Assembly: GCA_016191165.1 (NCBI GenBank)
Contig: JACPPF010000124.1
Span: 1 to 64,000, forward strand
DNA: 64,000 nt
Direction: 5' to 3'
Source of the DNA: Planctomycetota bacterium
GTDB lineage: Bacteria; Planctomycetota; Planctomycetia; Gemmatales; Gemmataceae
Both the position numbers and the translations under genes were made by a program. The notes beneath the pieces are model-generated. The model was not told the DNA's origin and ran no database searches. It saw only the letters and a list, made by a program, of their open reading frames with translations. The stretch's first letter is position 1. Every line of letters begins with the position of its first letter. Positions 1 through 64,000 of the stretch are shown here, one piece after another.

Positions 1-41
1 CCGGCGGCTCGCTGTGACCCTCACTTGAACCAGGCCGGCTT
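1..41. repeat. Truncated copy of large palindromic repeat
   Basis: The window opens inside one end of the repeat seen whole at 486-628: arm end CCGGCGGCTCGCTGTGACCC followed by the flank CACTTGAACCAGGCCGG. It is in inverted orientation relative to the copy at 486-628. The rest lies outside the window. Confidence 0.75.
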
Positions 42-97
42 TGCTTAGAGTTGTTGGTTTGACAATGCTTCAGAGCGGTTGTGCAAAGCCGGGAGCC

Positions 98-158
98 CTG
101 TCAAAATGGCAGGCTTTGGCAGGATGTTCCGCGCGGAACATCCTGTCAAATTGGCAGG
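98..158. promoter_or_regulatory. Operator-like palindrome between two near-identical half-dyads
   Basis: A perfect 24-nt palindrome (121-144; half site AGGATGTTCCGC) lies between CTGTCAAAATGGCAGG (98-113) and CTGTCAAATTGGCAGG (143-158), which match at 15 of 16 bases. Each flank is itself a dyad of the form CTGnCAnnnTGnCAG. The arrangement looks like a regulator binding region, but the nearest clear gene on the + strand starts 900 nt away and the left neighbour is outside the window. It could also be another dispersed palindrome. Confidence 0.35.
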
Positions 159-205
159 GATCGTGGGACTGCGCAAGGCTGGCGTTCCAGGTTCGGGTCT
201 TGTCG

Positions 206-309
206 GCTGAGATACCCCCCGCGCCCGGTGAGAAGTCCTCAAAAAAAATGCGGCAAGCTGTGCCTGTGCAAGGGGTTGTGACGAGGATGGGACTTTTCAC
301 ATACACCGC
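206..309. repeat. 73-nt structured element, copy A
   Basis: Arms GTGAGAAGTCC (228-238) and GGACTTTTCAC (290-300) pair over 11 positions with one G-U wobble and enclose an A-tract. The flanks GAGATACCC (210-218) and the ACACCGC after the second arm are shared with copy B at 56008-56109. Both copies are exactly 73 nt arm to arm, while the interior sequence differs. It may be a small MITE-like element or a structured RNA. Confidence 0.6.
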
Positions 310-485
310 ATCAACGCCGAGGCGGCGCAGGCGTGGCCGGTGTGCTTGGCGGGAATCCAGGGAAAGAACCATAGGCGGGGTACGGCCAGTTGGGTGGAAA
401 CCCTGGAAACGTAGGAGCACCCGAAAGCATTTGATTCGGCACAGCCTATTGCATTTGCGGAGGCACGAAAAAAGGTGCAAATTGG

Positions 486-628
486 GCCTGGTTCAAGTGA
501 GGGTCACAGCGAGCCGCCGGGCTTGTCCCGGCGGAGCATTCCGATTCGCCTTGGTTCACCGCCGGGACAAGCCCGGCGGCTCGCTGATTGTTTGTTACCC
601 TAAAATCGATTGATTTGAACCAAGCCGG
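486..628. repeat. Large palindromic repeat, complete copy
   Basis: Perfect 26-bp inverted arms (509-534 and 559-584; core GCCGCCGGGCTTGTCCCGGC) are flanked by conserved tails GTTCAAGTGAGGGTCACA and TTGTTTGTTACCCTAAAATC. The same unit occurs inverted at 28446-28592 and truncated at 1-41. No coding frame is needed to explain it. Confidence 0.85.
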
Positions 629-903
629 AAAGCAAGAAGACAGAAAGGACGCCGATTTGACTTTTCCTGCCTTCATGCTTTCCTTATTTTGACTTTGGCT
701 TGGAGTTCTTGTGCAACGCCACTTTGACAACTTCAGCGCCGCGGTGGGCCAACAAATGGTCCGCCCCTTCGCTGGCACTCAGGCTCGGGCGGCTGGCGCG
801 CGTACCGCGACTTTTATTGGAATGTTTCCGCATTTTTTCTTTGGCAATCCCGCTGGCTGGATTTATACTGCACGCACTCGAGATTGCCACAATTGTTACG
901 AGC

Positions 904-953
904 CGCGACCGTCAGGGCGGGGACAAGCCCAACGCTCCCTGACGGTCGTGGCG
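904..953. repeat. Intergenic hairpin upstream of the TIR gene
   Basis: CGCGACCGTCAGGG (904-917) pairs with CCCTGACGGTCGTG (937-950), with one mismatch-tolerant position, around a 19-nt loop. It lies about 105 nt before the TIR gene start. It resembles the other dispersed palindromes rather than a terminator, since no T-run follows. Confidence 0.7.
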
Positions 954-1057
954 CGTGAATGAGGTTGTGTCATTTCGTGGCGCGTGCAGATTATGAAGAA
1001 CGTTCGCGCTCGTATCCAAGCATTCCTTGCCGTCCTACGCCCAGGGATTATGTCGTC

Positions 1058-2497
1058 ATGGCTTTCGTCAACGGTTTTGATTGCGATGTCTTCGTCAGCT
1101 ATGCCACCGCCAACAATCAGGAGATTGCCCCGGGCAAGCCTGGCTGGGTGACTTCTTTTCGCGATGTCCTCAAGAAACTGCTTGACGAGGGGCTCGACCG
1201 CCGCAATGCGAGCGAAGTGTGGATGGACTACAAGCTTCGCGGCAACGAGCCTTTTGACGAGCAGTTGCGCGAAACGGTATCCAAGAGCGCCGTGCTGCTG
1301 ATTGTGTTGTCGGACGCCTACCTCGCTTCGCCGTGGTGCCGAAAGGAACTTGAGATTTTCCTGGAGACCACGCACAACGGGGTAAGCCGATCGGGCTGCA
1401 TTTTCCTGGTTCACTACGAGCCGGTGTTGATTGACCGCTGGCCGGGCGGCCTGCGCGGGCTTTCCAACGAGAAGTACCGTTTTTTCCAGCAGGAGCGCGA
1501 CGGCGCGCCGTCCAGGCCGCTGGGCTTTCCGATTCCGAATCCCGAGAACCCGGCTCATCAGGGCTATTACGATCGCCTGCTTGATTTGCGCAGCGAACTT
1601 TCACAGCACCTGGAAAAAATGGGCAAGCCGCCGGCGCCGAAGGCGGCGTCGGTCCCGACCGCGTCGACGCCTGACGTGGCGCTCGCGCCGTGCGTTTATC
1701 TTGCCGAGGTGGCCGGCGATACGCTCTACGAGCAGCGGCGCCTGGCGCGAAGCCATCTCGAACAGGTCGGCCTGCAGGTCCTGCCCACCAAGACCTATGC
1801 CCGGGCGCCGGAGGAATACGCCCGGGAACTGGATCGCGATCTGGCGGGATGCCCGCTATTCGTGCAGATGCTGGGGCGATTTCCCTCCGGATACGAGAAG
1901 CTGCAACACGAGCGCGCCGTGGCGGGAACGAAGGAAATCCTGCGCTGGCGCAGCCGGGATCTAGTGCTGGACGATGTGCCCGACCCGGAGCACCGCAAGC
2001 TGCTTGATGGCGTGGACGTGAAGGTCATGGACTTCGACGAACTGAAACGCACGATCGTCGAGCGCATGCGCATTCTGTCCATCAAGCCGGCCCCGGCCAT
2101 GGACGGCGAGCGCTTCGTGCTCATCAACGCGGTTCATGAGGACTCGACCGTCGCCGATGAGATCACGCGGCAGCTGGAAAGCTGGCAGGTGGGTTATGAC
2201 GTTGTCAACGGCGACGTGCCGTTGCGCGATCTGGCGGACGCCAACGTCTACGACGCCTTGCTGGTGATCTACGGCCAATGTCCGCATGAATGGGTGAGAC
2301 AGCAGTTGATGAAATGCCGGGAGATTTTGCTGTCGCGCAAGACGCGGGCGCCGGCGTGTGCGGTTTACATTGGCCCGCCCGACGGCAAGGAGCCGCTGCG
2401 TTGTCGGCCGCCCCGGGTCTCGGTGATCGATCGGCACGAGGCTTCGCAGCTTCAAGCATTCATCAACAAACTTTCGGCGGCGGGGGTGGCACCATGA
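1058..2497 (+). CDS. TIR-domain effector with two further TIR-like folds
   Basis: A 479-residue soluble protein. Residues 8-130 form a TIR domain: DVFVSYA strand at 10-16, a WMDYKLRG segment, the VLLIVLSDAYLASPWC segment and WCRKE with Glu97 in the position of the catalytic glutamate of NAD-cleaving TIR proteins. Residues about 210-330 (VYLAEVAGDTLYEQRR... PLFVQMLG) and 355-450 (FVLINAVHEDS... DALLVIYG) look like two more flavodoxin/TIR-like folds without the glutamate motif. I chose ATG 1058 over an in-frame ATG at 959 because the domain starts immediately after it. Its stop overlaps the start of the nSTAND gene (ATGA), so the two are translationally coupled. I infer an NAD-depleting effector switched on by the nSTAND sensor; other TIR products such as cyclic nucleotides are possible. 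Confidence 0.85.
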   Translation: MAFVNGFDCDVFVSYATANNQEIAPGKPGWVTSFRDVLKKLLDEGLDRRNASEVWMDYKLRGNEPFDEQLRETVSKSAVLLIVLSDAYLASPWCRKELEIFLETTHNGVSRSGCIFLVHYEPVLIDRWPGGLRGLSNEKYRFFQQERDGAPSRPLGFPIPNPENPAHQGYYDRLLDLRSELSQHLEKMGKPPAPKAASVPTASTPDVALAPCVYLAEVAGDTLYEQRRLARSHLEQVGLQVLPTKTYARAPEEYARELDRDLAGCPLFVQMLGRFPSGYEKLQHERAVAGTKEILRWRSRDLVLDDVPDPEHRKLLDGVDVKVMDFDELKRTIVERMRILSIKPAPAMDGERFVLINAVHEDSTVADEITRQLESWQVGYDVVNGDVPLRDLADANVYDALLVIYGQCPHEWVRQQLMKCREILLSRKTRAPACAVYIGPPDGKEPLRCRPPRVSVIDRHEASQLQAFINKLSAAGVAP

Positions 2498-5400
2498 GCG
2501 ATGCCAGTGGTGCCGCGACCTGCCCGTATCCTGGCCTACGGCCATTCCGGCAGGACGAATCGGCGATTTTCTTCGGCCGCGGCGAGCAGGTGGCGGACAT
2601 GCTGCCGAAGCTGGAGGAGCATCGTTTTCTGGCTGTGGTCGGTGCGAGCGGCTGTGGGAAGTCGTCGATGGTCCGCGCCGGTCTGCTTCCCGCGCTGGCG
2701 CAGGGCTTTCTGGCCACGGCTGAGGAGGGCGACCCGTGGTACATGATCGTCGCCCGACCGGGGGACGCACCGCTGCGCAACCTGGCGCAAGAACTCGTCC
2801 GCGTCCTGCGGCCGGAGACACCGAAGGCGGAGGAGGCCCTCCAGATCGCTCTGGTGTACGCCGCGCTGCGTCGCGGGCCGAGAAGTCTGTCGCAGTTGGT
2901 TCACGACTCCCATCTGCCGGGCAACGCTCATGTTCTCGTGCTGATCGACCAGTTTGAAGAGTTGTTCCGATTTCAGCAACCGGTTGCGGAGGCGGCTCCT
3001 TCGCCGGCCGCGCCTGATGAGAATACCGGGGAGGGGGACGGCCCCGATTTCGCGGCTGGCGCGCTGGCGGTCGTCGGGCGCCGCGCGAACGCCAGGCCGC
3101 AGCCGGCGGCTCCCCGTGCCGAAGCGGCCGAGTTTGTCGCCCTGTTGCTAGCCACGGCGGCGCAGAGCAAGCGGCCGATCTACGTCGTCATTACGATGCG
3201 TTCGGACTTCATGGGGGATTGCGATGCCTTCCACGGGCTGCCCGAGGCGATCAGCAACAGCCAATACCTGACACCACGACTGACGCGCGATCAAGCCCAC
3301 GACGCCATTGTCGAACCCGCGCGCCTGGTGCAGGGTCAAATCGAACCGGGGCTGGTCAACCGCATTCTCAACGAGATCGGCAACAACCCGGATGAGCTGC
3401 CTCTCATGCAACACTGCCTGATGCGCCTGTGGCATCGCGCCCGCCCGGAGGAGAAGCCGGCCGGGAATGGCAAAGGCGCAGCAAGGCTGCTTCGTTTGGC
3501 CGATTATGAAAGCCTGGGCGGGCTCGAAAGGGCGCTCCACCAGCACGGCGAGGAAATCTACCAATCCCTCACGCCGCGCCAGTGCGAAATCACGCGCGTC
3601 CTGTTTCAATCGTTGAGCGAGCGCGATACCAGGCAGGCGCGTTCCGGCGGACGCGACATCCGCCGACCTGCAACGCTCGGCACGGTCGCGGATGTGGCCG
3701 GCGTTCCCTGGGAGGAAGTTCGCACCGTCGTGGAGATCTTTCGGCAGCCCGGCGTCAACTTCCTCGCGCTATCGCCCAAACAAGAACTCACACGAAACAC
3801 ATTACTCGACATCAGCCACGAAAGCCTGCTGCGGCGCTGGACGCGCATGCGGCACTGGGTGGAAGCCGAGGCCAAGTCGGCCGAGATTTACCAGCGGCTA
3901 TGCGAGCGCGCCTGGTCCTGGGCCGCGGCCGAGCGCGATGAGGACGAGGTTTTGCCTCGCCTGCAACTGGCCAATACGCTCGACTGGAAGGAGAAAAACA
4001 ACCCGACCAGGGCCTGGGCGCAGCGCTATGGCGGACGGGCGAACGATCCCGAAGGCCAGACCTTCGACCTCGCCATGGAGTACCTCGAAGCGAGCAAGCA
4101 GCGCTCCCGGATTGAAGAAGACCGCAAGAAACAGAAGCTGAAATTGAAATACCTGGGATGGGGGCTAGGAACGGCAGTCATCCTGCTGGTCTTCGCCTCG
4201 ATTTCTTTGGTCATGGCCATCCGCAGCCGGCAGGAAGCCAGGCGGAGTGCCAAGGAAGCCCGGGACAATCTCGTCAAGGCGAAAAAAAGCCAGGGCGAGG
4301 CCGACGTGAACGCCAAGATCGCCCGCGCGAAAGTTGAACAAGCGCAGGATGTCATACGCAAGGCCAACGTCCTGCGGCTCGTGGAGGCATCGGGCGAGGC
4401 ATTGCGGACGGGAAAGTACATCAACGGCGTCTTGTTCGCGACCGAAGCGGCCAAGATGGCACAGGGGCAGATGGCGGAAGCAAACCCGGAATGGGCGGAG
4501 TTGAAAGCCATTGCCGAGCGGACGCTGCGAGAGGCCCTAGCCAGCCTGGGCGGGCGCGGGTTCCACGCCGACGTCGGCGACGTTTCAACCCTCGCGATCC
4601 AGGACCACCAGAAGAACGGAAAGTTTGAGTTGCGCTGGCTGGCGGCGGCCGGCGCCAACGGGAAGATTGCCCTGTGGGACTTCGCCGATCGGCCCGCACC
4701 GTCCATTGGCTGGCTGGCCCAGCTTGCCTTTCCAAAATATCGAGAACTTTCGTTCGGATTCGGCCCCCTGGTCCATCAACTTGTGTTAACCAGGAACGAT
4801 CGCCTCATCGTTTTCAGTTCGGATCCGGTTCCAGCTGGCTTCAGCGCGGGCCTTTCGTTGTCGCGGCGCCACCATGTCACGATCTTCGAGTTGACCGACC
4901 TCGATCGCACTCCGCGCGTCTTCGCCGGGCTGGCCAACTTCCATGCCAGCCCCGAAGGACGCTGGCTGGCACTCGACGACGGCGCCAGCAAGTTCAAGTT
5001 CCTCCACCTCGGAACGGACGTGGCCCAGGTGGCCGAGTATGACTTGGACCTTCCCCCTTCCCGAGCAGGCCTTCGCTTTGCCAGCTTCGCGCCGGAAAAT
5101 GCCTGGTTCGCCCGCATCGACGCAAAGGGCGAAGCGTTTCTTTTTGACCTGCGCGATCCGACTCGACCGCCGGTAACCACGCGTCTTGATAGCGACCCCA
5201 AGAAAAGCAAGGCCACGGCAGCCTACGCCCCGGCGCGGAGCGTCGCTTTCTCCAAAACCGGGAATCGCCTGGTCGTCTTCCTCGACCCGGGCGTGGCCAG
5301 AGTTTGGAGCCAGACCAAAGGCGGGTGGACACCGGTAGCCGCGGAAATCGATCTCGCCGAGGGATTGAAAATCCCCTCGCCGCGCGAACTTCTCGTCACG

Positions 5401-8292
5401 CCAGACGGTTCGGCTGCCATGCTCATCCCCCGCGCGCTGGCGCCGCGGTATCCTTTCGGCGGCAAGCCGGGCGATCCGCTTGCCGCGGGCGGGCCGGGCT
5501 ATTTCTTCGACATCCATGACACCCGCTGGCCCCGGGCGATTTCGCTGCCCGATTGCCGCGATGTCCTGGGTTACCAGCCCATTCATTTCAGTCGCGGCAA
5601 TCAGATCGTGATGGCGCAAGATCGTTTTGGCAATCGCATCAGCTGGGACATGCGGAACCCAAGCGCCTTGCCGCGGCGGATTCCCAACGCGCCCGGCAAC
5701 CTGACGCTTCTTCCGTTCGGGCGACGTTTCTTGACCACGGACGCCAGCCTGGTGCGACTCTGGCAGATGGGCGGAGGAGCGAACGACCTGGGCGCCGCTG
5801 CCAGTAACGCCGCGGGCTCCAATGTCCCCGCGCCATTGACGCTGCTGGGTGTACCGCCCTTGATGAAAGCCATCGCCCTCAGTCGAGAAGGCCGGTGGTT
5901 CGCGACCGGCGGACAGAACGGCATGATCCGGGTGTGGAATATGAATCCACTCAGCATTAGCACCGAGCCGTTCGTCTACTGGAACCCCTCGCCGGCGCGA
6001 CACCTGCTGTTCACGCCCGACAAACGCCAGCTGGTCGCCCTGTTGCCCGACGAAGGGCTGCGCATTCGCTCCCTCGATTCCCTTGCGGTCCATCGGTTCG
6101 CTGGCCAGGGAGCACACTTGATGAATAGCAGTGAGGGGAACTGGCTTCTGGGCGTCCGGCCCGGTTCGGGAAGTTGCGAACTCTGGGACCTGCAGAAGGA
6201 CGCGCCAAAAAGGATTGCCACCCTCGATGTGGGCAAGGGGATGGTGGTTGGCGTTCACGTTGACAAGGCCAACCAATGGCTGGCCCTTCAGGTCGAGCAA
6301 GGCCAGAACGGCGCCGGCGCGACGTTGTTCTGGCGTATTACCAAACTGCGGCAAATCCCGGAGGTGGATCAGCCAAAACCGTCGGCGCCTGATGCCAAAG
6401 GCTCCGGAGTTCCATTGGCGTTCTTGCCCGCGGAGAATCAGCTTCTCGCCCAGGACAAGAACGGCCGCCTGGCGGTTTGGACGCTGGGGGAGGAGGAACT
6501 CGCGACCCGCCTGCTCGCGACGCCGATCGAGGGCGACGCCCTGGTCACGCCGGATGGAAGCCGGTTGATTGCCAACAAGGCGGCTCCTGAAAATGCGGCG
6601 GCCAATCACCTCGACGTTTTTCCGATCGCCAAACTGCTGGCCGACACCAAGAAGGTGGTCCCCGTGCGATGCCAGGCCAAGACGCCGTGGAATCGGTTTT
6701 TTGTTTCCAGCAATGGCAAGGTAGTTTGTGTCGTCAACAAGAAAGACGAAACGGAATTCGTCCGCTACTTTCTTCTCGGGGGCCCCAACACCCTGATTCA
6801 ACCGTTTTCCTTCATCCGCAACCCCAGCGAGGTCGCGGATGCGGAAAAAATCGAGTTGAAGCAACAAAGTCTCGATCAGCGCTGGGTCCTCACCAGGAGA
6901 AACCAAACCGGGAATCGAGAATGGCGGCTCTGGGACCTCAACGAACCTACCGAGGTCGGTAATTACCTGACACCGGCCTGGACGCGCAACCTCGATTCCG
7001 CTTCGTTCACAACCGACTCACGCTGGCTGGTCGCCGCCGGCGACGGGAAAGTGCAGGCGATCGAGCTGAGCCAGGCGCGCGACGCGGACAAGGCCGGTAC
7101 CTCCTACAACTTCCCGGCCAAGGTCATTCGCCTGACCGCCATGAGCCCGGATAAACGCTGGCTGGCGGTCGTGGACAGCGATCATACGACCTGGATCTGG
7201 GACCGGAACCAAAACGCCGACCAAAAACCGATCCATCTGCCCAGATTTCCCATCTCCTTTGTCCCGGGCGAAATGACCTGGGGCGCCGATGGCAAATCGA
7301 TTTATACCCTCGGAACCTACACGGGCACCCGGGGCGCGGCCGAAGGGGCCAACCCGGATCGCTTGCACCGATACGACGTGCTGTGCCTGGCGCGGGTTCA
7401 GTTCGACGACCTGGCCAGCAAGGCCCGGGATGCGGTCGGCGCCAATCTGACCCGGCACGACTGGGACGCGGTCGGCCTGCTCGATCCCGTGTCGCTGGTC
7501 AAGCCCATGCCCTACCAAAAAACCTTTGATCCTCTGCCCATTCCGCAAGCCGCCGCCAAGGCCGGGTTTATGACGTTGAAGGCCCTTCAGGGGATCGGTC
7601 AACCCGGCTGGCTGGACATTCAGAAAAACGTCGCAGGGGTCCTCTCCGAAAAATCCGCGCGGTATGGCGTCAAACCCATGGACGCGTTCAAGGTCCACCT
7701 GGAAGCGGGCAAGATCTACCTGTTCGAGATGAACAGCGTCAAACCTCGCGATCCGGATTGCTACCTCGTCTTGCTTGGGCCGGACTCCAAGGAGATCAAA
7801 ACCTACGACGATGACAGCGGCGGCGATCTCAACGCTCGCATCTATTATCCATGCACCGCCTCCGGCACATACACCCTGATTGCGACGACCTACACCCAGA
7901 GCGCCAAGGGCGCCTACAGACTAAAAGTAAGCGTTCGAAAAAAGCTTCCCGAGGCCGCGACCCTCGAGTTGGTCGGCGCTACGGGATTTGGCGGGCGCAA
8001 AGGCCGAATATCCAAGGAAAGCCAGGCGACCGGACTCGGACCGGGACTTGTCTACCGGGTCAACCTTGGCGGGGGGAAACGCTGTCAGATCGACCTGACC
8101 AGCGCCGACTTTGCCTGCGCCCTTCATCTGGAAGACGATGACGGCAAGCTTCTTGCCGCCACGTCCGCCCAGGTCAACGGCGTCGCCCGTTTGATTTTCA
8201 CCAACGAAAAACAGACGGCCTATCGCGTCCTGGTGATCGCCACATCCGGTGCGTTGCCCGGCGACTTCACGCTGACGGTGCAGGCGCGCTGA
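2494..8292 (+). CDS. Membrane nSTAND1 ATPase with WD40 repeats and PPC domains
   Basis: A 1,932-residue multidomain sensor. Residues 11-160 show an nSTAND1 NTPase: the CPYPGLRPF entry, FFGRG, Walker A GASGCGKSS (50-58) and Walker B LVLIDQFEELFR (about 148-159). Helical STAND subdomains run to about 530. One transmembrane helix sits at about 552-576, followed by a coiled coil to about 640, then many WD40-like blades to about 1650. The tail (about 1729-1932) resembles two pre-peptidase C-terminal (PPC) beta domains, usual in exported proteins. If the helix is real, ATPase and propeller lie on opposite sides of the membrane. The start at 2494 is fixed by the 4-nt overlap with the TIR stop. STAND proteins oligomerise on ligand binding; here the likely output partner is the upstream TIR protein. 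The trigger is unknown. Confidence 0.85.
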   Translation: MSDASGAATCPYPGLRPFRQDESAIFFGRGEQVADMLPKLEEHRFLAVVGASGCGKSSMVRAGLLPALAQGFLATAEEGDPWYMIVARPGDAPLRNLAQELVRVLRPETPKAEEALQIALVYAALRRGPRSLSQLVHDSHLPGNAHVLVLIDQFEELFRFQQPVAEAAPSPAAPDENTGEGDGPDFAAGALAVVGRRANARPQPAAPRAEAAEFVALLLATAAQSKRPIYVVITMRSDFMGDCDAFHGLPEAISNSQYLTPRLTRDQAHDAIVEPARLVQGQIEPGLVNRILNEIGNNPDELPLMQHCLMRLWHRARPEEKPAGNGKGAARLLRLADYESLGGLERALHQHGEEIYQSLTPRQCEITRVLFQSLSERDTRQARSGGRDIRRPATLGTVADVAGVPWEEVRTVVEIFRQPGVNFLALSPKQELTRNTLLDISHESLLRRWTRMRHWVEAEAKSAEIYQRLCERAWSWAAAERDEDEVLPRLQLANTLDWKEKNNPTRAWAQRYGGRANDPEGQTFDLAMEYLEASKQRSRIEEDRKKQKLKLKYLGWGLGTAVILLVFASISLVMAIRSRQEARRSAKEARDNLVKAKKSQGEADVNAKIARAKVEQAQDVIRKANVLRLVEASGEALRTGKYINGVLFATEAAKMAQGQMAEANPEWAELKAIAERTLREALASLGGRGFHADVGDVSTLAIQDHQKNGKFELRWLAAAGANGKIALWDFADRPAPSIGWLAQLAFPKYRELSFGFGPLVHQLVLTRNDRLIVFSSDPVPAGFSAGLSLSRRHHVTIFELTDLDRTPRVFAGLANFHASPEGRWLALDDGASKFKFLHLGTDVAQVAEYDLDLPPSRAGLRFASFAPENAWFARIDAKGEAFLFDLRDPTRPPVTTRLDSDPKKSKATAAYAPARSVAFSKTGNRLVVFLDPGVARVWSQTKGGWTPVAAEIDLAEGLKIPSPRELLVTPDGSAAMLIPRALAPRYPFGGKPGDPLAAGGPGYFFDIHDTRWPRAISLPDCRDVLGYQPIHFSRGNQIVMAQDRFGNRISWDMRNPSALPRRIPNAPGNLTLLPFGRRFLTTDASLVRLWQMGGGANDLGAAASNAAGSNVPAPLTLLGVPPLMKAIALSREGRWFATGGQNGMIRVWNMNPLSISTEPFVYWNPSPARHLLFTPDKRQLVALLPDEGLRIRSLDSLAVHRFAGQGAHLMNSSEGNWLLGVRPGSGSCELWDLQKDAPKRIATLDVGKGMVVGVHVDKANQWLALQVEQGQNGAGATLFWRITKLRQIPEVDQPKPSAPDAKGSGVPLAFLPAENQLLAQDKNGRLAVWTLGEEELATRLLATPIEGDALVTPDGSRLIANKAAPENAAANHLDVFPIAKLLADTKKVVPVRCQAKTPWNRFFVSSNGKVVCVVNKKDETEFVRYFLLGGPNTLIQPFSFIRNPSEVADAEKIELKQQSLDQRWVLTRRNQTGNREWRLWDLNEPTEVGNYLTPAWTRNLDSASFTTDSRWLVAAGDGKVQAIELSQARDADKAGTSYNFPAKVIRLTAMSPDKRWLAVVDSDHTTWIWDRNQNADQKPIHLPRFPISFVPGEMTWGADGKSIYTLGTYTGTRGAAEGANPDRLHRYDVLCLARVQFDDLASKARDAVGANLTRHDWDAVGLLDPVSLVKPMPYQKTFDPLPIPQAAAKAGFMTLKALQGIGQPGWLDIQKNVAGVLSEKSARYGVKPMDAFKVHLEAGKIYLFEMNSVKPRDPDCYLVLLGPDSKEIKTYDDDSGGDLNARIYYPCTASGTYTLIATTYTQSAKGAYRLKVSVRKKLPEAATLELVGATGFGGRKGRISKESQATGLGPGLVYRVNLGGGKRCQIDLTSADFACALHLEDDDGKLLAATSAQVNGVARLIFTNEKQTAYRVLVIATSGALPGDFTLTVQAR

Positions 8293-8366
8293 CGCATGAA
8301 CTCGAATGCGATTTGCCTTGACCAATCCCGCTGGTTCGTACACCATAACAGGAGCGAGACCGGCCC

Positions 8367-8837
8367 GTGGAACTTGCTTTCGACGAACGCAACCTGCTGA
8401 TTCCCTGCGTCCACGACGTGACGCTGGAAGGCGTGAAGGAAAAGTTCGGCTCGTTCCAGAAGTCCGACCGTCGGCCCACGCTGTTTGCCAAACTCGTCGA
8501 GTATCTCGATGCCGTCAAGCGCGCCGGCATCGGCGCCAGCGTGATCGTGGATGGCAGCTTCGTCATGGGGGGTGTGGATGAGCCGGGGGATATTGATCTC
8601 CTTTTGGTGCTGCCTCCGGATTGGGACGACGCGGCAGAGTTGAACCCTTACCAGTACAATGTGGTCTCGGGCAGCTCGGTCAGAAAAACTCACGGCTTTG
8701 ACATTCTTGTCGTGAAGTCGGGCTCGATTCGCGAGAAAGAGCTGAGCGACTATTTCCAGAAAGTACGGCCGAAGTGGTGCCAGAAATTCGGCTGGCCTGC
8801 GGATACGCGGAAGGGCATTCTGAAGGTAACGCCATGA
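8367..8837 (+). CDS. Nucleotidyltransferase-like protein (DUF6932-like)
   Basis: 156 residues with a GTG start preceded by AGGAG at 8350. The segment VDGSFVMGGVDEPGDIDLLL (62-81) has the GS...DxD layout of the minimal nucleotidyltransferase fold (Gly63-Ser64, Asp75, Asp77), as in MNT and AbiEii toxins. It resembles the DUF6932 family. The gene follows the nSTAND gene by 74 nt and overlaps the next gene by ATGA, so it may belong to the TIR/nSTAND operon or form its own two-gene module. A toxin role is inference from fold and gene pairing; the substrate is unknown. Confidence 0.6.
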   Translation: MELAFDERNLLIPCVHDVTLEGVKEKFGSFQKSDRRPTLFAKLVEYLDAVKRAGIGASVIVDGSFVMGGVDEPGDIDLLLVLPPDWDDAAELNPYQYNVVSGSSVRKTHGFDILVVKSGSIREKELSDYFQKVRPKWCQKFGWPADTRKGILKVTP

Positions 8838-9088
8838 TTCGAACCGAAGAAGAACTGATGGTTGAACAAGAGGCCCTTGGAAATATCGAACGCGCCCTCG
8901 AATCCTTGCGCGCCGACGTTGAGCCAAAAAACCCACGCAATTTTGCGGTCTATGCGGAAGCATACCTCGACCAGATCAACATGTTGAAGGCCGAGATCGA
9001 TGAATATCTGACATGGCGAAAGTTACAGTCGTCGAATTCATGCGCGCCCCAATCGACGCCGAACCAGCAGCCGACGAGAGTGGCTTGA
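8834..9088 (+). CDS. Small helical partner of the nucleotidyltransferase-like protein
   Basis: An 84-residue protein, mostly predicted helix, with the conserved-looking core PKNPRNFAVYAEAYLDQINM. Its ATG overlaps the stop of the nucleotidyltransferase-like gene by four bases, which sets the start. Size, charge and coupling suit an antitoxin or regulatory subunit, but no DNA-binding motif is visible. Unrecognised beyond resemblance to small proteins seen next to toxin-like genes. Confidence 0.55.
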   Translation: MIRTEEELMVEQEALGNIERALESLRADVEPKNPRNFAVYAEAYLDQINMLKAEIDEYLTWRKLQSSNSCAPQSTPNQQPTRVA

Positions 9089-9175
9089 TCCAACGGTGCC
9101 CGCGCGAATTCCGCAATCGACGGTGTGGCGTCTCGGGTTGATGAAGGTCCGTTGTAACAACGAGGAAACGCTAAC

Positions 9176-10678
9176 ATGCACGACATCCCCAAACTCTTCG
9201 CGCCACCCCCACCCATCTATTCCTCGCGCCGTGAATTTCTGACGCGCGTCGGCGGCGGGTTCGGGATGATTGGACTTGCCGGGCTGCTGGCGCAGGGGGC
9301 CGCACACGCTACGCCGCAAGCGGCATGGCGCGGGCCGGACCCATCCCGGCCGCTCGCGGCGCGCGGCGGGCATCATCCCGCGAAGGCAAAGAACATCATC
9401 TGGCTGTTCATCAACGGCGGGCCAAGCCATGTCGATACCTGGGACCACAAGCCCGAATTGATCCGCCGCGATGGCCAGGAGCTGGCCGGCTTCGATCGCA
9501 ACACCGGCTTCTTCCGCGACCAGGTCGGGCCGATCATGCGCTCGCCGTTTCGCTTTCGGCAACACGGGCAGTGCGGCAAGTACGTGTCCGATATTTTCCC
9601 TAACCTCGCGCGCCACGTGGACAAGATGGCATTCATCCATTCCTGCTGGACCGATTCCAACAATCACTCCCCTGCCCTGATGAAGATCAACACCGGCTTC
9701 ACCCGCATGGGCTTCCCGTGCGCCGGCTCCTGGGTGACCTACGGCCTGGGCAGCGAAAGCCAGGACTTGCCCGCGTTCGTCGTGATGTACGACACGCTAG
9801 GTCGCGGGCTGCCCAAGGGCTACTCGCAAAACTGGGGCGCCGGATTTTTGCCCAGCATCTACCAGGGCACAGCGCTGAAGCCGCAAGGGGCGCCGATCGA
9901 CAACCTGCTTCGGCCCGGCGATCTCACCGACCGTCAGCAACGCAATCAACTCGACTTGCTAGGCCGCCTCAATCAGCGTCACGCCCGCAGCCGAGAGGCT
10001 GCGGGATCCGGATCCGCTGAATCATCAGATTTCGCCGCTCGCATCGAAACCTTCGAGCTCGCCTACCGCATGCAGATGGCCGCTCCCGAGGCGATCGACA
10101 TCAATCGCGAGACGGTGCAGACCAAGGCGCTCTACGGCATCGACGAGCCGCGCTGCCGGCACTTCGCCAAGCAATGTCTGATCGCACGCCGATTGGTCGA
10201 GCGCGGCGTCCGTTGCGTGCAAATTTACTCCGGCGGCGAAGAGAACGAACGAAGCTGGGACGGCCACACCAACATCGCGGCCAATCACACCGGCTTCGCG
10301 GGGGAGACCGATCAGCCGATCGCCGCCTTGCTGACCGATCTCGAAAACCGCGGCCTCCTGGACGAGACGCTCGTCGTCTGGGGCGGCGAATTCGGCCGAC
10401 TTCCTTTAGTTCAGCGCGGCGGCACCGGGCGCGACCATAATCCCCATGCGTTCACGTACTGGCTCGCCGGCGGCGGCGTTAAAGCTGGCTACTCCCACGG
10501 CGCCACCGACGAGATCGGCCACCGCGCCGCCGAGAACCGCGTCAGCGTTCACGATCTGCATGCGACCATCTTGCACCTGATCGGGCTCGATCATTTGCGT
10601 TTGACGTATCGCTATCAAGGCCGCGATTTCCGCCTGACCGACGTGCATGGCGAGGTGGTGCGCGAGGTGATTGCGTGA
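9176..10678 (+). CDS. DUF1501 exported protein (sulfatase-like fold)
   Basis: 500 residues. A twin-arginine-like leader (SSRREFLTRVGGGFGMIGLA, about 17-40) marks export. The core (KNIIWLFINGGPSHVDTWDH, DNLLRPGD, YSGGEENERSWDGHTN, VVWGGEFGRLP, GRDHNPHAFTYWLAGGGVK) matches the DUF1501 family, which has an alkaline-phosphatase/sulfatase-like fold and is expanded in planctomycetes; its reaction is not established. A hairpin repeat is inserted in frame at about residues 270-283 (9984-10005). DUF1501 genes usually follow a DUF1553/PSD1 gene; that partner is absent here. Confidence 0.9.
   Translation: MHDIPKLFAPPPPIYSSRREFLTRVGGGFGMIGLAGLLAQGAAHATPQAAWRGPDPSRPLAARGGHHPAKAKNIIWLFINGGPSHVDTWDHKPELIRRDGQELAGFDRNTGFFRDQVGPIMRSPFRFRQHGQCGKYVSDIFPNLARHVDKMAFIHSCWTDSNNHSPALMKINTGFTRMGFPCAGSWVTYGLGSESQDLPAFVVMYDTLGRGLPKGYSQNWGAGFLPSIYQGTALKPQGAPIDNLLRPGDLTDRQQRNQLDLLGRLNQRHARSREAAGSGSAESSDFAARIETFELAYRMQMAAPEAIDINRETVQTKALYGIDEPRCRHFAKQCLIARRLVERGVRCVQIYSGGEENERSWDGHTNIAANHTGFAGETDQPIAALLTDLENRGLLDETLVVWGGEFGRLPLVQRGGTGRDHNPHAFTYWLAGGGVKAGYSHGATDEIGHRAAENRVSVHDLHATILHLIGLDHLRLTYRYQGRDFRLTDVHGEVVREVIA
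9984..10005. repeat. Hairpin repeat inside the DUF1501 coding sequence
   Basis: CCCGCAGCC (9984-9992), loop GAGA, GGCTGCGGG (9997-10005): a perfect 9-bp stem. Stem and flanking bases match the hairpin at 12474-12495 in the DUF6797 gene except for one loop base. In the protein it encodes the stretch SREAAGSGSAES in a linker between two conserved DUF1501 helices. Confidence 0.85.
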
Positions 10679-10682
10679 TCTC

Positions 10683-10747
10683 ACCAGCCCGGAGCGCAAG
10701 CGACGGGGCGTTTCGCAAAAACCCCGTCGCTTGCGCTCCGGGCTGGT
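10683..10747. repeat. ACCAGCCC-type palindrome between DUF1501 and DUF6797 genes
   Basis: Perfect 26-bp arms (10683-10708 and 10722-10747) start with ACCAGCCCGGAGCGCAAGCG and end with its complement GGGCTGGT, around a 13-nt loop. It fills almost the whole gap between two genes. Related palindromes lie at 51368-51429, 60812-60876 and 62540-62608, and a single arm lies within the type IIG gene near 37660. Confidence 0.9.
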
Positions 10748-10763
10748 AATGGAGTCGCACTTC

Positions 10764-13070
10764 ATGAGTTTTTCCCGAATTCTCACCGCCTTCATTTTGT
10801 TCGCATTTCCCGGTATCGTCATCGCTCAAAATCCCAAGGCGCCTGATCACGGTCGCGTCATGGCCTGCGCCCTCGACGTTTTCCCGCACAAGCTCAAGGA
10901 CACCACGAAGCTCAGCGACACCAAGAACTACGTCTTCCGCGGCAAGGTCATCAGCCTCGGCAAGGACAGGCGCGTCAGCATCTGCTACGACGTCGAACAC
11001 ATGCGCGTCGCCGGCGCCTGGATCGGCAAGCCGTTCGTCTATTCGTCCGAAAAGAACATGGGCCCCACCGTCGAAGGCGAGATGCTCTTCGCGACGAAAC
11101 CTGGCCCCGGCTGGGCTAACCCACGAGCCGCCAACCGAGCCCCCGGCGTAAGCCGGGGGTGGGACGACCCCCGCAAAGGCAAGGAAGGCCCCCTGCCGCG
11201 CGACTGGGTCCGCTACAAGGGGCTGTACGTCCACGGCGACAAGGTGGTGTTGTCGTACACCGTCGGCGACATGGACGTGCTGGAGATGCCGGAGGTTGTC
11301 GAAGCGGACGTACTCACGCAAACGTTCAATGTTTCCGCCACATCGAAACCCGCAAGCCTCCTAATTTGCGAGGACCAATTATTGAGGTTTAGCGGTAACG
11401 GAGATGAGCGTAAGACGAAGCCTGGTTACCACAGCGCGGCAATCATGTTTGAGAACAAAAAGGGATTTGGAATCGCGGGAGTCGTTGGCCACCCAAGTCC
11501 GGGGGCCAAATTCGAGGTCAAGCAAGGCCGTTTGCTTTTGAATTTGCCTGCCTTCCCTAAAGGCGCTCGCTTCAAAGTATTTTATTGCCGACCCTCTGAT
11601 GCACTTCCCGTCCATGTGATCGCGGCAGCGATGAAGAACGGCGATGAAGACCTCAAGCCCGTCATAAAGGGCGGCCCCCCGCGCTGGACGCAAACCCTCG
11701 AAACCACCGGCACCCTCGGCGACGCGAAAGGCCCGTACGCGCTCGATCAGATCACGCCGCCCACCAAAAACCCGTGGAACGCATCGATCCGGTTCAGCGG
11801 GCTCGATTTCTTCCCCGATGGGCGGGCAGCGCTTTGTACGTGGGATGGGGATGTTTGGATTGTGAGTGCATTGGAAAACGCGGGCCGGAGGCCCGCGGCT
11901 AAACGGACGTGGAAGCGCTTTGCGGCGGGGTTGCAGCAACCGCTCGGCTTGAAGATCATCGACGGCCACATCTACACCGCGGGCCGGGATCAGATCACCA
12001 AGTTGCACGATCTCAACAACGACGGCGAGGCCGATTTTTACGAGAACATCAACAACGATCAGGGCCTGACGTTGCAACGGCACGAGTTCGTCATGGATTT
12101 GCAGACTGACAAGGCGGGCAATCTCTACTTTTGCCGCTCGGGGCATTACATCCAGTCGAAGCGCGGCGACAACTGCTGCATCTACAAGATGTCGCCCGAT
12201 GGCAAGAAGCTCGAAAAATTCGCGACCGGTTTTCGCGAACCCAACGGCCTATCGATCGGCCCCGACGGCACCATGACCGTCGCCGACAACGAAGGCAACG
12301 GCATTCCGCAAACGCCGATCTATCGATTGCTGCAAGGCAAGTTCTACGGCTTCACGCCATCGATCCATGGCAATCCCAACCAGGGCAAGTTCAAGCTAAC
12401 GCAAAAACCCATCGTCTGGCTCGGCCCCAAGGTAGACACCAGCGCCGGCGGCCAGGTGTGGGCTCCCAAGACGCCCGCAGCCGACAGGCTGCGGGATTGG
12501 GGCCCCCTCGCCGGTCAACTCCTCCACACCAGCTACGGCAACTGCGCGCTGATGAGCGTCCTCATCGACAAGACCGCCGAGCCCTGGCAAGGCGCGGTGT
12601 GGAGATTTCCGCTCACCTTCAACAGCGGCATCATGCGGGCCCGCTTCAACCCCAAGGATGGCCAGCTCTACGTCTGCGGCCTGCGCGGCTGGGGGACGAG
12701 CGCCGTCAAGGATGGCCAGTTTGCGCGAATTCGCTATACGGGAAAAAACGTACCGATCCCGGTCGGCTATCGCGTCGTCAAAAGCGGCCTCGAATTCACT
12801 TTCTCCGCGCCGCTCGACAAGAAAGCCACTGAAGACGACGGCAACTGGGCCGGTACCTGGTCGGGCGTTTTGAAGAAGGTGCCCAGCGCCAAAGAAATGC
12901 AAGACATGCCGATTTCAACTATCACCCTGGGGGCGGATCGCAGGACGGTGACGATCGAGTTGGAGAAAATGCGCACCGTCCCGAATTTCGCTCTGCAATA
13001 TCGCATCAAGGCCGCGGATGGCACGAACGTGAACGGCGAATTGAACGGGACGATTCATCGGGTGCCGTAA
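10764..13070 (+). CDS. Exported DUF6797 / beta-propeller protein
   Basis: 768 residues with a signal peptide (SFSRILTAFILFAFPGIVIA). Residues about 25-260 match DUF6797 (APDHGRVMACALDVFPHKLK, YDVEHMRVAGAWIGKPF). Residues about 330-690 look like a PQQ/sorbosone-dehydrogenase-type propeller (SGLDFFPDGRAALCTWDGDVW, LQQPLGLKIIDGHIYTAGRD, PNGLSIGPDGTMTVADNEGN). I chose ATG 10764 because the signal peptide begins there and the upstream frame runs through a palindrome; ATG 10749 is an alternative. Three different hairpin repeats are inserted in frame (about residues 115-137, 371-381, 569-579). Substrate unknown; carbohydrate oxidation is only a guess. Confidence 0.85.
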   Translation: MSFSRILTAFILFAFPGIVIAQNPKAPDHGRVMACALDVFPHKLKDTTKLSDTKNYVFRGKVISLGKDRRVSICYDVEHMRVAGAWIGKPFVYSSEKNMGPTVEGEMLFATKPGPGWANPRAANRAPGVSRGWDDPRKGKEGPLPRDWVRYKGLYVHGDKVVLSYTVGDMDVLEMPEVVEADVLTQTFNVSATSKPASLLICEDQLLRFSGNGDERKTKPGYHSAAIMFENKKGFGIAGVVGHPSPGAKFEVKQGRLLLNLPAFPKGARFKVFYCRPSDALPVHVIAAAMKNGDEDLKPVIKGGPPRWTQTLETTGTLGDAKGPYALDQITPPTKNPWNASIRFSGLDFFPDGRAALCTWDGDVWIVSALENAGRRPAAKRTWKRFAAGLQQPLGLKIIDGHIYTAGRDQITKLHDLNNDGEADFYENINNDQGLTLQRHEFVMDLQTDKAGNLYFCRSGHYIQSKRGDNCCIYKMSPDGKKLEKFATGFREPNGLSIGPDGTMTVADNEGNGIPQTPIYRLLQGKFYGFTPSIHGNPNQGKFKLTQKPIVWLGPKVDTSAGGQVWAPKTPAADRLRDWGPLAGQLLHTSYGNCALMSVLIDKTAEPWQGAVWRFPLTFNSGIMRARFNPKDGQLYVCGLRGWGTSAVKDGQFARIRYTGKNVPIPVGYRVVKSGLEFTFSAPLDKKATEDDGNWAGTWSGVLKKVPSAKEMQDMPISTITLGADRRTVTIELEKMRTVPNFALQYRIKAADGTNVNGELNGTIHRVP
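11110..11175. repeat. Hairpin repeat inside the DUF6797 gene, first insertion
   Basis: CCCCCGGC (11140-11147), loop GTAA, GCCGGGGG (11152-11159), within the low-complexity peptide NPRAANRAPGVSRGWDDPRK. The hairpin interrupts the DUF6797 domain between FATKPGPGW and EGPLPRDW and keeps the frame. Confidence 0.75.
11879..11904. repeat. Hairpin repeat inside the DUF6797 gene, second insertion
   Basis: CGCGGGCC (11879-11886), loop GGA, GGCCCGCG (11890-11897), then GCTAAACG. The GGCTAAACG tail is the same as at the end of the nuoC-nuoD palindrome (21862-21870) and at 62634-62642. It encodes AGRRPAAKR between two propeller strands. Confidence 0.75.
12474..12495. repeat. Hairpin repeat inside the DUF6797 gene, third insertion
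   Basis: CCCGCAGCC (12474-12482), loop GACA, GGCTGCGGG (12487-12495). It is the same family as the hairpin in the DUF1501 gene (9984-10005). It encodes PAADRLRDW in a propeller loop. Confidence 0.85.
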
Positions 13071-13082
13071 GACGTGATCCAC

Positions 13083-13826
13083 TCAACGCCGCGTCGCCGT
13101 CACCAGACGCAACGGTGTCCACGGCTTTTCAAACTGCACGTCGGTCACCTCCACGTCGAACCCGGCCGATTCCAGCAACTGCTGGGCCCGCGGAAGCAGA
13201 AACGTGAGATAGTACATGATGAATGGCGGCGAGACCAGCAGGTTGCGCAGGTGCATCGCCCCGTTGAAGCCGCGCGCCACCCAGTATCGCAGCGACCAGA
13301 GCGGCGGCATCGTGGACGTCACGAACACGAAGCGACCGCCGGGCCGCAGCACGCGCGCAATCTCGTTCACGAAGCGCGGCTCATCTTTGGGCAGGATGTG
13401 CCCAAAGGCGCCAAAGCAGACGGCCACGTCAAACACGGGCTCGAAGGGCATCCGCATGGCGTCGCCGCGCACGAATTCCAGGACGGCCTCGCCCGGAGCC
13501 CCGGCGGTGTTGACGCGCGCTTGCGCCAACATGCCGGCGCTGACATCCAGGCCAACGACCCGTTCTCGGCAATGCGGGCGGAGCATTTCCATCGCCGCCC
13601 CCGTGCCGCAACAAACGTCCAGACCGGCGTCGAAGCCGCCCAGTGTGCCAAGGTATTCGCCGACGCGCGTCAGAATCGCGTCCGGCGTGCGGAACGGCGT
13701 GAAGTCGAACTTCGGCGCCAAAAGGTCGTAGCCGCGCTCGGTCGATGAAAGCGCCTGCCGGGCCAATTCCCAAAATGTTGGACCTTTGGAGTGGAACATG
13801 AAAACCATGAAAGCGGAAAGATCCAC
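13083..13826 (-). CDS. Class I SAM-dependent methyltransferase
   Basis: Up to 247 residues. Motif I GLDVCCGTGAAMEML and the following VVGLDVSAGMLAQAR, RGDAMRMPFEPVFDVAVCFG and RVLRPGGRFVFV are the standard Rossmann methyltransferase landmarks of the UbiE/Methyltransf_11 type. Start uncertain: ATG 13826, 13808 and 13799 are all in frame and none has a clear Shine-Dalgarno sequence; the conserved-looking part begins at FHSKGPTFWE (13799). Substrate unknown. It is convergent with the DUF6797 gene. Confidence 0.8.
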   Translation of the reverse strand: MDLSAFMVFMFHSKGPTFWELARQALSSTERGYDLLAPKFDFTPFRTPDAILTRVGEYLGTLGGFDAGLDVCCGTGAAMEMLRPHCRERVVGLDVSAGMLAQARVNTAGAPGEAVLEFVRGDAMRMPFEPVFDVAVCFGAFGHILPKDEPRFVNEIARVLRPGGRFVFVTSTMPPLWSLRYWVARGFNGAMHLRNLLVSPPFIMYYLTFLLPRAQQLLESAGFDVEVTDVQFEKPWTPLRLVTATRR

Positions 13827-13928
13827 AAGAAAAAAGGATGCGTTGCGATAGTATATGACCCACCCGCGGATTCATTAGCCGGGAGCCTGAACGACGGACC
13901 CGGATGGCGAGCCGACGCGTTTGAATTC

Positions 13929-14591
13929 TCAGGAAATTGGCACTTCCACGACGTACCAAACCGTCGAGAGATTGATCAGTTCCATCCGGATCGCGCGAGC
14001 GTCGGCCGGCAAGTCAACCAGTTCAATGCGGAACGGCTGGCCTGCCGGCGTCGGCATGATTTCGCGGTAATCGACATGGCGGCGGTCCACAAGCGTGTAC
14101 AACTCCAGCGGGTGCGGCGCCACGCCAACTGCCCGGCCCGTTAGAACAAAGGCCGAACCGTCGCGCGCGACCGTAACATCCGCCAAAAAAGCGGCGCGGC
14201 GAATCTCCAGTGCGACTTCGCCCCATAGACCGGCGGCGTCGGAATCGCCGTGGACGTGAATTTCAAGGCGATTGCGCTGGGTCATCAGCGGCGTAACGTC
14301 GAAAGCGAACGCCGGCGCGGTTTCTTCTGAAAGAAGCGTTTGATTCAGGATGACGCGAAAGCGGCCCGTCGAGCCGTCGCAGGTGAGCCAGATGTGTTCG
14401 GTCCCCGGATCGGCGCGCCCGGGATAGCCAAAGGGGCGAACAAAGCAGGCGTCGCCAACGAACCCCGTAAGCCCCGCGTCGGCCCATCGACTCGGCATCA
14501 CCACGCGCCGCGGCGGCGGCGCCTCGACGCCGGCGGGCGCCATCGGCTCGCACTCCCACGGGCCACGCAATCGGATGCGGTGTGGATACAT
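13929..14591 (-). CDS. Hypothetical beta-sandwich protein, sugar-binding-like
   Basis: 220 residues, no signal peptide seen. The pattern MYPHRIRLRGPWECEP...PSRWADAG...RPFGYPG...HIWLTCDG...RFRVILNQTLL...APAFAFDVTPLM...NRLEIHV resembles the N-terminal jelly-roll of glycoside hydrolase family 2 proteins, but no catalytic domain follows. It lies 28 nt downstream of the secreted helical protein gene, on the same strand, and may be the last gene of that operon. Function unknown. Confidence 0.6.
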   Translation of the reverse strand: MYPHRIRLRGPWECEPMAPAGVEAPPPRRVVMPSRWADAGLTGFVGDACFVRPFGYPGRADPGTEHIWLTCDGSTGRFRVILNQTLLSEETAPAFAFDVTPLMTQRNRLEIHVHGDSDAAGLWGEVALEIRRAAFLADVTVARDGSAFVLTGRAVGVAPHPLELYTLVDRRHVDYREIMPTPAGQPFRIELVDLPADARAIRMELINLSTVWYVVEVPIS

Positions 14592-14619
14592 TCTGAAAGC
14601 AGCCCTGTCCTGGTCGCCT

Positions 14620-15822
14620 CTACTTGGCCATGTCCGCGTCGCCCCGCGCCGAACGGTATCGGGGGCTTTTATATAAATCCCATTTGTAACGTTCCGGCTC
14701 AGGCAGATAATGCCACGGCGGGTGCAACTTGTACTTTTTCGAGAGTTCTTGAATGGTCAACGGATAATCGGGCCATTTGCCTTCGCTGGCGATCAACTTT
14801 CGCTTGTCGGCAATCTGGGCTTTCATCGCGGGCATCAACTCGCCTTCGACGAATTTCCGCATCGGCGGTTGCAGCGCCAGGTGCGTACATGCCCAGTACT
14901 CGTGAGGGAACGGATATCTTAGATTGCGTTGTGCTATCTCGACTACCTTGCTGGGAAAATTTGGGCCCGCGAAATTCTGCAGCTCCTTGAACGTCTTCTT
15001 GCTGGCGCCGCCGCCCTTCTTTTCCACGAGCCGTTGCCGCACCGGCTCGGGAAGCTTCTTCAAATTGCGTGGCAAATCCTCCGCCCGCGGGGGCGGCAGA
15101 GCGGACGGCCTTTGGCTTGCGATCTCCACCAGCTTGCGGGGGTAGTCCGGCCAGAGGCCTTCCGCCGCCGCCAGCTCCTTGCGTTCCTGCGCTGACAGGC
15201 TTGGCATCAGGAATTTTTCGACATACTCGCGAACGCGCGGATGATAGTCACCCAGGCGGCACGGCATTACCTGCCGCGTATCCAGCTCGCGCCAGAATCG
15301 CCTGGCGATGAGCCATTTCTCCCGATCTTCACGCTCCCGCAAGCGCAGCTTGACCACGAACTCGGCCCGTGCCGCGCGATTCATGGCGTGGCACTGATCG
15401 CGGATCGCCTTCGGTTGACTGGCGAGCCATTCGCGGTTGCGCTCTTCTGTGATGAGCGCCAGCCGGGCTGCGGCATCCGGCGCGTCCTTGATGGCTTGGT
15501 GGGCGACTGGATTGGTTTCGCGCAGTTGTTCCAGCCAGTCGGCGTAACGAGCGAGCGTATGGAAGTATCGTTCTTGCTTCTTGGCTGGAAGCTCATGGAG
15601 TTCCCGGTCGAGCTTTACAATTGCCTCGCGCCGCCTGACGGGCAGTTGCAGGAACGCCTTCACATTCTCGCGAAGCCTGGCCAGGTGATTCGGGTCAGCG
15701 CGCAACCCCTCCAACTGGCGCCGCTGCGCGGCCAGGTCCGCCGGCGTCGGCTCCGCGGTCGCCCATAGCGACAGACCCGCGAAGGCGGCAAGCATCATCA
15801 GCAATTCCAGACGGCGTCTCAT
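14620..15822 (-). CDS. Secreted helical protein downstream of a sigma/anti-sigma pair
   Basis: 400 residues with a signal peptide (RRRLELLMMLAAFAGLSLWATA). The rest is charged helix with internal repeats (LPVRRREAIVKLDRELHELP; the sequence SEGKWPDYPLTI at the end echoes AEGLWPDYPRKL earlier), reminiscent of DUF3106-type proteins. ATG 15822 is preceded by GGAAGGA at good spacing. It follows the anti-sigma gene by 38 nt and is probably the third gene of the same operon. Proteins of this type are common after ECF sigma/anti-sigma pairs in planctomycetes; role unknown. Confidence 0.75.
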   Translation of the reverse strand: MRRRLELLMMLAAFAGLSLWATAEPTPADLAAQRRQLEGLRADPNHLARLRENVKAFLQLPVRRREAIVKLDRELHELPAKKQERYFHTLARYADWLEQLRETNPVAHQAIKDAPDAAARLALITEERNREWLASQPKAIRDQCHAMNRAARAEFVVKLRLREREDREKWLIARRFWRELDTRQVMPCRLGDYHPRVREYVEKFLMPSLSAQERKELAAAEGLWPDYPRKLVEIASQRPSALPPPRAEDLPRNLKKLPEPVRQRLVEKKGGGASKKTFKELQNFAGPNFPSKVVEIAQRNLRYPFPHEYWACTHLALQPPMRKFVEGELMPAMKAQIADKRKLIASEGKWPDYPLTIQELSKKYKLHPPWHYLPEPERYKWDLYKSPRYRSARGDADMAK

Positions 15823-15860
15823 CGCGTCCTTCCCGCTCGCGCAACGTGAGCGGTTAACTG

Positions 15861-16370
15861 TCAACCAGGATCCTCGCCGAACAGGTCGGGATTGTTGAGT
15901 TTCTTGACAAAGTCCAGATCGTCCACGCTTTCATAGTAGCGCCATTTTTCGGCGATGCGCAAATGGCGCACGACGGGCAGGTCGGCGTCGGGGATCGGCT
16001 CGATCGGCGCCGTGCTTGGCCTGAAAAAAAGCGTGCTGAGATACCCGGCCCCCAGCGCAATCAGAACCATCGCCGCCCACCCCGCCCGCGTGAGCCACGA
16101 CGATCCCGTTGAAGGAATCGCCATCGTTTTGCCGGACGTGCCCAGCCTTTCCAGCGTGAGCCGTTCCATGGTCCGGTGCGTGAAACTCGGCGACGCATTG
16201 GCCTTGGGCAGATAATCGAGAAGGCCCCAGGTTTGCTTTAGCGCATCGACCTCGGCGCGCACGTCGGGATCGGTGGCAATCCTCGCCTCGATCGCCTGCG
16301 TCGCCGCCTCGTCCAGTTCGCCGTCGAGGTAGGCGACAATTTCGGCCTTGTCGTCGTCGCTTAACGCCAT
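15861..16370 (-). CDS. Membrane anti-sigma factor
   Basis: 169 residues. The N-terminal region (DDDKAEIVAYLDGELDEAAT) has the anti-sigma fold signature of YLDGEL proteins, without the zinc-binding HxxxCxxC motif. One transmembrane helix (about 93-115, WAAMVLIALGAGYLSTLFF) separates it from a short outer domain. It starts three bases after the sigma factor stop and probably holds that sigma factor inactive at the membrane. Confidence 0.8.
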   Translation of the reverse strand: MALSDDDKAEIVAYLDGELDEAATQAIEARIATDPDVRAEVDALKQTWGLLDYLPKANASPSFTHRTMERLTLERLGTSGKTMAIPSTGSSWLTRAGWAAMVLIALGAGYLSTLFFRPSTAPIEPIPDADLPVVRHLRIAEKWRYYESVDDLDFVKKLNNPDLFGEDPG

Positions 16371-16373
16371 GGT

Positions 16374-17009
16374 TCACTCGGTTTCTCGTTGGTCCATGTG
16401 GATGTATTCTTGCAGCACGAGCCGGAGGTTTTCACGGGCCCGGTTCAGGAGCGATTTGACCGCCTTGGTGGTCAGGCCCATCACCTCGGCGATCTCGGCA
16501 TAATTCATGTCTTCAAACTTGTTCAATACAACGGCGACGCGCTGGCGTTCGTTCAGCGTGTCCAGGGCCTGCTTGACAATGGCGGCCAATTCCTGGTTCT
16601 GCATCCGTTGATGCGGTTGGTCCTCCCGGTCGAGCACGAGTTGCTCCGCCGGGCGGGGACCAAGCGGACCGGAATCGCGCACGTTGAGCGGAACCGTCGG
16701 TCGCCGCTGCCGGGTCCGCAGGATGTTGAGGGCGAGGTTATTCGCGATCGTGAACAGCCAGGTTGAGAACTTCGCCCTGGGATGGTATTTCTTGCGCCCG
16801 CGGTAGACGCGCAAAAAAACCTCCTGGGCCAAATCCTCGGCTTCCTCGGTGCTGCCAACCAGATGGTGCATCACCGTGACCAGGCGATGATGGTATAACT
16901 CGACCAGATCGGCGAACGCCTCGGCGTCGTCATCGCGGACGCGCAACATGAGGCGAATGTCCGGATCGCGGAGCGCCAGTTGCGTGCTGGATTCGCCGGT
17001 CAAGGTCAC
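16374..17009 (-). CDS. ECF-type RNA polymerase sigma factor
   Basis: 211 residues from GTG 17009 (GAGG six bases upstream). Region 2 is HRLVTVMHHLVGSTEEAEDL followed by AQEVFLRVYRGR and FSTWLFTIANNLALNILR; region 4 is ALDTLNERQRVAVVLNKFED and YAEIAEVMGLTTKAVKSLLN. A variable linker rich in R, P and Q joins them. The open frame continues upstream into the rlmN region, but no conserved sequence is seen there. Cotranscribed with its anti-sigma partner. Confidence 0.85.
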   Translation of the reverse strand: MTLTGESSTQLALRDPDIRLMLRVRDDDAEAFADLVELYHHRLVTVMHHLVGSTEEAEDLAQEVFLRVYRGRKKYHPRAKFSTWLFTIANNLALNILRTRQRRPTVPLNVRDSGPLGPRPAEQLVLDREDQPHQRMQNQELAAIVKQALDTLNERQRVAVVLNKFEDMNYAEIAEVMGLTTKAVKSLLNRARENLRLVLQEYIHMDQRETE

Positions 17010-17158
17010 GACCGCCTCGATGTTGAAGAACCCCTCCGCTACCTGATGAAACCCTCGAGACCCGGGAGGGTTCCGGTCTCGCGGAACGATGGAAGCCCGC
17101 TGGCGAGCAAAGCGAGCCTGCGGGATCTGGTTTTCCCGTTCCCAAGGATTCGCGGCGA

Positions 17159-18277
17159 TCATCCTGGGTCTGGCAGAACCGAACGCCGCAACTGCCCGCA
17201 CGCCGCGTCGATCTGCGAGCCCTTGCGTTTGCGTACTTTGACACTGATTCCGCCCCGTTGCAAGACAAACACGAATGTTTGTAGCGATTCCGCGCTGGGC
17301 CGACGGTAGGGCAGACCCTCCACATCGTTGAAGGGGATCAGGTTCACGTGCGCGCGTTTGCCACGAAGCAAGGCCGTCAGCTCGCACGCGTGATGAGCCT
17401 CGTCGTTCAGGCCGGCGAGCAGAACGTATTCGTAGGTCACCTGGCGGCCAGTCCGCTCGAAGAAATAGTCGGCCGCCGCCAGGATGTCGGTCAAGCCGGT
17501 CTTGTCATTGGTCGGCACGATTCGCGTGCGCAATTCGTCATTCGGCGCATGCAGGGACACGGCAAGGTGAAACTGCTTGCGGAGATCGGCAAGTCGGCGA
17601 ATCTTCGCGGGCAGGCCGACGGTGGAAATGGTAACATGCCGGGCGCCGATGCCCAGGCCTTGTTTCGAGGTCGCGATCGCCAGAGCTTCCAGCAGATGAT
17701 CGAGATTCGCAAGTGGTTCGCCCATTCCCATGACAACGATGTGCGTGAGCCGATCAACCTCATCTGCGAGCCGGGAGCGTGAGCGACCGGAGGGGCCCGC
17801 CAGATTCCGCAGCCGTACGAGCTGCTCGACCATTTCGCCGACGGAAAGATTGCGCTCCACGCCGTTGAGCCCGCTGGCGCAGAAAACGCATCCCATGCCG
17901 CAGCCGACCTGAGTGCTGATGCAGGCGGTGCGCCGGCCTTCGTCCTGGATCAACACACATTCGACGAGTTTACCATCCACAAGTTCCACCACCAATTTAT
18001 GCGTGTCATCGCTGGCGTGTTGATGCCTGACCACCCGGCTCGCCAGCGGCACGAACGCCTCGCCTAACCTCTGGCGTAGCGTCTTGGGCAGGTCGGTCAT
18101 CTCGTCGAGGGTCTCCGCGCCGCGCGCCAAAATCCAGGCCCGCAGCTGGCGTGCGCGCATCCCTTTTTCCCCGCGCTCGGCCAACCAGGCCCGTAGGGCA
18201 TCTTCGGAAAGGTCCAGCAGCCCCGGCCGCGTCGCGCGCGGGTCGGAGCAAGGTAACGACGGAAAACTCACGGTCAA
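17159..18277 (-). CDS. rlmN: 23S rRNA (adenine-2503-C2)-methyltransferase RlmN
   Basis: 372 residues. This radical SAM enzyme methylates A2503 of 23S rRNA and A37 of some tRNAs. The CGMGCVFC motif supplies the cluster cysteines (Cys126, 130, 133); VVMGMGEPLANLDHLLEAL and the QVTYEYVLLAGLND stretch are family landmarks; Cys360 in AACGQL is the likely methyl-carrying cysteine. A repeat-derived segment of about 16 residues (LAGPSGRSRSRLADEVD, about 159-176) sits just before the GMGEPL motif, where homologues I recall have a short linker. Confidence 0.93.
   Translation of the reverse strand: MTVSFPSLPCSDPRATRPGLLDLSEDALRAWLAERGEKGMRARQLRAWILARGAETLDEMTDLPKTLRQRLGEAFVPLASRVVRHQHASDDTHKLVVELVDGKLVECVLIQDEGRRTACISTQVGCGMGCVFCASGLNGVERNLSVGEMVEQLVRLRNLAGPSGRSRSRLADEVDRLTHIVVMGMGEPLANLDHLLEALAIATSKQGLGIGARHVTISTVGLPAKIRRLADLRKQFHLAVSLHAPNDELRTRIVPTNDKTGLTDILAAADYFFERTGRQVTYEYVLLAGLNDEAHHACELTALLRGKRAHVNLIPFNDVEGLPYRRPSAESLQTFVFVLQRGGISVKVRKRKGSQIDAACGQLRRSVLPDPG
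17763..17800. repeat. Dispersed repeat inside rlmN
   Basis: The segment around GAGCCGGGAGCGTGAGCGAC / CGGAGGGGCCCG encodes the low-complexity insert SGRSRSRL. Stem pairing is weak. I call it a repeat because it breaks a conserved region in frame like the other insertions here and because its wording is familiar from planctomycete intergenic repeats; no second copy is in this window. Confidence 0.45.
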
Positions 18278-18593
18278 GGCCGCACCGAGGGTGGGTTTGT
18301 GATGTTCAACGGTTCATTGTAAACAGGAATGGGAGGGAATGGAATCCTGCCACCGGTGAAGTATATGATACCGCTTTTTGCCTGACGATTCATCGGCCAC
18401 GCAAGTTATCAGGCTTGGTATGGTTCGAGCCGGCAGTTTTCGGTTTTCTCGATTCCCCTTCCAGCAGAAACGCTGATCGCCAATCCCGGATCAGGCCCCG
18501 TTTTCGCTGCTCGCCCGGCCTTGCTCGCCATTCCGCCCATCTCTATAACGAAAGTAGGCAGAGAATTCCTCAACAACACGAGTGAGTCCGCGC
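18278..18593. other. Divergent gap rlmN / nuoI
   Basis: 316 bases between divergent genes, so promoters for both are expected here. I see no hairpin, repeat or convincing promoter. Confidence 0.5.
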
Positions 18594-19166
18594 ATGCTCA
18601 CCTGGCTTCGCAATATCAAGATAGCGATTCAGACCGTGGCCCAGGGAATGTGGATTACCCTGTGGTACTTCCTGCAGACCTACAGGCGCAAAGCATTCAC
18701 GCAACATTTCGAGTATCCCGAGTTGCCGGTGCCGGTCAAGCCGCGTTACCGTGGGTTCCACAAGTTTGATCTGACGACGTGCATCGGCTGCGACAAATGC
18801 GCCAGGGTCTGCCCGGTGGATTGCATTTACATCGACAAGGTCAAGAACCCGGTCGGCAAGGGTTTCCGCGTCAACGGATTCAAAATCGACTACACGAAGT
18901 GCATGTTCTGTGCTTTGTGCGTCGATCCGTGCCCGGTCGATTGCATCTTCATGGGTTCGACGCACGATCAAAGCTGTTACACCCGAGATGGTTGCATCGT
19001 CGATTTCGCGAAGCTACCGGTGGAGATCGCGTGGGGCCAGGCCACGTTGAACCCGACGGCGATAGCCGCATCGAAACTGACCGCGGAGCCCGTCTGGACG
19101 AAACCGCCGGATCCGCCGCCAGCGCCGAAAGCAGCGCCTGCCGCGGCGCCGCAACCCAGCAGTTAA
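18594..19166 (+). CDS. nuoI: NADH-quinone oxidoreductase subunit I
   Basis: 190 residues. Two 4Fe-4S motifs, CIGCDKCARVCPVDC and CMFCALCVDPCPVDC, identify the subunit that carries clusters N6a and N6b between the peripheral arm and NuoB. The N-terminal helix (IKIAIQTVAQGMWITLWYF) anchors it to the membrane arm. ATG 18594 fits family starts; a GTG at 18582 is in frame. The Pro/Ala-rich tail after residue 160 is longer than usual. It heads a partial nuo cluster. Confidence 0.95.
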   Translation: MLTWLRNIKIAIQTVAQGMWITLWYFLQTYRRKAFTQHFEYPELPVPVKPRYRGFHKFDLTTCIGCDKCARVCPVDCIYIDKVKNPVGKGFRVNGFKIDYTKCMFCALCVDPCPVDCIFMGSTHDQSCYTRDGCIVDFAKLPVEIAWGQATLNPTAIAASKLTAEPVWTKPPDPPPAPKAAPAAAPQPSS

Positions 19167-19235
19167 CCCGCCTGCGGTTTGGCGTTCGCTCGACGCAACG
19201 CGAACGCCGCGCCGCCGACGGCAGGATCCACCACC

Positions 19236-19679
19236 ATGAAAGCAACCTCACGCCGAAAAGCGAAGAAGAAGTATTACACGGTCGCCGAGGCGAACGCGAT
19301 GCTGCCGTTGCTGCGCGCCATTTTGCGCGACATCACGGTCCTCGCCAACGACCTCCGCGAGCGCTATGAACGTTTGCAACGCCTGAACCAAACCGGCGGC
19401 AAACTGGATACCGCTCATCAAGAGGAAGTGCAACACCTTCTGGAAGAATTTGAGCGCGGGCAAGACAAGATGCGCGAATACGAGGACGAGTTGAAAAAAC
19501 TCGATGTCGAACTCAAAGATTACTACACCGGCCTGATCGACTTTCGCCACCTGCGCGACGGCAAGGAAGTCTACCTGTGCTGGCGGCTCGGCGAGGATGA
19601 CGTAGCCCACTGGCACGAGCTCAACTCCGGGTTCTCGGGCCGAAAAAAGCTCGAAACGGTCGGCGCCCTGGGCCAATAG
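19236..19679 (+). CDS. DUF2203 family protein
   Basis: 147 residues. KKYYTVAEANAMLPLLRAIL at the start and YYTGLIDFRHLRDGKEVYLC with WRLGEDDVAHWHEL towards the end are the DUF2203 hallmarks; a coiled coil lies between. Start chosen at ATG 19236 with AGGA upstream. It sits between nuoI and nuoA, so it may be co-transcribed with them, but no link to complex I is known to me. Confidence 0.8.
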   Translation: MKATSRRKAKKKYYTVAEANAMLPLLRAILRDITVLANDLRERYERLQRLNQTGGKLDTAHQEEVQHLLEEFERGQDKMREYEDELKKLDVELKDYYTGLIDFRHLRDGKEVYLCWRLGEDDVAHWHELNSGFSGRKKLETVGALGQ

Positions 19680-19770
19680 AAACGCCGAGCCTAAACCCTG
19701 GCCACGGGCCATGCGGCGCCCTTCGCTGATGCTCCGGCTCGGAAAACGTTTGAAGTTCACGGAAGCAAAC

Positions 19771-20466
19771 ATGATTCCCAATCCAAGCGACCCCGTCGCG
19801 ACCCTGGTGTTTTTTATCCTCGTCTTCACCGTGGTCGCGGTGGTATTTCTGTTTTTTCATCTTGTCATGGGCAGCGTCATTCGACCCAACAAGCCCGACG
19901 CCGAAAAGCTGACGATTTATGAGTGCGGCGAGCCGACGGTCGGCAGCGCGTGGGTGCAGTTCGATCTGCGGTACTACGTGGTCGCGCTCCTGTTCGTGAT
20001 TTTCGATGTCGAGGTTGCCTTCTTTTTCCCGTGGGCAACAGTATTTGGCACCGCCAACCAGCTGGCGCAATTGCCGGACCCGCCGAAAAAAATGGACATT
20101 GCCACGATGACCGATGCCGACAAGGCGATTGAAGCCAGGCGGCAGAAGCTTTCCAATTCCCTGCTGCCCTCTGGCGTGAGCAAGGCGGAAATGATCAGCA
20201 TGAAACTGGCAACCTTTGAGAAAAAGACGAATTCCAGGGGCATTTCAGAAGAAGTCGCGGTCGCAATACCGATCAAGCCCGAAGTGGCGTCGTTTTGGGC
20301 TCATCTCGTCTTTTGGGACATCGCGATCTTTTTCGGCGTGCTGATGGTAGGCTTCGCCTACGTCTGGCGTCGCGGCGACATCGACTGGGTGCGCGCTTAC
20401 GCCGCCCACAAGGAACCCGCCTCCGAAGTGGAGAAACCTCTGGAACAGCATCAAATGAGCGCGTGA
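19771..20466 (+). CDS. nuoA: NADH-quinone oxidoreductase subunit A, enlarged
   Basis: 231 residues against a usual 120-150. Three helices (about 9-32, 67-89, 177-200) and the conserved [20 protein letters not shown] with [12 protein letters not shown] identify NuoA, part of the quinone-proximal proton path. The extra length is one hydrophilic, Lys-rich insert (about 92-172) between helices 2 and 3. ATG 19771 starts right before the first helix. Confidence 0.9.
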
Positions 20467-20473
20467 CAAGAAG

Positions 20474-20502
20474 CCCAGGGCTGAACGAAGTGAAGCCCTG
20501 GG
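20474..20502. repeat. Hairpin between nuoA and nuoB
   Basis: CCCAGGGC (20474-20481), 13-nt loop, GCCCTGGG (20495-20502). No T-run follows, so it is not a standard terminator. It is one of three unrelated palindromes in successive nuo gaps. Confidence 0.8.
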
Positions 20503-20527
20503 ATCTGCCGCTTTGGGAGAAGCAAAA

Positions 20528-21160
20528 ATGGGAATGCTCGAAGGCCGATTCGATGAAAACTTCTTCGTAACCACGATCGAACAGGGCATCGCCTGGGCGC
20601 GTGAATCGAGCATGTGGCCCATGACGTTCGGACTGGCGTGCTGTGCGATCGAGATGATGGCGGTCGGCGGGCCTCGTTACGACCTGGATCGTTTCGGGGC
20701 CGGCGCCTTTCGCGCCACCCCTCGGCAAGCCGATCTCATGGTCGTCGCTGGCACGGTCAACATGAAGATGGCCAGCCGGGTGCGCCGCCTTTATAACCAG
20801 ATGCCCGATCCGAAATTCGTCATCGCCATGGGCGCCTGCACCTGCGGCGGCGGGCCGTATTACAAGTATGGCTACAACGTCGTCAAGGGCGTGGACCTGG
20901 TCGTGCCCGTGGACGTGTACATCCCCGGCTGCCCACCGCGCCCCGAAGCGCTGATGGAAGGCATCATGCGCATTCAAGACAAGGTCCGCGGCATGCGTTA
21001 CCTGACCAAAGGCCAGGCCATCGACCTGCCAATCCCCGCCCGCACCGGGTACATCCAGCTTCCCCCGGAACTGGACGATGCCGATCCGGTCAAGGCTCTG
21101 GAAAAGCAAATCGCCTGGGCGAAGATGAACAAAGAGAAGGCGACGCCGACGAAGGCGTAG
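20528..21160 (+). CDS. nuoB: NADH-quinone oxidoreductase subunit B
   Basis: 210 residues. It binds cluster N2, the last iron-sulfur centre before quinone. [23 protein letters not shown] and [16 protein letters not shown] carry the cluster cysteines. ATG 20528 has GGGAGA at ideal spacing; a TTG at 20513 is in frame but overlaps that site. The tail after residue 165 is an extra charged segment. Confidence 0.95.
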
Positions 21161-21177
21161 TTCTTTTCCTTCCAACG

Positions 21178-21258
21178 CCCGCGGCCGACAGGCCGCGGGA
21201 TCAAGGCGGGACCCCAGAATCCCAATGTCCCAGAATCCCGCGGCCTGCCGGCCACGGG
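21178..21258. repeat. Inverted pair of hairpin repeats between nuoB and nuoC
   Basis: CCCGCGGCC, loop GACA, GGCCGCGGG (21178-21199) is followed by an oppositely oriented copy, CCCGCGGCC, loop TGCC, GGCCACGGG (21237-21258). It is the same layout as the hairpins inside the DUF1501 and DUF6797 genes, with two stem bases changed in a compensatory way (AG/CT to GG/CC). The pair forms a BIME-like unit. Confidence 0.85.
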
Positions 21259-21271
21259 CGTGCGAGGTGTT

Positions 21272-21802
21272 ATGACCGCTACCGAAATCATCGCCACCCT
21301 CGACGCCGAGTGCGGCTCGAAGATCAAGGACAAAAAAACCGACGCGATCGATCCGTTCATCGTTGTCGAGCCGGCGAATCTGGTGGCCGTTTGCACCACG
21401 TTGCGCGATCATCCGAAGTTGCGCTTCGAAAGCCTCAACTGCATCTCCGGCGTCGATTACCTGGAACCCGATCCGAAAAAGGTCGCGAAGGCCGGCTTCG
21501 AGCCGCACGTCGAGGTCGTTTATCATCTGTGCAGCATTTCGCTCAGGCATCGCTTCGTGGTGAAGGTGCTATTGCCTCGCTGGAAGGACGACAAGCCGGG
21601 CGAGTTGCCGGAAGTCCCATCGCTCGTCGAAATCTGGCCCGCCGCCGACTGGCATGAGCGCGAGGTGTTCGACCTGACAGGCGTGATGTTTGGCGGCCAT
21701 CCGGGGTTGTATCGCATCCTGCTCGCCGATGATTGGGTCGGGCATCCGTTGCGCAAGGATTACGAGTTTCCGCTGGAGTATCATGGCATCCGGGGTAGGT
21801 AA
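21272..21802 (+). CDS. nuoC: NADH-quinone oxidoreductase subunit C
   Basis: 176 residues of the 30-kDa subunit. FESLNCISGVDYL, HRFVVKVLLPR, VEIWPAADWHEREVFDLTGV and LLADDWVGHPLRKDYEFP are the family signature. It scaffolds NuoB and NuoD in the peripheral arm. ATG 21272 has AGG upstream; GTG 21260 is in frame. Confidence 0.95.
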   Translation: MTATEIIATLDAECGSKIKDKKTDAIDPFIVVEPANLVAVCTTLRDHPKLRFESLNCISGVDYLEPDPKKVAKAGFEPHVEVVYHLCSISLRHRFVVKVLLPRWKDDKPGELPEVPSLVEIWPAADWHEREVFDLTGVMFGGHPGLYRILLADDWVGHPLRKDYEFPLEYHGIRGR

Positions 21803-21809
21803 TTGGGTT

Positions 21810-21868
21810 TAGCCGCTCGCCTTCGGCGAGCGGGAGGCACGCGCTCGCCGAAGGCGAGCGGCTAAACG
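21810..21868. repeat. Long hairpin between nuoC and nuoD
   Basis: Perfect 25-bp arms (21810-21834 and 21844-21868; outer end TTTAGCCGCTCGCCTTCGGC) around a 9-nt loop, 15 nt before the nuoD start. The GGCTAAACG end recurs at 11896-11904 and 62634-62642. Confidence 0.9.
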
Positions 21869-21883
21869 ATTTGGATTTGACAC

Positions 21884-23080
21884 ATGGCCATCGCATCCCT
21901 CATGCCCACTGATCAAACCATCGTCGAGTTCGACGTCCGCACCGACGAGATGCTCGTCAATATGGGGCCGCAGCACCCCTCGACGCATGGTGTCTTACGG
22001 CTCGTGTTGCGCACCGACGGCGAGATCGTCTCCGAAGTCGTGCCGCACCTGGGGTATCTGCACCGCTGCGCCGAGAAGATCGGTGAGAACGTCATGCCGA
22101 TTCAGTTCATCCCGTACACCGACCGGATGGACTATCTGGCCGGCATGAACATGAACCTCGCCTACTCGCTGGCGGTCGAGAAGCTGTGCGGCATGAAGAT
22201 CCCGGAGAAGGCGAACGTCATTCGCGTCCTCGTTTGCGAGCTCAACCGCATCGCCAGCCACTTGGTCGCGATGGGGACCTATGGCCTGGACCTCGGCACG
22301 TTCAGCCCGTTTCTCTACGCTTTCCGCGAGCGCGAGATGATTCTCGATCTATTCGAAGAGATTTGCGGCGCCCGCCTCACTTACAGCTACATCACCATCG
22401 GCGGCGTTCACGACGATGTCCCCGACGGCTGGCTCGACCACGTCACGCAGTTTCTCGACTACTTCGAGCCGCGCATCCCGGAGTATCACACGCTCCTGAC
22501 GACGAACCACATCTTCGTCAAGCGCACCGCGAACATCGGCATCTGCTCAAAGGAACTGGCGATCCAGCACGGCTGCTCCGGCCCGATGCTGCGCGGGTCG
22601 CTTGATCGGCGAAAAAACGATCCGGAATGGGACCTGCGTAAAGTCGAACCGTACTGCGATTACGACAAATACGATTTCAGCGCGGTGCTGCCACCGTTCG
22701 ACATGGCCCCGCCGGAAGCGAAACTCGGGGATTGCTGGCATCGCTACATGGTTCGCATGTTGGAAGTGGTCGAGAGCATCAAGATCATTCGCCAGGGCCT
22801 GGACCGGTACAAGACCGCGGCCGGCTCGCACCGCATCGAGTTGCCCAAGCACCTGCCGGCCGGGGAAGCATACGCGGAATCCGAATGTCCGCGCGGACAA
22901 ATGGGCTTCTACGTCGTTGGCAGCCCGGCCAAGGCGCAGGTCCCGCTACGAGTTCGCGCGCGTTCGTCGTCCATGGCCAACCTCAGTCTGGCGGGAAAAA
23001 TCTGCGAGGGCTGTCTGATCGCGGACATCCCGGCGATCATTGGCAGCATCGATATCGTGATGGGCGAGATAGATAGGTAA
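21884..23080 (+). CDS. nuoD: NADH-quinone oxidoreductase subunit D
   Basis: 398 residues of the 49-kDa subunit that forms the quinone pocket with NuoB. MGPQHPSTHGVLRLVLRTDG, PHLGYLHRCAEKIGE, YTDRMDYLAGMNMNLAY, RASSMANLSLAGKICEGCLI and ADIPAIIGSIDIVMGEIDR are diagnostic. It is the last nuo gene here; subunits E-H and J-N must lie elsewhere. Confidence 0.96.
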   Translation: MAIASLMPTDQTIVEFDVRTDEMLVNMGPQHPSTHGVLRLVLRTDGEIVSEVVPHLGYLHRCAEKIGENVMPIQFIPYTDRMDYLAGMNMNLAYSLAVEKLCGMKIPEKANVIRVLVCELNRIASHLVAMGTYGLDLGTFSPFLYAFREREMILDLFEEICGARLTYSYITIGGVHDDVPDGWLDHVTQFLDYFEPRIPEYHTLLTTNHIFVKRTANIGICSKELAIQHGCSGPMLRGSLDRRKNDPEWDLRKVEPYCDYDKYDFSAVLPPFDMAPPEAKLGDCWHRYMVRMLEVVESIKIIRQGLDRYKTAAGSHRIELPKHLPAGEAYAESECPRGQMGFYVVGSPAKAQVPLRVRARSSSMANLSLAGKICEGCLIADIPAIIGSIDIVMGEIDR

Positions 23081-23148
23081 GACGATTTGTCGCAACCATT
23101 GCGGCGATGCAACTTGCGCTTCTCGTGATTCTCTGAACATCACGCGGA

Positions 23149-23475
23149 TTACGGCAATTTCGGCGCTCCAGCGGTCCCAGCCAACAGCGCGGCGCCGCCC
23201 CCTGTTTCAGCGCCACGGCCAAAGCCCACGCCGTACGCTGTCTCAAACCCGGCCGCTCGGGCAAGGCCCTGGACCTTTTGGCCGATGGTAACCGTTGGTC
23301 GTACCACGGCGCTGCCCTCGGCCTGTGCTGGGGCTGCCTTCAACGGCGAACCAAGACGCGGAAGCCGTGGCCTCGGGCGCGTGCGCATGTACAATTCCCT
23401 GAGCGTTTCAAGGTAGGTCATCCGCTGGTCGCCAACGCGAACGCTGCGATTTTTCAATTCAAGCTGAACCATCAC
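23149..23475 (-). CDS. Possible small hypothetical protein
   Basis: 108 residues in the 487-base gap between nuoD and the next kinase. The N-terminus (VQLELKNRSVRVGDQRMTYL) looks protein-like, the rest is Gly/Ala-rich. No family recognised and no clear ribosome site; it may not be a gene. I see nothing else in this gap. Confidence 0.3.
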   Translation of the reverse strand: MMVQLELKNRSVRVGDQRMTYLETLRELYMRTRPRPRLPRLGSPLKAAPAQAEGSAVVRPTVTIGQKVQGLARAAGFETAYGVGFGRGAETGGGAALLAGTAGAPKLP

Positions 23476-23567
23476 TCCACCAGGTTAGGTTGGTGGGGGG
23501 GTAGCCTCGAAGCGCGCAGGCCTTTCCAAGGCGAGTATTTCCCAAGCCCAGTTGAGGAAAATGGAAA

Positions 23568-25511
23568 ATGGCCACCATTCTGGTCGTGGACGACGACGCC
23601 TCCATTCGGAAATACGTGAAGATGCTGCTTGCCGAGGCCGGCCATCAAGTTCTGGAGGCGGGCGATGGCGCCGAGGGATTACATCTGGTGCGAACGGAGC
23701 ACCCGGACCTGGTCATTTCCGATTTCGCCATGCCGACGATGGATGGCTACGAGTTGGCCCGCCAGATTCTTGCCGACCCGGCCCTTGCTCGAACCCCCAT
23801 GATCTTCGTGACTGCGGTCTACCAGGAGATGGAGGTGAATGCCCTGATGGACGAGCCTGGCTCGGTTGTCCATCTGATCAAGAAACCTTTTGCAAGTGAA
23901 ACTCTGCTCGTGAAGGTCGATCAGGTGTTGCGGTCCAGGCCACTCTCCACGTCGTATCCAATACCCGACGGATTCGGCCGCGAACACCTGCGTCTGCTCA
24001 CAAACAAACTGGCCGAGAAAGTGCAGGACCTCCAGGCGAGCGAGCAGCGCCTGCGGGCCATATTCGAACATTCCCAGGAAGCCATCCTGCTTGTGGACGA
24101 CGAGGCCCGCTTCCGGGACGTGAACCCCGCGGCCTGCGCCCTCTTCGGGTACAGCCGCTCGCAACTTTTGCGGATGCGCCTGGGAGACGTGATCTCCGAG
24201 AAGGACAAGAAACAGGTTGAGGAATCCTGGCGGACTTTGCTTGCCACCGGAAAGCTGGCCGGTGAGGCCACGATCGTTCGTCAGGACGCAACGACGCGCG
24301 AAGTCGAGGTTCGCGCGGCGGCCAATATTCTCCCGGGCCTTCACCTCCTTACGAAACATGACGTCACCGAACGCAAATGGGCGGTGGAGGCGCTGCGGCA
24401 AAGCGAGCAACAAATGCGCCTCTTCATGGAAGCAACCTCTGACGCGGTCTGGAACTGGGACTTGACGACAGGCAAGGTAGCGCGCAGCAGCAGATTCAAA
24501 ATGGCGTTCGGTTACTCCGACTTGGAAGTGGATTCGACCATCACCTGGTGGGAAGACCGGCTTCACCCGGATGACCGCGCCAACGTGTTCTCAACCTTTC
24601 AAAACACCGTTGCCAGCGGAGGCCATGCGTGCTCGTATGACTATCGGTTCCGACGCAAAGACGGCACCTACGCCGTAATCAACGATCGCGCCTACATTGT
24701 GCGTGACGCCCATGGGAACCCCCTGGGTGCGATTGGCGCGATGACCGACGTCACCGAGCGCAAACAGGCGGAAGCGGAACGGGAACACCTGTTCCAACAG
24801 GTGGTTGCCGCGCGCGTTTGGTCGCAGGACCTATCGCGCCGCCTGATGCAGGCGCAGGAAGACGAACGCCGCTACCTTTCTCGTGAGTTACACGACCAGA
24901 TCGGCCAGGCCTTGACCGGGTTGATCATGACTCTGGAGGGTGCTACCAGCGAGCCTGACGCCTTGCGGTTGGGCAGGCTAATCAAAGAAGCCCTGGCCAT
25001 CGCCAGTCAGGTCCTCCAGCAAGTTCGTACCCTGTCGCTTGATTTGCGCCCCGCGTTGCTAGATGAATTCGGACTTGTGGACGCTCTGGAATGGTACCTG
25101 GATCGCCTGGCGCAGCGGGCCCAATTTACTTTTCAGTTTTCCAGGGGTCCAGTAAAACTGTCCCTGCCGCCGGAGGTGCAGGTTGCTTGCTTTCGCGTCG
25201 CCCAGGAAGCACTGACCAATGTTGCCCGGCACGCTCGAGCTAGGAAAGTGTACGTCGGTTTGCGACAAAACGCCGAGGAAATCGAGTTAGTCATTCGGGA
25301 TGACGGCGACGGTTTCGACGTGAGCGCCGCCCGGGCACGGGCCCGGCGCGGAGGAAGCCTGGGGTTGCTGGGAATGACGGAACGTGCGAGTCTGCTCGGC
25401 GGCTGGCTGGAAATCGTGTCCGCACCCGGCGGCGGGACGACCGTCACGGCCCGCTTCCCCCTGTCGATCATGCCGCCGCAAATTGAAGGCCCACAGGGAG
25501 ATTTCCGATGA
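23568..25511 (+). CDS. Hybrid receiver-PAS-PAS histidine kinase (NarX/DegS type)
   Basis: 647 residues, no membrane segment. Receiver domain 1-122 with phospho-Asp52 (SDFAMP) and Lys105 (IKKPF); PAS about 150-265; PAS/PAC about 275-400 (YDYRFRRKDGTYAVINDRAY); HisKA_3 dimerisation domain with His442 in SRELHDQIGQ; HATPase with EALTNVARHA, DDGDGFD and GGSLGLLGM. GAGGAA precedes the start. It overlaps the next gene by ATGA, a cytoplasmic two-component pair. Signal unknown. Confidence 0.9.
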   Translation: MATILVVDDDASIRKYVKMLLAEAGHQVLEAGDGAEGLHLVRTEHPDLVISDFAMPTMDGYELARQILADPALARTPMIFVTAVYQEMEVNALMDEPGSVVHLIKKPFASETLLVKVDQVLRSRPLSTSYPIPDGFGREHLRLLTNKLAEKVQDLQASEQRLRAIFEHSQEAILLVDDEARFRDVNPAACALFGYSRSQLLRMRLGDVISEKDKKQVEESWRTLLATGKLAGEATIVRQDATTREVEVRAAANILPGLHLLTKHDVTERKWAVEALRQSEQQMRLFMEATSDAVWNWDLTTGKVARSSRFKMAFGYSDLEVDSTITWWEDRLHPDDRANVFSTFQNTVASGGHACSYDYRFRRKDGTYAVINDRAYIVRDAHGNPLGAIGAMTDVTERKQAEAEREHLFQQVVAARVWSQDLSRRLMQAQEDERRYLSRELHDQIGQALTGLIMTLEGATSEPDALRLGRLIKEALAIASQVLQQVRTLSLDLRPALLDEFGLVDALEWYLDRLAQRAQFTFQFSRGPVKLSLPPEVQVACFRVAQEALTNVARHARARKVYVGLRQNAEEIELVIRDDGDGFDVSAARARARRGGSLGLLGMTERASLLGGWLEIVSAPGGGTTVTARFPLSIMPPQIEGPQGDFR

Positions 25512-26161
25512 AACCAACTCGCATTGTGGTGGCCGACGATCACCCGATCACGCGCGCGGGGGTGGTCGCCATCCTGAACAAGATACCAGACGTTCAGATC
25601 GTCGGCGAAGCAGGCGATGGCCGGGAGGCGCTGGCCTTGGTCCAGGTCCATGCGCCCGACGTCGTGGTGCTGGATATTGCCATGCCGGAGTTGAACGGTG
25701 TCGAGGTGGCTGCCCGCCTGTCGCGGGATTATCCACAGGTTCGCGTGATCATGCTTTCCATGTACACGAGCGAAAAACATGTGCTCCGCGCGCTGCAGGC
25801 CGGGGCGGGCGCCTATCTGGTGAAAGAAGGCGTCACCCTGGAACTCGAACAAGCCCTCCAGGCGGTCGTCAAGGGGCAAACCTATCTCAGTCCCGGCGTG
25901 TCGAAACAAGTCGTCCTGGCTTACCTGCGACGGGTCGGCAGCACCGAAGGCTCCCTCGAACTCCTGACCCCGCGGCAACGCGAAATCCTACAGTTGATCG
26001 CGGAGAGCCACGGCACCAAGGAGATTGCCAAGAAGCTCGCAATTAGCGTCAAGACCGTGGAGAACACTCGCCTGCAACTGATGGATCGGCTTGATATTCA
26101 CGACATCGCCGGCCTCGTGCGATATGCCATCGAGATGGATTTGGTCCAGCTAAAATCCTGA
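25508..26161 (+). CDS. NarL/LuxR-family response regulator
   Basis: 217 residues. Receiver with Asp56 (VVVLDIAMPELNG) and Lys (LVKEGV); LuxR-type helix-turn-helix at about 150-215 (LTPRQREILQLIAESHGTKE, IAKKLAISVKTVENTRLQLM). Translationally coupled to the upstream HisKA_3 kinase, its likely partner. DNA target unknown. Confidence 0.92.
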   Translation: MKPTRIVVADDHPITRAGVVAILNKIPDVQIVGEAGDGREALALVQVHAPDVVVLDIAMPELNGVEVAARLSRDYPQVRVIMLSMYTSEKHVLRALQAGAGAYLVKEGVTLELEQALQAVVKGQTYLSPGVSKQVVLAYLRRVGSTEGSLELLTPRQREILQLIAESHGTKEIAKKLAISVKTVENTRLQLMDRLDIHDIAGLVRYAIEMDLVQLKS

Positions 26162-26179
26162 GACCACGTGAGCGTTCGC

Positions 26180-26980
26180 CTATCCCGATCGCACCGGGAT
26201 CGGCCGCCCCATCTTCTCCAAAAGCATCTTCATGTCGTTCCAGACGTCTCCTTTTTTTTCCGGGTGCTTGTGCGGCAACAAATAGGCGGGGTGATAGGTA
26301 ACCACGACCGGGATTCCTTTGTAGTCATGAAATCGCCCGCGAAGTTTGCCGATGGAAAGCGTCGTTTGCAAAAGGTTCGTCGCGGCGCATCCGCCGAGCG
26401 CGACGATATACTTGGGGGCGGCAAGTTCGAGTTGTTTCACCAAAAACGCGCGGCAGTTGTCGGCTTCGTCGGCTAGTGGGGTGCGATTGCCAGGAGGCCG
26501 GCATTTGACCACGTTGCAGATGTAAACCTCGTCGCGGCGAAACCCACAGGCGGCGAGGATTCGATTGAGCAGTTGCCCTGCCGCCCCGACAAAAGGGGTG
26601 CCGCTGGCGTCCTCGTCCGCTCCCGGCGCTTCCCCCAGGAAGCACACCTCGGCCCCAGGTGGGCCATCGGCAAAAACGGTTTGCGTACGCGATCGGCACA
26701 ACTCCGCACACCTGGTGCATCCCTTGACCTCAACCGCCAGCGCTTGCAATGCGGCGAGACGTTCCTCCAGCGAAAGTGCGGCCTCGCTTTGCGGTTGCTC
26801 GACAATGTCAAAACTCGAATCCGCCGGCAAAGATTCCGATGTCGCAACGATCGGTGTGGACTCGACGACCGGAAGCGGCGCTTCTTTGGGAAGCCAATCG
26901 ACTCCCGCCCCGTGCAGACCGCGGATTCGGGCCAGCAACTGGCGCGAGATAACATCCAGATTCAAGGTCGTTTCATCCAT
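26180..26980 (-). CDS. Family 4 uracil-DNA glycosylase (4Fe-4S)
   Basis: 266 residues. Removes uracil from DNA in base excision repair. GEAPGADEDASGTPFVGAAG is the uracil-binding/catalytic region, YHPAYLL the second active-site loop; Cys88, Cys91, Cys160 and Cys176 fit the 4Fe-4S ligands. The first 70 residues are a low-complexity extension common in planctomycete members. Some relatives are annotated as DNA polymerase-related proteins. Confidence 0.92.
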   Translation of the reverse strand: MDETTLNLDVISRQLLARIRGLHGAGVDWLPKEAPLPVVESTPIVATSESLPADSSFDIVEQPQSEAALSLEERLAALQALAVEVKGCTRCAELCRSRTQTVFADGPPGAEVCFLGEAPGADEDASGTPFVGAAGQLLNRILAACGFRRDEVYICNVVKCRPPGNRTPLADEADNCRAFLVKQLELAAPKYIVALGGCAATNLLQTTLSIGKLRGRFHDYKGIPVVVTYHPAYLLPHKHPEKKGDVWNDMKMLLEKMGRPIPVRSG

Positions 26981-27097
26981 GCGTCACGGAACCGCCCAGA
27001 AAAAAGCGTTTCGTATTCGTCCTGATGGTCGGCAATCCTCTCATGGGTCCCGGCGGCACACCGGCACGACCGGAGGCTTGCCCTTGGTGCGCCGTCT

Positions 27098-28324
27098 TTA
27101 CTTCGGCGCCGAAGGCTTTGCCTCTAGCCGCAGGAAGATCGCGCCGACATCGTAGAACCCTTCCTTGATCAGGTTGCATCGAACCACGCGGCAACGCACC
27201 TTTTGGGCCTGGCGTTCCTTGGATGGCGAAAACGCGACGGTCACTTCTTTCGGCAGGATCTCCTGGGTGATCATGGCGATGCCTCCCTTGGACAGGTCGC
27301 GGGCATACCCGATGATTGGCTCGGTTTGATCGTCAAGCAGGATCGTAACCCGTTCGTTGAAGACGACGCGCGGATGCAGGCGGCGCTCATGCGAAGGCAA
27401 CTCGCGCGATTGATACGATTCAAGGATGCCCAGTACGGTCTGCTGGGCTTCCTCCATCTGCGGGGACGCCAGCGGTGAAGGGGATGGTAATGGATTGCCC
27501 TGGCCAATCGGCTCGACGAACTCGCACCCCAATTCCATGCCGCTTTCGCCCAGCATTTTTGAATGTTTCACGGCCGCCGGTATGTGGACGACCCCTTTCT
27601 CCGAGGCGACGCTGATCATCACCTGCTTGGCATCCGCGATCTGCTGTTGCAGGAACAAAACGCCGTGCTTGGAGAAATTGCGCGAAGCCGCCTCGTAGCT
27701 TTGCTCCCAGTTGGGGGCGCCATCATCGTTCACCGGGGTCACCTGGAGGGGAACCATGAATGGAACCCGGTACTCGCGCCTTCTTTCGTCGCCGGAATAG
27801 CGGGATAACGAAAGGATGACGCGCCGCCCGCCCAGATCGTAACGCACGTCGTCCAGAAACGACTTCATCATCAAAATGCCGCGCCCGCTCGATAGCAACA
27901 CTTCGGGATCGTCGCTCAGGCATCGCTCCAGAATACGATCGACGTCAAAGCCGCGGCCTTGATCGGTGATAACCCAGCGGCAGATGTTGCCGTCGAAGTC
28001 CACGACGATGTCAACCTTGCGGCTGGCCAGTGTCGGGTCGGAACAGCGTTGGGCCAGGGCCTCCGCGAACACGCTGTCGCCCTGCTCTTTCAGATCGGAG
28101 GAAAGCTCGAGATTGCCATGGATGATCGCATTGGTAATCGCCTCGTGCAGGGCGATCAGCAACTTGCCGGACCGCGTTTCCTGGCAGGCGCCCCCCATGA
28201 CGGCCTTGTGACGCAAGAACTCCACCGTCGGCTCAATCCAGTTGGGCATGCTGGGAATGACCAGATGGGTTCGCTCCTCGACGATCTGCGAGGGGAGCAT
28301 GGGCATATCATTCGGTTCGGCCAT
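27098..28324 (-). CDS. HATPase (RsbW-like) protein with PilZ domain
   Basis: 408 residues. Residues about 20-185 form an anti-sigma-type HATPase (LLIALHEAITNAIIHGNLEL, ITDQGRGFDVDRI, SSGRGILMMKSFLDDV). Residues about 310-400 form a PilZ domain (HPRVVFNERVTILL, YARDLSKGGIAMI), which in many proteins binds cyclic di-GMP, though here the RxxxR part is reduced. A middle PilZ-like copy may lie at 190-290. It suggests a stress or partner-switching kinase gated by a second messenger; partner unknown. Confidence 0.75.
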   Translation of the reverse strand: MAEPNDMPMLPSQIVEERTHLVIPSMPNWIEPTVEFLRHKAVMGGACQETRSGKLLIALHEAITNAIIHGNLELSSDLKEQGDSVFAEALAQRCSDPTLASRKVDIVVDFDGNICRWVITDQGRGFDVDRILERCLSDDPEVLLSSGRGILMMKSFLDDVRYDLGGRRVILSLSRYSGDERRREYRVPFMVPLQVTPVNDDGAPNWEQSYEAASRNFSKHGVLFLQQQIADAKQVMISVASEKGVVHIPAAVKHSKMLGESGMELGCEFVEPIGQGNPLPSPSPLASPQMEEAQQTVLGILESYQSRELPSHERRLHPRVVFNERVTILLDDQTEPIIGYARDLSKGGIAMITQEILPKEVTVAFSPSKERQAQKVRCRVVRCNLIKEGFYDVGAIFLRLEAKPSAPK

Positions 28325-28445
28325 TCGTCCGCACCTTCTTTTGGGAAATCGAACTTGCGCCGCTACTAAACGATTTTGGGACGAAACGGCTCAAAAGCAA
28401 GTCTGCGCGGCAGGTTTCGTCGGGCGGATCTGCGGGTATCCGGGC

Positions 28446-28592
28446 CTGGTTCAAATTCATCGATTTTAGAGTAACAAACAATCCGCGAGCCGCCGGGCTT
28501 GTCGCGGCGGTGAACCAAGGCGGATCGGGCTGCACCGCCGGGACAAGCCCGGCGGCTCGCTGTGACCTTCACTTGGACCAGGCCGGTATCCG
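28446..28592. repeat. Large palindromic repeat, inverted copy
   Basis: Same element as at 486-628, inverted. Arms 28485-28510 and 28535-28560 differ at one base; both outer tails are conserved. It fills part of the 465-base gap between divergent genes 28324 and 28790; nothing else is recognised in that gap. Confidence 0.85.
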
Positions 28593-28789
28593 GACCCCCA
28601 GACGACGGGCCGTTCAACTCGCCCCGTGCGCGTCCGGCGAACCATTGGCCTGGTGGCAAATGTGTGCTGTCGATCTTTTTTTGTGTAGCTTGGCGCTCAG
28701 CACGGTGGGTAGAATCAGGTCGCCTCCGGGCACTTGGGCCGAGTTCAAGGTTCAACCGCGTGGCGTTGCCGTGGGAGTGAAGCCAACCG

Positions 28790-31621
28790 ATGTCTGCCAG
28801 CAGCTGGACCCGCGTACTGTTTGACGCGATTGATGATGCCGTTTTCGTGCATGATGAACAAGGAAATATCCTCAACGCCAACCCGGCAGCGTGCCGCCGC
28901 CTGGGCTACACGCTCGAGGAACTGCTGCACCTCAATACGCGCGACATTGACGCTCCGGAATTTGCGGCTGGCTTCAAAGAACGGCTCCAGGCACAACTGC
29001 AAACGGGCCGCATGCGCTGCGAAGGCGTCCATCGCACCAAGGACGGGCAGCGTATTCACGTTGATATCAATACGTCGGAGATTCACATCGACGGCAAACC
29101 GGCGATCCTCGCCGTCATGCGCGACATCACGCAGCGCAAGCAAACCGAAGAGGCCCTGAGCAAGCAGCGCGAGTTGCTTCAGTCCATCCTGGATCACATG
29201 AGCGACGCCATCGTCGTCGCCGATGCCCTGGGAACCATTGTCCTCTTCAATCCCGCGGCGGAGCGTATTTTTGGGCCCGACCTGCTTCAGGGCAACTATT
29301 CGATATACCGGCCCGATGGTACGACGCGACTCAACGAGTTTCCCCTCGCACGCTGTGTGCGGGGCGAATCGTTCGACGACCAGGAGTTTTTCGTGCGCCA
29401 TCAAGAAGCGCCATCCGGGGTCTGGATCAACGTCGCGGGACGGCCTCTGCGCGATCAGGACCACCTCAAGGGAGGCGTGCTGGTTTGCCACGACATCACG
29501 GCGTCAAAACGCCAGGAGCGACGGATGCAGGCCCAGTACGAAATCGGGCGGGTGATTGCGTCAGGCCAGGAAAACGGTTCGGCCCTCCGCGAGATTCTCC
29601 GTCTGCTGTGCCAGGCACTTGATTTTGAATTCGGGCTGCTCTGGCAAGTTTCGGCCGCGGAAACCTTGGATTATCTGGAATCGTGGCATCATCCGTTGTT
29701 GCTTGCCGAACCGTTCCGATCGCAGTCCGAGAGTTGCTCCGTCACCGCCCAGTCGGACCTGGTTGGCGCGGTTTGGCGGAAAGGACTGACGGACCGCGCC
29801 ACGGCCACCGATTCCCGCTGGGCCGCCACGCCGCGCTGGAACGCCGCTCGCCAGGCGGGTTTACAGGGCGTATTGGCCGTGCCGATTCGCAGCGGCGACC
29901 AGACGATCGGCGTCCTGGAGTTTTGGACGCAGCGCATTCGCGACGACGAGGACGATGCCGCGTCGCCGGATTCCATGCTCCAGGCCATGGCCAGCCAGAT
30001 CGGCCAGTTCCTGGATCGCCTGCGTGTGGAAAGAGACCTGCGCGATTCCCGGGCCATGTACGAGTCGCTTGTTCAGAGCTTGCCCCAAAACATCTTCCGC
30101 AAGGACCGTCACAGCCGCGTCACGTTTGGCAATCAGCGCTACTGCGCCAGCCTGAAACGCCCGCTGGCGCAGCTTTTGGGCAAGACGGATTTCGACCTGT
30201 TCCCCGCGGAGCTGGCGGCGAAATACGTCGCGGACGATCAGCACATTCTCAAGACAGGCGAAACCCTGGACACCATCGAGGAACATCGCCTGCCCGATGG
30301 CAACCGCCTCTTCGTACACGTGGTCAAGACACCGGTGCTGGATGCCGGCGATCAGATCGTGGGCGTTCAAGGCATCTTCTGGGATGTCACCCAGGAAGTG
30401 CTGGCGCAAAAAGCCGTCACCAATTCCGAAAAACGCTATCGCCAGTTGACGGAAGCGACCATGGACGGCGTCGTCGTCATGGACAGCGACGGCACCATCG
30501 TGTTGTTCAATCCCGCCGCCGAGCAGATGTTCGCCTATCAAGCCGCGGAAGTTCTCGGCGCGCCGGCCAGCCTTCTCTTTCCGGAGGAGTTCAAGGAAAT
30601 CCATCGGACTGGAGTGGCTGAATACCTTAAGACGTGGACCCCCAACCTGCTCGGCAAGGTCCAGGAAGTCAAGGGGAAACGCAAGGACGGCAGCGAATTC
30701 CAGGCCGAGATCGTCTTGAGCACATTGACGGACGCCGGTCACACGGACGATCACGAACATCGCAACACCCAGGTCCTGGTCGCCATACGCGATCTCACGG
30801 AGCGCCTCAAGATGCGCGCCATCCTGATGCAAAATGAAAAGCTCGCGTCAATCGGTCTTTTGTCCGCCGGCGTCGCCCACGAGATCAACAACCCGCTCGC
30901 TTTTGTTGCCAACAATCTCGTCGTTCTCGAGCGGGACTCCAAGGGGTTGATCGAATTGCTGACCGCCTATGAAGGCGCTCAGGATCGCCTCCACGCCGAC
31001 CAGCTGAACCGCATTCAGGCGTTGGCCGAGAAGATCGACGTGGCATACATCAAGGACAACCTCGCTCGCATTCTGACCCGCACACGCGACGGCATCGAGC
31101 GCGTGACGCGCATCGTCCACTCGCTGCGCGGCATGGCACGCACCGAGGCGCCCACGCGCCAGAAAACGCCGTTACCGGACCTGGTCAACAGCAGCCTGGA
31201 AATCCTGCACGGGAAATTCAAACGCCTCGGCGTCACCGTGTCGCAAACCCACGACGCGAACCCCGTCGTTTCCTGCGTATCGACGCAGATCAGCCAGGTC
31301 GTGCTCAATCTGCTCGTCAACGCGTTTCAGGCCATCGAGGGCGCACGGCGGTCCGATGGCCGAATCGACATCCGCACGTATCGGCAGGGTGGTTATCTGG
31401 TGCTGGAAATTCGAGACAACGGCGTGGGGATCGCGGCGGAGCAGGTGTCGCGCCTGTTTGATCCCTTTTTTACCACCAAGGACGTCGGCGAGGGAACGGG
31501 GCTGGGCCTGTCAATTTCCCACCACATTGTTGCCGCGCATGGCGGACGCATTGAAGTCGAATCCGAGCCTGGCATGGGGGCCTGTTTCCGCGTATATCTT
31601 CCTCTGACGAAAGCCGGCTGA
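28790..31621 (+). CDS. PAS/GAF sensor histidine kinase
   Basis: 943 residues, soluble. Domain order: PAS 5-125, PAS 130-245, GAF about 255-415, PAS 425-545, PAS 555-685, then HisKA with His697 ([12 protein letters not shown]) and HATPase ([37 protein letters not shown]). Four PAS and one GAF suggest integration of several cytoplasmic signals such as redox or small ligands. The response regulator at 31699 follows by 77 nt and is the likely partner. Confidence 0.9.
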
Positions 31622-31698
31622 CGGTTGGCGATGCCTTGGAAAAGCGCCCTGGTTCGGCGCTTCTTCGAGGCGACGCCAACCCAAAAAAGAGATGGGCC

Positions 31699-32184
31699 AT
31701 GAGCACACCAAAAAAACACACGCTGCTGGTCGTCGATGATGAGGCCGATGTCGGCGACTCGGTGCATGACCTGCTGCGCCGCGAGTTCAACGTGCTGAAA
31801 GCCCGGAGCGCCGAGGAAGGCCTGAACCTGATGCGCGACAACGAGGTCCACATCATTATGACGGATCAACGCATGCCCAAGGTCACCGGCGTAGAACTCC
31901 TGAAGTCGATCCGCACCGGCCATCCGCAAGCAATCCGCATGTTGTTCACCGGTTACACCGACCTCGACTCGGTCATCGCGGCCATCAACCAGGGGCACAT
32001 TTTCCGGTTTTTGAAGAAACCCTGGCAGCCCGAGGAGTTGGAAGACGCCGTCCGCGACGCCGCCGCCGAATATGAGCGTTTGATCGAGCAGGCGGACCTG
32101 CTGGAAAAGTTGCGTCTCGAACTGGCGCACTTACGGGAAAGGATCACGGCGCTGGAAATGGAAGTGGAGCGCCTACGACGTTGA
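31699..32184 (+). CDS. Stand-alone response regulator with coiled-coil tail
   Basis: 161 residues. Receiver with Asp56 ([13 protein letters not shown]), TGYTD switch and KKPW lysine, as in HD-GYP-type receivers, but no output domain follows; instead a coiled coil ([20 protein letters not shown]) ends the protein. ATG 31699 has a purine-rich site before it. It probably acts by protein contact. Confidence 0.88.
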
Positions 32185-32244
32185 GCCGCTCACGGCGTAG
32201 CGTTCGCATGGCGCCGCGCGGGCGCTAAACGACGACCGACGGGT

Positions 32245-33399
32245 TCAATCCCCGAAATTCGTTCCCACGCGCCGCGCCGAGCGGATCAACGGGTGATCGA
32301 GCGGCACCAGTTTGGTGCGCCCGGCGACCTTTTCCAGTGGCACCGACGTCACCTCCGATCCCTTCATGCACACCATTTGGTTGAAATGTCCCTCCGCCAA
32401 CATCTCGGCGGCAAAGGTTCCGAAGCGTGTTGCCAGCACGCGGTCAAACGGCGTGGGAATGCCACCGCGCTGGAGGTGGCCCAGCACCGTGACGCGCGTA
32501 TCCATGCCCAGCCGGTGACTGATCTCCCGGGCCACGGCGGCGCTGACCCGACCATCGACTTCCTGATCGCTGCGCCGTTGTGGGTCCTTTTTCTTTTTTT
32601 CTTTGTCCTTGTCCTTGTTCTTGTCCTTTTTCTTCTTCTTTCCCTTGGGCTTGCGGTCGTCGTCTGGAATGTCGCTGGTTTTGGGCATGGCGCCTTCGGC
32701 GACGGCGATGATGCTGAACCACTTCCCGCGCCGGCGTCGTTCGGTCAGGTGCTGGCAGATGCTGCCGATGTCATACGGGATTTCCGGTATCAGAATAATA
32801 TCGGCTCCACCCGCCAGGCCCGCGGTCAGGGCGAGCCAGCCGGCGTTGTGCCCCATCAACTCGATCACCATGACGCGCAGGTGCGCCTCGGCCGTCGAGT
32901 AGAGCCGATCGATCGCCTCGGCCGCCGTGGTGACCGCCGAGTTGAACCCGAAGGTGATGTCGGTTTCCGCGAGATCATTGTCGATGGTCTTGGGCAAACC
33001 GATGACGTTGAGCCCGAATTTCGTCAGATTGTAGGCAACCTTGTGCGTGCCGTTGCCTCCCAGGCACACCAGGCAATCCAGGCCGAGGCGGTTGTACGTT
33101 TCGACGCCACGCGTGGTCATGTCGATCGTCTCGCCATTGGGCAGGGGCATCTTGTGCGGCTTCTCCCGGCTCGTGCCGAGAATCGTGCCGCCCGAGGACA
33201 GGATGCCGGTCACATCTTGCAAGTGCAATACGCGCGCGTGGTTTTCCACCAGGCCGCGGAAGCCTTTTTCGATGCCGATGACCTCGATGTGAAAATCGCT
33301 CATCGCCGGCTTGGCGATCCCTCTTATGGCAGCGTTGAGCCCGGGGCAATCGCCGCCCGACGTGAGGATGCCGATGCATTTGGCGTGGGTTGGGGGCAT
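32245..33399 (-). CDS. pfkA: 6-phosphofructokinase with a lysine-rich insert
   Basis: 384 residues. GILTSGGDCPGLNAAIRG, LPKTIDNDLAETDITFGF, VIELMGHNAGWLALTAG and GHLQRGGIPTPFDRVLAT place it in the PFK family. The nucleotide loop reads GGNGT (114-118) where most ATP enzymes have GGDGS, and PKTIDND (136-142) carries the lysine seen in PPi-dependent and some actinobacterial ATP enzymes, so phosphoryl donor is uncertain. Residues about 250-275 are an almost pure Lys/Asp/Glu run (KGKKKKKDKNKDKDKEKKKK) in a surface loop. Confidence 0.9.
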   Translation of the reverse strand: MPPTHAKCIGILTSGGDCPGLNAAIRGIAKPAMSDFHIEVIGIEKGFRGLVENHARVLHLQDVTGILSSGGTILGTSREKPHKMPLPNGETIDMTTRGVETYNRLGLDCLVCLGGNGTHKVAYNLTKFGLNVIGLPKTIDNDLAETDITFGFNSAVTTAAEAIDRLYSTAEAHLRVMVIELMGHNAGWLALTAGLAGGADIILIPEIPYDIGSICQHLTERRRRGKWFSIIAVAEGAMPKTSDIPDDDRKPKGKKKKKDKNKDKDKEKKKKDPQRRSDQEVDGRVSAAVAREISHRLGMDTRVTVLGHLQRGGIPTPFDRVLATRFGTFAAEMLAEGHFNQMVCMKGSEVTSVPLEKVAGRTKLVPLDHPLIRSARRVGTNFGD

Positions 33400-33419
33400 G
33401 AGGTCTCCTTCCGAATTCG

Positions 33420-33752
33420 TTAAATCATGTAACCGCTCGTTAGACGAGGGACGTTTTCGCCGGTACGGATGATCCAGGTGGAGCGAACGCGGCCCAATCC
33501 GCTCGGCCCGTTCATCGTGAAAACCACCACGTAACGTCGCCCAAATTCATCTGGATCGCTGGGCGTCGCTTCGTCGCTGAGGACCGCTGCCGGAAGTGCA
33601 TCGCGCAGCAGGTCTGCCTGGTCCGCGCTCAATCCAAGAGGAGCCGCGAATACCCGCGGTTTATGCGGGCCACGCGGGTGCGTCGGGCTCAAGCAATAAT
33701 CAGCAAGTTTGAGCATACCCACAACAGCGCGATCTGCGTTTGGAAGTTTCAC
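33420..33752 (-). CDS. DUF6883 family protein
   Basis: 110 residues from GTG 33752. KLPNADRAVVGMLKLADYCL, HPRGPHKPRVFAAPLGL and RSTWIIRTGENVPRLTSGY match DUF6883. Such genes often occur next to DUF4926 genes in toxin/immunity-like pairs; no partner is present here. Function unknown. Confidence 0.75.
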   Translation of the reverse strand: MKLPNADRAVVGMLKLADYCLSPTHPRGPHKPRVFAAPLGLSADQADLLRDALPAAVLSDEATPSDPDEFGRRYVVVFTMNGPSGLGRVRSTWIIRTGENVPRLTSGYMI

Positions 33753-33948
33753 GCCATTCCCTCGCTCATGGCGGCATCCGCCGCGCCGCGCGGCCCAGTG
33801 TCGGTCCCTTCGACGATCCGAATCTCCTCCGGCGTCATGCCGTAGAGCTCGTCGACGAGTTGGTCGATCTGCCGATCCATCGGCGCGATTTGCGTTTCGA
33901 GCGATCGTCGCTCGTGCTGCGTTCTGGCGGCGGCGGGACCGTGTGACT
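33749..33948 (-). pseudogene. Fossil C-terminal tail of a type IIG enzyme, copy 1
   Basis: The frame reads AAARTQHERRSLETQIAPMD then RQIDQLVDELYGMTPEEIRI and ends in a stop near 33749. This helical tail is typical of type IIG and related restriction-modification enzymes. No start or upstream domain remains: the preceding sequence is the DUF4411 gene. Copies 2 and 3 lie at 35654-36002. Confidence 0.65.
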
Positions 33949-34434
33949 TCAGAAATCCCATTTCTCGAACAGGAACATCTGGTGAACGCTGAGATAGCGT
34001 AAGCCGTATGCCTGGCAAACGTGTGGAATGCGGGTCTTTCCTGTTGCGTATTTTTCTTCGGTGACTACCACAATGTCGGGAGGAAACAGTTCATCGCGTA
34101 TTTCTTTGTACGCCAAAGCGACTACAAATGGATCGGCGCTTTCCGTGGGTTGGTTGATGTCTACCAGGTCGGGGAATTGCGTCAAAATATGTTGCACCGT
34201 TTCGATCAGACCCCTGCTGTTTTTCCGAAACATCTTTTTTCGTCGCTGTACCCAATGAAAAAGCGCATCGTCCTGTTGCTTCAATTCCTCAAACACTTTC
34301 CACGGAGCAACCAAACGCTTCGCACCAATGAGCGTGTCCAGCCTCCTCCAAGCCAACGGGTGCGACCTTGGCGGGCGCCAACCTCGAAGTTGGATTAGCG
34401 ATGAGGTGTCCACGCAATAGACCGTTTCGGCCAC
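33949..34434 (-). CDS. DUF4411 PIN-like toxin
   Basis: 161 residues from GTG 34434, directly abutting the stop of the XRE/ImmA-IrrE gene. CVDTSSLIQL, ESADPFVVALAY and DIVVVTEEKYATGK carry the acidic residues (Asp9 and later Asp/Glu) of the PIN-like DUF4411 ribonuclease family. The partner upstream is the usual antitoxin type for this family. Confidence 0.85.
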   Translation of the reverse strand: MAETVYCVDTSSLIQLRGWRPPRSHPLAWRRLDTLIGAKRLVAPWKVFEELKQQDDALFHWVQRRKKMFRKNSRGLIETVQHILTQFPDLVDINQPTESADPFVVALAYKEIRDELFPPDIVVVTEEKYATGKTRIPHVCQAYGLRYLSVHQMFLFEKWDF

Positions 34435-35571
34435 TTAGGCGCCTCCGGCGAGCACACGGAAGTCTTTGAATTTGACACCCAGGATCTTGTTTGCGTCGCT
34501 GAAGGTAATAAGTTCTTGCTTCGTCGCCTCGACGACCAACGAAACGAGTGGCTTTCCGCGTTCCGACAGGCACCTTCTTGGCGCGCTCATGCCGCCGCCG
34601 CCTTGACGTGGACCTTTGGCAGCTTCATCCATCGCTTGCCATCGGCGGCTGAACTGCTGGAATTGCGCGCTTGTGATTCGACCGAGGCTTTGAAGCCGAC
34701 CCAACACGACGTATCGACTCACCATATACCGCTGCGCCAGCTGCCGCAGGGATTTGTCGGTGGGCGTTTCCGAAATGCGTGCTTCGAGGTCCATTCGCGG
34801 CAACAACAGCGCGGCCGCGAAGCGGTTACAGAATGTCTCCACCGGCTGTTGCGCATTGGTCCTTTCGATCTCCGGCGTGCAAACTCCCGGACGCCGCAAG
34901 CGCAAATGGGCGTATTCATGAAAAAGCGTGAAAATGCGCGCGGTCGGCGCATCGCTCTGATTAAGAATAATCGCCGCCTGTCCCGCCTCGACAATCGAGA
35001 AGCCACGGGCATCCGCCACGGATAGAGGGAACTGGAATACGAGGATGTTGTGGGCTTCGACGGCGCCGCGCCATCTCTTCAGCGCCTGATACGCGCTGCC
35101 AAACGAAGCCTGCTCCTCCAAACTGACCCCCAGCGTTTGGCGGCTGGTGGCCGCCCCCGTTTCGGGGTCATCACGTAATTCCATCGTCGCCAGCGTGACT
35201 CGCGCCGGCGCTTGCAGTTTTTCTTGTAACTCGGCGGCCTGCGCCGCCAGCCAGCGCGCGTTGCGAATCGTAAACAACAATTCGGGCGAGTACCTTCCAG
35301 CGCTTCCGTGGAGCTTGCGAAAATCAGGTAAACCAGCGGGTTCTTGCGGCGGCTCAGGCAACAGCAACGCAGCCGTCGGTCGTTTGTAGGTTTTCGCGAG
35401 CTTCTTAAGGACCATCCATGTTGGCTTTCGACGTCCCGACTCCAATGCCGACAGCTCCGCAGACGACAAGTGGGAATGCACAGCCGCATCCCCCACGTTG
35501 TATCCGGCAGACTCCCGCGCCCATTTGAGGAGTGCGGGATTGACATCAACCATGAAACTCGTGCGTGCCAT
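34435..35571 (-). CDS. XRE helix-turn-helix / ImmA-IrrE metallopeptidase antitoxin
   Basis: 378 residues. N-terminal XRE domain (NPALLKWARESAGYNVGDAA, SAELSALESGRRKPTW) and a COG2856-type peptidase with FHEYAH (His218, Glu219, His222). Cotranscribed with the DUF4411 toxin. By analogy it binds its own promoter and neutralises the toxin; proteolysis as a release switch is inference. Confidence 0.85.
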   Translation of the reverse strand: MARTSFMVDVNPALLKWARESAGYNVGDAAVHSHLSSAELSALESGRRKPTWMVLKKLAKTYKRPTAALLLPEPPQEPAGLPDFRKLHGSAGRYSPELLFTIRNARWLAAQAAELQEKLQAPARVTLATMELRDDPETGAATSRQTLGVSLEEQASFGSAYQALKRWRGAVEAHNILVFQFPLSVADARGFSIVEAGQAAIILNQSDAPTARIFTLFHEYAHLRLRRPGVCTPEIERTNAQQPVETFCNRFAAALLLPRMDLEARISETPTDKSLRQLAQRYMVSRYVVLGRLQSLGRITSAQFQQFSRRWQAMDEAAKGPRQGGGGMSAPRRCLSERGKPLVSLVVEATKQELITFSDANKILGVKFKDFRVLAGGA

Positions 35572-35653
35572 GAATGCCTCGGATAACTGCCTACGCCAGT
35601 GATGGACCAGTCATTCTATTATCGTCACGACGCGCCCGTTCCATTCAGCGCAT

Positions 35654-35770
35654 TCACCCGCCCGCTGCCCCTTCGACGATCCGAATCTCCTCCGGCGTCA
35701 GGCCGTAGAGTTCGTAGACAAGCTGGTCAATCTGCCGATCCGGCGCCGCGTCAAGGGAAGCGAGGTTCAC
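35654..35770 (-). pseudogene. Fossil C-terminal tail of a type IIG enzyme, copy 2
   Basis: A short frame with a possible GTG reads NLASLDAAPDRQIDQLVYEL then YGLTPEEIRIVEG and stops at 35654. It lies immediately downstream of copy 3 with which it overlaps by a few bases, as a tandem duplication of the tail. No catalytic part remains. Confidence 0.65.
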
Positions 35771-36002
35771 TCGTCCTCGTCCAGACCGTACCAACCGATT
35801 TCGTCGCCTCCCCCTCCGCCGCCGCCGAATGGAGGCGCGGGATCGACGTCGTTCGCTTTGACGATTTCGGCGTCAGCCCCTTCGACGATCCGAATCTCCT
35901 CCGGCGTCAAGCCGTAGAGTTCGTAGACGATCTGGTCGATCTGCCGATCCGGCGCCGCGATTTGCGTATCGAGCGATTTTCCCTCGTCCGGCGTTTTGGC
36001 GG
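35766..36002 (-). pseudogene. Fossil C-terminal tail of a type IIG enzyme, copy 3
   Basis: An open frame without start, entered just after an in-frame TGA, reads AAAKTPDEGKSLDTQIAAPD then RQIDQIVYELYGLTPEEIRI, followed by a Gly-rich acidic end (GGGGGGDEIGWYGLDEDE) and a stop. It directly follows the small gene at 36006. It may be the detached tail of an earlier restriction-modification gene at this site. Confidence 0.65.
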
Positions 36003-36005
36003 CGG

Positions 36006-36455
36006 CTAATCAATTCGGTCGATAACTCGGGGAACTGGCGCGTTGACGATGATCGAAAGTCGGCCACGCCCATGTTGGGTGTTGTGCCCTTGGGACCAAG
36101 CGCGATAACGCGCGGCGATCACGGCCTTATCTTTCTGCCACCAGACGTCATAAACGCCCGTTTCATCCGTTTCCTCAAAGACGACAAACGAGGATGGAAC
36201 GTCTCCCATTTCCGGAAAGCCGTTCGTGCGACGCGTACCATTGGCATACTCGCGCGAGACGGTGATGCGCTTCGTAACGCTCGGTCGCGGCGAGGTTGCG
36301 AGGGCGAAAACCCGGACGACAATTTTGCGGTCCTCGTTCCCGGCCCCGAAAAAATCGGCCGCGACATCGAGCAGGAACTGAAGTTGTTGTTGGTGTCCAC
36401 CCGTTTCCCAATCGTGTCGTTCAACGATCAAGCACCGTCTTTTCGTTTTTGCCAT
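36006..36455 (-). CDS. Unknown protein overlapping the type IIG gene
   Basis: 149 residues from ATG 36455, overlapping the end of the type IIG gene by 35 nt. Sequence such as KTKRRCLIVERHDWETGGHQ, RKIVVRVFALATSPRPSVTK and DKAVIAARYRAWSQGHNTQH looks like a folded alpha/beta protein, but I recognise no family. Its position suggests a role linked to the restriction system, for example specificity or control. Confidence 0.55.
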   Translation of the reverse strand: MAKTKRRCLIVERHDWETGGHQQQLQFLLDVAADFFGAGNEDRKIVVRVFALATSPRPSVTKRITVSREYANGTRRTNGFPEMGDVPSSFVVFEETDETGVYDVWWQKDKAVIAARYRAWSQGHNTQHGRGRLSIIVNAPVPRVIDRID

Positions 36456-39435
36456 TTGAGGTCTCTCTTGCGCTGATGGGTCTTTTGTCGTCACTCTGCA
36501 TCTGAAACGTCTTGGCGACATGCATGTTGATCCGGACGTCAAGTAACTCCGCTTCCCGTTTGGCAAGTTCCACCGCGTGGGGAGCATTCGCTAACGCGAT
36601 TTTCTTTGCCAGCAAGGTCCGCTCGATACCAAGTCGATTCAGTTCGGTTGCTTCATGACCGTTTGGCACAATCGGGAAAGTCGTCAGGTGTTTGATTTTC
36701 AGTTCCGCGAATACGCGACCACGGCGCGGTTCGATCGTTCGAAAATACCAAGTCATGAAATCGCTGTTGAGAAGGACGCAGAGACCATCGAGGTTCAGAG
36801 TGCAGGCGTTCTTCGGGAAAACGATGAAGAAGTTGTTGCTGGCATATCGACGTTCGCGATCCACAGCGGCGAGGACATAGTCGCCAGTGCGCCGCACAAG
36901 GATCTTGTCCTGATCGTACCACTCCGGATTACCGGCGTTCGCGTAACGCTCTCCCTTTCGGCTTTCGGGAATCGCGCTAAGGCGAATATATTTGCCCTCC
37001 CACCTCAAAAAATACGGCTGAATCTCACCCCGGCCAAAAAGCAGGGGCTTGCAGCTTTCATCCAACTTCTTCGCTACGAATAGCTGCTCCCGAATGTTGC
37101 CGCTATGAACGCCTTCATGTGCCTCGAAAAAATCCCCGAGGCGTGGACAGTCGGCGAGCTTGCGAACGATCGCACGCTTTTCCGGTGTGAGGTGCAGATT
37201 GAAAACGTACCGCGGGTTGGCCCAAAAATCCGCCTGTTTCAAAAGGTGCTTTAGCGGAGCTTCTGGGTCATGGACGTTAACACGCACGGTATGCCCGTTC
37301 GTCGGTTCAGATTTGCTGCCGACAATTGTAGCCGCGTCGATCACGGCATCGGCAAACGCCATCCCCCACCAATCAATGGCCTCAATCGCCAGATGGCGCA
37401 GAAGGTATTCCCGCGTTTCGATGTAATCCTTGAGCAACACGATGTCGGGAAGCACCATGCCGAACAGGCCACCCGGATGCGCCAATTCCACACCCTTTTG
37501 CACAAAAGGGCGGAACAAATCGTAAATTCCCTTGGCGGAAGGATACCGCTCCCAAACATACTTTTTGATGCCTTGTTCCTCGGCAATTTCCTTCTGACCC
37601 CATGGCGGATTCCCAATCACCGCGTCGAACCCGCCCGCGACCTCACCCCTGGCTGCATCCCCTCGCTTGCGCTCGGGGCTGGTAAGGGGCGAGGGGAAGA
37701 CCTGGGGAAACTCCGCGTGCCAGTCGAAGACGTTGATGCGGTAGCGTTCTTCCTCGCCGAAATCCAGCAACTGTTGGCCGTCGTAGAAGTCGGGGCCGAT
37801 CAGGCTGTTGCCGCACTTGATGTTGCTTGCCAAATCGGGCAGGGCGCGTTCGTGAAACAACAGGAGTTGGCGTTCGAGCGTTTGCTGCGACTCGCCTTCG
37901 AGCACCTTCAAGAGCAGCGAGAGCTTGGTGACCTCGACGGCTTGCGGGTCGATATCGACGCCGAAGATATTGTTGACGAGGATGCGTTTCCTTTCCTTGC
38001 TGGTGAGGAGCCAGGCGCCGCCGCGGCCCTGGAAGATTTCCTTCGTGTGTTTTTCCGGGCCGTCGTTGACGTACCAGTCGCGATGCCAGTCGAGCAGGAA
38101 TTGGTAGGCGCCGAGAAGGAAGGAGCCGGAGCCGCAGGCGGGGTCGAGGATTTTGAGCTTGCTGGCCTGGCGCGGAGTGAGGCCTGGCGCCGCCCCCTCA
38201 CCCCGACTCTCTCCCACAAGGGGAGAGGGAGAGGAGGTGCCGAGCAGTTTGCCAACGGTGTTCTTGACGATGTAATCGACGATGTACGTGGGCGTGTAGT
38301 AGACGCCGCCGGCCTTGCGGACTTCGGGCTTTTCCTCGACGACGGCGCGATGTCCCTCGGTGAGGCGGATGACCTTGCCGAGAAACTGCTCGTAGACCTG
38401 GCCGAGAATCTCGGCGGGGAGGACGGAGAATTCATACGGGCTATCGGGATAGTACAGGCTCTTGAAGATTTCCTTGAGCGGCCTGTCGTCGATGTTGAGC
38501 GCGGTCGTCAATTCGTCGGGCGGTTCCGAGCGGTCATGCTCCTTCGTGAAGTGAAACAGGCCGGAATTGTAGCGTTCGTCCGCCTTGCGGAAAAGTTCCT
38601 TGAGTCGGCCGTAGGTCGCGGTCCCGTTTTGCAGGGCGGCAAGCTGGCCGTACTGCTCGACGCCGCGATCCTCGCACATGCGCAGGAACAGGATGCGGTC
38701 GATGGTGACCTGCACGGCGTAATTGAGTTCGCGCTGGCTCAAGGCGGGATTGCGCAGGGCGATGTTCCTGGCCAATAGCTCGCGCCAGCCCTCGATTTCC
38801 TTGAGGAAGGCGGCATCGACCGTGGCGGTTCCTTTTTTGAGTTTCGATTTCTCGGCGTACTTGTCGAAGGAACCTCGGAGCACCGCGTCCTTGGAAAACG
38901 TCTCGGCAAGCCAATCCCATTGCTCGGCGTAGTCGGTGAACGTGAGATAGCGAATGCGCGCGGCCGAGGCCTTGTCGGTCTGCGCGGGTTTGCCGCGGCA
39001 ATCGTAGACGGCGAGTTCCTCGAAATCGGTGAGGATCGACAGCGGCAGTTTTGCGGACCAGGCATAGCGCCGCAGTTGAAACGCCGGCTCGGGCTCGGTC
39101 TTGAGATTGACGGAAGGCCGCTTGGCTTCCAGGAAGAACTTGCGCGTGCCGCCGACGCGGAAGCAGTAATCGGGCGCCTTGGTGACGCCGCCGATCTTGA
39201 TCGCGTCCTCGTGGATCACGTCCTTGTATGCTTCCGCGAAACCCTGCGTGTTGTCGATGTCCCAGCCCAGGCATTTGAAGAAGGGGTCGATGAACTCGCG
39301 GCGAACTTGCGCCTCGTTGTAGCCGTCCGAGCGGTAATCCTCGGCGTTGCGGGCGAAGCGGTCGATCAGGTCAAGGATTTCACGCGGAGCGCTCATGGGG
39401 GACACCGGGGCGAGGCCGTGTTTTTCTGAAGGCAT
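36421..39435 (-). CDS. Type IIG restriction-modification enzyme (Eco57I-like)
   Basis: 1,004 residues. N-terminal PD-(D/E)xK nuclease (APDY...FLEAK; Asp89, Glu103, Lys105), helical connector, N6-adenine methyltransferase with motif I ILDPACGSGSFLLG (about 430) and motif IV IGNPPWG (about 608), then a C-terminal target recognition region. One protein therefore cuts and methylates. Start 39435 has GGGAGG before it and overlaps the upstream stop (TAATG); ATG 39396 is closer to family starts. Two unrelated dispersed repeats are inserted in frame just before motif I and motif IV (see 38188-38238 and 37640-37697). Activity with those inserts is untested. Confidence 0.88.
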   Translation of the reverse strand: MPSEKHGLAPVSPMSAPREILDLIDRFARNAEDYRSDGYNEAQVRREFIDPFFKCLGWDIDNTQGFAEAYKDVIHEDAIKIGGVTKAPDYCFRVGGTRKFFLEAKRPSVNLKTEPEPAFQLRRYAWSAKLPLSILTDFEELAVYDCRGKPAQTDKASAARIRYLTFTDYAEQWDWLAETFSKDAVLRGSFDKYAEKSKLKKGTATVDAAFLKEIEGWRELLARNIALRNPALSQRELNYAVQVTIDRILFLRMCEDRGVEQYGQLAALQNGTATYGRLKELFRKADERYNSGLFHFTKEHDRSEPPDELTTALNIDDRPLKEIFKSLYYPDSPYEFSVLPAEILGQVYEQFLGKVIRLTEGHRAVVEEKPEVRKAGGVYYTPTYIVDYIVKNTVGKLLGTSSPSPLVGESRGEGAAPGLTPRQASKLKILDPACGSGSFLLGAYQFLLDWHRDWYVNDGPEKHTKEIFQGRGGAWLLTSKERKRILVNNIFGVDIDPQAVEVTKLSLLLKVLEGESQQTLERQLLLFHERALPDLASNIKCGNSLIGPDFYDGQQLLDFGEEERYRINVFDWHAEFPQVFPSPLTSPERKRGDAARGEVAGGFDAVIGNPPWGQKEIAEEQGIKKYVWERYPSAKGIYDLFRPFVQKGVELAHPGGLFGMVLPDIVLLKDYIETREYLLRHLAIEAIDWWGMAFADAVIDAATIVGSKSEPTNGHTVRVNVHDPEAPLKHLLKQADFWANPRYVFNLHLTPEKRAIVRKLADCPRLGDFFEAHEGVHSGNIREQLFVAKKLDESCKPLLFGRGEIQPYFLRWEGKYIRLSAIPESRKGERYANAGNPEWYDQDKILVRRTGDYVLAAVDRERRYASNNFFIVFPKNACTLNLDGLCVLLNSDFMTWYFRTIEPRRGRVFAELKIKHLTTFPIVPNGHEATELNRLGIERTLLAKKIALANAPHAVELAKREAELLDVRINMHVAKTFQMQSDDKRPISARETSNGKNEKTVLDR
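37640..37697. repeat. ACCAGCCC-type repeat inside the type IIG gene
   Basis: Outer arms CCTCACCCCT and AGGGGCGAGG (one mismatch) enclose CCCCTCGCTTGCGCTCGGGG and CTGGT, i.e. one arm of the palindrome family at 10683-10747. It encodes PLTSPERKRGDAARGEVA directly before the catalytic NPPW motif. Confidence 0.8.
38188..38238. repeat. CTCTCCC hairpin repeat inside the type IIG gene
   Basis: The stem CTCTCCC / GGGAGAG with a short ACAAG loop is flanked by CCCCTCACCCCGAC. It encodes TSSPSPLVGESRGEGAAPG between KNTVGKLLG and LTPRQASKLKILDPACGSG, just before SAM motif I. No second copy occurs in this window. Confidence 0.75.
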
Positions 39436-40763
39436 TACAGCCCATTCACCTCCCAGCCCTTTCGATAGCGACGCCTCACGAGGGCGTTGGCATCCTTGTT
39501 GTTGGTGACTTGCAGTTTGGCGCCGTCCCAGTTGAGGGTGGTTTTCACGAAGCGCGTGGCCAGGCAGCCGAGCAACACGGATTCGGTGAGATTGCCGGAA
39601 TAGTCGAACGGGGTCGAGGTGCGTCCGACGCCGCGGCAGGCGTCCACCCATTCGAGGTAGTGATCGCGGTTGCCGGGGTTGGGGCGTTTGTAATCGCGGA
39701 ATTTTTCTTCGGGCAGGAGGATCGGTGCTGCGATGTAGGGGGAATACAGGACGCCGTCGGTGCCGATGTAGAGGGAGCCCTGGCCGCTGAGGTTACGTTT
39801 GCCGATACGATTGCGCACCTCGGCGGGGGGCCGGGCGGAGCCGTCGTACCAGGTGAGTGTGACGCGGTCGGTGGTGACCTTGGTGCCGGGGAAGGTGTAG
39901 CGGACGATGCAATGCAGGCCCCAGTTGTGCGCATTGGGCGCACCGGCTTCGGCGCGGACGGAAATCGGCTGAGTCAAGGACAGCGAGCTGAAGACCGGAT
40001 CGAGAATGTGGCAGCCCATGTCTCCGAAGGTGCCGGTGCCGAAGTCGAGGCGTTTGCGCCAGTTGCCCGGGTGGTAGTAGCCGCCGGCGATGAAGTCGCG
40101 CGAGGCGGCGACACCGAGCCAGTGGTCCCAGTTGAAGTTGGCGGGGACGGGGTCTTTGCGGTTGGGCCTGGCGGCGGCGTCGCCCCAGGTCTTGTCGCTC
40201 CAGCTATGGACTTCACGCACCTTGCCGATGGCGCCGCCCTGGATCATGGCGACGACCGTGCGATGCACGACGTGGGAGTGAATCTGGATGCCCATCTGCG
40301 AAACGATGCGGCGATCGCGGGCGACGCGCGTCAGTTGCCTGGCTTCGTAGATCGTTTGCGTGAGCGGCTTTTGCGTGTAGACGTGCAGGCCCTGCTGCAT
40401 GGCGCGCATGGTGATCGGGGCGTGCATGTGGTCGGGCGTGGAGATGTTGCAGGAGTTCAGGCCCTTTTCCTTATCGAGCAGTTGCCGCCAGTCTTGATAA
40501 ACGCGCACATTGGGGAAGCGCTTGCGTACGGCGGCGACGCGGGACAGATCGACCTCGGCCACGGCGACGAGGCGCAGGTTCTTGCTCGCGGTCAACGAGC
40601 CGATGTCTGACAAGGCCATGCCGTTGGCGCCGAAACTGGCGTGGTTGAGCGTTTCGTTGGGCTTGGCCAGGCTCATGTCACTGAAGACAAAAGGCACGGC
40701 GATGCCGGCGGCGGCCATCGTCTTCATGGCGCCGCGGCGCGTAAGGCGCGAGGGAGTAGTCAT
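39435..40763 (-). CDS. Gfo/Idh/MocA-family oxidoreductase, exported
   Basis: 442 residues. A Tat-like leader (TRRGAMKTMAAAGIAVPFVF) precedes an NAD(P)-binding domain (RLVAVAEVDLSRVAAVRKRF, CNISTPDHMHAPITMRAMQQ) and the conserved EKP-like motif, here TQKPLTQTIYEA, where Glu is replaced by Gln. HPGNWRKRLDFGTGTFGDMGCHILD is the usual C-terminal region. GAGGAGC precedes ATG 40763. Large Tat-exported Gfo/Idh families are typical of planctomycetes; substrate unknown, probably a sugar or cyclitol. Confidence 0.88.
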   Translation of the reverse strand: MTTPSRLTRRGAMKTMAAAGIAVPFVFSDMSLAKPNETLNHASFGANGMALSDIGSLTASKNLRLVAVAEVDLSRVAAVRKRFPNVRVYQDWRQLLDKEKGLNSCNISTPDHMHAPITMRAMQQGLHVYTQKPLTQTIYEARQLTRVARDRRIVSQMGIQIHSHVVHRTVVAMIQGGAIGKVREVHSWSDKTWGDAAARPNRKDPVPANFNWDHWLGVAASRDFIAGGYYHPGNWRKRLDFGTGTFGDMGCHILDPVFSSLSLTQPISVRAEAGAPNAHNWGLHCIVRYTFPGTKVTTDRVTLTWYDGSARPPAEVRNRIGKRNLSGQGSLYIGTDGVLYSPYIAAPILLPEEKFRDYKRPNPGNRDHYLEWVDACRGVGRTSTPFDYSGNLTESVLLGCLATRFVKTTLNWDGAKLQVTNNKDANALVRRRYRKGWEVNGL

Positions 40764-40891
40764 CGTTAGTAGCTCCTCAAGAGAGTTAGTTTTCGCCGTC
40801 CACGTACGGGAGGGGCACGTGAAGATATACGATAACGCGCTGGGCGGGGAAATGCCAGCAAATCGCCAAAAACATGGCGTGGCGGGGCGCA

Positions 40892-43800
40892 TCAATCCTT
40901 GCCGTTGGTCCGCGCTTGGCCGACCGGCAAAACGATGGAGGCATCTTGCAGGCAGGCGGCGAAACGTGACAGGTGTCGCGTTTCAATTTCCAGATCTGGG
41001 GACTTCAGATTCTCGACCGGGCCCTTTGAACTAACACGCTGGCTGAGCGTTCGAGCATCGCCGAAAACGTAAAGCCGCGAGCAAGCCAGAGTCAAGCCAA
41101 GGGGAAATTCGCGAACGTTCTCCCCGAACGCGACGGTGCGCTGAGGGTTGCTGCGCGTCATGGACAGCAGCACGAATTCAAACTCGCGCTGGTGCAGAGC
41201 GCTTGGCAACGCGATTTCAAGGGGAAAGGTACAGGAACGAAGCAGTTCGGACTGGGTGACAAGGCGCCGTAGCAATTCAACCTGCCCCGCGTAAAGGGCA
41301 ACGACCGCAACGCGATCTTTCGTACTGGGATGTTCGCGCGCCCACCCTTCGAGTTTGCCGATCAAGGCCTGAGCTTCGGCGTAGTTGACATATCCCCGGC
41401 CAGGCAGGCCGTGCCGAAGTCCCGCGGGTAGCGCTTCGGAACTGCGGCTCGCGGAGAGGTCAAGTTCGTAGGCGGCATGCGCCTGACCGTTGCCTGTGCT
41501 CGCGGGCACGGCGATGAAAAGAAAGGAACCGGCCGTCGCAGGCGCTGGGGAGGCGACCCAATCTCCGGGCTGAATAACGCCTTGCACGATTTTCGCGAGG
41601 GCACCATCGAAACGAAACGGCGTTTGCAGGAAGACCTTTCTTTCTGTGTCAACAAGGGCGAGATGGCGTCGCAGCCAGGCGTGCGCCGCGGCGCGATCCC
41701 AACTACCGGCGTGATCGAACTCGATGCACTGCGCGACGCCGGATACCGCGCACTCGGTGGCGGTGACGCCGAGACGTACGCCGGGCTCGATCTCGATCCA
41801 GGAGTGGATTCGGCCTGTGCGGGGGCCAAGATGGCAGACCTGATAACGCCCGTCGTCGCTCCACCATACGGTGAGCCCTTGCGTCTGCACAGGGAACTCC
41901 TGAACCTCGCGAACCATGAACGCCACGGCGTCCCCGAAGGAGCAATCCGGAGCGAAGATCACCTGGGCAAGGCAGGGCTGTGAGGACGGCCGGTGCAAGA
42001 TACACAATTCGATATCGGGAGCGCCCACCAGACTTTCGCTTTCGAGGTGCTGGACATCGTCCCCGGTAAGGGGAAACAGCTGGCAGACCAGGCGACCGTT
42101 GTCGCGCTTCCAGGCGCCCGGCCAACGATTCAGTTCACGGCCAGTTGCTTTCCAAAGGCGGTTCCAGCACGGCAACGATTTGGCGGGACTTCCGGGACGA
42201 CTGATTCGGCTGTTTTTCTCCGGGGCCGCGGCCGCAGGCAAGGGGTCCGCGATTGTCCGTCCGACCAAGACACACCGGTGGGCCGCGGCCGCGAGTCTCA
42301 GGAGCTCGTCCTCCGCAAGTTGCTCTGCGTCTTCAACGATGAGAAGATCCACCGGGGCGTCGGCGGCCTTGCGAAATTTGGGGTCCGCAGTCCACTGGCG
42401 GATCGTGCCCGCCAGGATATTGGCATAGCCAGGCAGACGCGAGGTCAAAAGTGCCCCGGACTCTTCGACGAAGTGGCGCCACTGGTTCGCGAATTGACAA
42501 AGCCGTTCGTCGGCCGATTTCGCCTCGCGCCAACGCTTTTGGGCCTGTTCCACGGCCGCGAGCGTTTTTTCAATTGGACCCGTGTTGAGCCGAAGGCAAA
42601 GGGTGTGCCAGGCTTCGTCGAGTTTTTGCTTTTCGGCCTCGAGTGCGCGGCTTTGTTGTTGAAAGACCTGGGTGCGGGCGCGGACTTCGCATTCGACGAG
42701 TTCTGCGCGTTCCTTCGCGAAGGCGTGTCTGATCTGATTCAGTTCCGCTGTTTTGCATTCAACCAAACCGGCAATCTGTTGGCATCGTGCCGTGGCGTCG
42801 GGTTGTTTCGCCAGGAGGCCTTCGGTCTCAAGTATGAGCTTGCCGTTGAACAGATTGATCCAGAAGGCGAGCGTCCAGAACCGGCCATGCTTTTTCGCAA
42901 GGTAAGCAGGCGTCAATAGTGCGACGTGCGAAGCCAGCTCGGCGCATTCCTTTTCCGCTTGAGCCAGTTCCTTCTGGTGGCCATGCAGTTCAGCGACCAG
43001 TCGGGCTTCGGCCAGATCCGAGGTCGCTTTCGCGTTAGCCAGCCGGCGGGCGAGATCGGAGTCGTGGTTTCCCGCGCCGAGGTCCGCTTCGACGCTTGGG
43101 CGAAGGTTGGAAATCTGAGTGTTCAGTTCTTCGGCTTGCCGATTCAGTGCGGTAGCGGAATTCAGGCAGTTTTGCAATTCGCGCCAGAGCGGCTCCCTTT
43201 CGGACTGCTGCTGGCAGGTGGAGTCGGCGCGTTCGAAGTTAGCGCGGGCGCCGGCCAGGGTGCGCTCAAGGAACATACGCTCCTGACTACCGAGGGTGAG
43301 ACGCTGAAGCCAGGGCGGCAGGTGTTCCGTCTTTTCCGACGAATCGAGAAAACGAATTGCCAGGGCGTCCTCGTGGTCAATCAGGCGTTGCAGGACCACG
43401 TCAATTGAAGCGGGATGGGTAGCAAGAAAAAGCACCCGCCGGCGCAGGCGGGCGGTCTGACGAAGGATTTCTGCCACAACGCGAGATTTTCCTGTTCCGG
43501 GTAAACCTTGCAGCAAGAATAGGTCCGGAGTCGCAATCGCCCGTGCCACGGCTTGACGCTGCAGATCGTCCAGCTCCAGATCGAAAAAAGGCAGCGCCTC
43601 GCCCTCCGGCGTGGGGAGTTCGCCGGGCTTTTCCGCGAGGATGCGCGTCATCGCGGCGAGGGCGGCGGTCTCGGCTGGCGGCGCTTGCGCCGGTTTGACC
43701 CCATTGGAAACCGGAGGAAGTTGGTGCGGATACAGGACGCCTTGACGATGGGCCAGGCCGATTGCGTCAGCACGTTGCGGAGCGCTGGCATGGCCGAACC

Positions 43801-43903
43801 AGTCTTCCCAAGAAAACGAGGCGGCGCGTTCCAAACCGGTGGCGACACCGGGGGGGACCGGCGCAACATTGGTTCCTGGGGATGACTTCTGCCAAACCGT
43901 CAT
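40892..43903 (-). CDS. SF1 helicase-like ATPase with long coiled coil
   Basis: 1,003 residues. LQRQAVARAI precedes Walker A GLPGTGKS (133-140); LLIVEDAEQL (about 528) stands for the DEAx motif; VVALYAGQVELLRRLV and LTLACSRLYVFGD near the end match motifs V/VI of Upf1/DNA2-type SF1 proteins. Residues about 250-500 are coiled coil inserted between the motifs. ATGA overlap couples it to the small gene upstream. Nucleic acid substrate and role are unknown; defence or RNA metabolism both fit. Confidence 0.75.
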   Translation of the reverse strand: MTVWQKSSPGTNVAPVPPGVATGLERAASFSWEDWFGHASAPQRADAIGLAHRQGVLYPHQLPPVSNGVKPAQAPPAETAALAAMTRILAEKPGELPTPEGEALPFFDLELDDLQRQAVARAIATPDLFLLQGLPGTGKSRVVAEILRQTARLRRRVLFLATHPASIDVVLQRLIDHEDALAIRFLDSSEKTEHLPPWLQRLTLGSQERMFLERTLAGARANFERADSTCQQQSEREPLWRELQNCLNSATALNRQAEELNTQISNLRPSVEADLGAGNHDSDLARRLANAKATSDLAEARLVAELHGHQKELAQAEKECAELASHVALLTPAYLAKKHGRFWTLAFWINLFNGKLILETEGLLAKQPDATARCQQIAGLVECKTAELNQIRHAFAKERAELVECEVRARTQVFQQQSRALEAEKQKLDEAWHTLCLRLNTGPIEKTLAAVEQAQKRWREAKSADERLCQFANQWRHFVEESGALLTSRLPGYANILAGTIRQWTADPKFRKAADAPVDLLIVEDAEQLAEDELLRLAAAAHRCVLVGRTIADPLPAAAAPEKNSRISRPGSPAKSLPCWNRLWKATGRELNRWPGAWKRDNGRLVCQLFPLTGDDVQHLESESLVGAPDIELCILHRPSSQPCLAQVIFAPDCSFGDAVAFMVREVQEFPVQTQGLTVWWSDDGRYQVCHLGPRTGRIHSWIEIEPGVRLGVTATECAVSGVAQCIEFDHAGSWDRAAAHAWLRRHLALVDTERKVFLQTPFRFDGALAKIVQGVIQPGDWVASPAPATAGSFLFIAVPASTGNGQAHAAYELDLSASRSSEALPAGLRHGLPGRGYVNYAEAQALIGKLEGWAREHPSTKDRVAVVALYAGQVELLRRLVTQSELLRSCTFPLEIALPSALHQREFEFVLLSMTRSNPQRTVAFGENVREFPLGLTLACSRLYVFGDARTLSQRVSSKGPVENLKSPDLEIETRHLSRFAACLQDASIVLPVGQARTNGKD

Positions 43904-44109
43904 GACGCGTCCTCGGTCCGGCTTCGTTTGGGCGGGCTGAACGATTGTGGAATCACCTTCGACATGGAATTTCCTTTGCTAGTGGCCGCGATGGCAACCC
44001 AACCAGGCGGCTCGCCCTGGATGGGTCGTGTCACCATGCCTTGCCTGGCCACGGAACCCTCGGGAAAAAGCGGCGAGGGGACGAGTTCACGCAAAAATTG
44101 GTCCTTCAA
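43900..44109 (-). CDS. Small protein coupled to the SF1 helicase-like gene
   Basis: 69 residues from TTG 44109 with AGGAC seven bases before it, and a stop overlapping the helicase start by ATGA. The middle (PIQGEPPGWVAIAATSKGNS) looks structured. No family recognised. The coupling argues for a joint function. Confidence 0.5.
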   Translation of the reverse strand: MKDQFLRELVPSPLFPEGSVARQGMVTRPIQGEPPGWVAIAATSKGNSMSKVIPQSFSPPKRSRTEDAS

Positions 44110-44456
44110 GATTTGTCCTGGTTGGGGGAATGCGTCCTCGGATCCTGCGGACGAAAAAAGCGTTGATAACGCCGCGGGGCGATTCCCGCGGTAAGCTTCA
44201 AGCTGCGCGGGTCAACTATTAGACGCTTGCACTGCTACAAAGTATCGGGATTATTCGGTTTTCACAAGAAAAAATATGATGAAATTCCTGTTTTCTCCTC
44301 ATGCGCGGCCGATTGATGCTTTCACTGCAACGCAAAAGGTCCCACAGGGCTCGGTTTTCAGGTAACTGGTCCGTTTCAAACATGTCAGTTGTTTCGAGCC
44401 CGACGATTGGCGGCAATTACCTGGCCAGAAACCCTGGCCAACCGCGAATTCGCCGC
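44110..44456. other. Gap upstream of the helicase operon
   Basis: 347 bases between the helicase operon and the 3' end of the transglutaminase gene. It is AT-richer around 44220-44300 and probably holds the operon promoter; I see no repeat, hairpin with T-run, or convincing gene. Confidence 0.4.
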
Positions 44457-45989
44457 CTACCTGTTTTCCGCTCCGAGCACCTCGATGCTCACCCGGCCAA
44501 CCACGCGAATGACGGGGAAAATCGGTGTCATCGTCCGTTCATCGTGCCAACTGTGATCGGTAATCTTCAGGTGGGTCGCGCCGACATAGCCCTTGCCCAA
44601 CGTCGCATCGAGCGGGATCCATCGGCCCTTGACCCAGACCTCCGCCCACATGTGGAAGGCAAAGCACGGCGCCCCTTTGACGTCCGCGTAGATCAAACCG
44701 ATCGCGGTGCGGCTCGGCACCTTTGCCGCCCGGCACATCGCCACCGTCAGCATGGCGTATTCCGTACAGTCCCCCTCCAGGGTACGAGCCACATGGTCCG
44801 CGGTTGCCAAGGCCTCCTGCGCGGTAACACGCATGTTATTGTGAACCCAGCGCTCGATCCTCCGCGCTTTTTGCCAGGGATCGGTTTCCTCCCCTATCGC
44901 CTTCCGAGAGAGTTCCATGACTTTGGCATCGTCACTGGTGATAAAGTAGGAGCTTTGAAGAAATTCGGCATCTGGGGCATTTTTCTCCTTTCCCCCGCCA
45001 GCCAGGTTGCTTGCCTTGACATGAAGTTCAAAGGTGTTTCCTTGCACATTCTTCACCTGTTGTCGATCATCGCGGGAAAACGTGCTGGCCGGATCGTCGT
45101 CGTTGCGGATCGTAACGCGATAGCGGGCCGCGGCCGTCTCGTAAGGTTTCAAGATGCGATTCTTGAGGCGCACGAGTTGACTGATGCCAATATCTGTCAG
45201 CTTGGCGATGGGCGCCGGCGCGAGGGCTTTTTCGCGGGTCGTGCGGTACATGACGAGCGGCCCCAGTCCGGGGACTTCCACCTCGGTCTTCACGGGTTCA
45301 AAGTTTTCGTCAAACCAGGTAAGTGAAATCGGCAGTTGAATCTTGTCGATCTTGTCAGAGCCGCGTTTGAAATCGACTTTCTGCGGAATCGTTTCCACCA
45401 ACAGCAGTTTTCGTTTTTCGCGACTGCCCTTGAGAGCCACTTCGCGATAGCCCTTCACGACCATCTCGGTCTTGAGCACCAGGTTGATGGTCGGTTCAAA
45501 ACTGGCAAAGCTGATTTTTTCTCCGGGCTTGGCCTTTCTGTCCTTCAACAGCGTCTGTTGCTTGTAAAGTCCCACGACGTCGCTGTTCCAGGGGGCTGGC
45601 TTGAGTGGCGTCTTGCCGTTCAGAGTCAGGCGTAGGAGCTTGCCGACCACGGTTCCCTCGACTTGAAGGCGTTGTTGTTTCCCAAGATATTGCTTCATGA
45701 AGACGGCGGTCACCGTCCCGTCCGCGGTTTCGATGGTGCCGGTGTCCATGGCCATTTCAACGATGTCGCTAAAGCGTTTCACCCGCAGGCGCAATTCGAC
45801 GGTGGTGCGAATAAGTTTGACGCCGTCGGCCTCGTATTCGCGAGCGGTCGTACGGACATGCCCGGCCTTGCCATCGCCCAGGAAGGCGATCTCCCAGGTG
45901 TCCATGAGGATTTTTCCCGCGTCACCGGTTGCCAAGGCCGGGCCGGCGCACAAAATCCAGGCAAGAAACGATGGGATTAAAGGACGCAT
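44457..45989 (-). CDS. Exported transglutaminase-like protein
   Basis: 510 residues with a signal peptide (PLIPSFLAWILCAGPALA). The C-terminal third has the catalytic triad context: Cys about 407 in EGDCTEYAML, His about 445 in FAFHMWAEVW, Asp about 458 in IPLDATLG. The N-terminal two thirds are beta-rich, without a known name to me. Such proteins may be periplasmic proteases or crosslinkers. ATG 45989 is chosen for the signal peptide. Confidence 0.85.
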   Translation of the reverse strand: MRPLIPSFLAWILCAGPALATGDAGKILMDTWEIAFLGDGKAGHVRTTAREYEADGVKLIRTTVELRLRVKRFSDIVEMAMDTGTIETADGTVTAVFMKQYLGKQQRLQVEGTVVGKLLRLTLNGKTPLKPAPWNSDVVGLYKQQTLLKDRKAKPGEKISFASFEPTINLVLKTEMVVKGYREVALKGSREKRKLLLVETIPQKVDFKRGSDKIDKIQLPISLTWFDENFEPVKTEVEVPGLGPLVMYRTTREKALAPAPIAKLTDIGISQLVRLKNRILKPYETAAARYRVTIRNDDDPASTFSRDDRQQVKNVQGNTFELHVKASNLAGGGKEKNAPDAEFLQSSYFITSDDAKVMELSRKAIGEETDPWQKARRIERWVHNNMRVTAQEALATADHVARTLEGDCTEYAMLTVAMCRAAKVPSRTAIGLIYADVKGAPCFAFHMWAEVWVKGRWIPLDATLGKGYVGATHLKITDHSWHDERTMTPIFPVIRVVGRVSIEVLGAENR

Positions 45990-46374
45990 GACGGGGTACT
46001 CCGTTGAATGCAATCGAGTTCAGCGATAACCACTTCGCCGGCGCAACGTTCACGAAACGGCAAAACGAAGCGCGGGCAAGCAGGATGGCCCCTGCCTAGT
46101 TTACGCGAACGGTTCTATTTTTTGCAACCGGAAGAGCTCGGATAATCGTTGATCTTTGTGAAATTCACCGTTGCAGTTGCCACGGCCGGAAACCCCCATG
46201 CCGCGGGAATTGCCGGTCCCAAAAGGTTTGACCCGCGCAACCACGCATTTCCCAACGAAATCGATTTTCGTCTCAAGTTCGCGCGTAGAATTTATGGCGG
46301 TTCGTTGGCCAGCGGGCGAAATACGAACTATAGTTGGTTAGCTGCAATAAACCTTGTGGCGGGAGAAGAATCAG
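45990..46374. other. Divergent gap transglutaminase / hypothetical
   Basis: 385 bases with no gene. The only signal I can propose is a promoter near 46305-46334. Confidence 0.5.
46305..46334 (+). promoter_or_regulatory. Possible sigma-70-type promoter
   Basis: TTGGCC (46305-46310) and TATAGT (46329-46334) are 18 nt apart and about 40 nt before the start at 46375. Planctomycete promoters are poorly defined, so this is weak. Confidence 0.3.
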
Positions 46375-47046
46375 ATGGCGTTCTTGGGACCTGAAACACA
46401 GGGTGCAAACGTGACCGACAAGAGCCTGGCCGAGCATTTGCGGGTGGAACGCTACGGCGATTTTTGGCTGACCGACGCGGTCCGGCCAGCGCAGTCGCTT
46501 CAGGTCGTGCCTCGCGAGGGCTATCGACTCGACACTTATCGCGACGCCAAGGCGAACTTCGAGGTTCCAGTCCTGGTGGCCTCGGTATCGCGCGAGAAGC
46601 TATTCGACGTATTCCTGGACCTCCTCGACCCCCTTGGCGAGGTGGTCGACGTCGTTCTGGAAACCAGCCACGACAGTGCTGGCAACGAGCACCAGGACCT
46701 TTTTCGCGAAGCCATGGATCTGCCGGTCTTGAAGAGCCATTGCTGCGATTTCGAAGATCTTTTGCTAAACGACGGCTGCACTGGTATCGCCTTGATGTCC
46801 ACGGAAGGCCCGATGGAAGTTCAGTTCGACGAGCACAAGCTCCTGGTCATTTACGCGCCGAACCTCAAGCCCTTTGAAGCCGTGCTGTTAGAACACCGTG
46901 TCCACCGCAAGGACAAGATGAAGCTCTTGACCGAGGGGGAACACCTTCACAGCACCGAGCCGGCCCATCGCGAGCATTTCGACCAGCTTTGCTACCGCAT
47001 GGGAGTTGGCCAGGCGTTTGAGCGAGTCGGCAGCGGCGACTGGTAG
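46375..47046 (+). CDS. Conserved-looking hypothetical protein
   Basis: 223 residues, acidic, no signal peptide or helix in the membrane. GGGAGAAG stands eight bases before ATG 46375 and a strong terminator follows. Features such as VLVASVSREKLFDVFLDLLD and PFEAVLLEHRVHRKDKMKLL indicate a folded alpha/beta protein; I do not recognise the family. Confidence 0.7.
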   Translation: MAFLGPETQGANVTDKSLAEHLRVERYGDFWLTDAVRPAQSLQVVPREGYRLDTYRDAKANFEVPVLVASVSREKLFDVFLDLLDPLGEVVDVVLETSHDSAGNEHQDLFREAMDLPVLKSHCCDFEDLLLNDGCTGIALMSTEGPMEVQFDEHKLLVIYAPNLKPFEAVLLEHRVHRKDKMKLLTEGEHLHSTEPAHREHFDQLCYRMGVGQAFERVGSGDW

Positions 47047-47082
47047 GAACGCTTCGATAGAAATCGAAATCATCTGACAACA

Positions 47083-47109
47083 ACCCGGGGTCGATACCTC
47101 GGGTTTTTT
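47083..47109 (+). terminator. Intrinsic terminator
   Basis: ACCCGGGG, loop TCGATA, CCTCGGGT with one G-U pair, then TTTTTT. It ends the transcript of the gene at 46375. Confidence 0.85.
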
Positions 47110-47339
47110 CTTTCCATTTTGTCATTTTGCGCCGCGTTGTCGGTAAAATGGATAGGTTCCCTATCACCGATTCGATTGGCCGGACCCGGACGAAAAAACC
47201 TCTCTTTTACCCCATCTTGTATAGATTTCCTAAACTTACACGATACAATTTTCTCAAACATGCCCATCCATTCCATCTTGTGCCCTCGGTCCAGTTGATT
47301 GAGGGGGTGGAAGCAACCTTTCACGACTGAGGAGAGAAG

Positions 47340-48194
47340 ATGAAACAGTTTTTGGCGACCGCAATGTTGACCGCCGTGGCGCTCTTTGGCCTGACTCAGG
47401 TCAGCGAAGCGAACGGCCTGTTCCGCCGCTGCCGTGGCTGCGACAGCGGGTGCGGCTCGGCCGCTCCGTGTGCGCCGGCTCAGGCGGCGGCCCCGAAATT
47501 CGAGGAACGCAAGGTCACGTGTTACAAGCGCGTGATGGTGGAGAAGGAAATCGACGTCATCGAGTGCAAGCGCGTCACCCGGGAAGAGAAGTACAACTAC
47601 ACCGTTTGCGTTGCCGTCACGAAGCCCGAAACGCGCAAAGTCATCGTGTGCGAAACGGTCCGCAAGGAAGTCGATTGCGAATACACCGTCATGGTTCCCA
47701 AGACCGAGCAGCGCAAAGTCGTCTGCACGACCTACCAGTGCGTTCGCGAGATGGTCACCTGCCAGGTCCCGGTTCGCCGATTGGTCAAGACCACCTGCGT
47801 GGACGAGTGCGGCCGTTGCCATACGCGCCGGCAGTTCGTTACTTGTATGGAAGAGCGCACCCGCTGCGTCGTGAAGCGCGTGCCGATCACGACCGAGAAA
47901 ATGGTCAACGTCACGGTTTGCGTGCCGGAAGTCCGTAAGGGCAAACGGGTGGTCTGCGAGATTCAGCGCAAGGAAAAGGAAATCACCGTAAACGTGTGCC
48001 GTTTCGAGCATCAGCCCCGCGAAGGCACCCGCACGATCTGCGAGATTCAACACGTCAAGGCCAAGCGGAAAGTCATGGTTTGCGAGACGCAGGCCTATGA
48101 AACAACCGTCCGCGTCCAGGTCGGCGGCGCCTGCTCCGATTGTGGAAGCACCGGTCGCGGTCTCTTCCGCCGCTGCGGCAGCTGCTGCAAATAA
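47340..48194 (+). CDS. Cysteine-rich YTV-type cell-wall protein
   Basis: 284 residues with a signal peptide (KQFLATAMLTAVALFGLTQV). The mature part is a chain of short repeats of the type RKVxVCETVRKEV and YTVCVAVTKPE / YTVMVPKTEQRK with cysteines at regular spacing, as in the YTV-domain proteins reported in planctomycete cell walls. It ends in CG/CC pairs, mirroring the CRGCDSGCG start. GAGGAGAGAAG precedes ATG 47340 and a strong terminator follows, consistent with high expression. Disulfide crosslinking in the protein wall is the likely role. The 230 bases upstream hold no other gene. Confidence 0.85.
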   Translation: MKQFLATAMLTAVALFGLTQVSEANGLFRRCRGCDSGCGSAAPCAPAQAAAPKFEERKVTCYKRVMVEKEIDVIECKRVTREEKYNYTVCVAVTKPETRKVIVCETVRKEVDCEYTVMVPKTEQRKVVCTTYQCVREMVTCQVPVRRLVKTTCVDECGRCHTRRQFVTCMEERTRCVVKRVPITTEKMVNVTVCVPEVRKGKRVVCEIQRKEKEITVNVCRFEHQPREGTRTICEIQHVKAKRKVMVCETQAYETTVRVQVGGACSDCGSTGRGLFRRCGSCCK

Positions 48195-48273
48195 ATTGGT
48201 CAATCCATGGGTCCAAGAGCCGCTTCGTGTACCGAAATTCTCCTGAATTCCGCCACGGGCGGCCAAATCGCGA

Positions 48274-48305
48274 AGGACGGACATTTTTGTCCGTCCTTTT
48301 TTTTC
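48274..48305 (+). terminator. Intrinsic terminator after the YTV gene
   Basis: AAGGACGGAC, loop ATTTTT, GTCCGTCC followed by a run of T. Near-ideal stem and T-run. Confidence 0.92.
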
Positions 48306-48559
48306 GCATCGGAGCCAAGCCCAAGGTTTCGGCGTGTTAGAAAACCCGGGCTGAATCGTCGTCTCACATCCCCTTGCGCGTCAGGGATTTTCCTCGAAAA
48401 ACCGCGCCAAACCGCCTAAGCTTTTGATTAGTACGCTATTTCAGAATCAGGTTTGCACACCAGCCCACCGCGCAGACAGGGGTTAGTGAAATAACCCGTA
48501 CTTGCGATGCGGTCCGATTTGAAATCGACCAGGCCACCGATCCTCTCAGGAGAGACGAA
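48306..48559. other. Gap between YTV terminator and WD40 gene
   Basis: No gene or repeat recognised; a promoter for the WD40 gene is expected here. Confidence 0.4.
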
Positions 48560-51358
48560 ATGCTTCGACGATTCCTCACCCGGCTCGCGTATCCGCGCGA
48601 CCTTGGCGGACGGTTTGGGTTGCTGCTTTTGGCTTTTGCGGCCGTCAGCATGGGCGGGGATCACCCGGTCATGGCGCAGGGTAAAGGGACGGATCAACAA
48701 GGCGACCCCCTCCCCGAAGGGGCGCGCGTTCGCTTGGGAACCTTGCGCTGGCGGCACCCGCAAGACGTGACTCTGGTGGCGTATGCCAGCGATGGAATGC
48801 GGGTCATTACCTCCACGCAGGACGGCGTGGTCCGCGTCTGGGACCGTGGGACCGGCAAGGAAATCCGCAGCATCGATCCGTCGTCAGTTCAAAACAAAAA
48901 CGCGGGCCGGCCTGCCATTCGCTACTACCGTGGCTTGTCGCGGGCCGCCGTGTCGATGGACGGCAACGTTATCGCCACCATGTCCGCCGCGAACGCCATT
49001 CAACTCTGGGATTCCAAGACCGGTAAGGAAATTCGCCAGCTCAAGGCGCCCATCGGCTTCATCACCGCGCTGGCCTTCGCGCCGGACGGAAAATCGCTGG
49101 CGGCACGCTCGTCCAGCCGCATGACCTATCTCATCGAAACTGCGACGGGCAACGTGCTGCACCAGATCAAGGCCCCGCTTCAGAAAGGCCCGATTCGCAT
49201 CAACGCCGGCGGGCAGGGCAACTATTCCGCGATCGGCCTCGCATTTTCCCCGGATGGCAAAACCCTGGCGGCAGCCGATCTCGATTACGCCAACCAGAAA
49301 ATCAACACTTACGTCCGGTTCACCAATACTCAAACTGGTAAGGAAATTCGCCACATCAACACCGCGCCCAACGGCGTTTTCGGCATCGCCTATTCGCCCG
49401 ATGGCAAGACGCTGGCCTATGCCACGACCCAGGGGGTTCATCTCGTCGCCGCCGACACGCTCAAGGAAATTCACAAGCTCGCGGCTCCGCAGACCATCGC
49501 GGGCATCGCCTTCTCGCCCGATAGCGCCACCGTGGCGATCAAGAGCCGCGATAACGTGATCCGCCTCTTCGACGCGAAAACCGGCAAAAAGACGCATGAC
49601 CTGGGCGAACCCCCCGCGGCACAGGGCGGGAATTTCGCGGTCGTAGCGGTTTCCTTTTACGGCGCCGATACGCGCGACTTCGCTTTCTCCGCGGACGGCA
49701 AAGTCCTGACCGCAGGCAGCGGGCAGACCTTGCGCTTCTGGAGCGTCGCCACCGGCAAGGAGCAATCGCTCGCTGGCGGACATCGCGGCGCCGTGCTCGC
49801 CACCATCATCACGCCCGATGGCAAGACCATCTATTCGCGCGGCGCCGATGGCTCGATCCGGCGCTGGGATGCCGACTCCGGCGCCGAGCTCGGGAAAATC
49901 TCCGAGCCGCGCGGAACCGGCGCGGCCGCCTTTTCGCCCGACGGCAAGACCGTCGCCCTGGCCAACGCCGACAACACCATTCGTTTTCACTCGCTCCCCG
50001 ACGGCAAGGAGATTCACAAGCTCAAGGGCCACGTCAACGGCATCGGCGCCATGGCCTTTACGCGCGACGGCAAGGCGTTTGCCACGCGCGGAAACTACGA
50101 TGGCCTGATCCGCGTCTACGACGTCGCCAGGGGGAACATCGTGCGCGAGATCGCGCTGGCCGGCGCCAATGCCGGCGGCAACGGCGCCATCGTTTTCCGA
50201 CCGATCTACGGCGCCGGGCAGGGACAAACGCTGGCCTTTTCACCCGATGGCCAAACCATCGCCGCCAGCGTTACTGCCAACAATGTTGTCATGATTCAGG
50301 ACCAACCCCGCCAAGCGGCCGGGAGCTCGCTGCACCTCTGGGACATTTCCACCGGCAAGGAGATTCGCCAGCTCACGCTACCCGCCGGCCGAGCGGCGGT
50401 CAATCTCGCCTACTCGCCGGATGGCCGATTCCTGGCCGCCGAGAATGCCGATCAATCGGTTTGCCTGTGGGAGATCGCCAGCGGTCGGGAACGCGCCGTG
50501 CTCGGCAAACCGGGCGCCCTGGTTCAGCCCCCGCAGCCAAATATGGGCTTCATCGGCGGCGGCGGTTTCGGCGGCGTCAATCGCGCAATCCAGGCGCTTG
50601 CCACCCTGGCGTTTTCCACCGATGGCGGCCTGCTGGCGTCACGTGGTCCGGATAATACCGTGCGCGTTTGGGACGTCAGCGCCGGCAAAGTGATCGGTCA
50701 ATTCAAGGGGCATGTCGGCGCGATCCATTCCGTCGTTTTTTCCGCCGACGACAAGAGCATTGCCACGGGCAGCGCGGACACTACCGTCCTCGTCTGGGAT
50801 GTCACACGCCTGAAACGCACGCCCAAATTGGCGGCCATTGACTTGCAGCCCAAGCAACTCGACACGCTGTGGGCCGACCTGATCGGCGACGACGCCATCA
50901 AGGCCGGAGCGAGCATTCGCACCCTGGCGGCGGGCAAACAAACGCCCGGCTACCTGGCCGAAAAGTTATCGCCGTCCACGCCGCCGGATGCCAGGAAAAT
51001 CAAGATGTGGATCGCCGACCTGGATACCGGGAATTTCAAGCTGCGCGCCATCGCGACCCAGGAACTGGAAAAGCTCGGTGAACTGGCGGCGCCGGCCTTG
51101 AAGCAAGTGCTTACCACCAACCCCACGGTCGAGACGCGACGGCGCGTCGAGCCGCTGCTCGAAAAGCTGGCGACCGGGACGCTGACCCGCGAGCAACTTC
51201 GCATGGTCCGCGCGCTCGAGGCCCTGGAGACCAACGGCACGCCGGAAGCCCGCAAGCTCGTGGCCGCCTTGGCTCACGGCGCCGCGGGCACCCTGCAAAC
51301 ACGACGAGCTCAAGAGGCCCTGGATTCGCTGACGAAGCGTGCCGCCAGCGCCCGGTAA
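48560..51358 (+). CDS. Secreted WD40-repeat protein
   Basis: 932 residues. The hydrophobic segment GLLLLAFAAVSMGG (about 20-34) is a signal or anchor. At least ten WD40 blades follow, with recurring FSPDGKTLA and LWDxxTGKEIRQL units (for example FAPDGKSLAARSS, YSPDGKTLAYATT, FSADDKSIATGSADTTVLVW), enough for one or two propellers. The last 180 residues are helical, HEAT-like (LRAIATQELEKLGELAAPAL). AGGAGAG precedes the start. A protein-binding scaffold; such long WD40 proteins are abundant in Gemmataceae. Confidence 0.88.
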   Translation: MLRRFLTRLAYPRDLGGRFGLLLLAFAAVSMGGDHPVMAQGKGTDQQGDPLPEGARVRLGTLRWRHPQDVTLVAYASDGMRVITSTQDGVVRVWDRGTGKEIRSIDPSSVQNKNAGRPAIRYYRGLSRAAVSMDGNVIATMSAANAIQLWDSKTGKEIRQLKAPIGFITALAFAPDGKSLAARSSSRMTYLIETATGNVLHQIKAPLQKGPIRINAGGQGNYSAIGLAFSPDGKTLAAADLDYANQKINTYVRFTNTQTGKEIRHINTAPNGVFGIAYSPDGKTLAYATTQGVHLVAADTLKEIHKLAAPQTIAGIAFSPDSATVAIKSRDNVIRLFDAKTGKKTHDLGEPPAAQGGNFAVVAVSFYGADTRDFAFSADGKVLTAGSGQTLRFWSVATGKEQSLAGGHRGAVLATIITPDGKTIYSRGADGSIRRWDADSGAELGKISEPRGTGAAAFSPDGKTVALANADNTIRFHSLPDGKEIHKLKGHVNGIGAMAFTRDGKAFATRGNYDGLIRVYDVARGNIVREIALAGANAGGNGAIVFRPIYGAGQGQTLAFSPDGQTIAASVTANNVVMIQDQPRQAAGSSLHLWDISTGKEIRQLTLPAGRAAVNLAYSPDGRFLAAENADQSVCLWEIASGRERAVLGKPGALVQPPQPNMGFIGGGGFGGVNRAIQALATLAFSTDGGLLASRGPDNTVRVWDVSAGKVIGQFKGHVGAIHSVVFSADDKSIATGSADTTVLVWDVTRLKRTPKLAAIDLQPKQLDTLWADLIGDDAIKAGASIRTLAAGKQTPGYLAEKLSPSTPPDARKIKMWIADLDTGNFKLRAIATQELEKLGELAAPALKQVLTTNPTVETRRRVEPLLEKLATGTLTREQLRMVRALEALETNGTPEARKLVAALAHGAAGTLQTRRAQEALDSLTKRAASAR

Positions 51359-51367
51359 AACGCCTTC

Positions 51368-51429
51368 ACCAGCCCGCGGCGCATTCAAGGGGCCGCCGCT
51401 TGAAGCCCCTTGCTTGCGCCGCGGGCTGG
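51368..51429. repeat. ACCAGCCC-type palindrome between WD40 gene and purD
   Basis: ACCAGCCCGCGGCGCA and AAGGGG pair with CCCCTT and TGCGCCGCGGGCTGG, with a small asymmetry. It lies in the gap between two convergent genes, where it could end transcripts from both sides, but it has no T-run. Confidence 0.85.
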
Positions 51430-51454
51430 GAGATCGTGAACGGTATGGCTGATG

Positions 51455-52759
51455 TCAGGAATGCCCCTCGGGCCGCTTCATCAGCCCTTTTTCGCCGATG
51501 TCCTTGCGCCAAAACGCCCCGGGGAAGCCGATTTTTTCCACCGCCTCATACGCACGTTCGCGTGCCTCGGCCAGCGTGCCGCCCAGGGCGGTAACGCCCA
51601 GGACCCGGCCGCCGTCGGTCACCACCATGCCGCCCGGTTCCAGCCGCGTGCCGGCGTGGAAGACCTTGACGTCCGGGATCTGAGCGGCTTCCGCAAGCCC
51701 CTGAATCATCTTCCCCCTTGCGTAAGCGCCCGGATAGCCGCCGCTGGCCATCACGACGCACACCGCGGGGCGTGGGTCCCATTGCAGCCCCTCTTCGGTA
51801 ATCTCACCTAGGCGGTCGTCCACGGCCGCTTCAAGCAGTTCGCAAAGGTCGGACTTGAGCCGCATCAAGACGGGCTGCGTCTCCGGATCGCCCAGCCGGC
51901 AGTTGTACTCCAGGATGCGCGAGCCCTGGTTGGTCGCGATGACGCCCGCATAGAGAATGCCGCGAAATGGCGTGCGGGCCCGCTTCATGGCGTGAACCGT
52001 CGGGACGAGGGCGTCCTTCTCGATCTCGGCAAGCAACTCCGGCGAGCCAAGCGGAGCCGGGGAGTAGGCGCCCATGCCTCCGGTGTTAGGTCCGGTGTCA
52101 CCGTCGAACGCACGCTTGTGGTCCTGGGCCGGCGCCAGCGTGATGATCGTCCGCCCGGCGACCAGGGCCAGCACGCTCAACTCCTGGCCTTCGAGCCGTT
52201 TCTCGACGACGATCTGCCTGCCAGCGGCCCGGCCGAACTCCTCGCGGACCATGATCGTGTTCACCGCGGCAATCGCTTCCTCGGTCGTCGAGCAAACAAT
52301 CACGCCCTTGCCCGCAGCCAGCCCGTCGGCCTTGACCACGACGGGATATTCACGCGACTCGATGTATTTGCGCGCGGGTTCCGGATGGTCGAAAACGCGA
52401 AACTCCGCCGTGGGCACATCCGCGTGCCGCATCAATTTTTTCGAATAGACCTTGCTCGCCTCGATCTGGGCCGCCGCCTTGGTCGGGCCAAAAATTCGCA
52501 GGCCCTGAGCCTGAAACGCATCGACGATGCCATTGGCCAGTGGATCCTCCGGCCCGACGACGGTGAGGCCGATGTTCTCTTTTTTCGCGAAGCGGATGAG
52601 ATAGTCGAAATCGTTGACATCAATCGGCACGTTGACGCCGTCCAGCGCCGTGCCCGCATTGCCCGGCGCGCAAAAAACCTGCTCGACGCGCGGCGATTGC
52701 GCGAGTTTCCAGACGAGAGCGTGTTCCCGGCCGCCTTTGCCGATGACGAGGACTTTCAT
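51455..52759 (-). CDS. purD: Phosphoribosylamine-glycine ligase
   Basis: 434 residues. Catalyses the second step of purine synthesis: phosphoribosylamine + glycine + ATP to GAR. KVLVIGKGGREHALVWKLAQ, VVGPEDPLANGIVDAF, PVVVKADGLAAGKGV, HKRAFDGDTGPNTGGMGAYS and LEYNCRLGDPETQPVL are diagnostic for the ATP-grasp enzyme. ATG 52759 matches the family start exactly. No other pur gene is adjacent. Confidence 0.97.
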   Translation of the reverse strand: MKVLVIGKGGREHALVWKLAQSPRVEQVFCAPGNAGTALDGVNVPIDVNDFDYLIRFAKKENIGLTVVGPEDPLANGIVDAFQAQGLRIFGPTKAAAQIEASKVYSKKLMRHADVPTAEFRVFDHPEPARKYIESREYPVVVKADGLAAGKGVIVCSTTEEAIAAVNTIMVREEFGRAAGRQIVVEKRLEGQELSVLALVAGRTIITLAPAQDHKRAFDGDTGPNTGGMGAYSPAPLGSPELLAEIEKDALVPTVHAMKRARTPFRGILYAGVIATNQGSRILEYNCRLGDPETQPVLMRLKSDLCELLEAAVDDRLGEITEEGLQWDPRPAVCVVMASGGYPGAYARGKMIQGLAEAAQIPDVKVFHAGTRLEPGGMVVTDGGRVLGVTALGGTLAEARERAYEAVEKIGFPGAFWRKDIGEKGLMKRPEGHS

Positions 52760-52901
52760 GCGCTGGTTCCAGGGGACAAGGGTTCCGTGCCCTATCAGTA
52801 TATGGCATCGGCCGTTCACGTTTAGCGCCCGCGATGTGACGGGCGAGCGCAAAGGTTGACGGCCCAGGACAAGAATCGGTAGGCGGAGCCTGAGAACGAG
52901 A

Positions 52902-54632
52902 TCAGCGCTTTTCCGACGTGTACGCGTAATCGACAAACCCGATCATCATCTCGTGCCAGGTTTGCTCGCCCCAGAATACGAGTGTTTTCGAATTGGGATT
53001 ATTGGGATTCTTCGCCGAGTTGTCGAAATGAGCGGTGCATTCGATGCGGGTGCCAGCGGGCAAAAGCAACGGCTTCGCCAGGATGTAGTTGGACTGCCAG
53101 CCAAAATCGTAGCGCGGGACGGACAGTAACGTCTGACGTTTGCCGTCGGGGTAGACGACATCGAATTGAAAATCCTTGCCGCGCAGGTGCATGTGCGGGA
53201 ACATGCTGTAAAGCACGGCATCCTTGCTGAAGGTGGTCTTGCTGGTGACCTTGTGATTGGCCGCCCCGGGCGGAATGAGAAACGCCTGCTGGGCGATGGC
53301 GCGAGTCCGCATCTCGGCCTGGGGCGGCGTCTTGGCAAAGATGAAGCCGATGGACGACTTGTCCGTCTGGGCAGTCCCCGTCGGCGTGTAATGCATCTGA
53401 AACGCAAGCAGGGCCCCCTTGGGCAACTTCTTGGCGGCGTTGGCGGGAAAGACCGAACCGAGATCGCCCGGAGCATACGCCACTAACATGCCGCTGCCGA
53501 TGCCGTCGCCCGGCGTGCGAGCGCGCTTGCCACCGGCAACGATGTAAACGATGATGTGATGTACGACCGCGTGATTGCCCGGCCTGGCCTCCACGGCATG
53601 AATCCATTTGTCCTCATCGAAATTCGTTTTGACGACCACATATTTGTAAGGAATGCTACTGCGCGTCGCCTTGGCGGGGACGGCGATCGCGTCCTTGAAC
53701 GTGAACACGGCATCGGGTTGCCCGATCGTCCAGCCCGGCGCGAATTTCTTCGCGCGGGGCAAATCCTTGGCATCCCCTTCGGGGCAACCGGCATCAATCC
53801 AGGCGATCAGCTTCGCGCGCTCCGCCGCGCTCAACCGGCGATCATTCTTGAAACTGCCATGCTTCGGGTCGGCGTGCCACGGCGGCATGCGCTCCTCCGA
53901 CACAACCTCGCGAATCATCAGCGACCACGCCGAGGCATCGTCATACGTCAACAGCGGCATCGGTCCGATCTGCCCGGGGCGATGGCACTCCTGACAGCGA
54001 TTCTGCAAGATGCGCGACACATCCCTGGCATAGGTGACATCGGCCTTCTTCTTGGCAGCGGGGACGCGCGTGATGAAACAACCCTCGACCTTGGTCCTGG
54101 CGACGCTCACCGACTTCCCGGCAAGCAGCTCGTCGATGGCCGCGACGAGATCGCGCCGCGTCGGTTCCTTGCGCTGATACCCGATTCCGAACTGATCGTC
54201 GATCCGGCCCTGATAGCACACGAAGTGTTTGTCGTCGAGCAGGAAAACCGTCGGATGCCGCTCAGCACCAAAGCGATTGGCCACGAGATGCTTCTCGTCG
54301 CGCAGGATCGGGAACGACAGGCCATGTTTTTTGGCGTGAGTGCGGATCGTTTCCAGCGTGTCGTGCTCGTTGGAATTGATGGCAACGAACTGCACCCCCT
54401 TGTCGGCATACGCCTTTTCCAGTTCGACCAGCCGCGGCATGTACGCATTGTTGATCGGGCACTGGGTTCCAATGAACGCGACGACGATCGCCTTGCTCTT
54501 CTGCTTTGCCAGCGTCCATTCCCCGCCGGCAATGGATTTCAGCGTGAAATCAGCGACGGCCTTGGGCGGATCGGCGCGAAGGGTTGAGGTTGCGGGCAGC
54601 AGGCAGACGGCGGCGACAACGAGACGGTGCAT
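52902..54632 (-). CDS. Redoxin - cytochrome c - PHM-like copper domain fusion
   Basis: 576 residues with a signal peptide. Residues about 20-185 are a thioredoxin-like redoxin (VVAFIGTQCPINNAYMPRLV; CxxxN, so no CxxC dithiol). A haem site CQECH (about 227) with later MPPW is typical of planctomycete cytochrome-like domains. The C-terminal part has HAVVHHIIVYIV, FQMHYTPTG and FPHMHLRG, the copper-ligand pattern of peptidylglycine/dopamine beta-monooxygenases. GAGGAAA precedes ATG 54632. Probably a periplasmic redox enzyme; substrate unknown. Confidence 0.85.
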   Translation of the reverse strand: MHRLVVAAVCLLPATSTLRADPPKAVADFTLKSIAGGEWTLAKQKSKAIVVAFIGTQCPINNAYMPRLVELEKAYADKGVQFVAINSNEHDTLETIRTHAKKHGLSFPILRDEKHLVANRFGAERHPTVFLLDDKHFVCYQGRIDDQFGIGYQRKEPTRRDLVAAIDELLAGKSVSVARTKVEGCFITRVPAAKKKADVTYARDVSRILQNRCQECHRPGQIGPMPLLTYDDASAWSLMIREVVSEERMPPWHADPKHGSFKNDRRLSAAERAKLIAWIDAGCPEGDAKDLPRAKKFAPGWTIGQPDAVFTFKDAIAVPAKATRSSIPYKYVVVKTNFDEDKWIHAVEARPGNHAVVHHIIVYIVAGGKRARTPGDGIGSGMLVAYAPGDLGSVFPANAAKKLPKGALLAFQMHYTPTGTAQTDKSSIGFIFAKTPPQAEMRTRAIAQQAFLIPPGAANHKVTSKTTFSKDAVLYSMFPHMHLRGKDFQFDVVYPDGKRQTLLSVPRYDFGWQSNYILAKPLLLPAGTRIECTAHFDNSAKNPNNPNSKTLVFWGEQTWHEMMIGFVDYAYTSEKR

Positions 54633-54708
54633 ACGGGTTTCCTCGGTTGTTGTTCGGAGAGGCTCGGTGATGATACCGGGAAATGAGGGCGAGGGTTTCA
54701 TTTGCATT

Positions 54709-55701
54709 TCAATCTGTTTTTGCCTGTTTCGCAATCATCCCCTGTAGCGCCCGCCAGCCGGCCAGTTGTTGCGGACTCAGGCTCGCTTCGCCGCGCGTCC
54801 TCAAGCGATGCTCCACTGCACGAAGCCAGTGGCGCAGCTTCCTCGGCAACTGCGCCCGTGCGTTCACCACCAGGCCAGTGACGCGCTGCTGCTGGTGTTT
54901 GCGCAGGATTTGCAGCTTGCCGCGGACGTGAATGCGATAGCCGAAATCCCGCACGATGCGCTTGACTTTCTGGATCGTGCCGCGAACCTTCCGCGGATGA
55001 TCCTTTGGAAAGCTAATGGTAATGTCGTCGGCATAGCGCGTGTAGGCGCCCTTGCGTTTCGCGACGAAACGCGCGATGCGCGCGTCCAGGTTGAAGTTCA
55101 CGAGATTCGACAGGCGCGGACTCGTCGGCGCTCCCTGCGGCAAGACGCCCGCATGGGTCACGAGCCGAACCAGAAGAGCCGCCGCCTGGGCGTTCCACCC
55201 GACACGCCGAAAATAGGCGTCCAGCCGTTGAGCGGTCGTGGACGGGAAAAAATCGACCAGATCCATCTTGATGACGACGCACTGGCCGACGTGTGGCAAG
55301 GCGTTGGTCACAATCGATTTGCCCTGCTCAAATCCGTGCGCCGCCGGATGGGCACGCAGTCTGCGCAACAAACGCCGGAGCACGCGGCGTTGCATCGCCT
55401 TGAGGGGTTGATCGGGGATCAGCAGACGGCGCTGGCCGCCGCGCTTCTTGGGAATGAGCGATTCGCGGTAGAAAAGCTCCACGCCTTGAAGTTCCTGCAC
55501 CGACACGCCAAGGCGAGCGGCCAGGGTGGTGAGATCCTTGCCACGGCCCAGGCGAACCCGGAGCCATTCCAGCGGGCGGGCGTTGGTGGCCCGGACCACG
55601 CGATAGGATACCCAAAGCGAGGCTACCAGTACGACGAAGCCTCCACCCAGGGCGAGGCCCCACAGTAAAACCACATTTGCGTCGGCAAAAAGAGTGTTCA
55701 T
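54709..55701 (-). CDS. Retron-type reverse transcriptase with N-terminal membrane helix
   Basis: 330 residues. RT motifs in order: RRLLIPDQPLKAMQ (RT1), HGFEQGKSI (122-130), VIKMDLVDFFPS with Asp147, PQGAPTSPRLSNLVN (RT4), YTRYADDITIS (Tyr223, Asp225, Asp226), and VTGLVVN (274-280). NALPH (133-137) matches the NAxxH hallmark of retron RTs and VTG the second hallmark. Residues 11-33 (VLLWGLALGGGFVVLVASLW) form a transmembrane helix, unusual for a retron RT. ATG 55701 precedes that helix; no clear Shine-Dalgarno. Neighbours are a redoxin-PHM gene and cysD, so no effector gene is obvious. A maturase or group II intron role is unlikely because no intron domain is present. Confidence 0.9.
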   Translation of the reverse strand: MNTLFADANVVLLWGLALGGGFVVLVASLWVSYRVVRATNARPLEWLRVRLGRGKDLTTLAARLGVSVQELQGVELFYRESLIPKKRGGQRRLLIPDQPLKAMQRRVLRRLLRRLRAHPAAHGFEQGKSIVTNALPHVGQCVVIKMDLVDFFPSTTAQRLDAYFRRVGWNAQAAALLVRLVTHAGVLPQGAPTSPRLSNLVNFNLDARIARFVAKRKGAYTRYADDITISFPKDHPRKVRGTIQKVKRIVRDFGYRIHVRGKLQILRKHQQQRVTGLVVNARAQLPRKLRHWLRAVEHRLRTRGEASLSPQQLAGWRALQGMIAKQAKTD

Positions 55702-56007
55702 GCAAAAAAAGGAGAGGCACGGTTGGCCGCGCCCCTCGCGCCTTGCCAAACATTTGAAACGCCGCAGGTGTTTCAAATGCTTGCGTGGGAGTCTCAAGAG
55801 GCCGCATCGCGACCCGGCTGACGAAACATCAGCCTTCGCTCGCAAAGAGCTTCGCCAAGGCGCTGATTGAGTATGACCGGCAATGTGTGCCCTGTCAACG
55901 ATGGGGTGAGCAATTTCGCGAATCGCGTGGTTTGAAAGCGTTGGCCGGGCCTTCTGAAAAGTTGGCGAGATCACGCTTTTCGTGCCTGTCAAGGTCCGTT
56001 GCATCCC
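55702..56007 (-). other. Upstream region of the RT, candidate msr-msd RNA
   Basis: Retron RTs are normally preceded by their template RNA on the same strand. This non-coding stretch has a 10-bp hairpin CATTTGAAAC / GTTTCAAATG (55751-55779, 9-nt loop) ending 50 nt before the start codon, and a 6-bp hairpin GGCTGA / TCAGCC (55816-55834). I could not identify a convincing a1/a2 pair or priming guanosine, so the assignment is tentative. Confidence 0.35.
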
Positions 56008-56109
56008 GGAGATACCCGCCGCGCCCCGTGAGAAGTCCCTCAAAAAAAAGACACAAGGGATTTGTTACCATGGCCTTGTATCATGGCAGGGACTTCTCAC
56101 ATGCGCCGC
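56008..56109. repeat. 73-nt structured element, copy B
   Basis: GTGAGAAGTCCCT (56028-56040) and AGGGACTTCTCAC (56088-56100) form a perfect 13-bp terminal stem enclosing an A-tract and a smaller CCATG/CATGG hairpin. Same flanks and same length as copy A at 228-300. It lies between the RT gene and cysD. Confidence 0.75.
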
Positions 56110-56280
56110 GTTGGCAGTGATTGGGGGCGATTTTTGGCGCCCCAATGCGGCCTGGCAGGTGCGTCAATTCAATTGCGTCTGGCCTTGCCCATGACTTCCA
56201 TCTAAAAAATCCCTGCGAGGCTCGACCAGCTTCGCGCTGCATGGATTCGCTATTTGAACCTGCCCAGAGAACGGAACGCG

Positions 56281-57183
56281 ATGAGGACGTTGACGCATCT
56301 GAACCGCCTGGAAGCCGAGAGCATTCACATCCTGCGCGAGGTGGTTGCCGAATGCGAAAACCCGGTGATGCTCTACTCCATCGGCAAGGACAGCGCGGTC
56401 ATGCTGCACCTGGCGATGAAGGCGTTCTACCCGTCGAAGCCGCCGTTTCCGCTGATGCACGTTGACACGACCTGGAAGTTTCGCGACATGATCGCATTTC
56501 GCGACCGGATGATGGCCGACCTTGGCTTGGACCTTCTCGTCGAAATCAATCAGGAAGGCGTCGCGGCCGGCATCAATCCTTTCACGCACGGTTCGGCCAT
56601 CCACACCGATGTCATGAAAACCCAGGCCCTGCGGCAAGCGCTCGACAGGCATCGCTTCGATGCAGCGTTTGGCGGCGGCCGGCGCGATGAGGAGAAGAGC
56701 CGGGCCAAGGAACGCATCTTTTCCTTCCGCTCCGAACAGCACCGCTGGGACCCCAAGCAGCAACGCCCCGAACTCTGGCGCCTCTACAACGCCCGCAAGC
56801 ACAAGGGCGAGAGCATCCGCGTCTTTCCGCTCTCCAACTGGACCGAGCTCGATATCTGGCAGTACATCCATCTGCAAAACATCCCGATCGTCCCGCTTTA
56901 CTATTCGAAGGAACGCCCAGTGGTGGAACGTGACGGCACATTGATCATGGTGGATGACAACCGCATGCCGCTTCGGCCTGGCGAAAAGCCGATGATGAGG
57001 AAGGTCCGCTTCCGCACGCTCGGCTGCTATCCGTTGACCGGAGCCATCGAAAGCGAGGCCGACACGTTGCCGGCGATTATTCAGGAAATGCTGCTGACCA
57101 CCACCTCGGAACGGCAAGGCCGCGTCATCGACCACGACTCGACAGCGTCGATGGAGAAGAAGAAGCAGGAGGGGTACTTCTGA
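56281..57183 (+). CDS. cysD: Sulfate adenylyltransferase subunit 2
   Basis: 300 residues. With CysN it makes adenosine phosphosulfate from ATP and sulfate. The PP-loop [44 protein letters not shown] and [17 protein letters not shown] are diagnostic. ATG 56281 fits the family start. cysNC lies 1.5 kb downstream on the same strand; the two are normally adjacent, so the RAYT and unknown gene between them look like an insertion. Confidence 0.96.
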
Positions 57184-57213
57184 GGTGCTTGCCCTAGATC
57201 GTTCCCTTGGCAC

Positions 57214-57293
57214 GGGAGGGCGAGGCTCCTGCCGAGCCGCGAACCCTCGAAAAACCTGACGCACAAACGGCTCCGCTGGAGCCTCGGCCTCCC
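57214..57293. repeat. REP pair (BIME-like) upstream of the RAYT gene
   Basis: A 26-nt REP beginning GGGAGGGCGAGGCTCCTGCC (57214-57239) faces an inverted copy (57268-57293) that matches it at 23 of 26 bases. Each unit contains the small hairpin GGCTC / GAGCC. The pair ends 26 nt before the transposase start. Confidence 0.9.
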
Positions 57294-57319
57294 TATCGAA
57301 TGTATCCCTGGGTAGGACC

Positions 57320-57802
57320 ATGAACGATCAAGAAAAATCCGAAGACAAATTGGCAGGTCGAAAGCATCCCGCTCATGGCATCCTTTTCGTCGAGGGCCAA
57401 CCCACCATCATTTTCGATACCGTATGCACCAAAAATCGCTCGCCGTGGTTGGCCAATGACAATGTGCATCAACTATTGCGCAAGGTTTGGCAGGAAGCAG
57501 ACGCTTGGTGGATGGGAAAGTACATGATCATGCCCGATCACATCCATTTTTTTGCCGCCGCCACCGATTCCCCGATCTCTTTTGACAAATGGGTACAATA
57601 TTGGAAATCGCAGTTTACGAAACGCCACAACGATCCCGAACATCGCTGGCTCACGGACCATTGGGATGTCCGTATTCGTAATGAGTCCGCATATGAAGAA
57701 AAATGGGATTACGTGGCCCAGAATCCGGAGCGCGCTGGATTGGTTGCTAAACCGAAGGACTGGCCCTACCAAGGCGTTATTCATGACCTGCCCTGGAAAT
57801 GA
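57320..57802 (+). CDS. REP-associated tyrosine transposase (RAYT)
   Basis: 160 residues of the Y1/TnpA_REP family, single-strand nucleases that act on REP hairpins. The HUH motif is MPDHIHFF (His74, His76); the catalytic tyrosine is Tyr125 or Tyr131 in NESAYEEKWDYVAQNPERAG, followed by GLV and WPYQG as in the family. It is bracketed by REP copies at 57214-57293 and 57811-57900, the classic REPtron layout. It sits between cysD and cysNC, apparently without stopping their function. Host-domesticated roles are possible. Confidence 0.9.
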   Translation: MNDQEKSEDKLAGRKHPAHGILFVEGQPTIIFDTVCTKNRSPWLANDNVHQLLRKVWQEADAWWMGKYMIMPDHIHFFAAATDSPISFDKWVQYWKSQFTKRHNDPEHRWLTDHWDVRIRNESAYEEKWDYVAQNPERAGLVAKPKDWPYQGVIHDLPWK

Positions 57803-57810
57803 TCGAGACC

Positions 57811-57900
57811 GGGAGGGCGAGGCTCCTGCCGAGCCGCGAACCCGCGAGAAACCTATCGCCATTGCAAGGATCCAAGGGGGGCGAGGCGCCTGCCGAGCCG
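57811..57900. repeat. REP pair in direct orientation downstream of the RAYT gene
   Basis: A REP identical to that at 57214-57239 (57811-57836) is followed by a diverged direct copy (57875-57900). Both continue with CGCGAA. They lie 8 nt after the RAYT stop. Confidence 0.9.
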
Positions 57901-57936
57901 CGAAGCTGCAATAACCTCATACCGGTGAGACGAAAA

Positions 57937-58650
57937 ATGACGGCCGCCGAGTTTAAGGACATTTTCGAGTCAGCGGAATTCAAGACCGGCCTGGAGGAGA
58001 TCAGTTCCTACCTGGCCAGCGTTAGACAGGAGGCGGCGATCGTTCAGCTTCTGGCCAAGGTCCTTTGGCGGCAGAAGCGATTGTACGTTCTTGAAAGAAA
58101 CAAGCGTCACGACCTGACAATTTGGACCCCGTCTTCTCCCTTCGGCGACAAGGAAACCAACGTCGAGTTTAAGATTCATTTTGAATGTGACATGAAAGTC
58201 CTGGCTGACGAACTGAGCAAGAATGGGAATCGGCCTTTGAAAGAAATGTGGGATTTGGTACTCGCAAAGAAGATAAGCAAATCGTGGAGCGTGATGGCCA
58301 ATATCTACGGCGATTTTTGTGTGAAGGCACCACATATTTTTGTTTGGATAATTCATTTCCGGAACCTGCGGAATCTGCGTCCCGAAGCACGTGGGCGAGT
58401 ATGTTGGGCAAAGGAAACCATGAAATGGTTGGCCAATAATCCCAATGCGGCGACGGATCGAACTTACGTCAACGTAGCCGATGACTACCTCGCGAGACTA
58501 GGCCGTGAGCGGCCGCTAGTGGCACGGCCGCATGAAGTGGATATTTCAACCTCGGGCGATTTTCCATCGGTATATCACATTCGAGTTTGCGAATTCCCAG
58601 ACGCCTCCCAAAAAACGGCTCGGCAGGAGCCTCGCCCTCCCGGCCATTGA
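57937..58650 (+). CDS. Unknown protein, possibly nuclease-like, in the cys cluster
   Basis: 237 residues from ATG 57937; an upstream in-frame extension only reads through REP sequence. LERNKRHDLTIW followed by ETNVEFKIHF has the D...ExK spacing of PD-(D/E)xK nucleases, a weak hint. Its middle (58090-58460) is visibly richer in A and T than the neighbours, suggesting transfer. The last eleven codons and the stop come from a REP copy ([11 protein letters not shown]), so the original C-terminus has been replaced or extended. Confidence 0.55.
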   Translation: MTAAEFKDIFESAEFKTGLEEISSYLASVRQEAAIVQLLAKVLWRQKRLYVLERNKRHDLTIWTPSSPFGDKETNVEFKIHFECDMKVLADELSKNGNRPLKEMWDLVLAKKISKSWSVMANIYGDFCVKAPHIFVWIIHFRNLRNLRPEARGRVCWAKETMKWLANNPNAATDRTYVNVADDYLARLGRERPLVARPHEVDISTSGDFPSVYHIRVCEFPDASQKTARQEPRPPGH

Positions 58651-58699
58651 TTTCGCGTGACACAACAACGCAACGGCTCGGCAGGAGCCTCGCCCTCCC
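58616..58699. repeat. Two inverted REP copies before cysNC
   Basis: 58616-58641 and 58674-58699 are identical to each other and are exact reverse complements of the REPs at 57214 and 57811. The first overlaps the end of the unknown gene; the second ends 23 nt before the cysNC start. Confidence 0.92.
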
Positions 58700-58722
58700 G
58701 AACTCAACGCAATAATACAACT

Positions 58723-60648
58723 ATGGCACACATCTCCGACCTCATCGCAACCGATATCGACCAGTACCTCAAGGCGCATGAGCACAAGTCGCTCCTGCGC
58801 TTCATCACCTGCGGCTCCGTCGATGACGGCAAGAGTACGCTCATCGGCCGCCTGCTCTACGATTCCAAGATGATCTTTGAGGATCAACTCGCGGCACTCG
58901 AGGCCGACTCGAAAAAAGTCGGCACCCAGGGCGGTGATCTCGATTTCGCCCTGCTGGTTGACGGCCTGGCCGCGGAACGTGAGCAGGGCATCACCATCGA
59001 TGTTGCCTATCGATTTTTCTCCACCGACAAGCGCAAGTTCATCGTCGCCGATACGCCGGGCCATGAGCAGTACACACGTAACATGGTGACCGGCGCCTCC
59101 ACCGCCTCACTCGCGGTTATCCTGATCGACGCCAACCGCGGCGTTCTCACGCAGACACGCCGGCACAGCTTCCTCGTCTCCCTGATCGGCATCAAGCATA
59201 TCGTGCTGGCCATCAACAAGATGGACATGGTCGGCTATTCCCGCGCTGTTTTTGAAACCATCCTCCATGACTACCTGGAATTCGCAAAGCAAATTGGCCT
59301 GGGGTCGATCGTCGCCATTCCGATGTCCGCGTTGCGTGGCGACAACATCACGGAGCTTTCGCCCAACACGCCCTGGTACACCGGCCCGACGCTCATGGGG
59401 CACCTCGAAACCGTGCCGATCGACGACCAGAGCCAGACCGCGCCGTTTCGCCTGCCCGTGCAGTGGGTCAATCGCCCGAACTCCGACTTCCGCGGCTTCT
59501 CCGGCATCATCACCAGCGGCGCGGTACGACCTGGCGACAGGTTGCGAGTTTTCCCGTCCGGCAAGGAGAGCCGGGTCGCGCGCATCGTGACGTTCGACGG
59601 CGATCTCGACGAGGCGGTGGCCGAGCAATCGGTGACGATCACGCTGGAAGATGAAATCGACATCAGTCGCGGCAGCATTCTCGCGCCAGCCGATTCGCCG
59701 CCGGGCGTCGCGGATCAGTTTGAAGTGACCGTCATCTGGATGGCCGAGGAACGGATGTTCCCGGGCAGGCAATACTGGATCAAGGTCGGGACCAAAATGG
59801 CGGTGGGCGCCGTCACCGCGCTCAAGCACAAGATCAACGTCAACACGCTGGAAAGGCTGGCTGCCAAGACGCTGGAATTAAACGAGATTGGCGTGGGCAA
59901 CCTGAGCCTCGATCAACCGATCGCGTTTGATCCGTATGCCGAGAATCGCGACACCGGTGGTTTTATTTTCATCGACCGCATGACCAATCGCACGGTCGGG
60001 GCGGGTCTGATCCATTTCGCCCTGCGGCGTGCCGAGAACATTCCCTGGCAAGCGCTGGAGGTCAACAAGCAAGCCCACGCCGCGATCAAGAACCAGAAGG
60101 CGTGCATCCTGTGGTTCACGGGCCTTTCCGGCGCGGGTAAATCGACGATCGCCAACCTGGTCGAGAAGCGGCTGTATTCGATGGGCCATCACACTTTTCT
60201 ACTCGACGGCGACAACGTGCGTCACGGGCTGAACCGCGATCTGGGCTTCACCGATGCTGACCGCGTGGAGAACATCCGCCGCGTCGGCGAAGTCGCCCGG
60301 CTGATGGTCGATGCGGGGTTGATCGTGCTGGTGTCGTTCATCTCCCCCTTCCGCGGGGAGCGGCGCATGGCCCGCGCCCTGGTCGAAGCAGGCGAGTTCA
60401 TCGAAGTGTACGTCAACACGCCGCTGGCGGTCGCCGAGGCCCGCGATCCGAAGGGGTTGTACAAGAAGGCCCGGCTGGGCGAGATCAAAAACTTCACGGG
60501 CATCGATTCGGATTACGAGCCGCCGGAGAATCCGGAGATCATGATCGATACGGCGCAGGTGACCCCCGAGGAGGCTGCCAACCGCATCGTTCGCTACCTT
60601 GCGGAGCGAGCCTCGATCCGCGACCTGGGGCCGGAGTTTTCAATTTAG
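58723..60648 (+). CDS. cysNC: Bifunctional sulfate adenylyltransferase subunit 1 / APS kinase
   Basis: 641 residues. The N-terminal GTPase CysN (P-loop GSVDDGKS at 31-38, [17 protein letters not shown]) drives APS formation with CysD. The C-terminal APS kinase CysC (P-loop GLSGAGKS at about 467, [45 protein letters not shown]) makes PAPS. ATG 58723 is the family start; an earlier in-frame start only adds REP-encoded residues. No clear Shine-Dalgarno, the REP lies where it would be expected a little upstream. Confidence 0.96.
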
Positions 60649-60660
60649 AGTGCCCAAAAC

Positions 60661-60722
60661 AATGAAAGTAGGTCAGGCTTTCCTGCCTGACGGTCAGGCT
60701 GGAAAGCCTGACCTACTTCATT
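60661..60722. repeat. Hairpin after cysNC
   Basis: GTAGGTCAGGCTTTCC (60668-60683) pairs perfectly with GGAAAGCCTGACCTAC (60701-60716); AATGAA and TTCATT extend the pairing. Only a short T-stretch follows, so termination is possible but not sure. Confidence 0.85.
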
Positions 60723-60811
60723 TCTTTAGACGCTCTTAGAGTCAAACCCACCTTGTGAATTTGGGCCGATTTGCCTATAGGGGACAGGCGTTTCTCGCTG
60801 GGCAATGGTAG

Positions 60812-60876
60812 ACCAGCCCCGCGCGCCAGCGTGGGGGCCCTGGACGCTTACCCCCACGCTGGCGCGCGGGGCTGGT
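60812..60876. repeat. ACCAGCCC-type palindrome before the glycosyltransferase gene
   Basis: Perfect 26-bp arms (60812-60837, 60851-60876; outer end ACCAGCCCCGCGCGCCAGCG) and a 13-nt loop, ending 18 nt before the gene start, so it would fold in the 5' leader and sit just upstream of the GGGAG ribosome site. Confidence 0.9.
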
Positions 60877-60894
60877 TGCGGGAGTGTTGCTGGC

Positions 60895-62478
60895 ATGGAA
60901 GCCTGTGTCGCTGAATTGGCGCCGTCGCCGGAAACTGGGATTGAAACCAAACCGACAAACGAAGCGAGCGTCCAGCGCTGGCTCGTCTACGGGCTGGCCG
61001 CCGTCGTTGGCGTTGGCGTCCTTTGGCGCGTTGTGCGTTACCTCGGGGGCTTCCCCATCTGGGGCGACGAGGCGATGCTTCTGATCAGCATCCTTGAGCG
61101 GGATTACGCCGGACTCACGCAGCAACTTCGGTTTGGCCAGGTCGCGCCGCTTTTTTTTCTTTGGCTTGAACGGTCGGCTCTGCTTTTGCTTGGCCCGTCG
61201 GAATGGTCGATGCATCTCTTTCCGTTCCTGGCCGGGCTGTTGACGCTGGCATTTTTTTGGCGTATGTGCCGAGCGTCGTTTTCCCCGCGGATCGCGGGAA
61301 TGGCGGTCGCGATCCTGGCGATCTCCTATTATCCCGTTCGGCACAGCGCGGAAGTGAAGCCATATGCCTTTGACCTGCTCTTTTCCGTAATTTTCGCGTG
61401 CCTGACGCTGGAGCACCTGCGAAATCCCGCCACCACGCGCTGGCTGATCGCGCTGTCGGCCGTGACGCCGATCGCCATGTTCTCCTCGTACCCCTCGGCA
61501 TTCGTCGGCGGCGCGGTCAGCATCGTCCTGCTGATGTGCCTTCGTTCGGCTTCGTGGACGCAGCGCGGCTGGTACGCTCTGTTCAACGTTCTCCTGTGTG
61601 GTTCATTCCTGATTCATTACGTCTTGATCGGGCAAGGAGCGAGTGATCCCGAAGAGTTACGGCGCGCTCGCGAATTCATGCTCACCTACTGGAAGGACGC
61701 CTTTCCGCCGGAGAACCCACTGCTTTGGCCTGTGTGGCTCGTGAAAGTGCTGACAGGAAACATGCTTGCCTATCCCATGGGCGCGAACAACGGCGGCAGC
61801 GCGGCGACGTTCTTGTTGGTCGCGCTCGGCGCCTTCGCCTGTTGGCGGACCGGACAGCGCGCGCTACTCGCCCTGTGCGGGCTGCCGTTCGCGCTCAATC
61901 TCCTGGCCGCGATGCTCGGCAAGTATCCATTCGGCGGCAGCGCACGCATCATGTTGCACCTGGCCCCATTCATCGCCATCCTGATGGCTCACGGCATCGC
62001 CCAGGCGCTCGACTGGATCCGCTCCCCCAGGTGGCGCACGCGCTGGGAACTCGGAATCTATCTGGCTTTCTTTGGCTTCGGCGCCGTCGGCATTGCGCGC
62101 GACGTGGTCAAACCCTACAAGACGGAGCACGATCGCGAAATGCGGCGTCTCGTCCTCGACATGCATCGGCAGATTGCGCCAGGAGAGCCAGTGTTCCTGT
62201 GCCATGTCCGCGACGAGGACCTTTTACCGGAGTTTCTCTGGTACGCCCGAACCAAGTTCGGAACAGTCGATTGGCTTTCCACGTCGGCAATCCCCTTTTC
62301 GACCAAGTCGTGCTGGCTGGTGCTGTGCAGTCACCAGGAGGCAAGTGCGGGCCACGTCGCGGCACATGCTGATTCGAGGAGCTGGCGCATCACCGCAACG
62401 GACACTCGCGCGGTTCCAGGCGAGAATGCCAAGATGCCCACCATGTTTTGCCGATGGGTGCGTCTGGAGCGCGAGTGA
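60895..62478 (+). CDS. Membrane glycosyltransferase (PMT/ArnT type)
   Basis: 527 residues with about ten transmembrane helices from residue 30 on. FPIWGDEAMLL (53-63) carries the Asp58-Glu59 pair in the first outer loop where PMT/ArnT-type (GT-C) enzymes have their catalytic acid; SYYPVRHSAEVKPYAFDLL is the next conserved loop. GGGAG precedes ATG 60895. It probably moves a sugar from a polyprenyl carrier to a lipid or protein; acceptor unknown. Confidence 0.8.
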   Translation: MEACVAELAPSPETGIETKPTNEASVQRWLVYGLAAVVGVGVLWRVVRYLGGFPIWGDEAMLLISILERDYAGLTQQLRFGQVAPLFFLWLERSALLLLGPSEWSMHLFPFLAGLLTLAFFWRMCRASFSPRIAGMAVAILAISYYPVRHSAEVKPYAFDLLFSVIFACLTLEHLRNPATTRWLIALSAVTPIAMFSSYPSAFVGGAVSIVLLMCLRSASWTQRGWYALFNVLLCGSFLIHYVLIGQGASDPEELRRAREFMLTYWKDAFPPENPLLWPVWLVKVLTGNMLAYPMGANNGGSAATFLLVALGAFACWRTGQRALLALCGLPFALNLLAAMLGKYPFGGSARIMLHLAPFIAILMAHGIAQALDWIRSPRWRTRWELGIYLAFFGFGAVGIARDVVKPYKTEHDREMRRLVLDMHRQIAPGEPVFLCHVRDEDLLPEFLWYARTKFGTVDWLSTSAIPFSTKSCWLVLCSHQEASAGHVAAHADSRSWRITATDTRAVPGENAKMPTMFCRWVRLERE

Positions 62479-62820
62479 GATGCAAAAATACCGCACTCGG
62501 ACGGGTTTAGCCACAATACCGTTCGTCGACGAGCACTTGACCAGCCCCAGCGCAAGCTGGGGGGGTTGAGAGGCTGCCCAACCCGCCACGCTTGTGCGTG
62601 GGGCTGGTATCGCGCCGCTTGACAAACGGCATCGCGGCTAAACGAATGTGCCATGTCTCAAAGCGCGGTCGCGTTTTTTTCTTTGCGCCTTGGCGTGAGC
62701 ATTTTCCAGATTCACAGGCTCAATCTAAAAGACCAACCAAACGAAAAAACAGCCTATCTTTTTCACTCGCGTAACAGTACATCCTTCCCGCGGAACGGAT
62801 TCCCCGGAGGAGGAGTGGCG
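62479..62820. other. Gap with palindrome before the signal peptidase gene
   Basis: 342 bases. It holds the palindrome 62540-62608 and the tail GGCTAAACG (62634-62642) shared with other repeats; no gene is seen. Confidence 0.5.
62540..62608. repeat. ACCAGCCC-type palindrome, diverged
   Basis: ACCAGCCCCAGCGCAAGC and GCTTGTGCGTGGGGCTGGT pair with several mismatches. The outer ACCAGCCC / GGGCTGGT ends are intact. Confidence 0.8.
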
Positions 62821-64000
62821 ATGGCGCCGACGGCGCAGACAATGCAAAGAATGCGGACCGCCGCGATGTCCGTTTTGCGCGTGCTGGTCTGCATCATGGT
62901 GTTGGTCCTGTGCGGCCTTGCAATCCTGCGTGCCTTCGCGGTCGAGGTATTTCACATCCCCTCGGGCAGCATGGCGCCGGCGCTGCTGGGTAATCATCGC
63001 CAATGCGCCTGTCCTCGGTGCGGCCAGGTTGTCGCGGTCGGGCGTCATACGGACGACCCGATGGGGACCGGCGATCCTCGCTTCTATCGCAACGCATTTT
63101 GCCCCACCTGCGGGAATTATCCGCTTGCGGTCCACCAGGGGGCGGAGGTTCAGGGCGATCAGGTCACCGTGGATCGAACCGCATACGTGCGCCGTCCTCC
63201 CTCACGCTGGGAGATCGTCGTTTTTCGCCTTCTAAGCAATCTATTCATCAAGCGGCTCATCGGTTTGCCAGGTGAGGTTATTCGTATCCATGCAGGTGAC
63301 GTTTACGTCAACAATCAGGTCTGTCGCAAAACGTTGGACGAAGCGCGGCGCATGCGCGTGCTGATCGAGGACAAGGGGCCAGGAGTCGGCCTCGGGAACC
63401 GGGTCGTTTCGGGCATCCTGCCAGCCGCGCTCAAATGCGAGCCGATTCGCGACGAATATGCTTACAACGCCGGGCTTCACGCTTCCAGCGAGTTGGTGCA
63501 TGACTTCATGGTGGAGTCGGAAATCGAAATCCTGAGTGGCCGAGGGGCGGTGTCGTTAAGGCTGTGCGATGGCGGGGATTGGGTTGAGACCTTGTTGCCC
63601 GTTGGCGAGACGGGGCCCATTGAGGCGTTCGCCTGGCCCTTGAACAACCCTGAGCACACACGGAAGTTCGCGGATAGCCCGGTGCGGTTGGCCTTGCACC
63701 CGGGCCGGCGATATCGTGTCGAGATGGCCCTGATTGACCGCCGCTGTAGCGTGGCCATTGACGGGAAAACGCTGCTCGTCGTCGACCTGCCGGAATCGGG
63801 AAAACGCGCGGGCGTTTCCCGGCCGTTTGTCATGCAACTGGACGGCGTGCGAGTGCGCGTGCTTCGCCATCGGCTCTTTCGCGACATCCACTATGGGCAA
63901 CAAGGCCGCAATGCCGTGCAGGGTAAATCTGTTCGTTTGGGCCCAGACCAATACTTTATGTTGGGAGACAACAGCGCGAACTCCGAGGATAGCCGCTATT
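62821..64000 (+). CDS. lepB: Signal peptidase I, C-terminus beyond window
   Basis: At least 393 residues, still open at the window edge. One membrane helix (about 17-40), then IPSGSMAP with nucleophile Ser50, FIKRLIGLPGE with general base Lys144, and GDNSANSEDSR (382-392), the conserved boxes of signal peptidase I. Two features are unusual: cysteine pairs CPRC (64-67) and CPTC (94-97) between the Ser and Lys boxes, like a small zinc ribbon, and about 210 extra residues between the Lys and GDNS boxes that look like a beta-sandwich. GGAGGAGGAG precedes the ATG. Confidence 0.92.
   Translation, partial: MAPTAQTMQRMRTAAMSVLRVLVCIMVLVLCGLAILRAFAVEVFHIPSGSMAPALLGNHRQCACPRCGQVVAVGRHTDDPMGTGDPRFYRNAFCPTCGNYPLAVHQGAEVQGDQVTVDRTAYVRRPPSRWEIVVFRLLSNLFIKRLIGLPGEVIRIHAGDVYVNNQVCRKTLDEARRMRVLIEDKGPGVGLGNRVVSGILPAALKCEPIRDEYAYNAGLHASSELVHDFMVESEIEILSGRGAVSLRLCDGGDWVETLLPVGETGPIEAFAWPLNNPEHTRKFADSPVRLALHPGRRYRVEMALIDRRCSVAIDGKTLLVVDLPESGKRAGVSRPFVMQLDGVRVRVLRHRLFRDIHYGQQGRNAVQGKSVRLGPDQYFMLGDNSANSEDSRY

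Follow-up and report, generated by a model that had tools for sequence, protein, structure and literature searches.

We found that the gap between cysD and cysNC in the window (the whole stretch of 64,000 nucleotides that was analysed) probably holds a REPtron, that is, a RAYT gene with its cognate REPs and REPINs, next to a probable nuclease gene (ORF2) that is tailed by a REP. We put the probability of this reading at about 70%. The most likely explanation of the locus is a newly arrived REPtron, which would have entered the genome recently without having spread in it. The six 26-nt REPs which were originally reported to bracket the RAYT gene, four of them identical and in both orientations, were confirmed exactly (Table 1): three copies lie in each orientation, copies 1, 3, 5 and 6 agree at 26 of 26 positions, and copies 2 and 4 have 3 mismatches.

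Table 1. Features of the locus in window positions; all REPs lie between the cysD stop at 57183 and the conserved cysNC ATG at 58723
Feature	Position	Strand	Basis
cysD, sulfate adenylyltransferase subunit 2, left host gene	56281..57183	+	TIGR02039 519 bits, NF009214 567 bits
REP copy 1, left REPIN arm	57214..57239	+	exact 26-mer
REP copy 2, right arm of copy-1 REPIN, 3 mismatches	57268..57293	-	sequence match; pair fold; 30-nt loop
RAYT (REP-associated tyrosine transposase), 160 aa	57320..57802	+	NF047646; TnpArep 4er8
REP copy 3, followed by REPIN-loop-like sequence	57811..57836	+	exact 26-mer; loop score 14.5
REP copy 4, 3 mismatches, upstream of ORF2	57875..57900	+	sequence match
ORF2, 237 aa, probable PD-(D/E)XK nuclease	57937..58650	+	invariant residues; structure model; reads through REP copy 5
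REP copy 5, within ORF2 3' end	58616..58641	-	exact 26-mer
REP copy 6, 23 nt before cysNC ATG	58674..58699	-	exact 26-mer; aligns with G397
cysNC, sulfate adenylyltransferase subunit 1 fused to APS kinase, right host gene	58723..60648	+	NF004035 1068 bits

The assembly from which the window comes (G000; 7.2 Mb in 183 contigs, 95% complete) contains the exact 26-mer four times, always at the cysD–cysNC locus, and the reversed control not once, so the repeat is not a product of chance. When the search was relaxed to the 16-nt REP core, one further perfect core was met at C26:48548, where it lies in a degenerate repeat, and mismatched cores elsewhere in the assembly were not above the reversed control. 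No dispersed REP population was found in G000, the exact REP being confined to this locus. The notion that identical copies indicate recent spread is thus not supported in this genome, since the genome-wide count of the exact 26-mer comprises the local copies only; a recent arrival, or multiplication at the locus, is the better fit. Multiplication on the spot after arrival is possible by analogy with the REPtrons Ma and Mb of Marinomonas sp. MWYL1, whose REPs are concentrated near the RAYT genes and were read in the same manner (PMC8266576). A misbinned contig was considered and rejected: the tetranucleotide distance of the contig is 0.11-0.12 to its own bin and 0.16-0.18 to the REP-rich sister genomes G397 and G392, and since the contig resembles the rest of its bin, it is unlikely to have been binned wrongly.

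The locus shares with the Marinomonas REPtrons a small HUH/Tyr RAYT and REPs concentrated beside the gene, but the Marinomonas REPs are GTAG-tagged and the host belongs to another phylum (PMC8266576). GTAG was found neither in any of the six window REPs nor at their foot, and the stem foot does not show the CGTC/GTAG tetranucleotide of canonical tagged REPs; the GGCTC/GAGCC stem is instead preceded by a G-rich head, GGGAGGGCGA. Among published RAYTs, classes 2.6 and 3 are known to go with REPs that lack GT[AG]G (PMC6006769). A search of the window against Rfam gave no match.

The RAYT gene is intact, and its product matches NCBIfam NF047646 with 77 bits (E 1.3e-21), which is 3 bits below the curated cut-off of 80. 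The nearest solved structure by sequence match is TnpArep 4er8 (E 6.6e-7), and the HUH and Tyr motifs of the two proteins are in register. The HUH motif reads DHIH (residues 73-76) and the Tyr motif YVAQNP (Y131); DHIH or DHLH and the tyrosine of YxxxNP are kept in all four RAYT homologues. Thus the protein is homologous by sequence to TnpArep 4er8 and to TnpAREP of E. coli (group 2), although the similarity is low, and its motifs exactly match none of the published subclass signatures (PMC6006769). Its closest relative among named genomes (82% identical) belongs to the Gemmataceae MAG isolate Baikal-deep-G160 (locus L009), alias G397, which shares its genus with G000; the homologue in G400 is 72% identical. 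A pN of 0.12 against a saturated pS of 0.88 indicates strong purifying selection. RAYT is present once in G000, not in the several near-identical copies per genome that mark IS200/IS605 elements, and it was not found on plasmids or viral contigs.

The RAYT would be a single-strand HUH/Tyr endonuclease which binds the REP or REPIN hairpin in lagging-strand or displaced single-stranded DNA, nicks it and rejoins it, and the window REP would presumably be cut by the window RAYT in this way. The REPs would then multiply near the RAYT gene and, in some relatives, throughout the genome. The gene itself may be expressed by read-through in the cys operon.

The left REP pair (57214-57293) is an inverted REP doublet with a 30-nt loop, i.e. 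a REPIN. It folds far better than shuffled sequences (z -6.2), and its loop resembles the loops of the sister genomes with a score that is reached by 8e-6 of window positions. REPIN-loop-like sequence also follows REP copy 3, with a score of 14.5, which a fraction of 2e-5 of the window positions attains. Neither a single REP (z about 0) nor the tandem REP pairs fold better than shuffles. Most REPs of G397, G400 and G392 form inverted pairs, with loops of 27-47 nt in the twenty pairs that were read. The arrangement is like that of the REPINs of Pseudomonas fluorescens SBW25, which are inverted REP doublets with a spacer that form a long hairpin; one full member lies in the window and many in the sister genomes, but the REP sequence is another one and G000 has no dispersed population (PMC3116915). 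Some REPINs of G392 (L132, L133, L134) have a longer loop of 47 nt, and REP pairs of G429 start about 75 nt apart; loop classes thus differ between genomes.

The abundance of the REP among relatives was surveyed with 22 nt and up to 2 mismatches in 59 genomes, and the reversed control was zero in all but one of them. G400 has 217 copies, G392 167, G397 115, G429 60 and G434 36; lower counts were obtained for G408 (15), G442 (13), G395 and G000 (6 each), and two or fewer for the remaining relatives. Strong RAYT matches are restricted to G000, G397 and G400 (3/59), all of which are REP-positive. The co-occurrence is significant (Fisher p 0.009 for the 59 relatives and p 0.004 for 392 genomes of the phylum, in tests which ignore genome relatedness). 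The REPtron layout of the original prediction is supported: a RAYT with HUH and Tyr motifs, flanking REPs of a REPIN-forming family and a significant association of the two. The dependence of the REPs on this RAYT clade is answered less uniformly, since the clade is rare and always REP-positive, whereas G392 carries its 167 REPs with no RAYT of the clade detected. G429, G434 and G408 are likewise REP-rich without a close RAYT, G429 having a distant one only. Possibly the RAYT was lost from such genomes or falls into assembly gaps. REPtrons are also on record in species without the corresponding REP family (PMC3733652).

One might argue from G392, G434 and G408 that the REPs belong to some other mobiliser and that the window RAYT merely landed among them. 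However, REPs of one family lie on both sides of the RAYT in the window, G397, G400 and G071, that is, at all three close RAYTs of the family and at a more distant one, and in 4/4 cases the nearest REP or close variant is in minus orientation upstream and in plus orientation downstream. We therefore regard another mobiliser as very improbable. REPtrons have been little studied in Planctomycetota, and the REP described here lacks the usual GTAG tag. A single family spans a RAYT with local REPs, a RAYT with more than 100 dispersed REPs, 167 REPs with no detected RAYT, and genomes with neither, so the order of arrival, spread and loss can be tested by comparison and assay, and the locus offers a natural before-and-after case for REP spread.

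The history of the locus can be approached through its composition and divergence. RAYT and ORF2 have a GC content of 0.50, compared to 0.605 +/- 0.033 for the window, and fall within the lowest 0.6% of 480-nt windows; their GC3 is 0.57-0.59 versus 0.81 in the cys genes. The homologues in the REP-rich sister are low in GC as well, so composition alone gives no date for the arrival. Divergence between G000 and G397 at four-fold sites is 0.71 for RAYT, 0.42 for cysD and 0.46 for cysNC. Taken together, the foreign composition, the higher silent divergence of RAYT and its purifying selection favour separate acquisition over vertical descent at the cysD–cysNC locus. This bears on the view that the locus is a relic, in which an ancestor with a vertically inherited RAYT had REPs all over its genome, and the REPs decayed except here, where selection or conversion kept them. 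G397, of the same genus, carries REPs genome-wide, one of them as far upstream of cysNC as in the window, and the degenerate copy at C26:48548 persists in G000. However, the four exact window copies equal the family consensus, part-decayed copies are almost absent elsewhere (two-mismatch matches are no more numerous than in the control), the silent divergence of RAYT surpasses that of the cys genes, and G393, G394 and G396, which belong to the genus and are likewise REP-poor, have no RAYT. Thus a relic is unlikely.

The second gene of the interval, ORF2, was overlooked in the original prediction. Comparison with Pfam, NCBIfam, PADLOC and PDB sequences gave nothing significant and assigned it to no known family, and it was not found on plasmids, in phages or in viral contigs. 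Five copies occur in 4/95 genomes of the family (one each in G000, G429 and G467, two in G397), and they share invariant residues E21, D59 and E77-F-K79, in which D59 with E77xK79 follows the D...(D/E)xK active-site arrangement as a sequence pattern only. A structure model built from the five sequences (pLDDT 78, pTM 0.80) retrieved SwaI first in VIA (Z 7.0), with HincII and EcoRV near Z 5 amid unrelated folds of similar score, and in Foldseek the list was dominated by EcoRV chains, though no E-value was significant (best E 0.23). ORF2 resembles the type II enzymes SwaI, HincII and EcoRV in the D...ExK arrangement and, by the model, may do so in fold, but it shares no detectable sequence similarity with them and the structural match (Z 7.0) is weak. 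We consider it likely that ORF2 is a SwaI/EcoRV-like PD-(D/E)XK nuclease, as the residue pattern and the model suggest. A model made from three sequences reached a pLDDT of 66, too low for its structural matches to mean anything. No methyltransferase gene lies between cysD and cysNC. The neighbours of ORF2 in G429 are a weak GIY-YIG match, a fragment of a type I restriction subunit and an integrase.

The original prediction also proposed that the REPs might supply stop codons and leaders for neighbouring genes; what is seen is an altered C-terminus of ORF2. In the three ORF2 copies of the genus a minus REP follows directly on the conserved C-terminal motif, and the reading frame crosses this REP to a stop just beyond, while at the REP-free copies of G429 and G467 the protein ends 4-5 residues past this motif. 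The REPs have thus taken the place of the native C-terminal tail of ORF2. Since ORF2 and cysNC begin downstream of the REPs, at conserved starts (57937 and 58723, respectively; MAHISDL of cysNC is conserved among relatives), a role in leader peptides was rejected.

ORF2 lies between plus and minus REPs, and it could be the loop of an oversized REPIN, a cargo carried by the RAYT. The order plus REP, ORF2, minus REP beside a RAYT is seen twice, at unrelated sites and with swapped gene order, in the window and in G397, where one copy (L009) lies directly upstream of the RAYT. Sequence resembling a REPIN loop follows the plus REPs; the resemblance is clear at 57811, weak at 57875 and weak in L009. 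Additionally, the divergence of the two genes differs: ORF2 of G000 is only 44% identical to either G397 copy, as compared to 82% for RAYT and 88% for CysD. However, only two such loci exist, 3/5 ORF2 copies have no RAYT neighbour, 2/5 have no REP on the short contigs available, excision products and empty sites have not been observed, and the REPtrons described in the literature are not believed to be mobile as a unit (PMC6006769). A gene-bearing REPIN is therefore doubtful, and slightly more so is the broader proposal of a mobile Gemmataceae module of RAYT and REP-bracketed nuclease genes, an oversized REPIN with a restriction-like nuclease as cargo; if true, such cargo might serve in defence or addiction. 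Next to the G397 RAYT, the ORF2 homologue has a frame shift within six consecutive G close to its N-terminus (L009 4320-4400), which could reflect a sequencing error, a defective gene or a displaced start.

The remaining question is whether the REPs serve the host operon, as mRNA hairpins or processing sites kept between the cys genes. REPs are present at every junction from cysD to cysNC, the four genes share one direction, and the interval yielded no promoter-like site. However, in several relatives the junction is free of REPs or occupied by other genes, and the folding of the tandem pairs does not exceed that of shuffles, so we find a regulatory use quite improbable. The G397 REP lies 23 nt before the cysNC start, as does window copy 6, and the two genomes align ungapped from 58668 into cysNC. 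Target-site duplications or an exact empty site could not be defined at the locus, because the intergenic spacers are not alignable. The gap is free of inserts in G392, G407 and G410, and Uma2-like ORFs occupy it in other relatives; the junction thus took up different genes in different relatives.

Several minor observations concern the same region. The gap of G397 (L071 2840-3538, minus strand) holds a Uma2-family putative endonuclease gene (PF05685, 57 bits) together with the other ORF2 copy of this genome and without a RAYT, and that of G395 (L072) holds an ORF similar to this Uma2 gene; different nuclease-like genes recur at the junction. A 117-aa ORF in the G414 gap (L074) has, by eye only, the look of a four-helix bundle of the 23S rRNA intervening-sequence type. 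On the other side of cysD, and divergent from it, the window carries an adjoining reverse transcriptase gene (54709-56043, minus strand), whose best PADLOC matches are retron reverse transcriptases (RT_XIII, 251 bits; Pfam RVT_1, 67 bits). Just upstream of this gene a long hairpin (about 56025-56100, minus strand; z -3.8 for a 151-nt stretch) is a candidate retron non-coding RNA.
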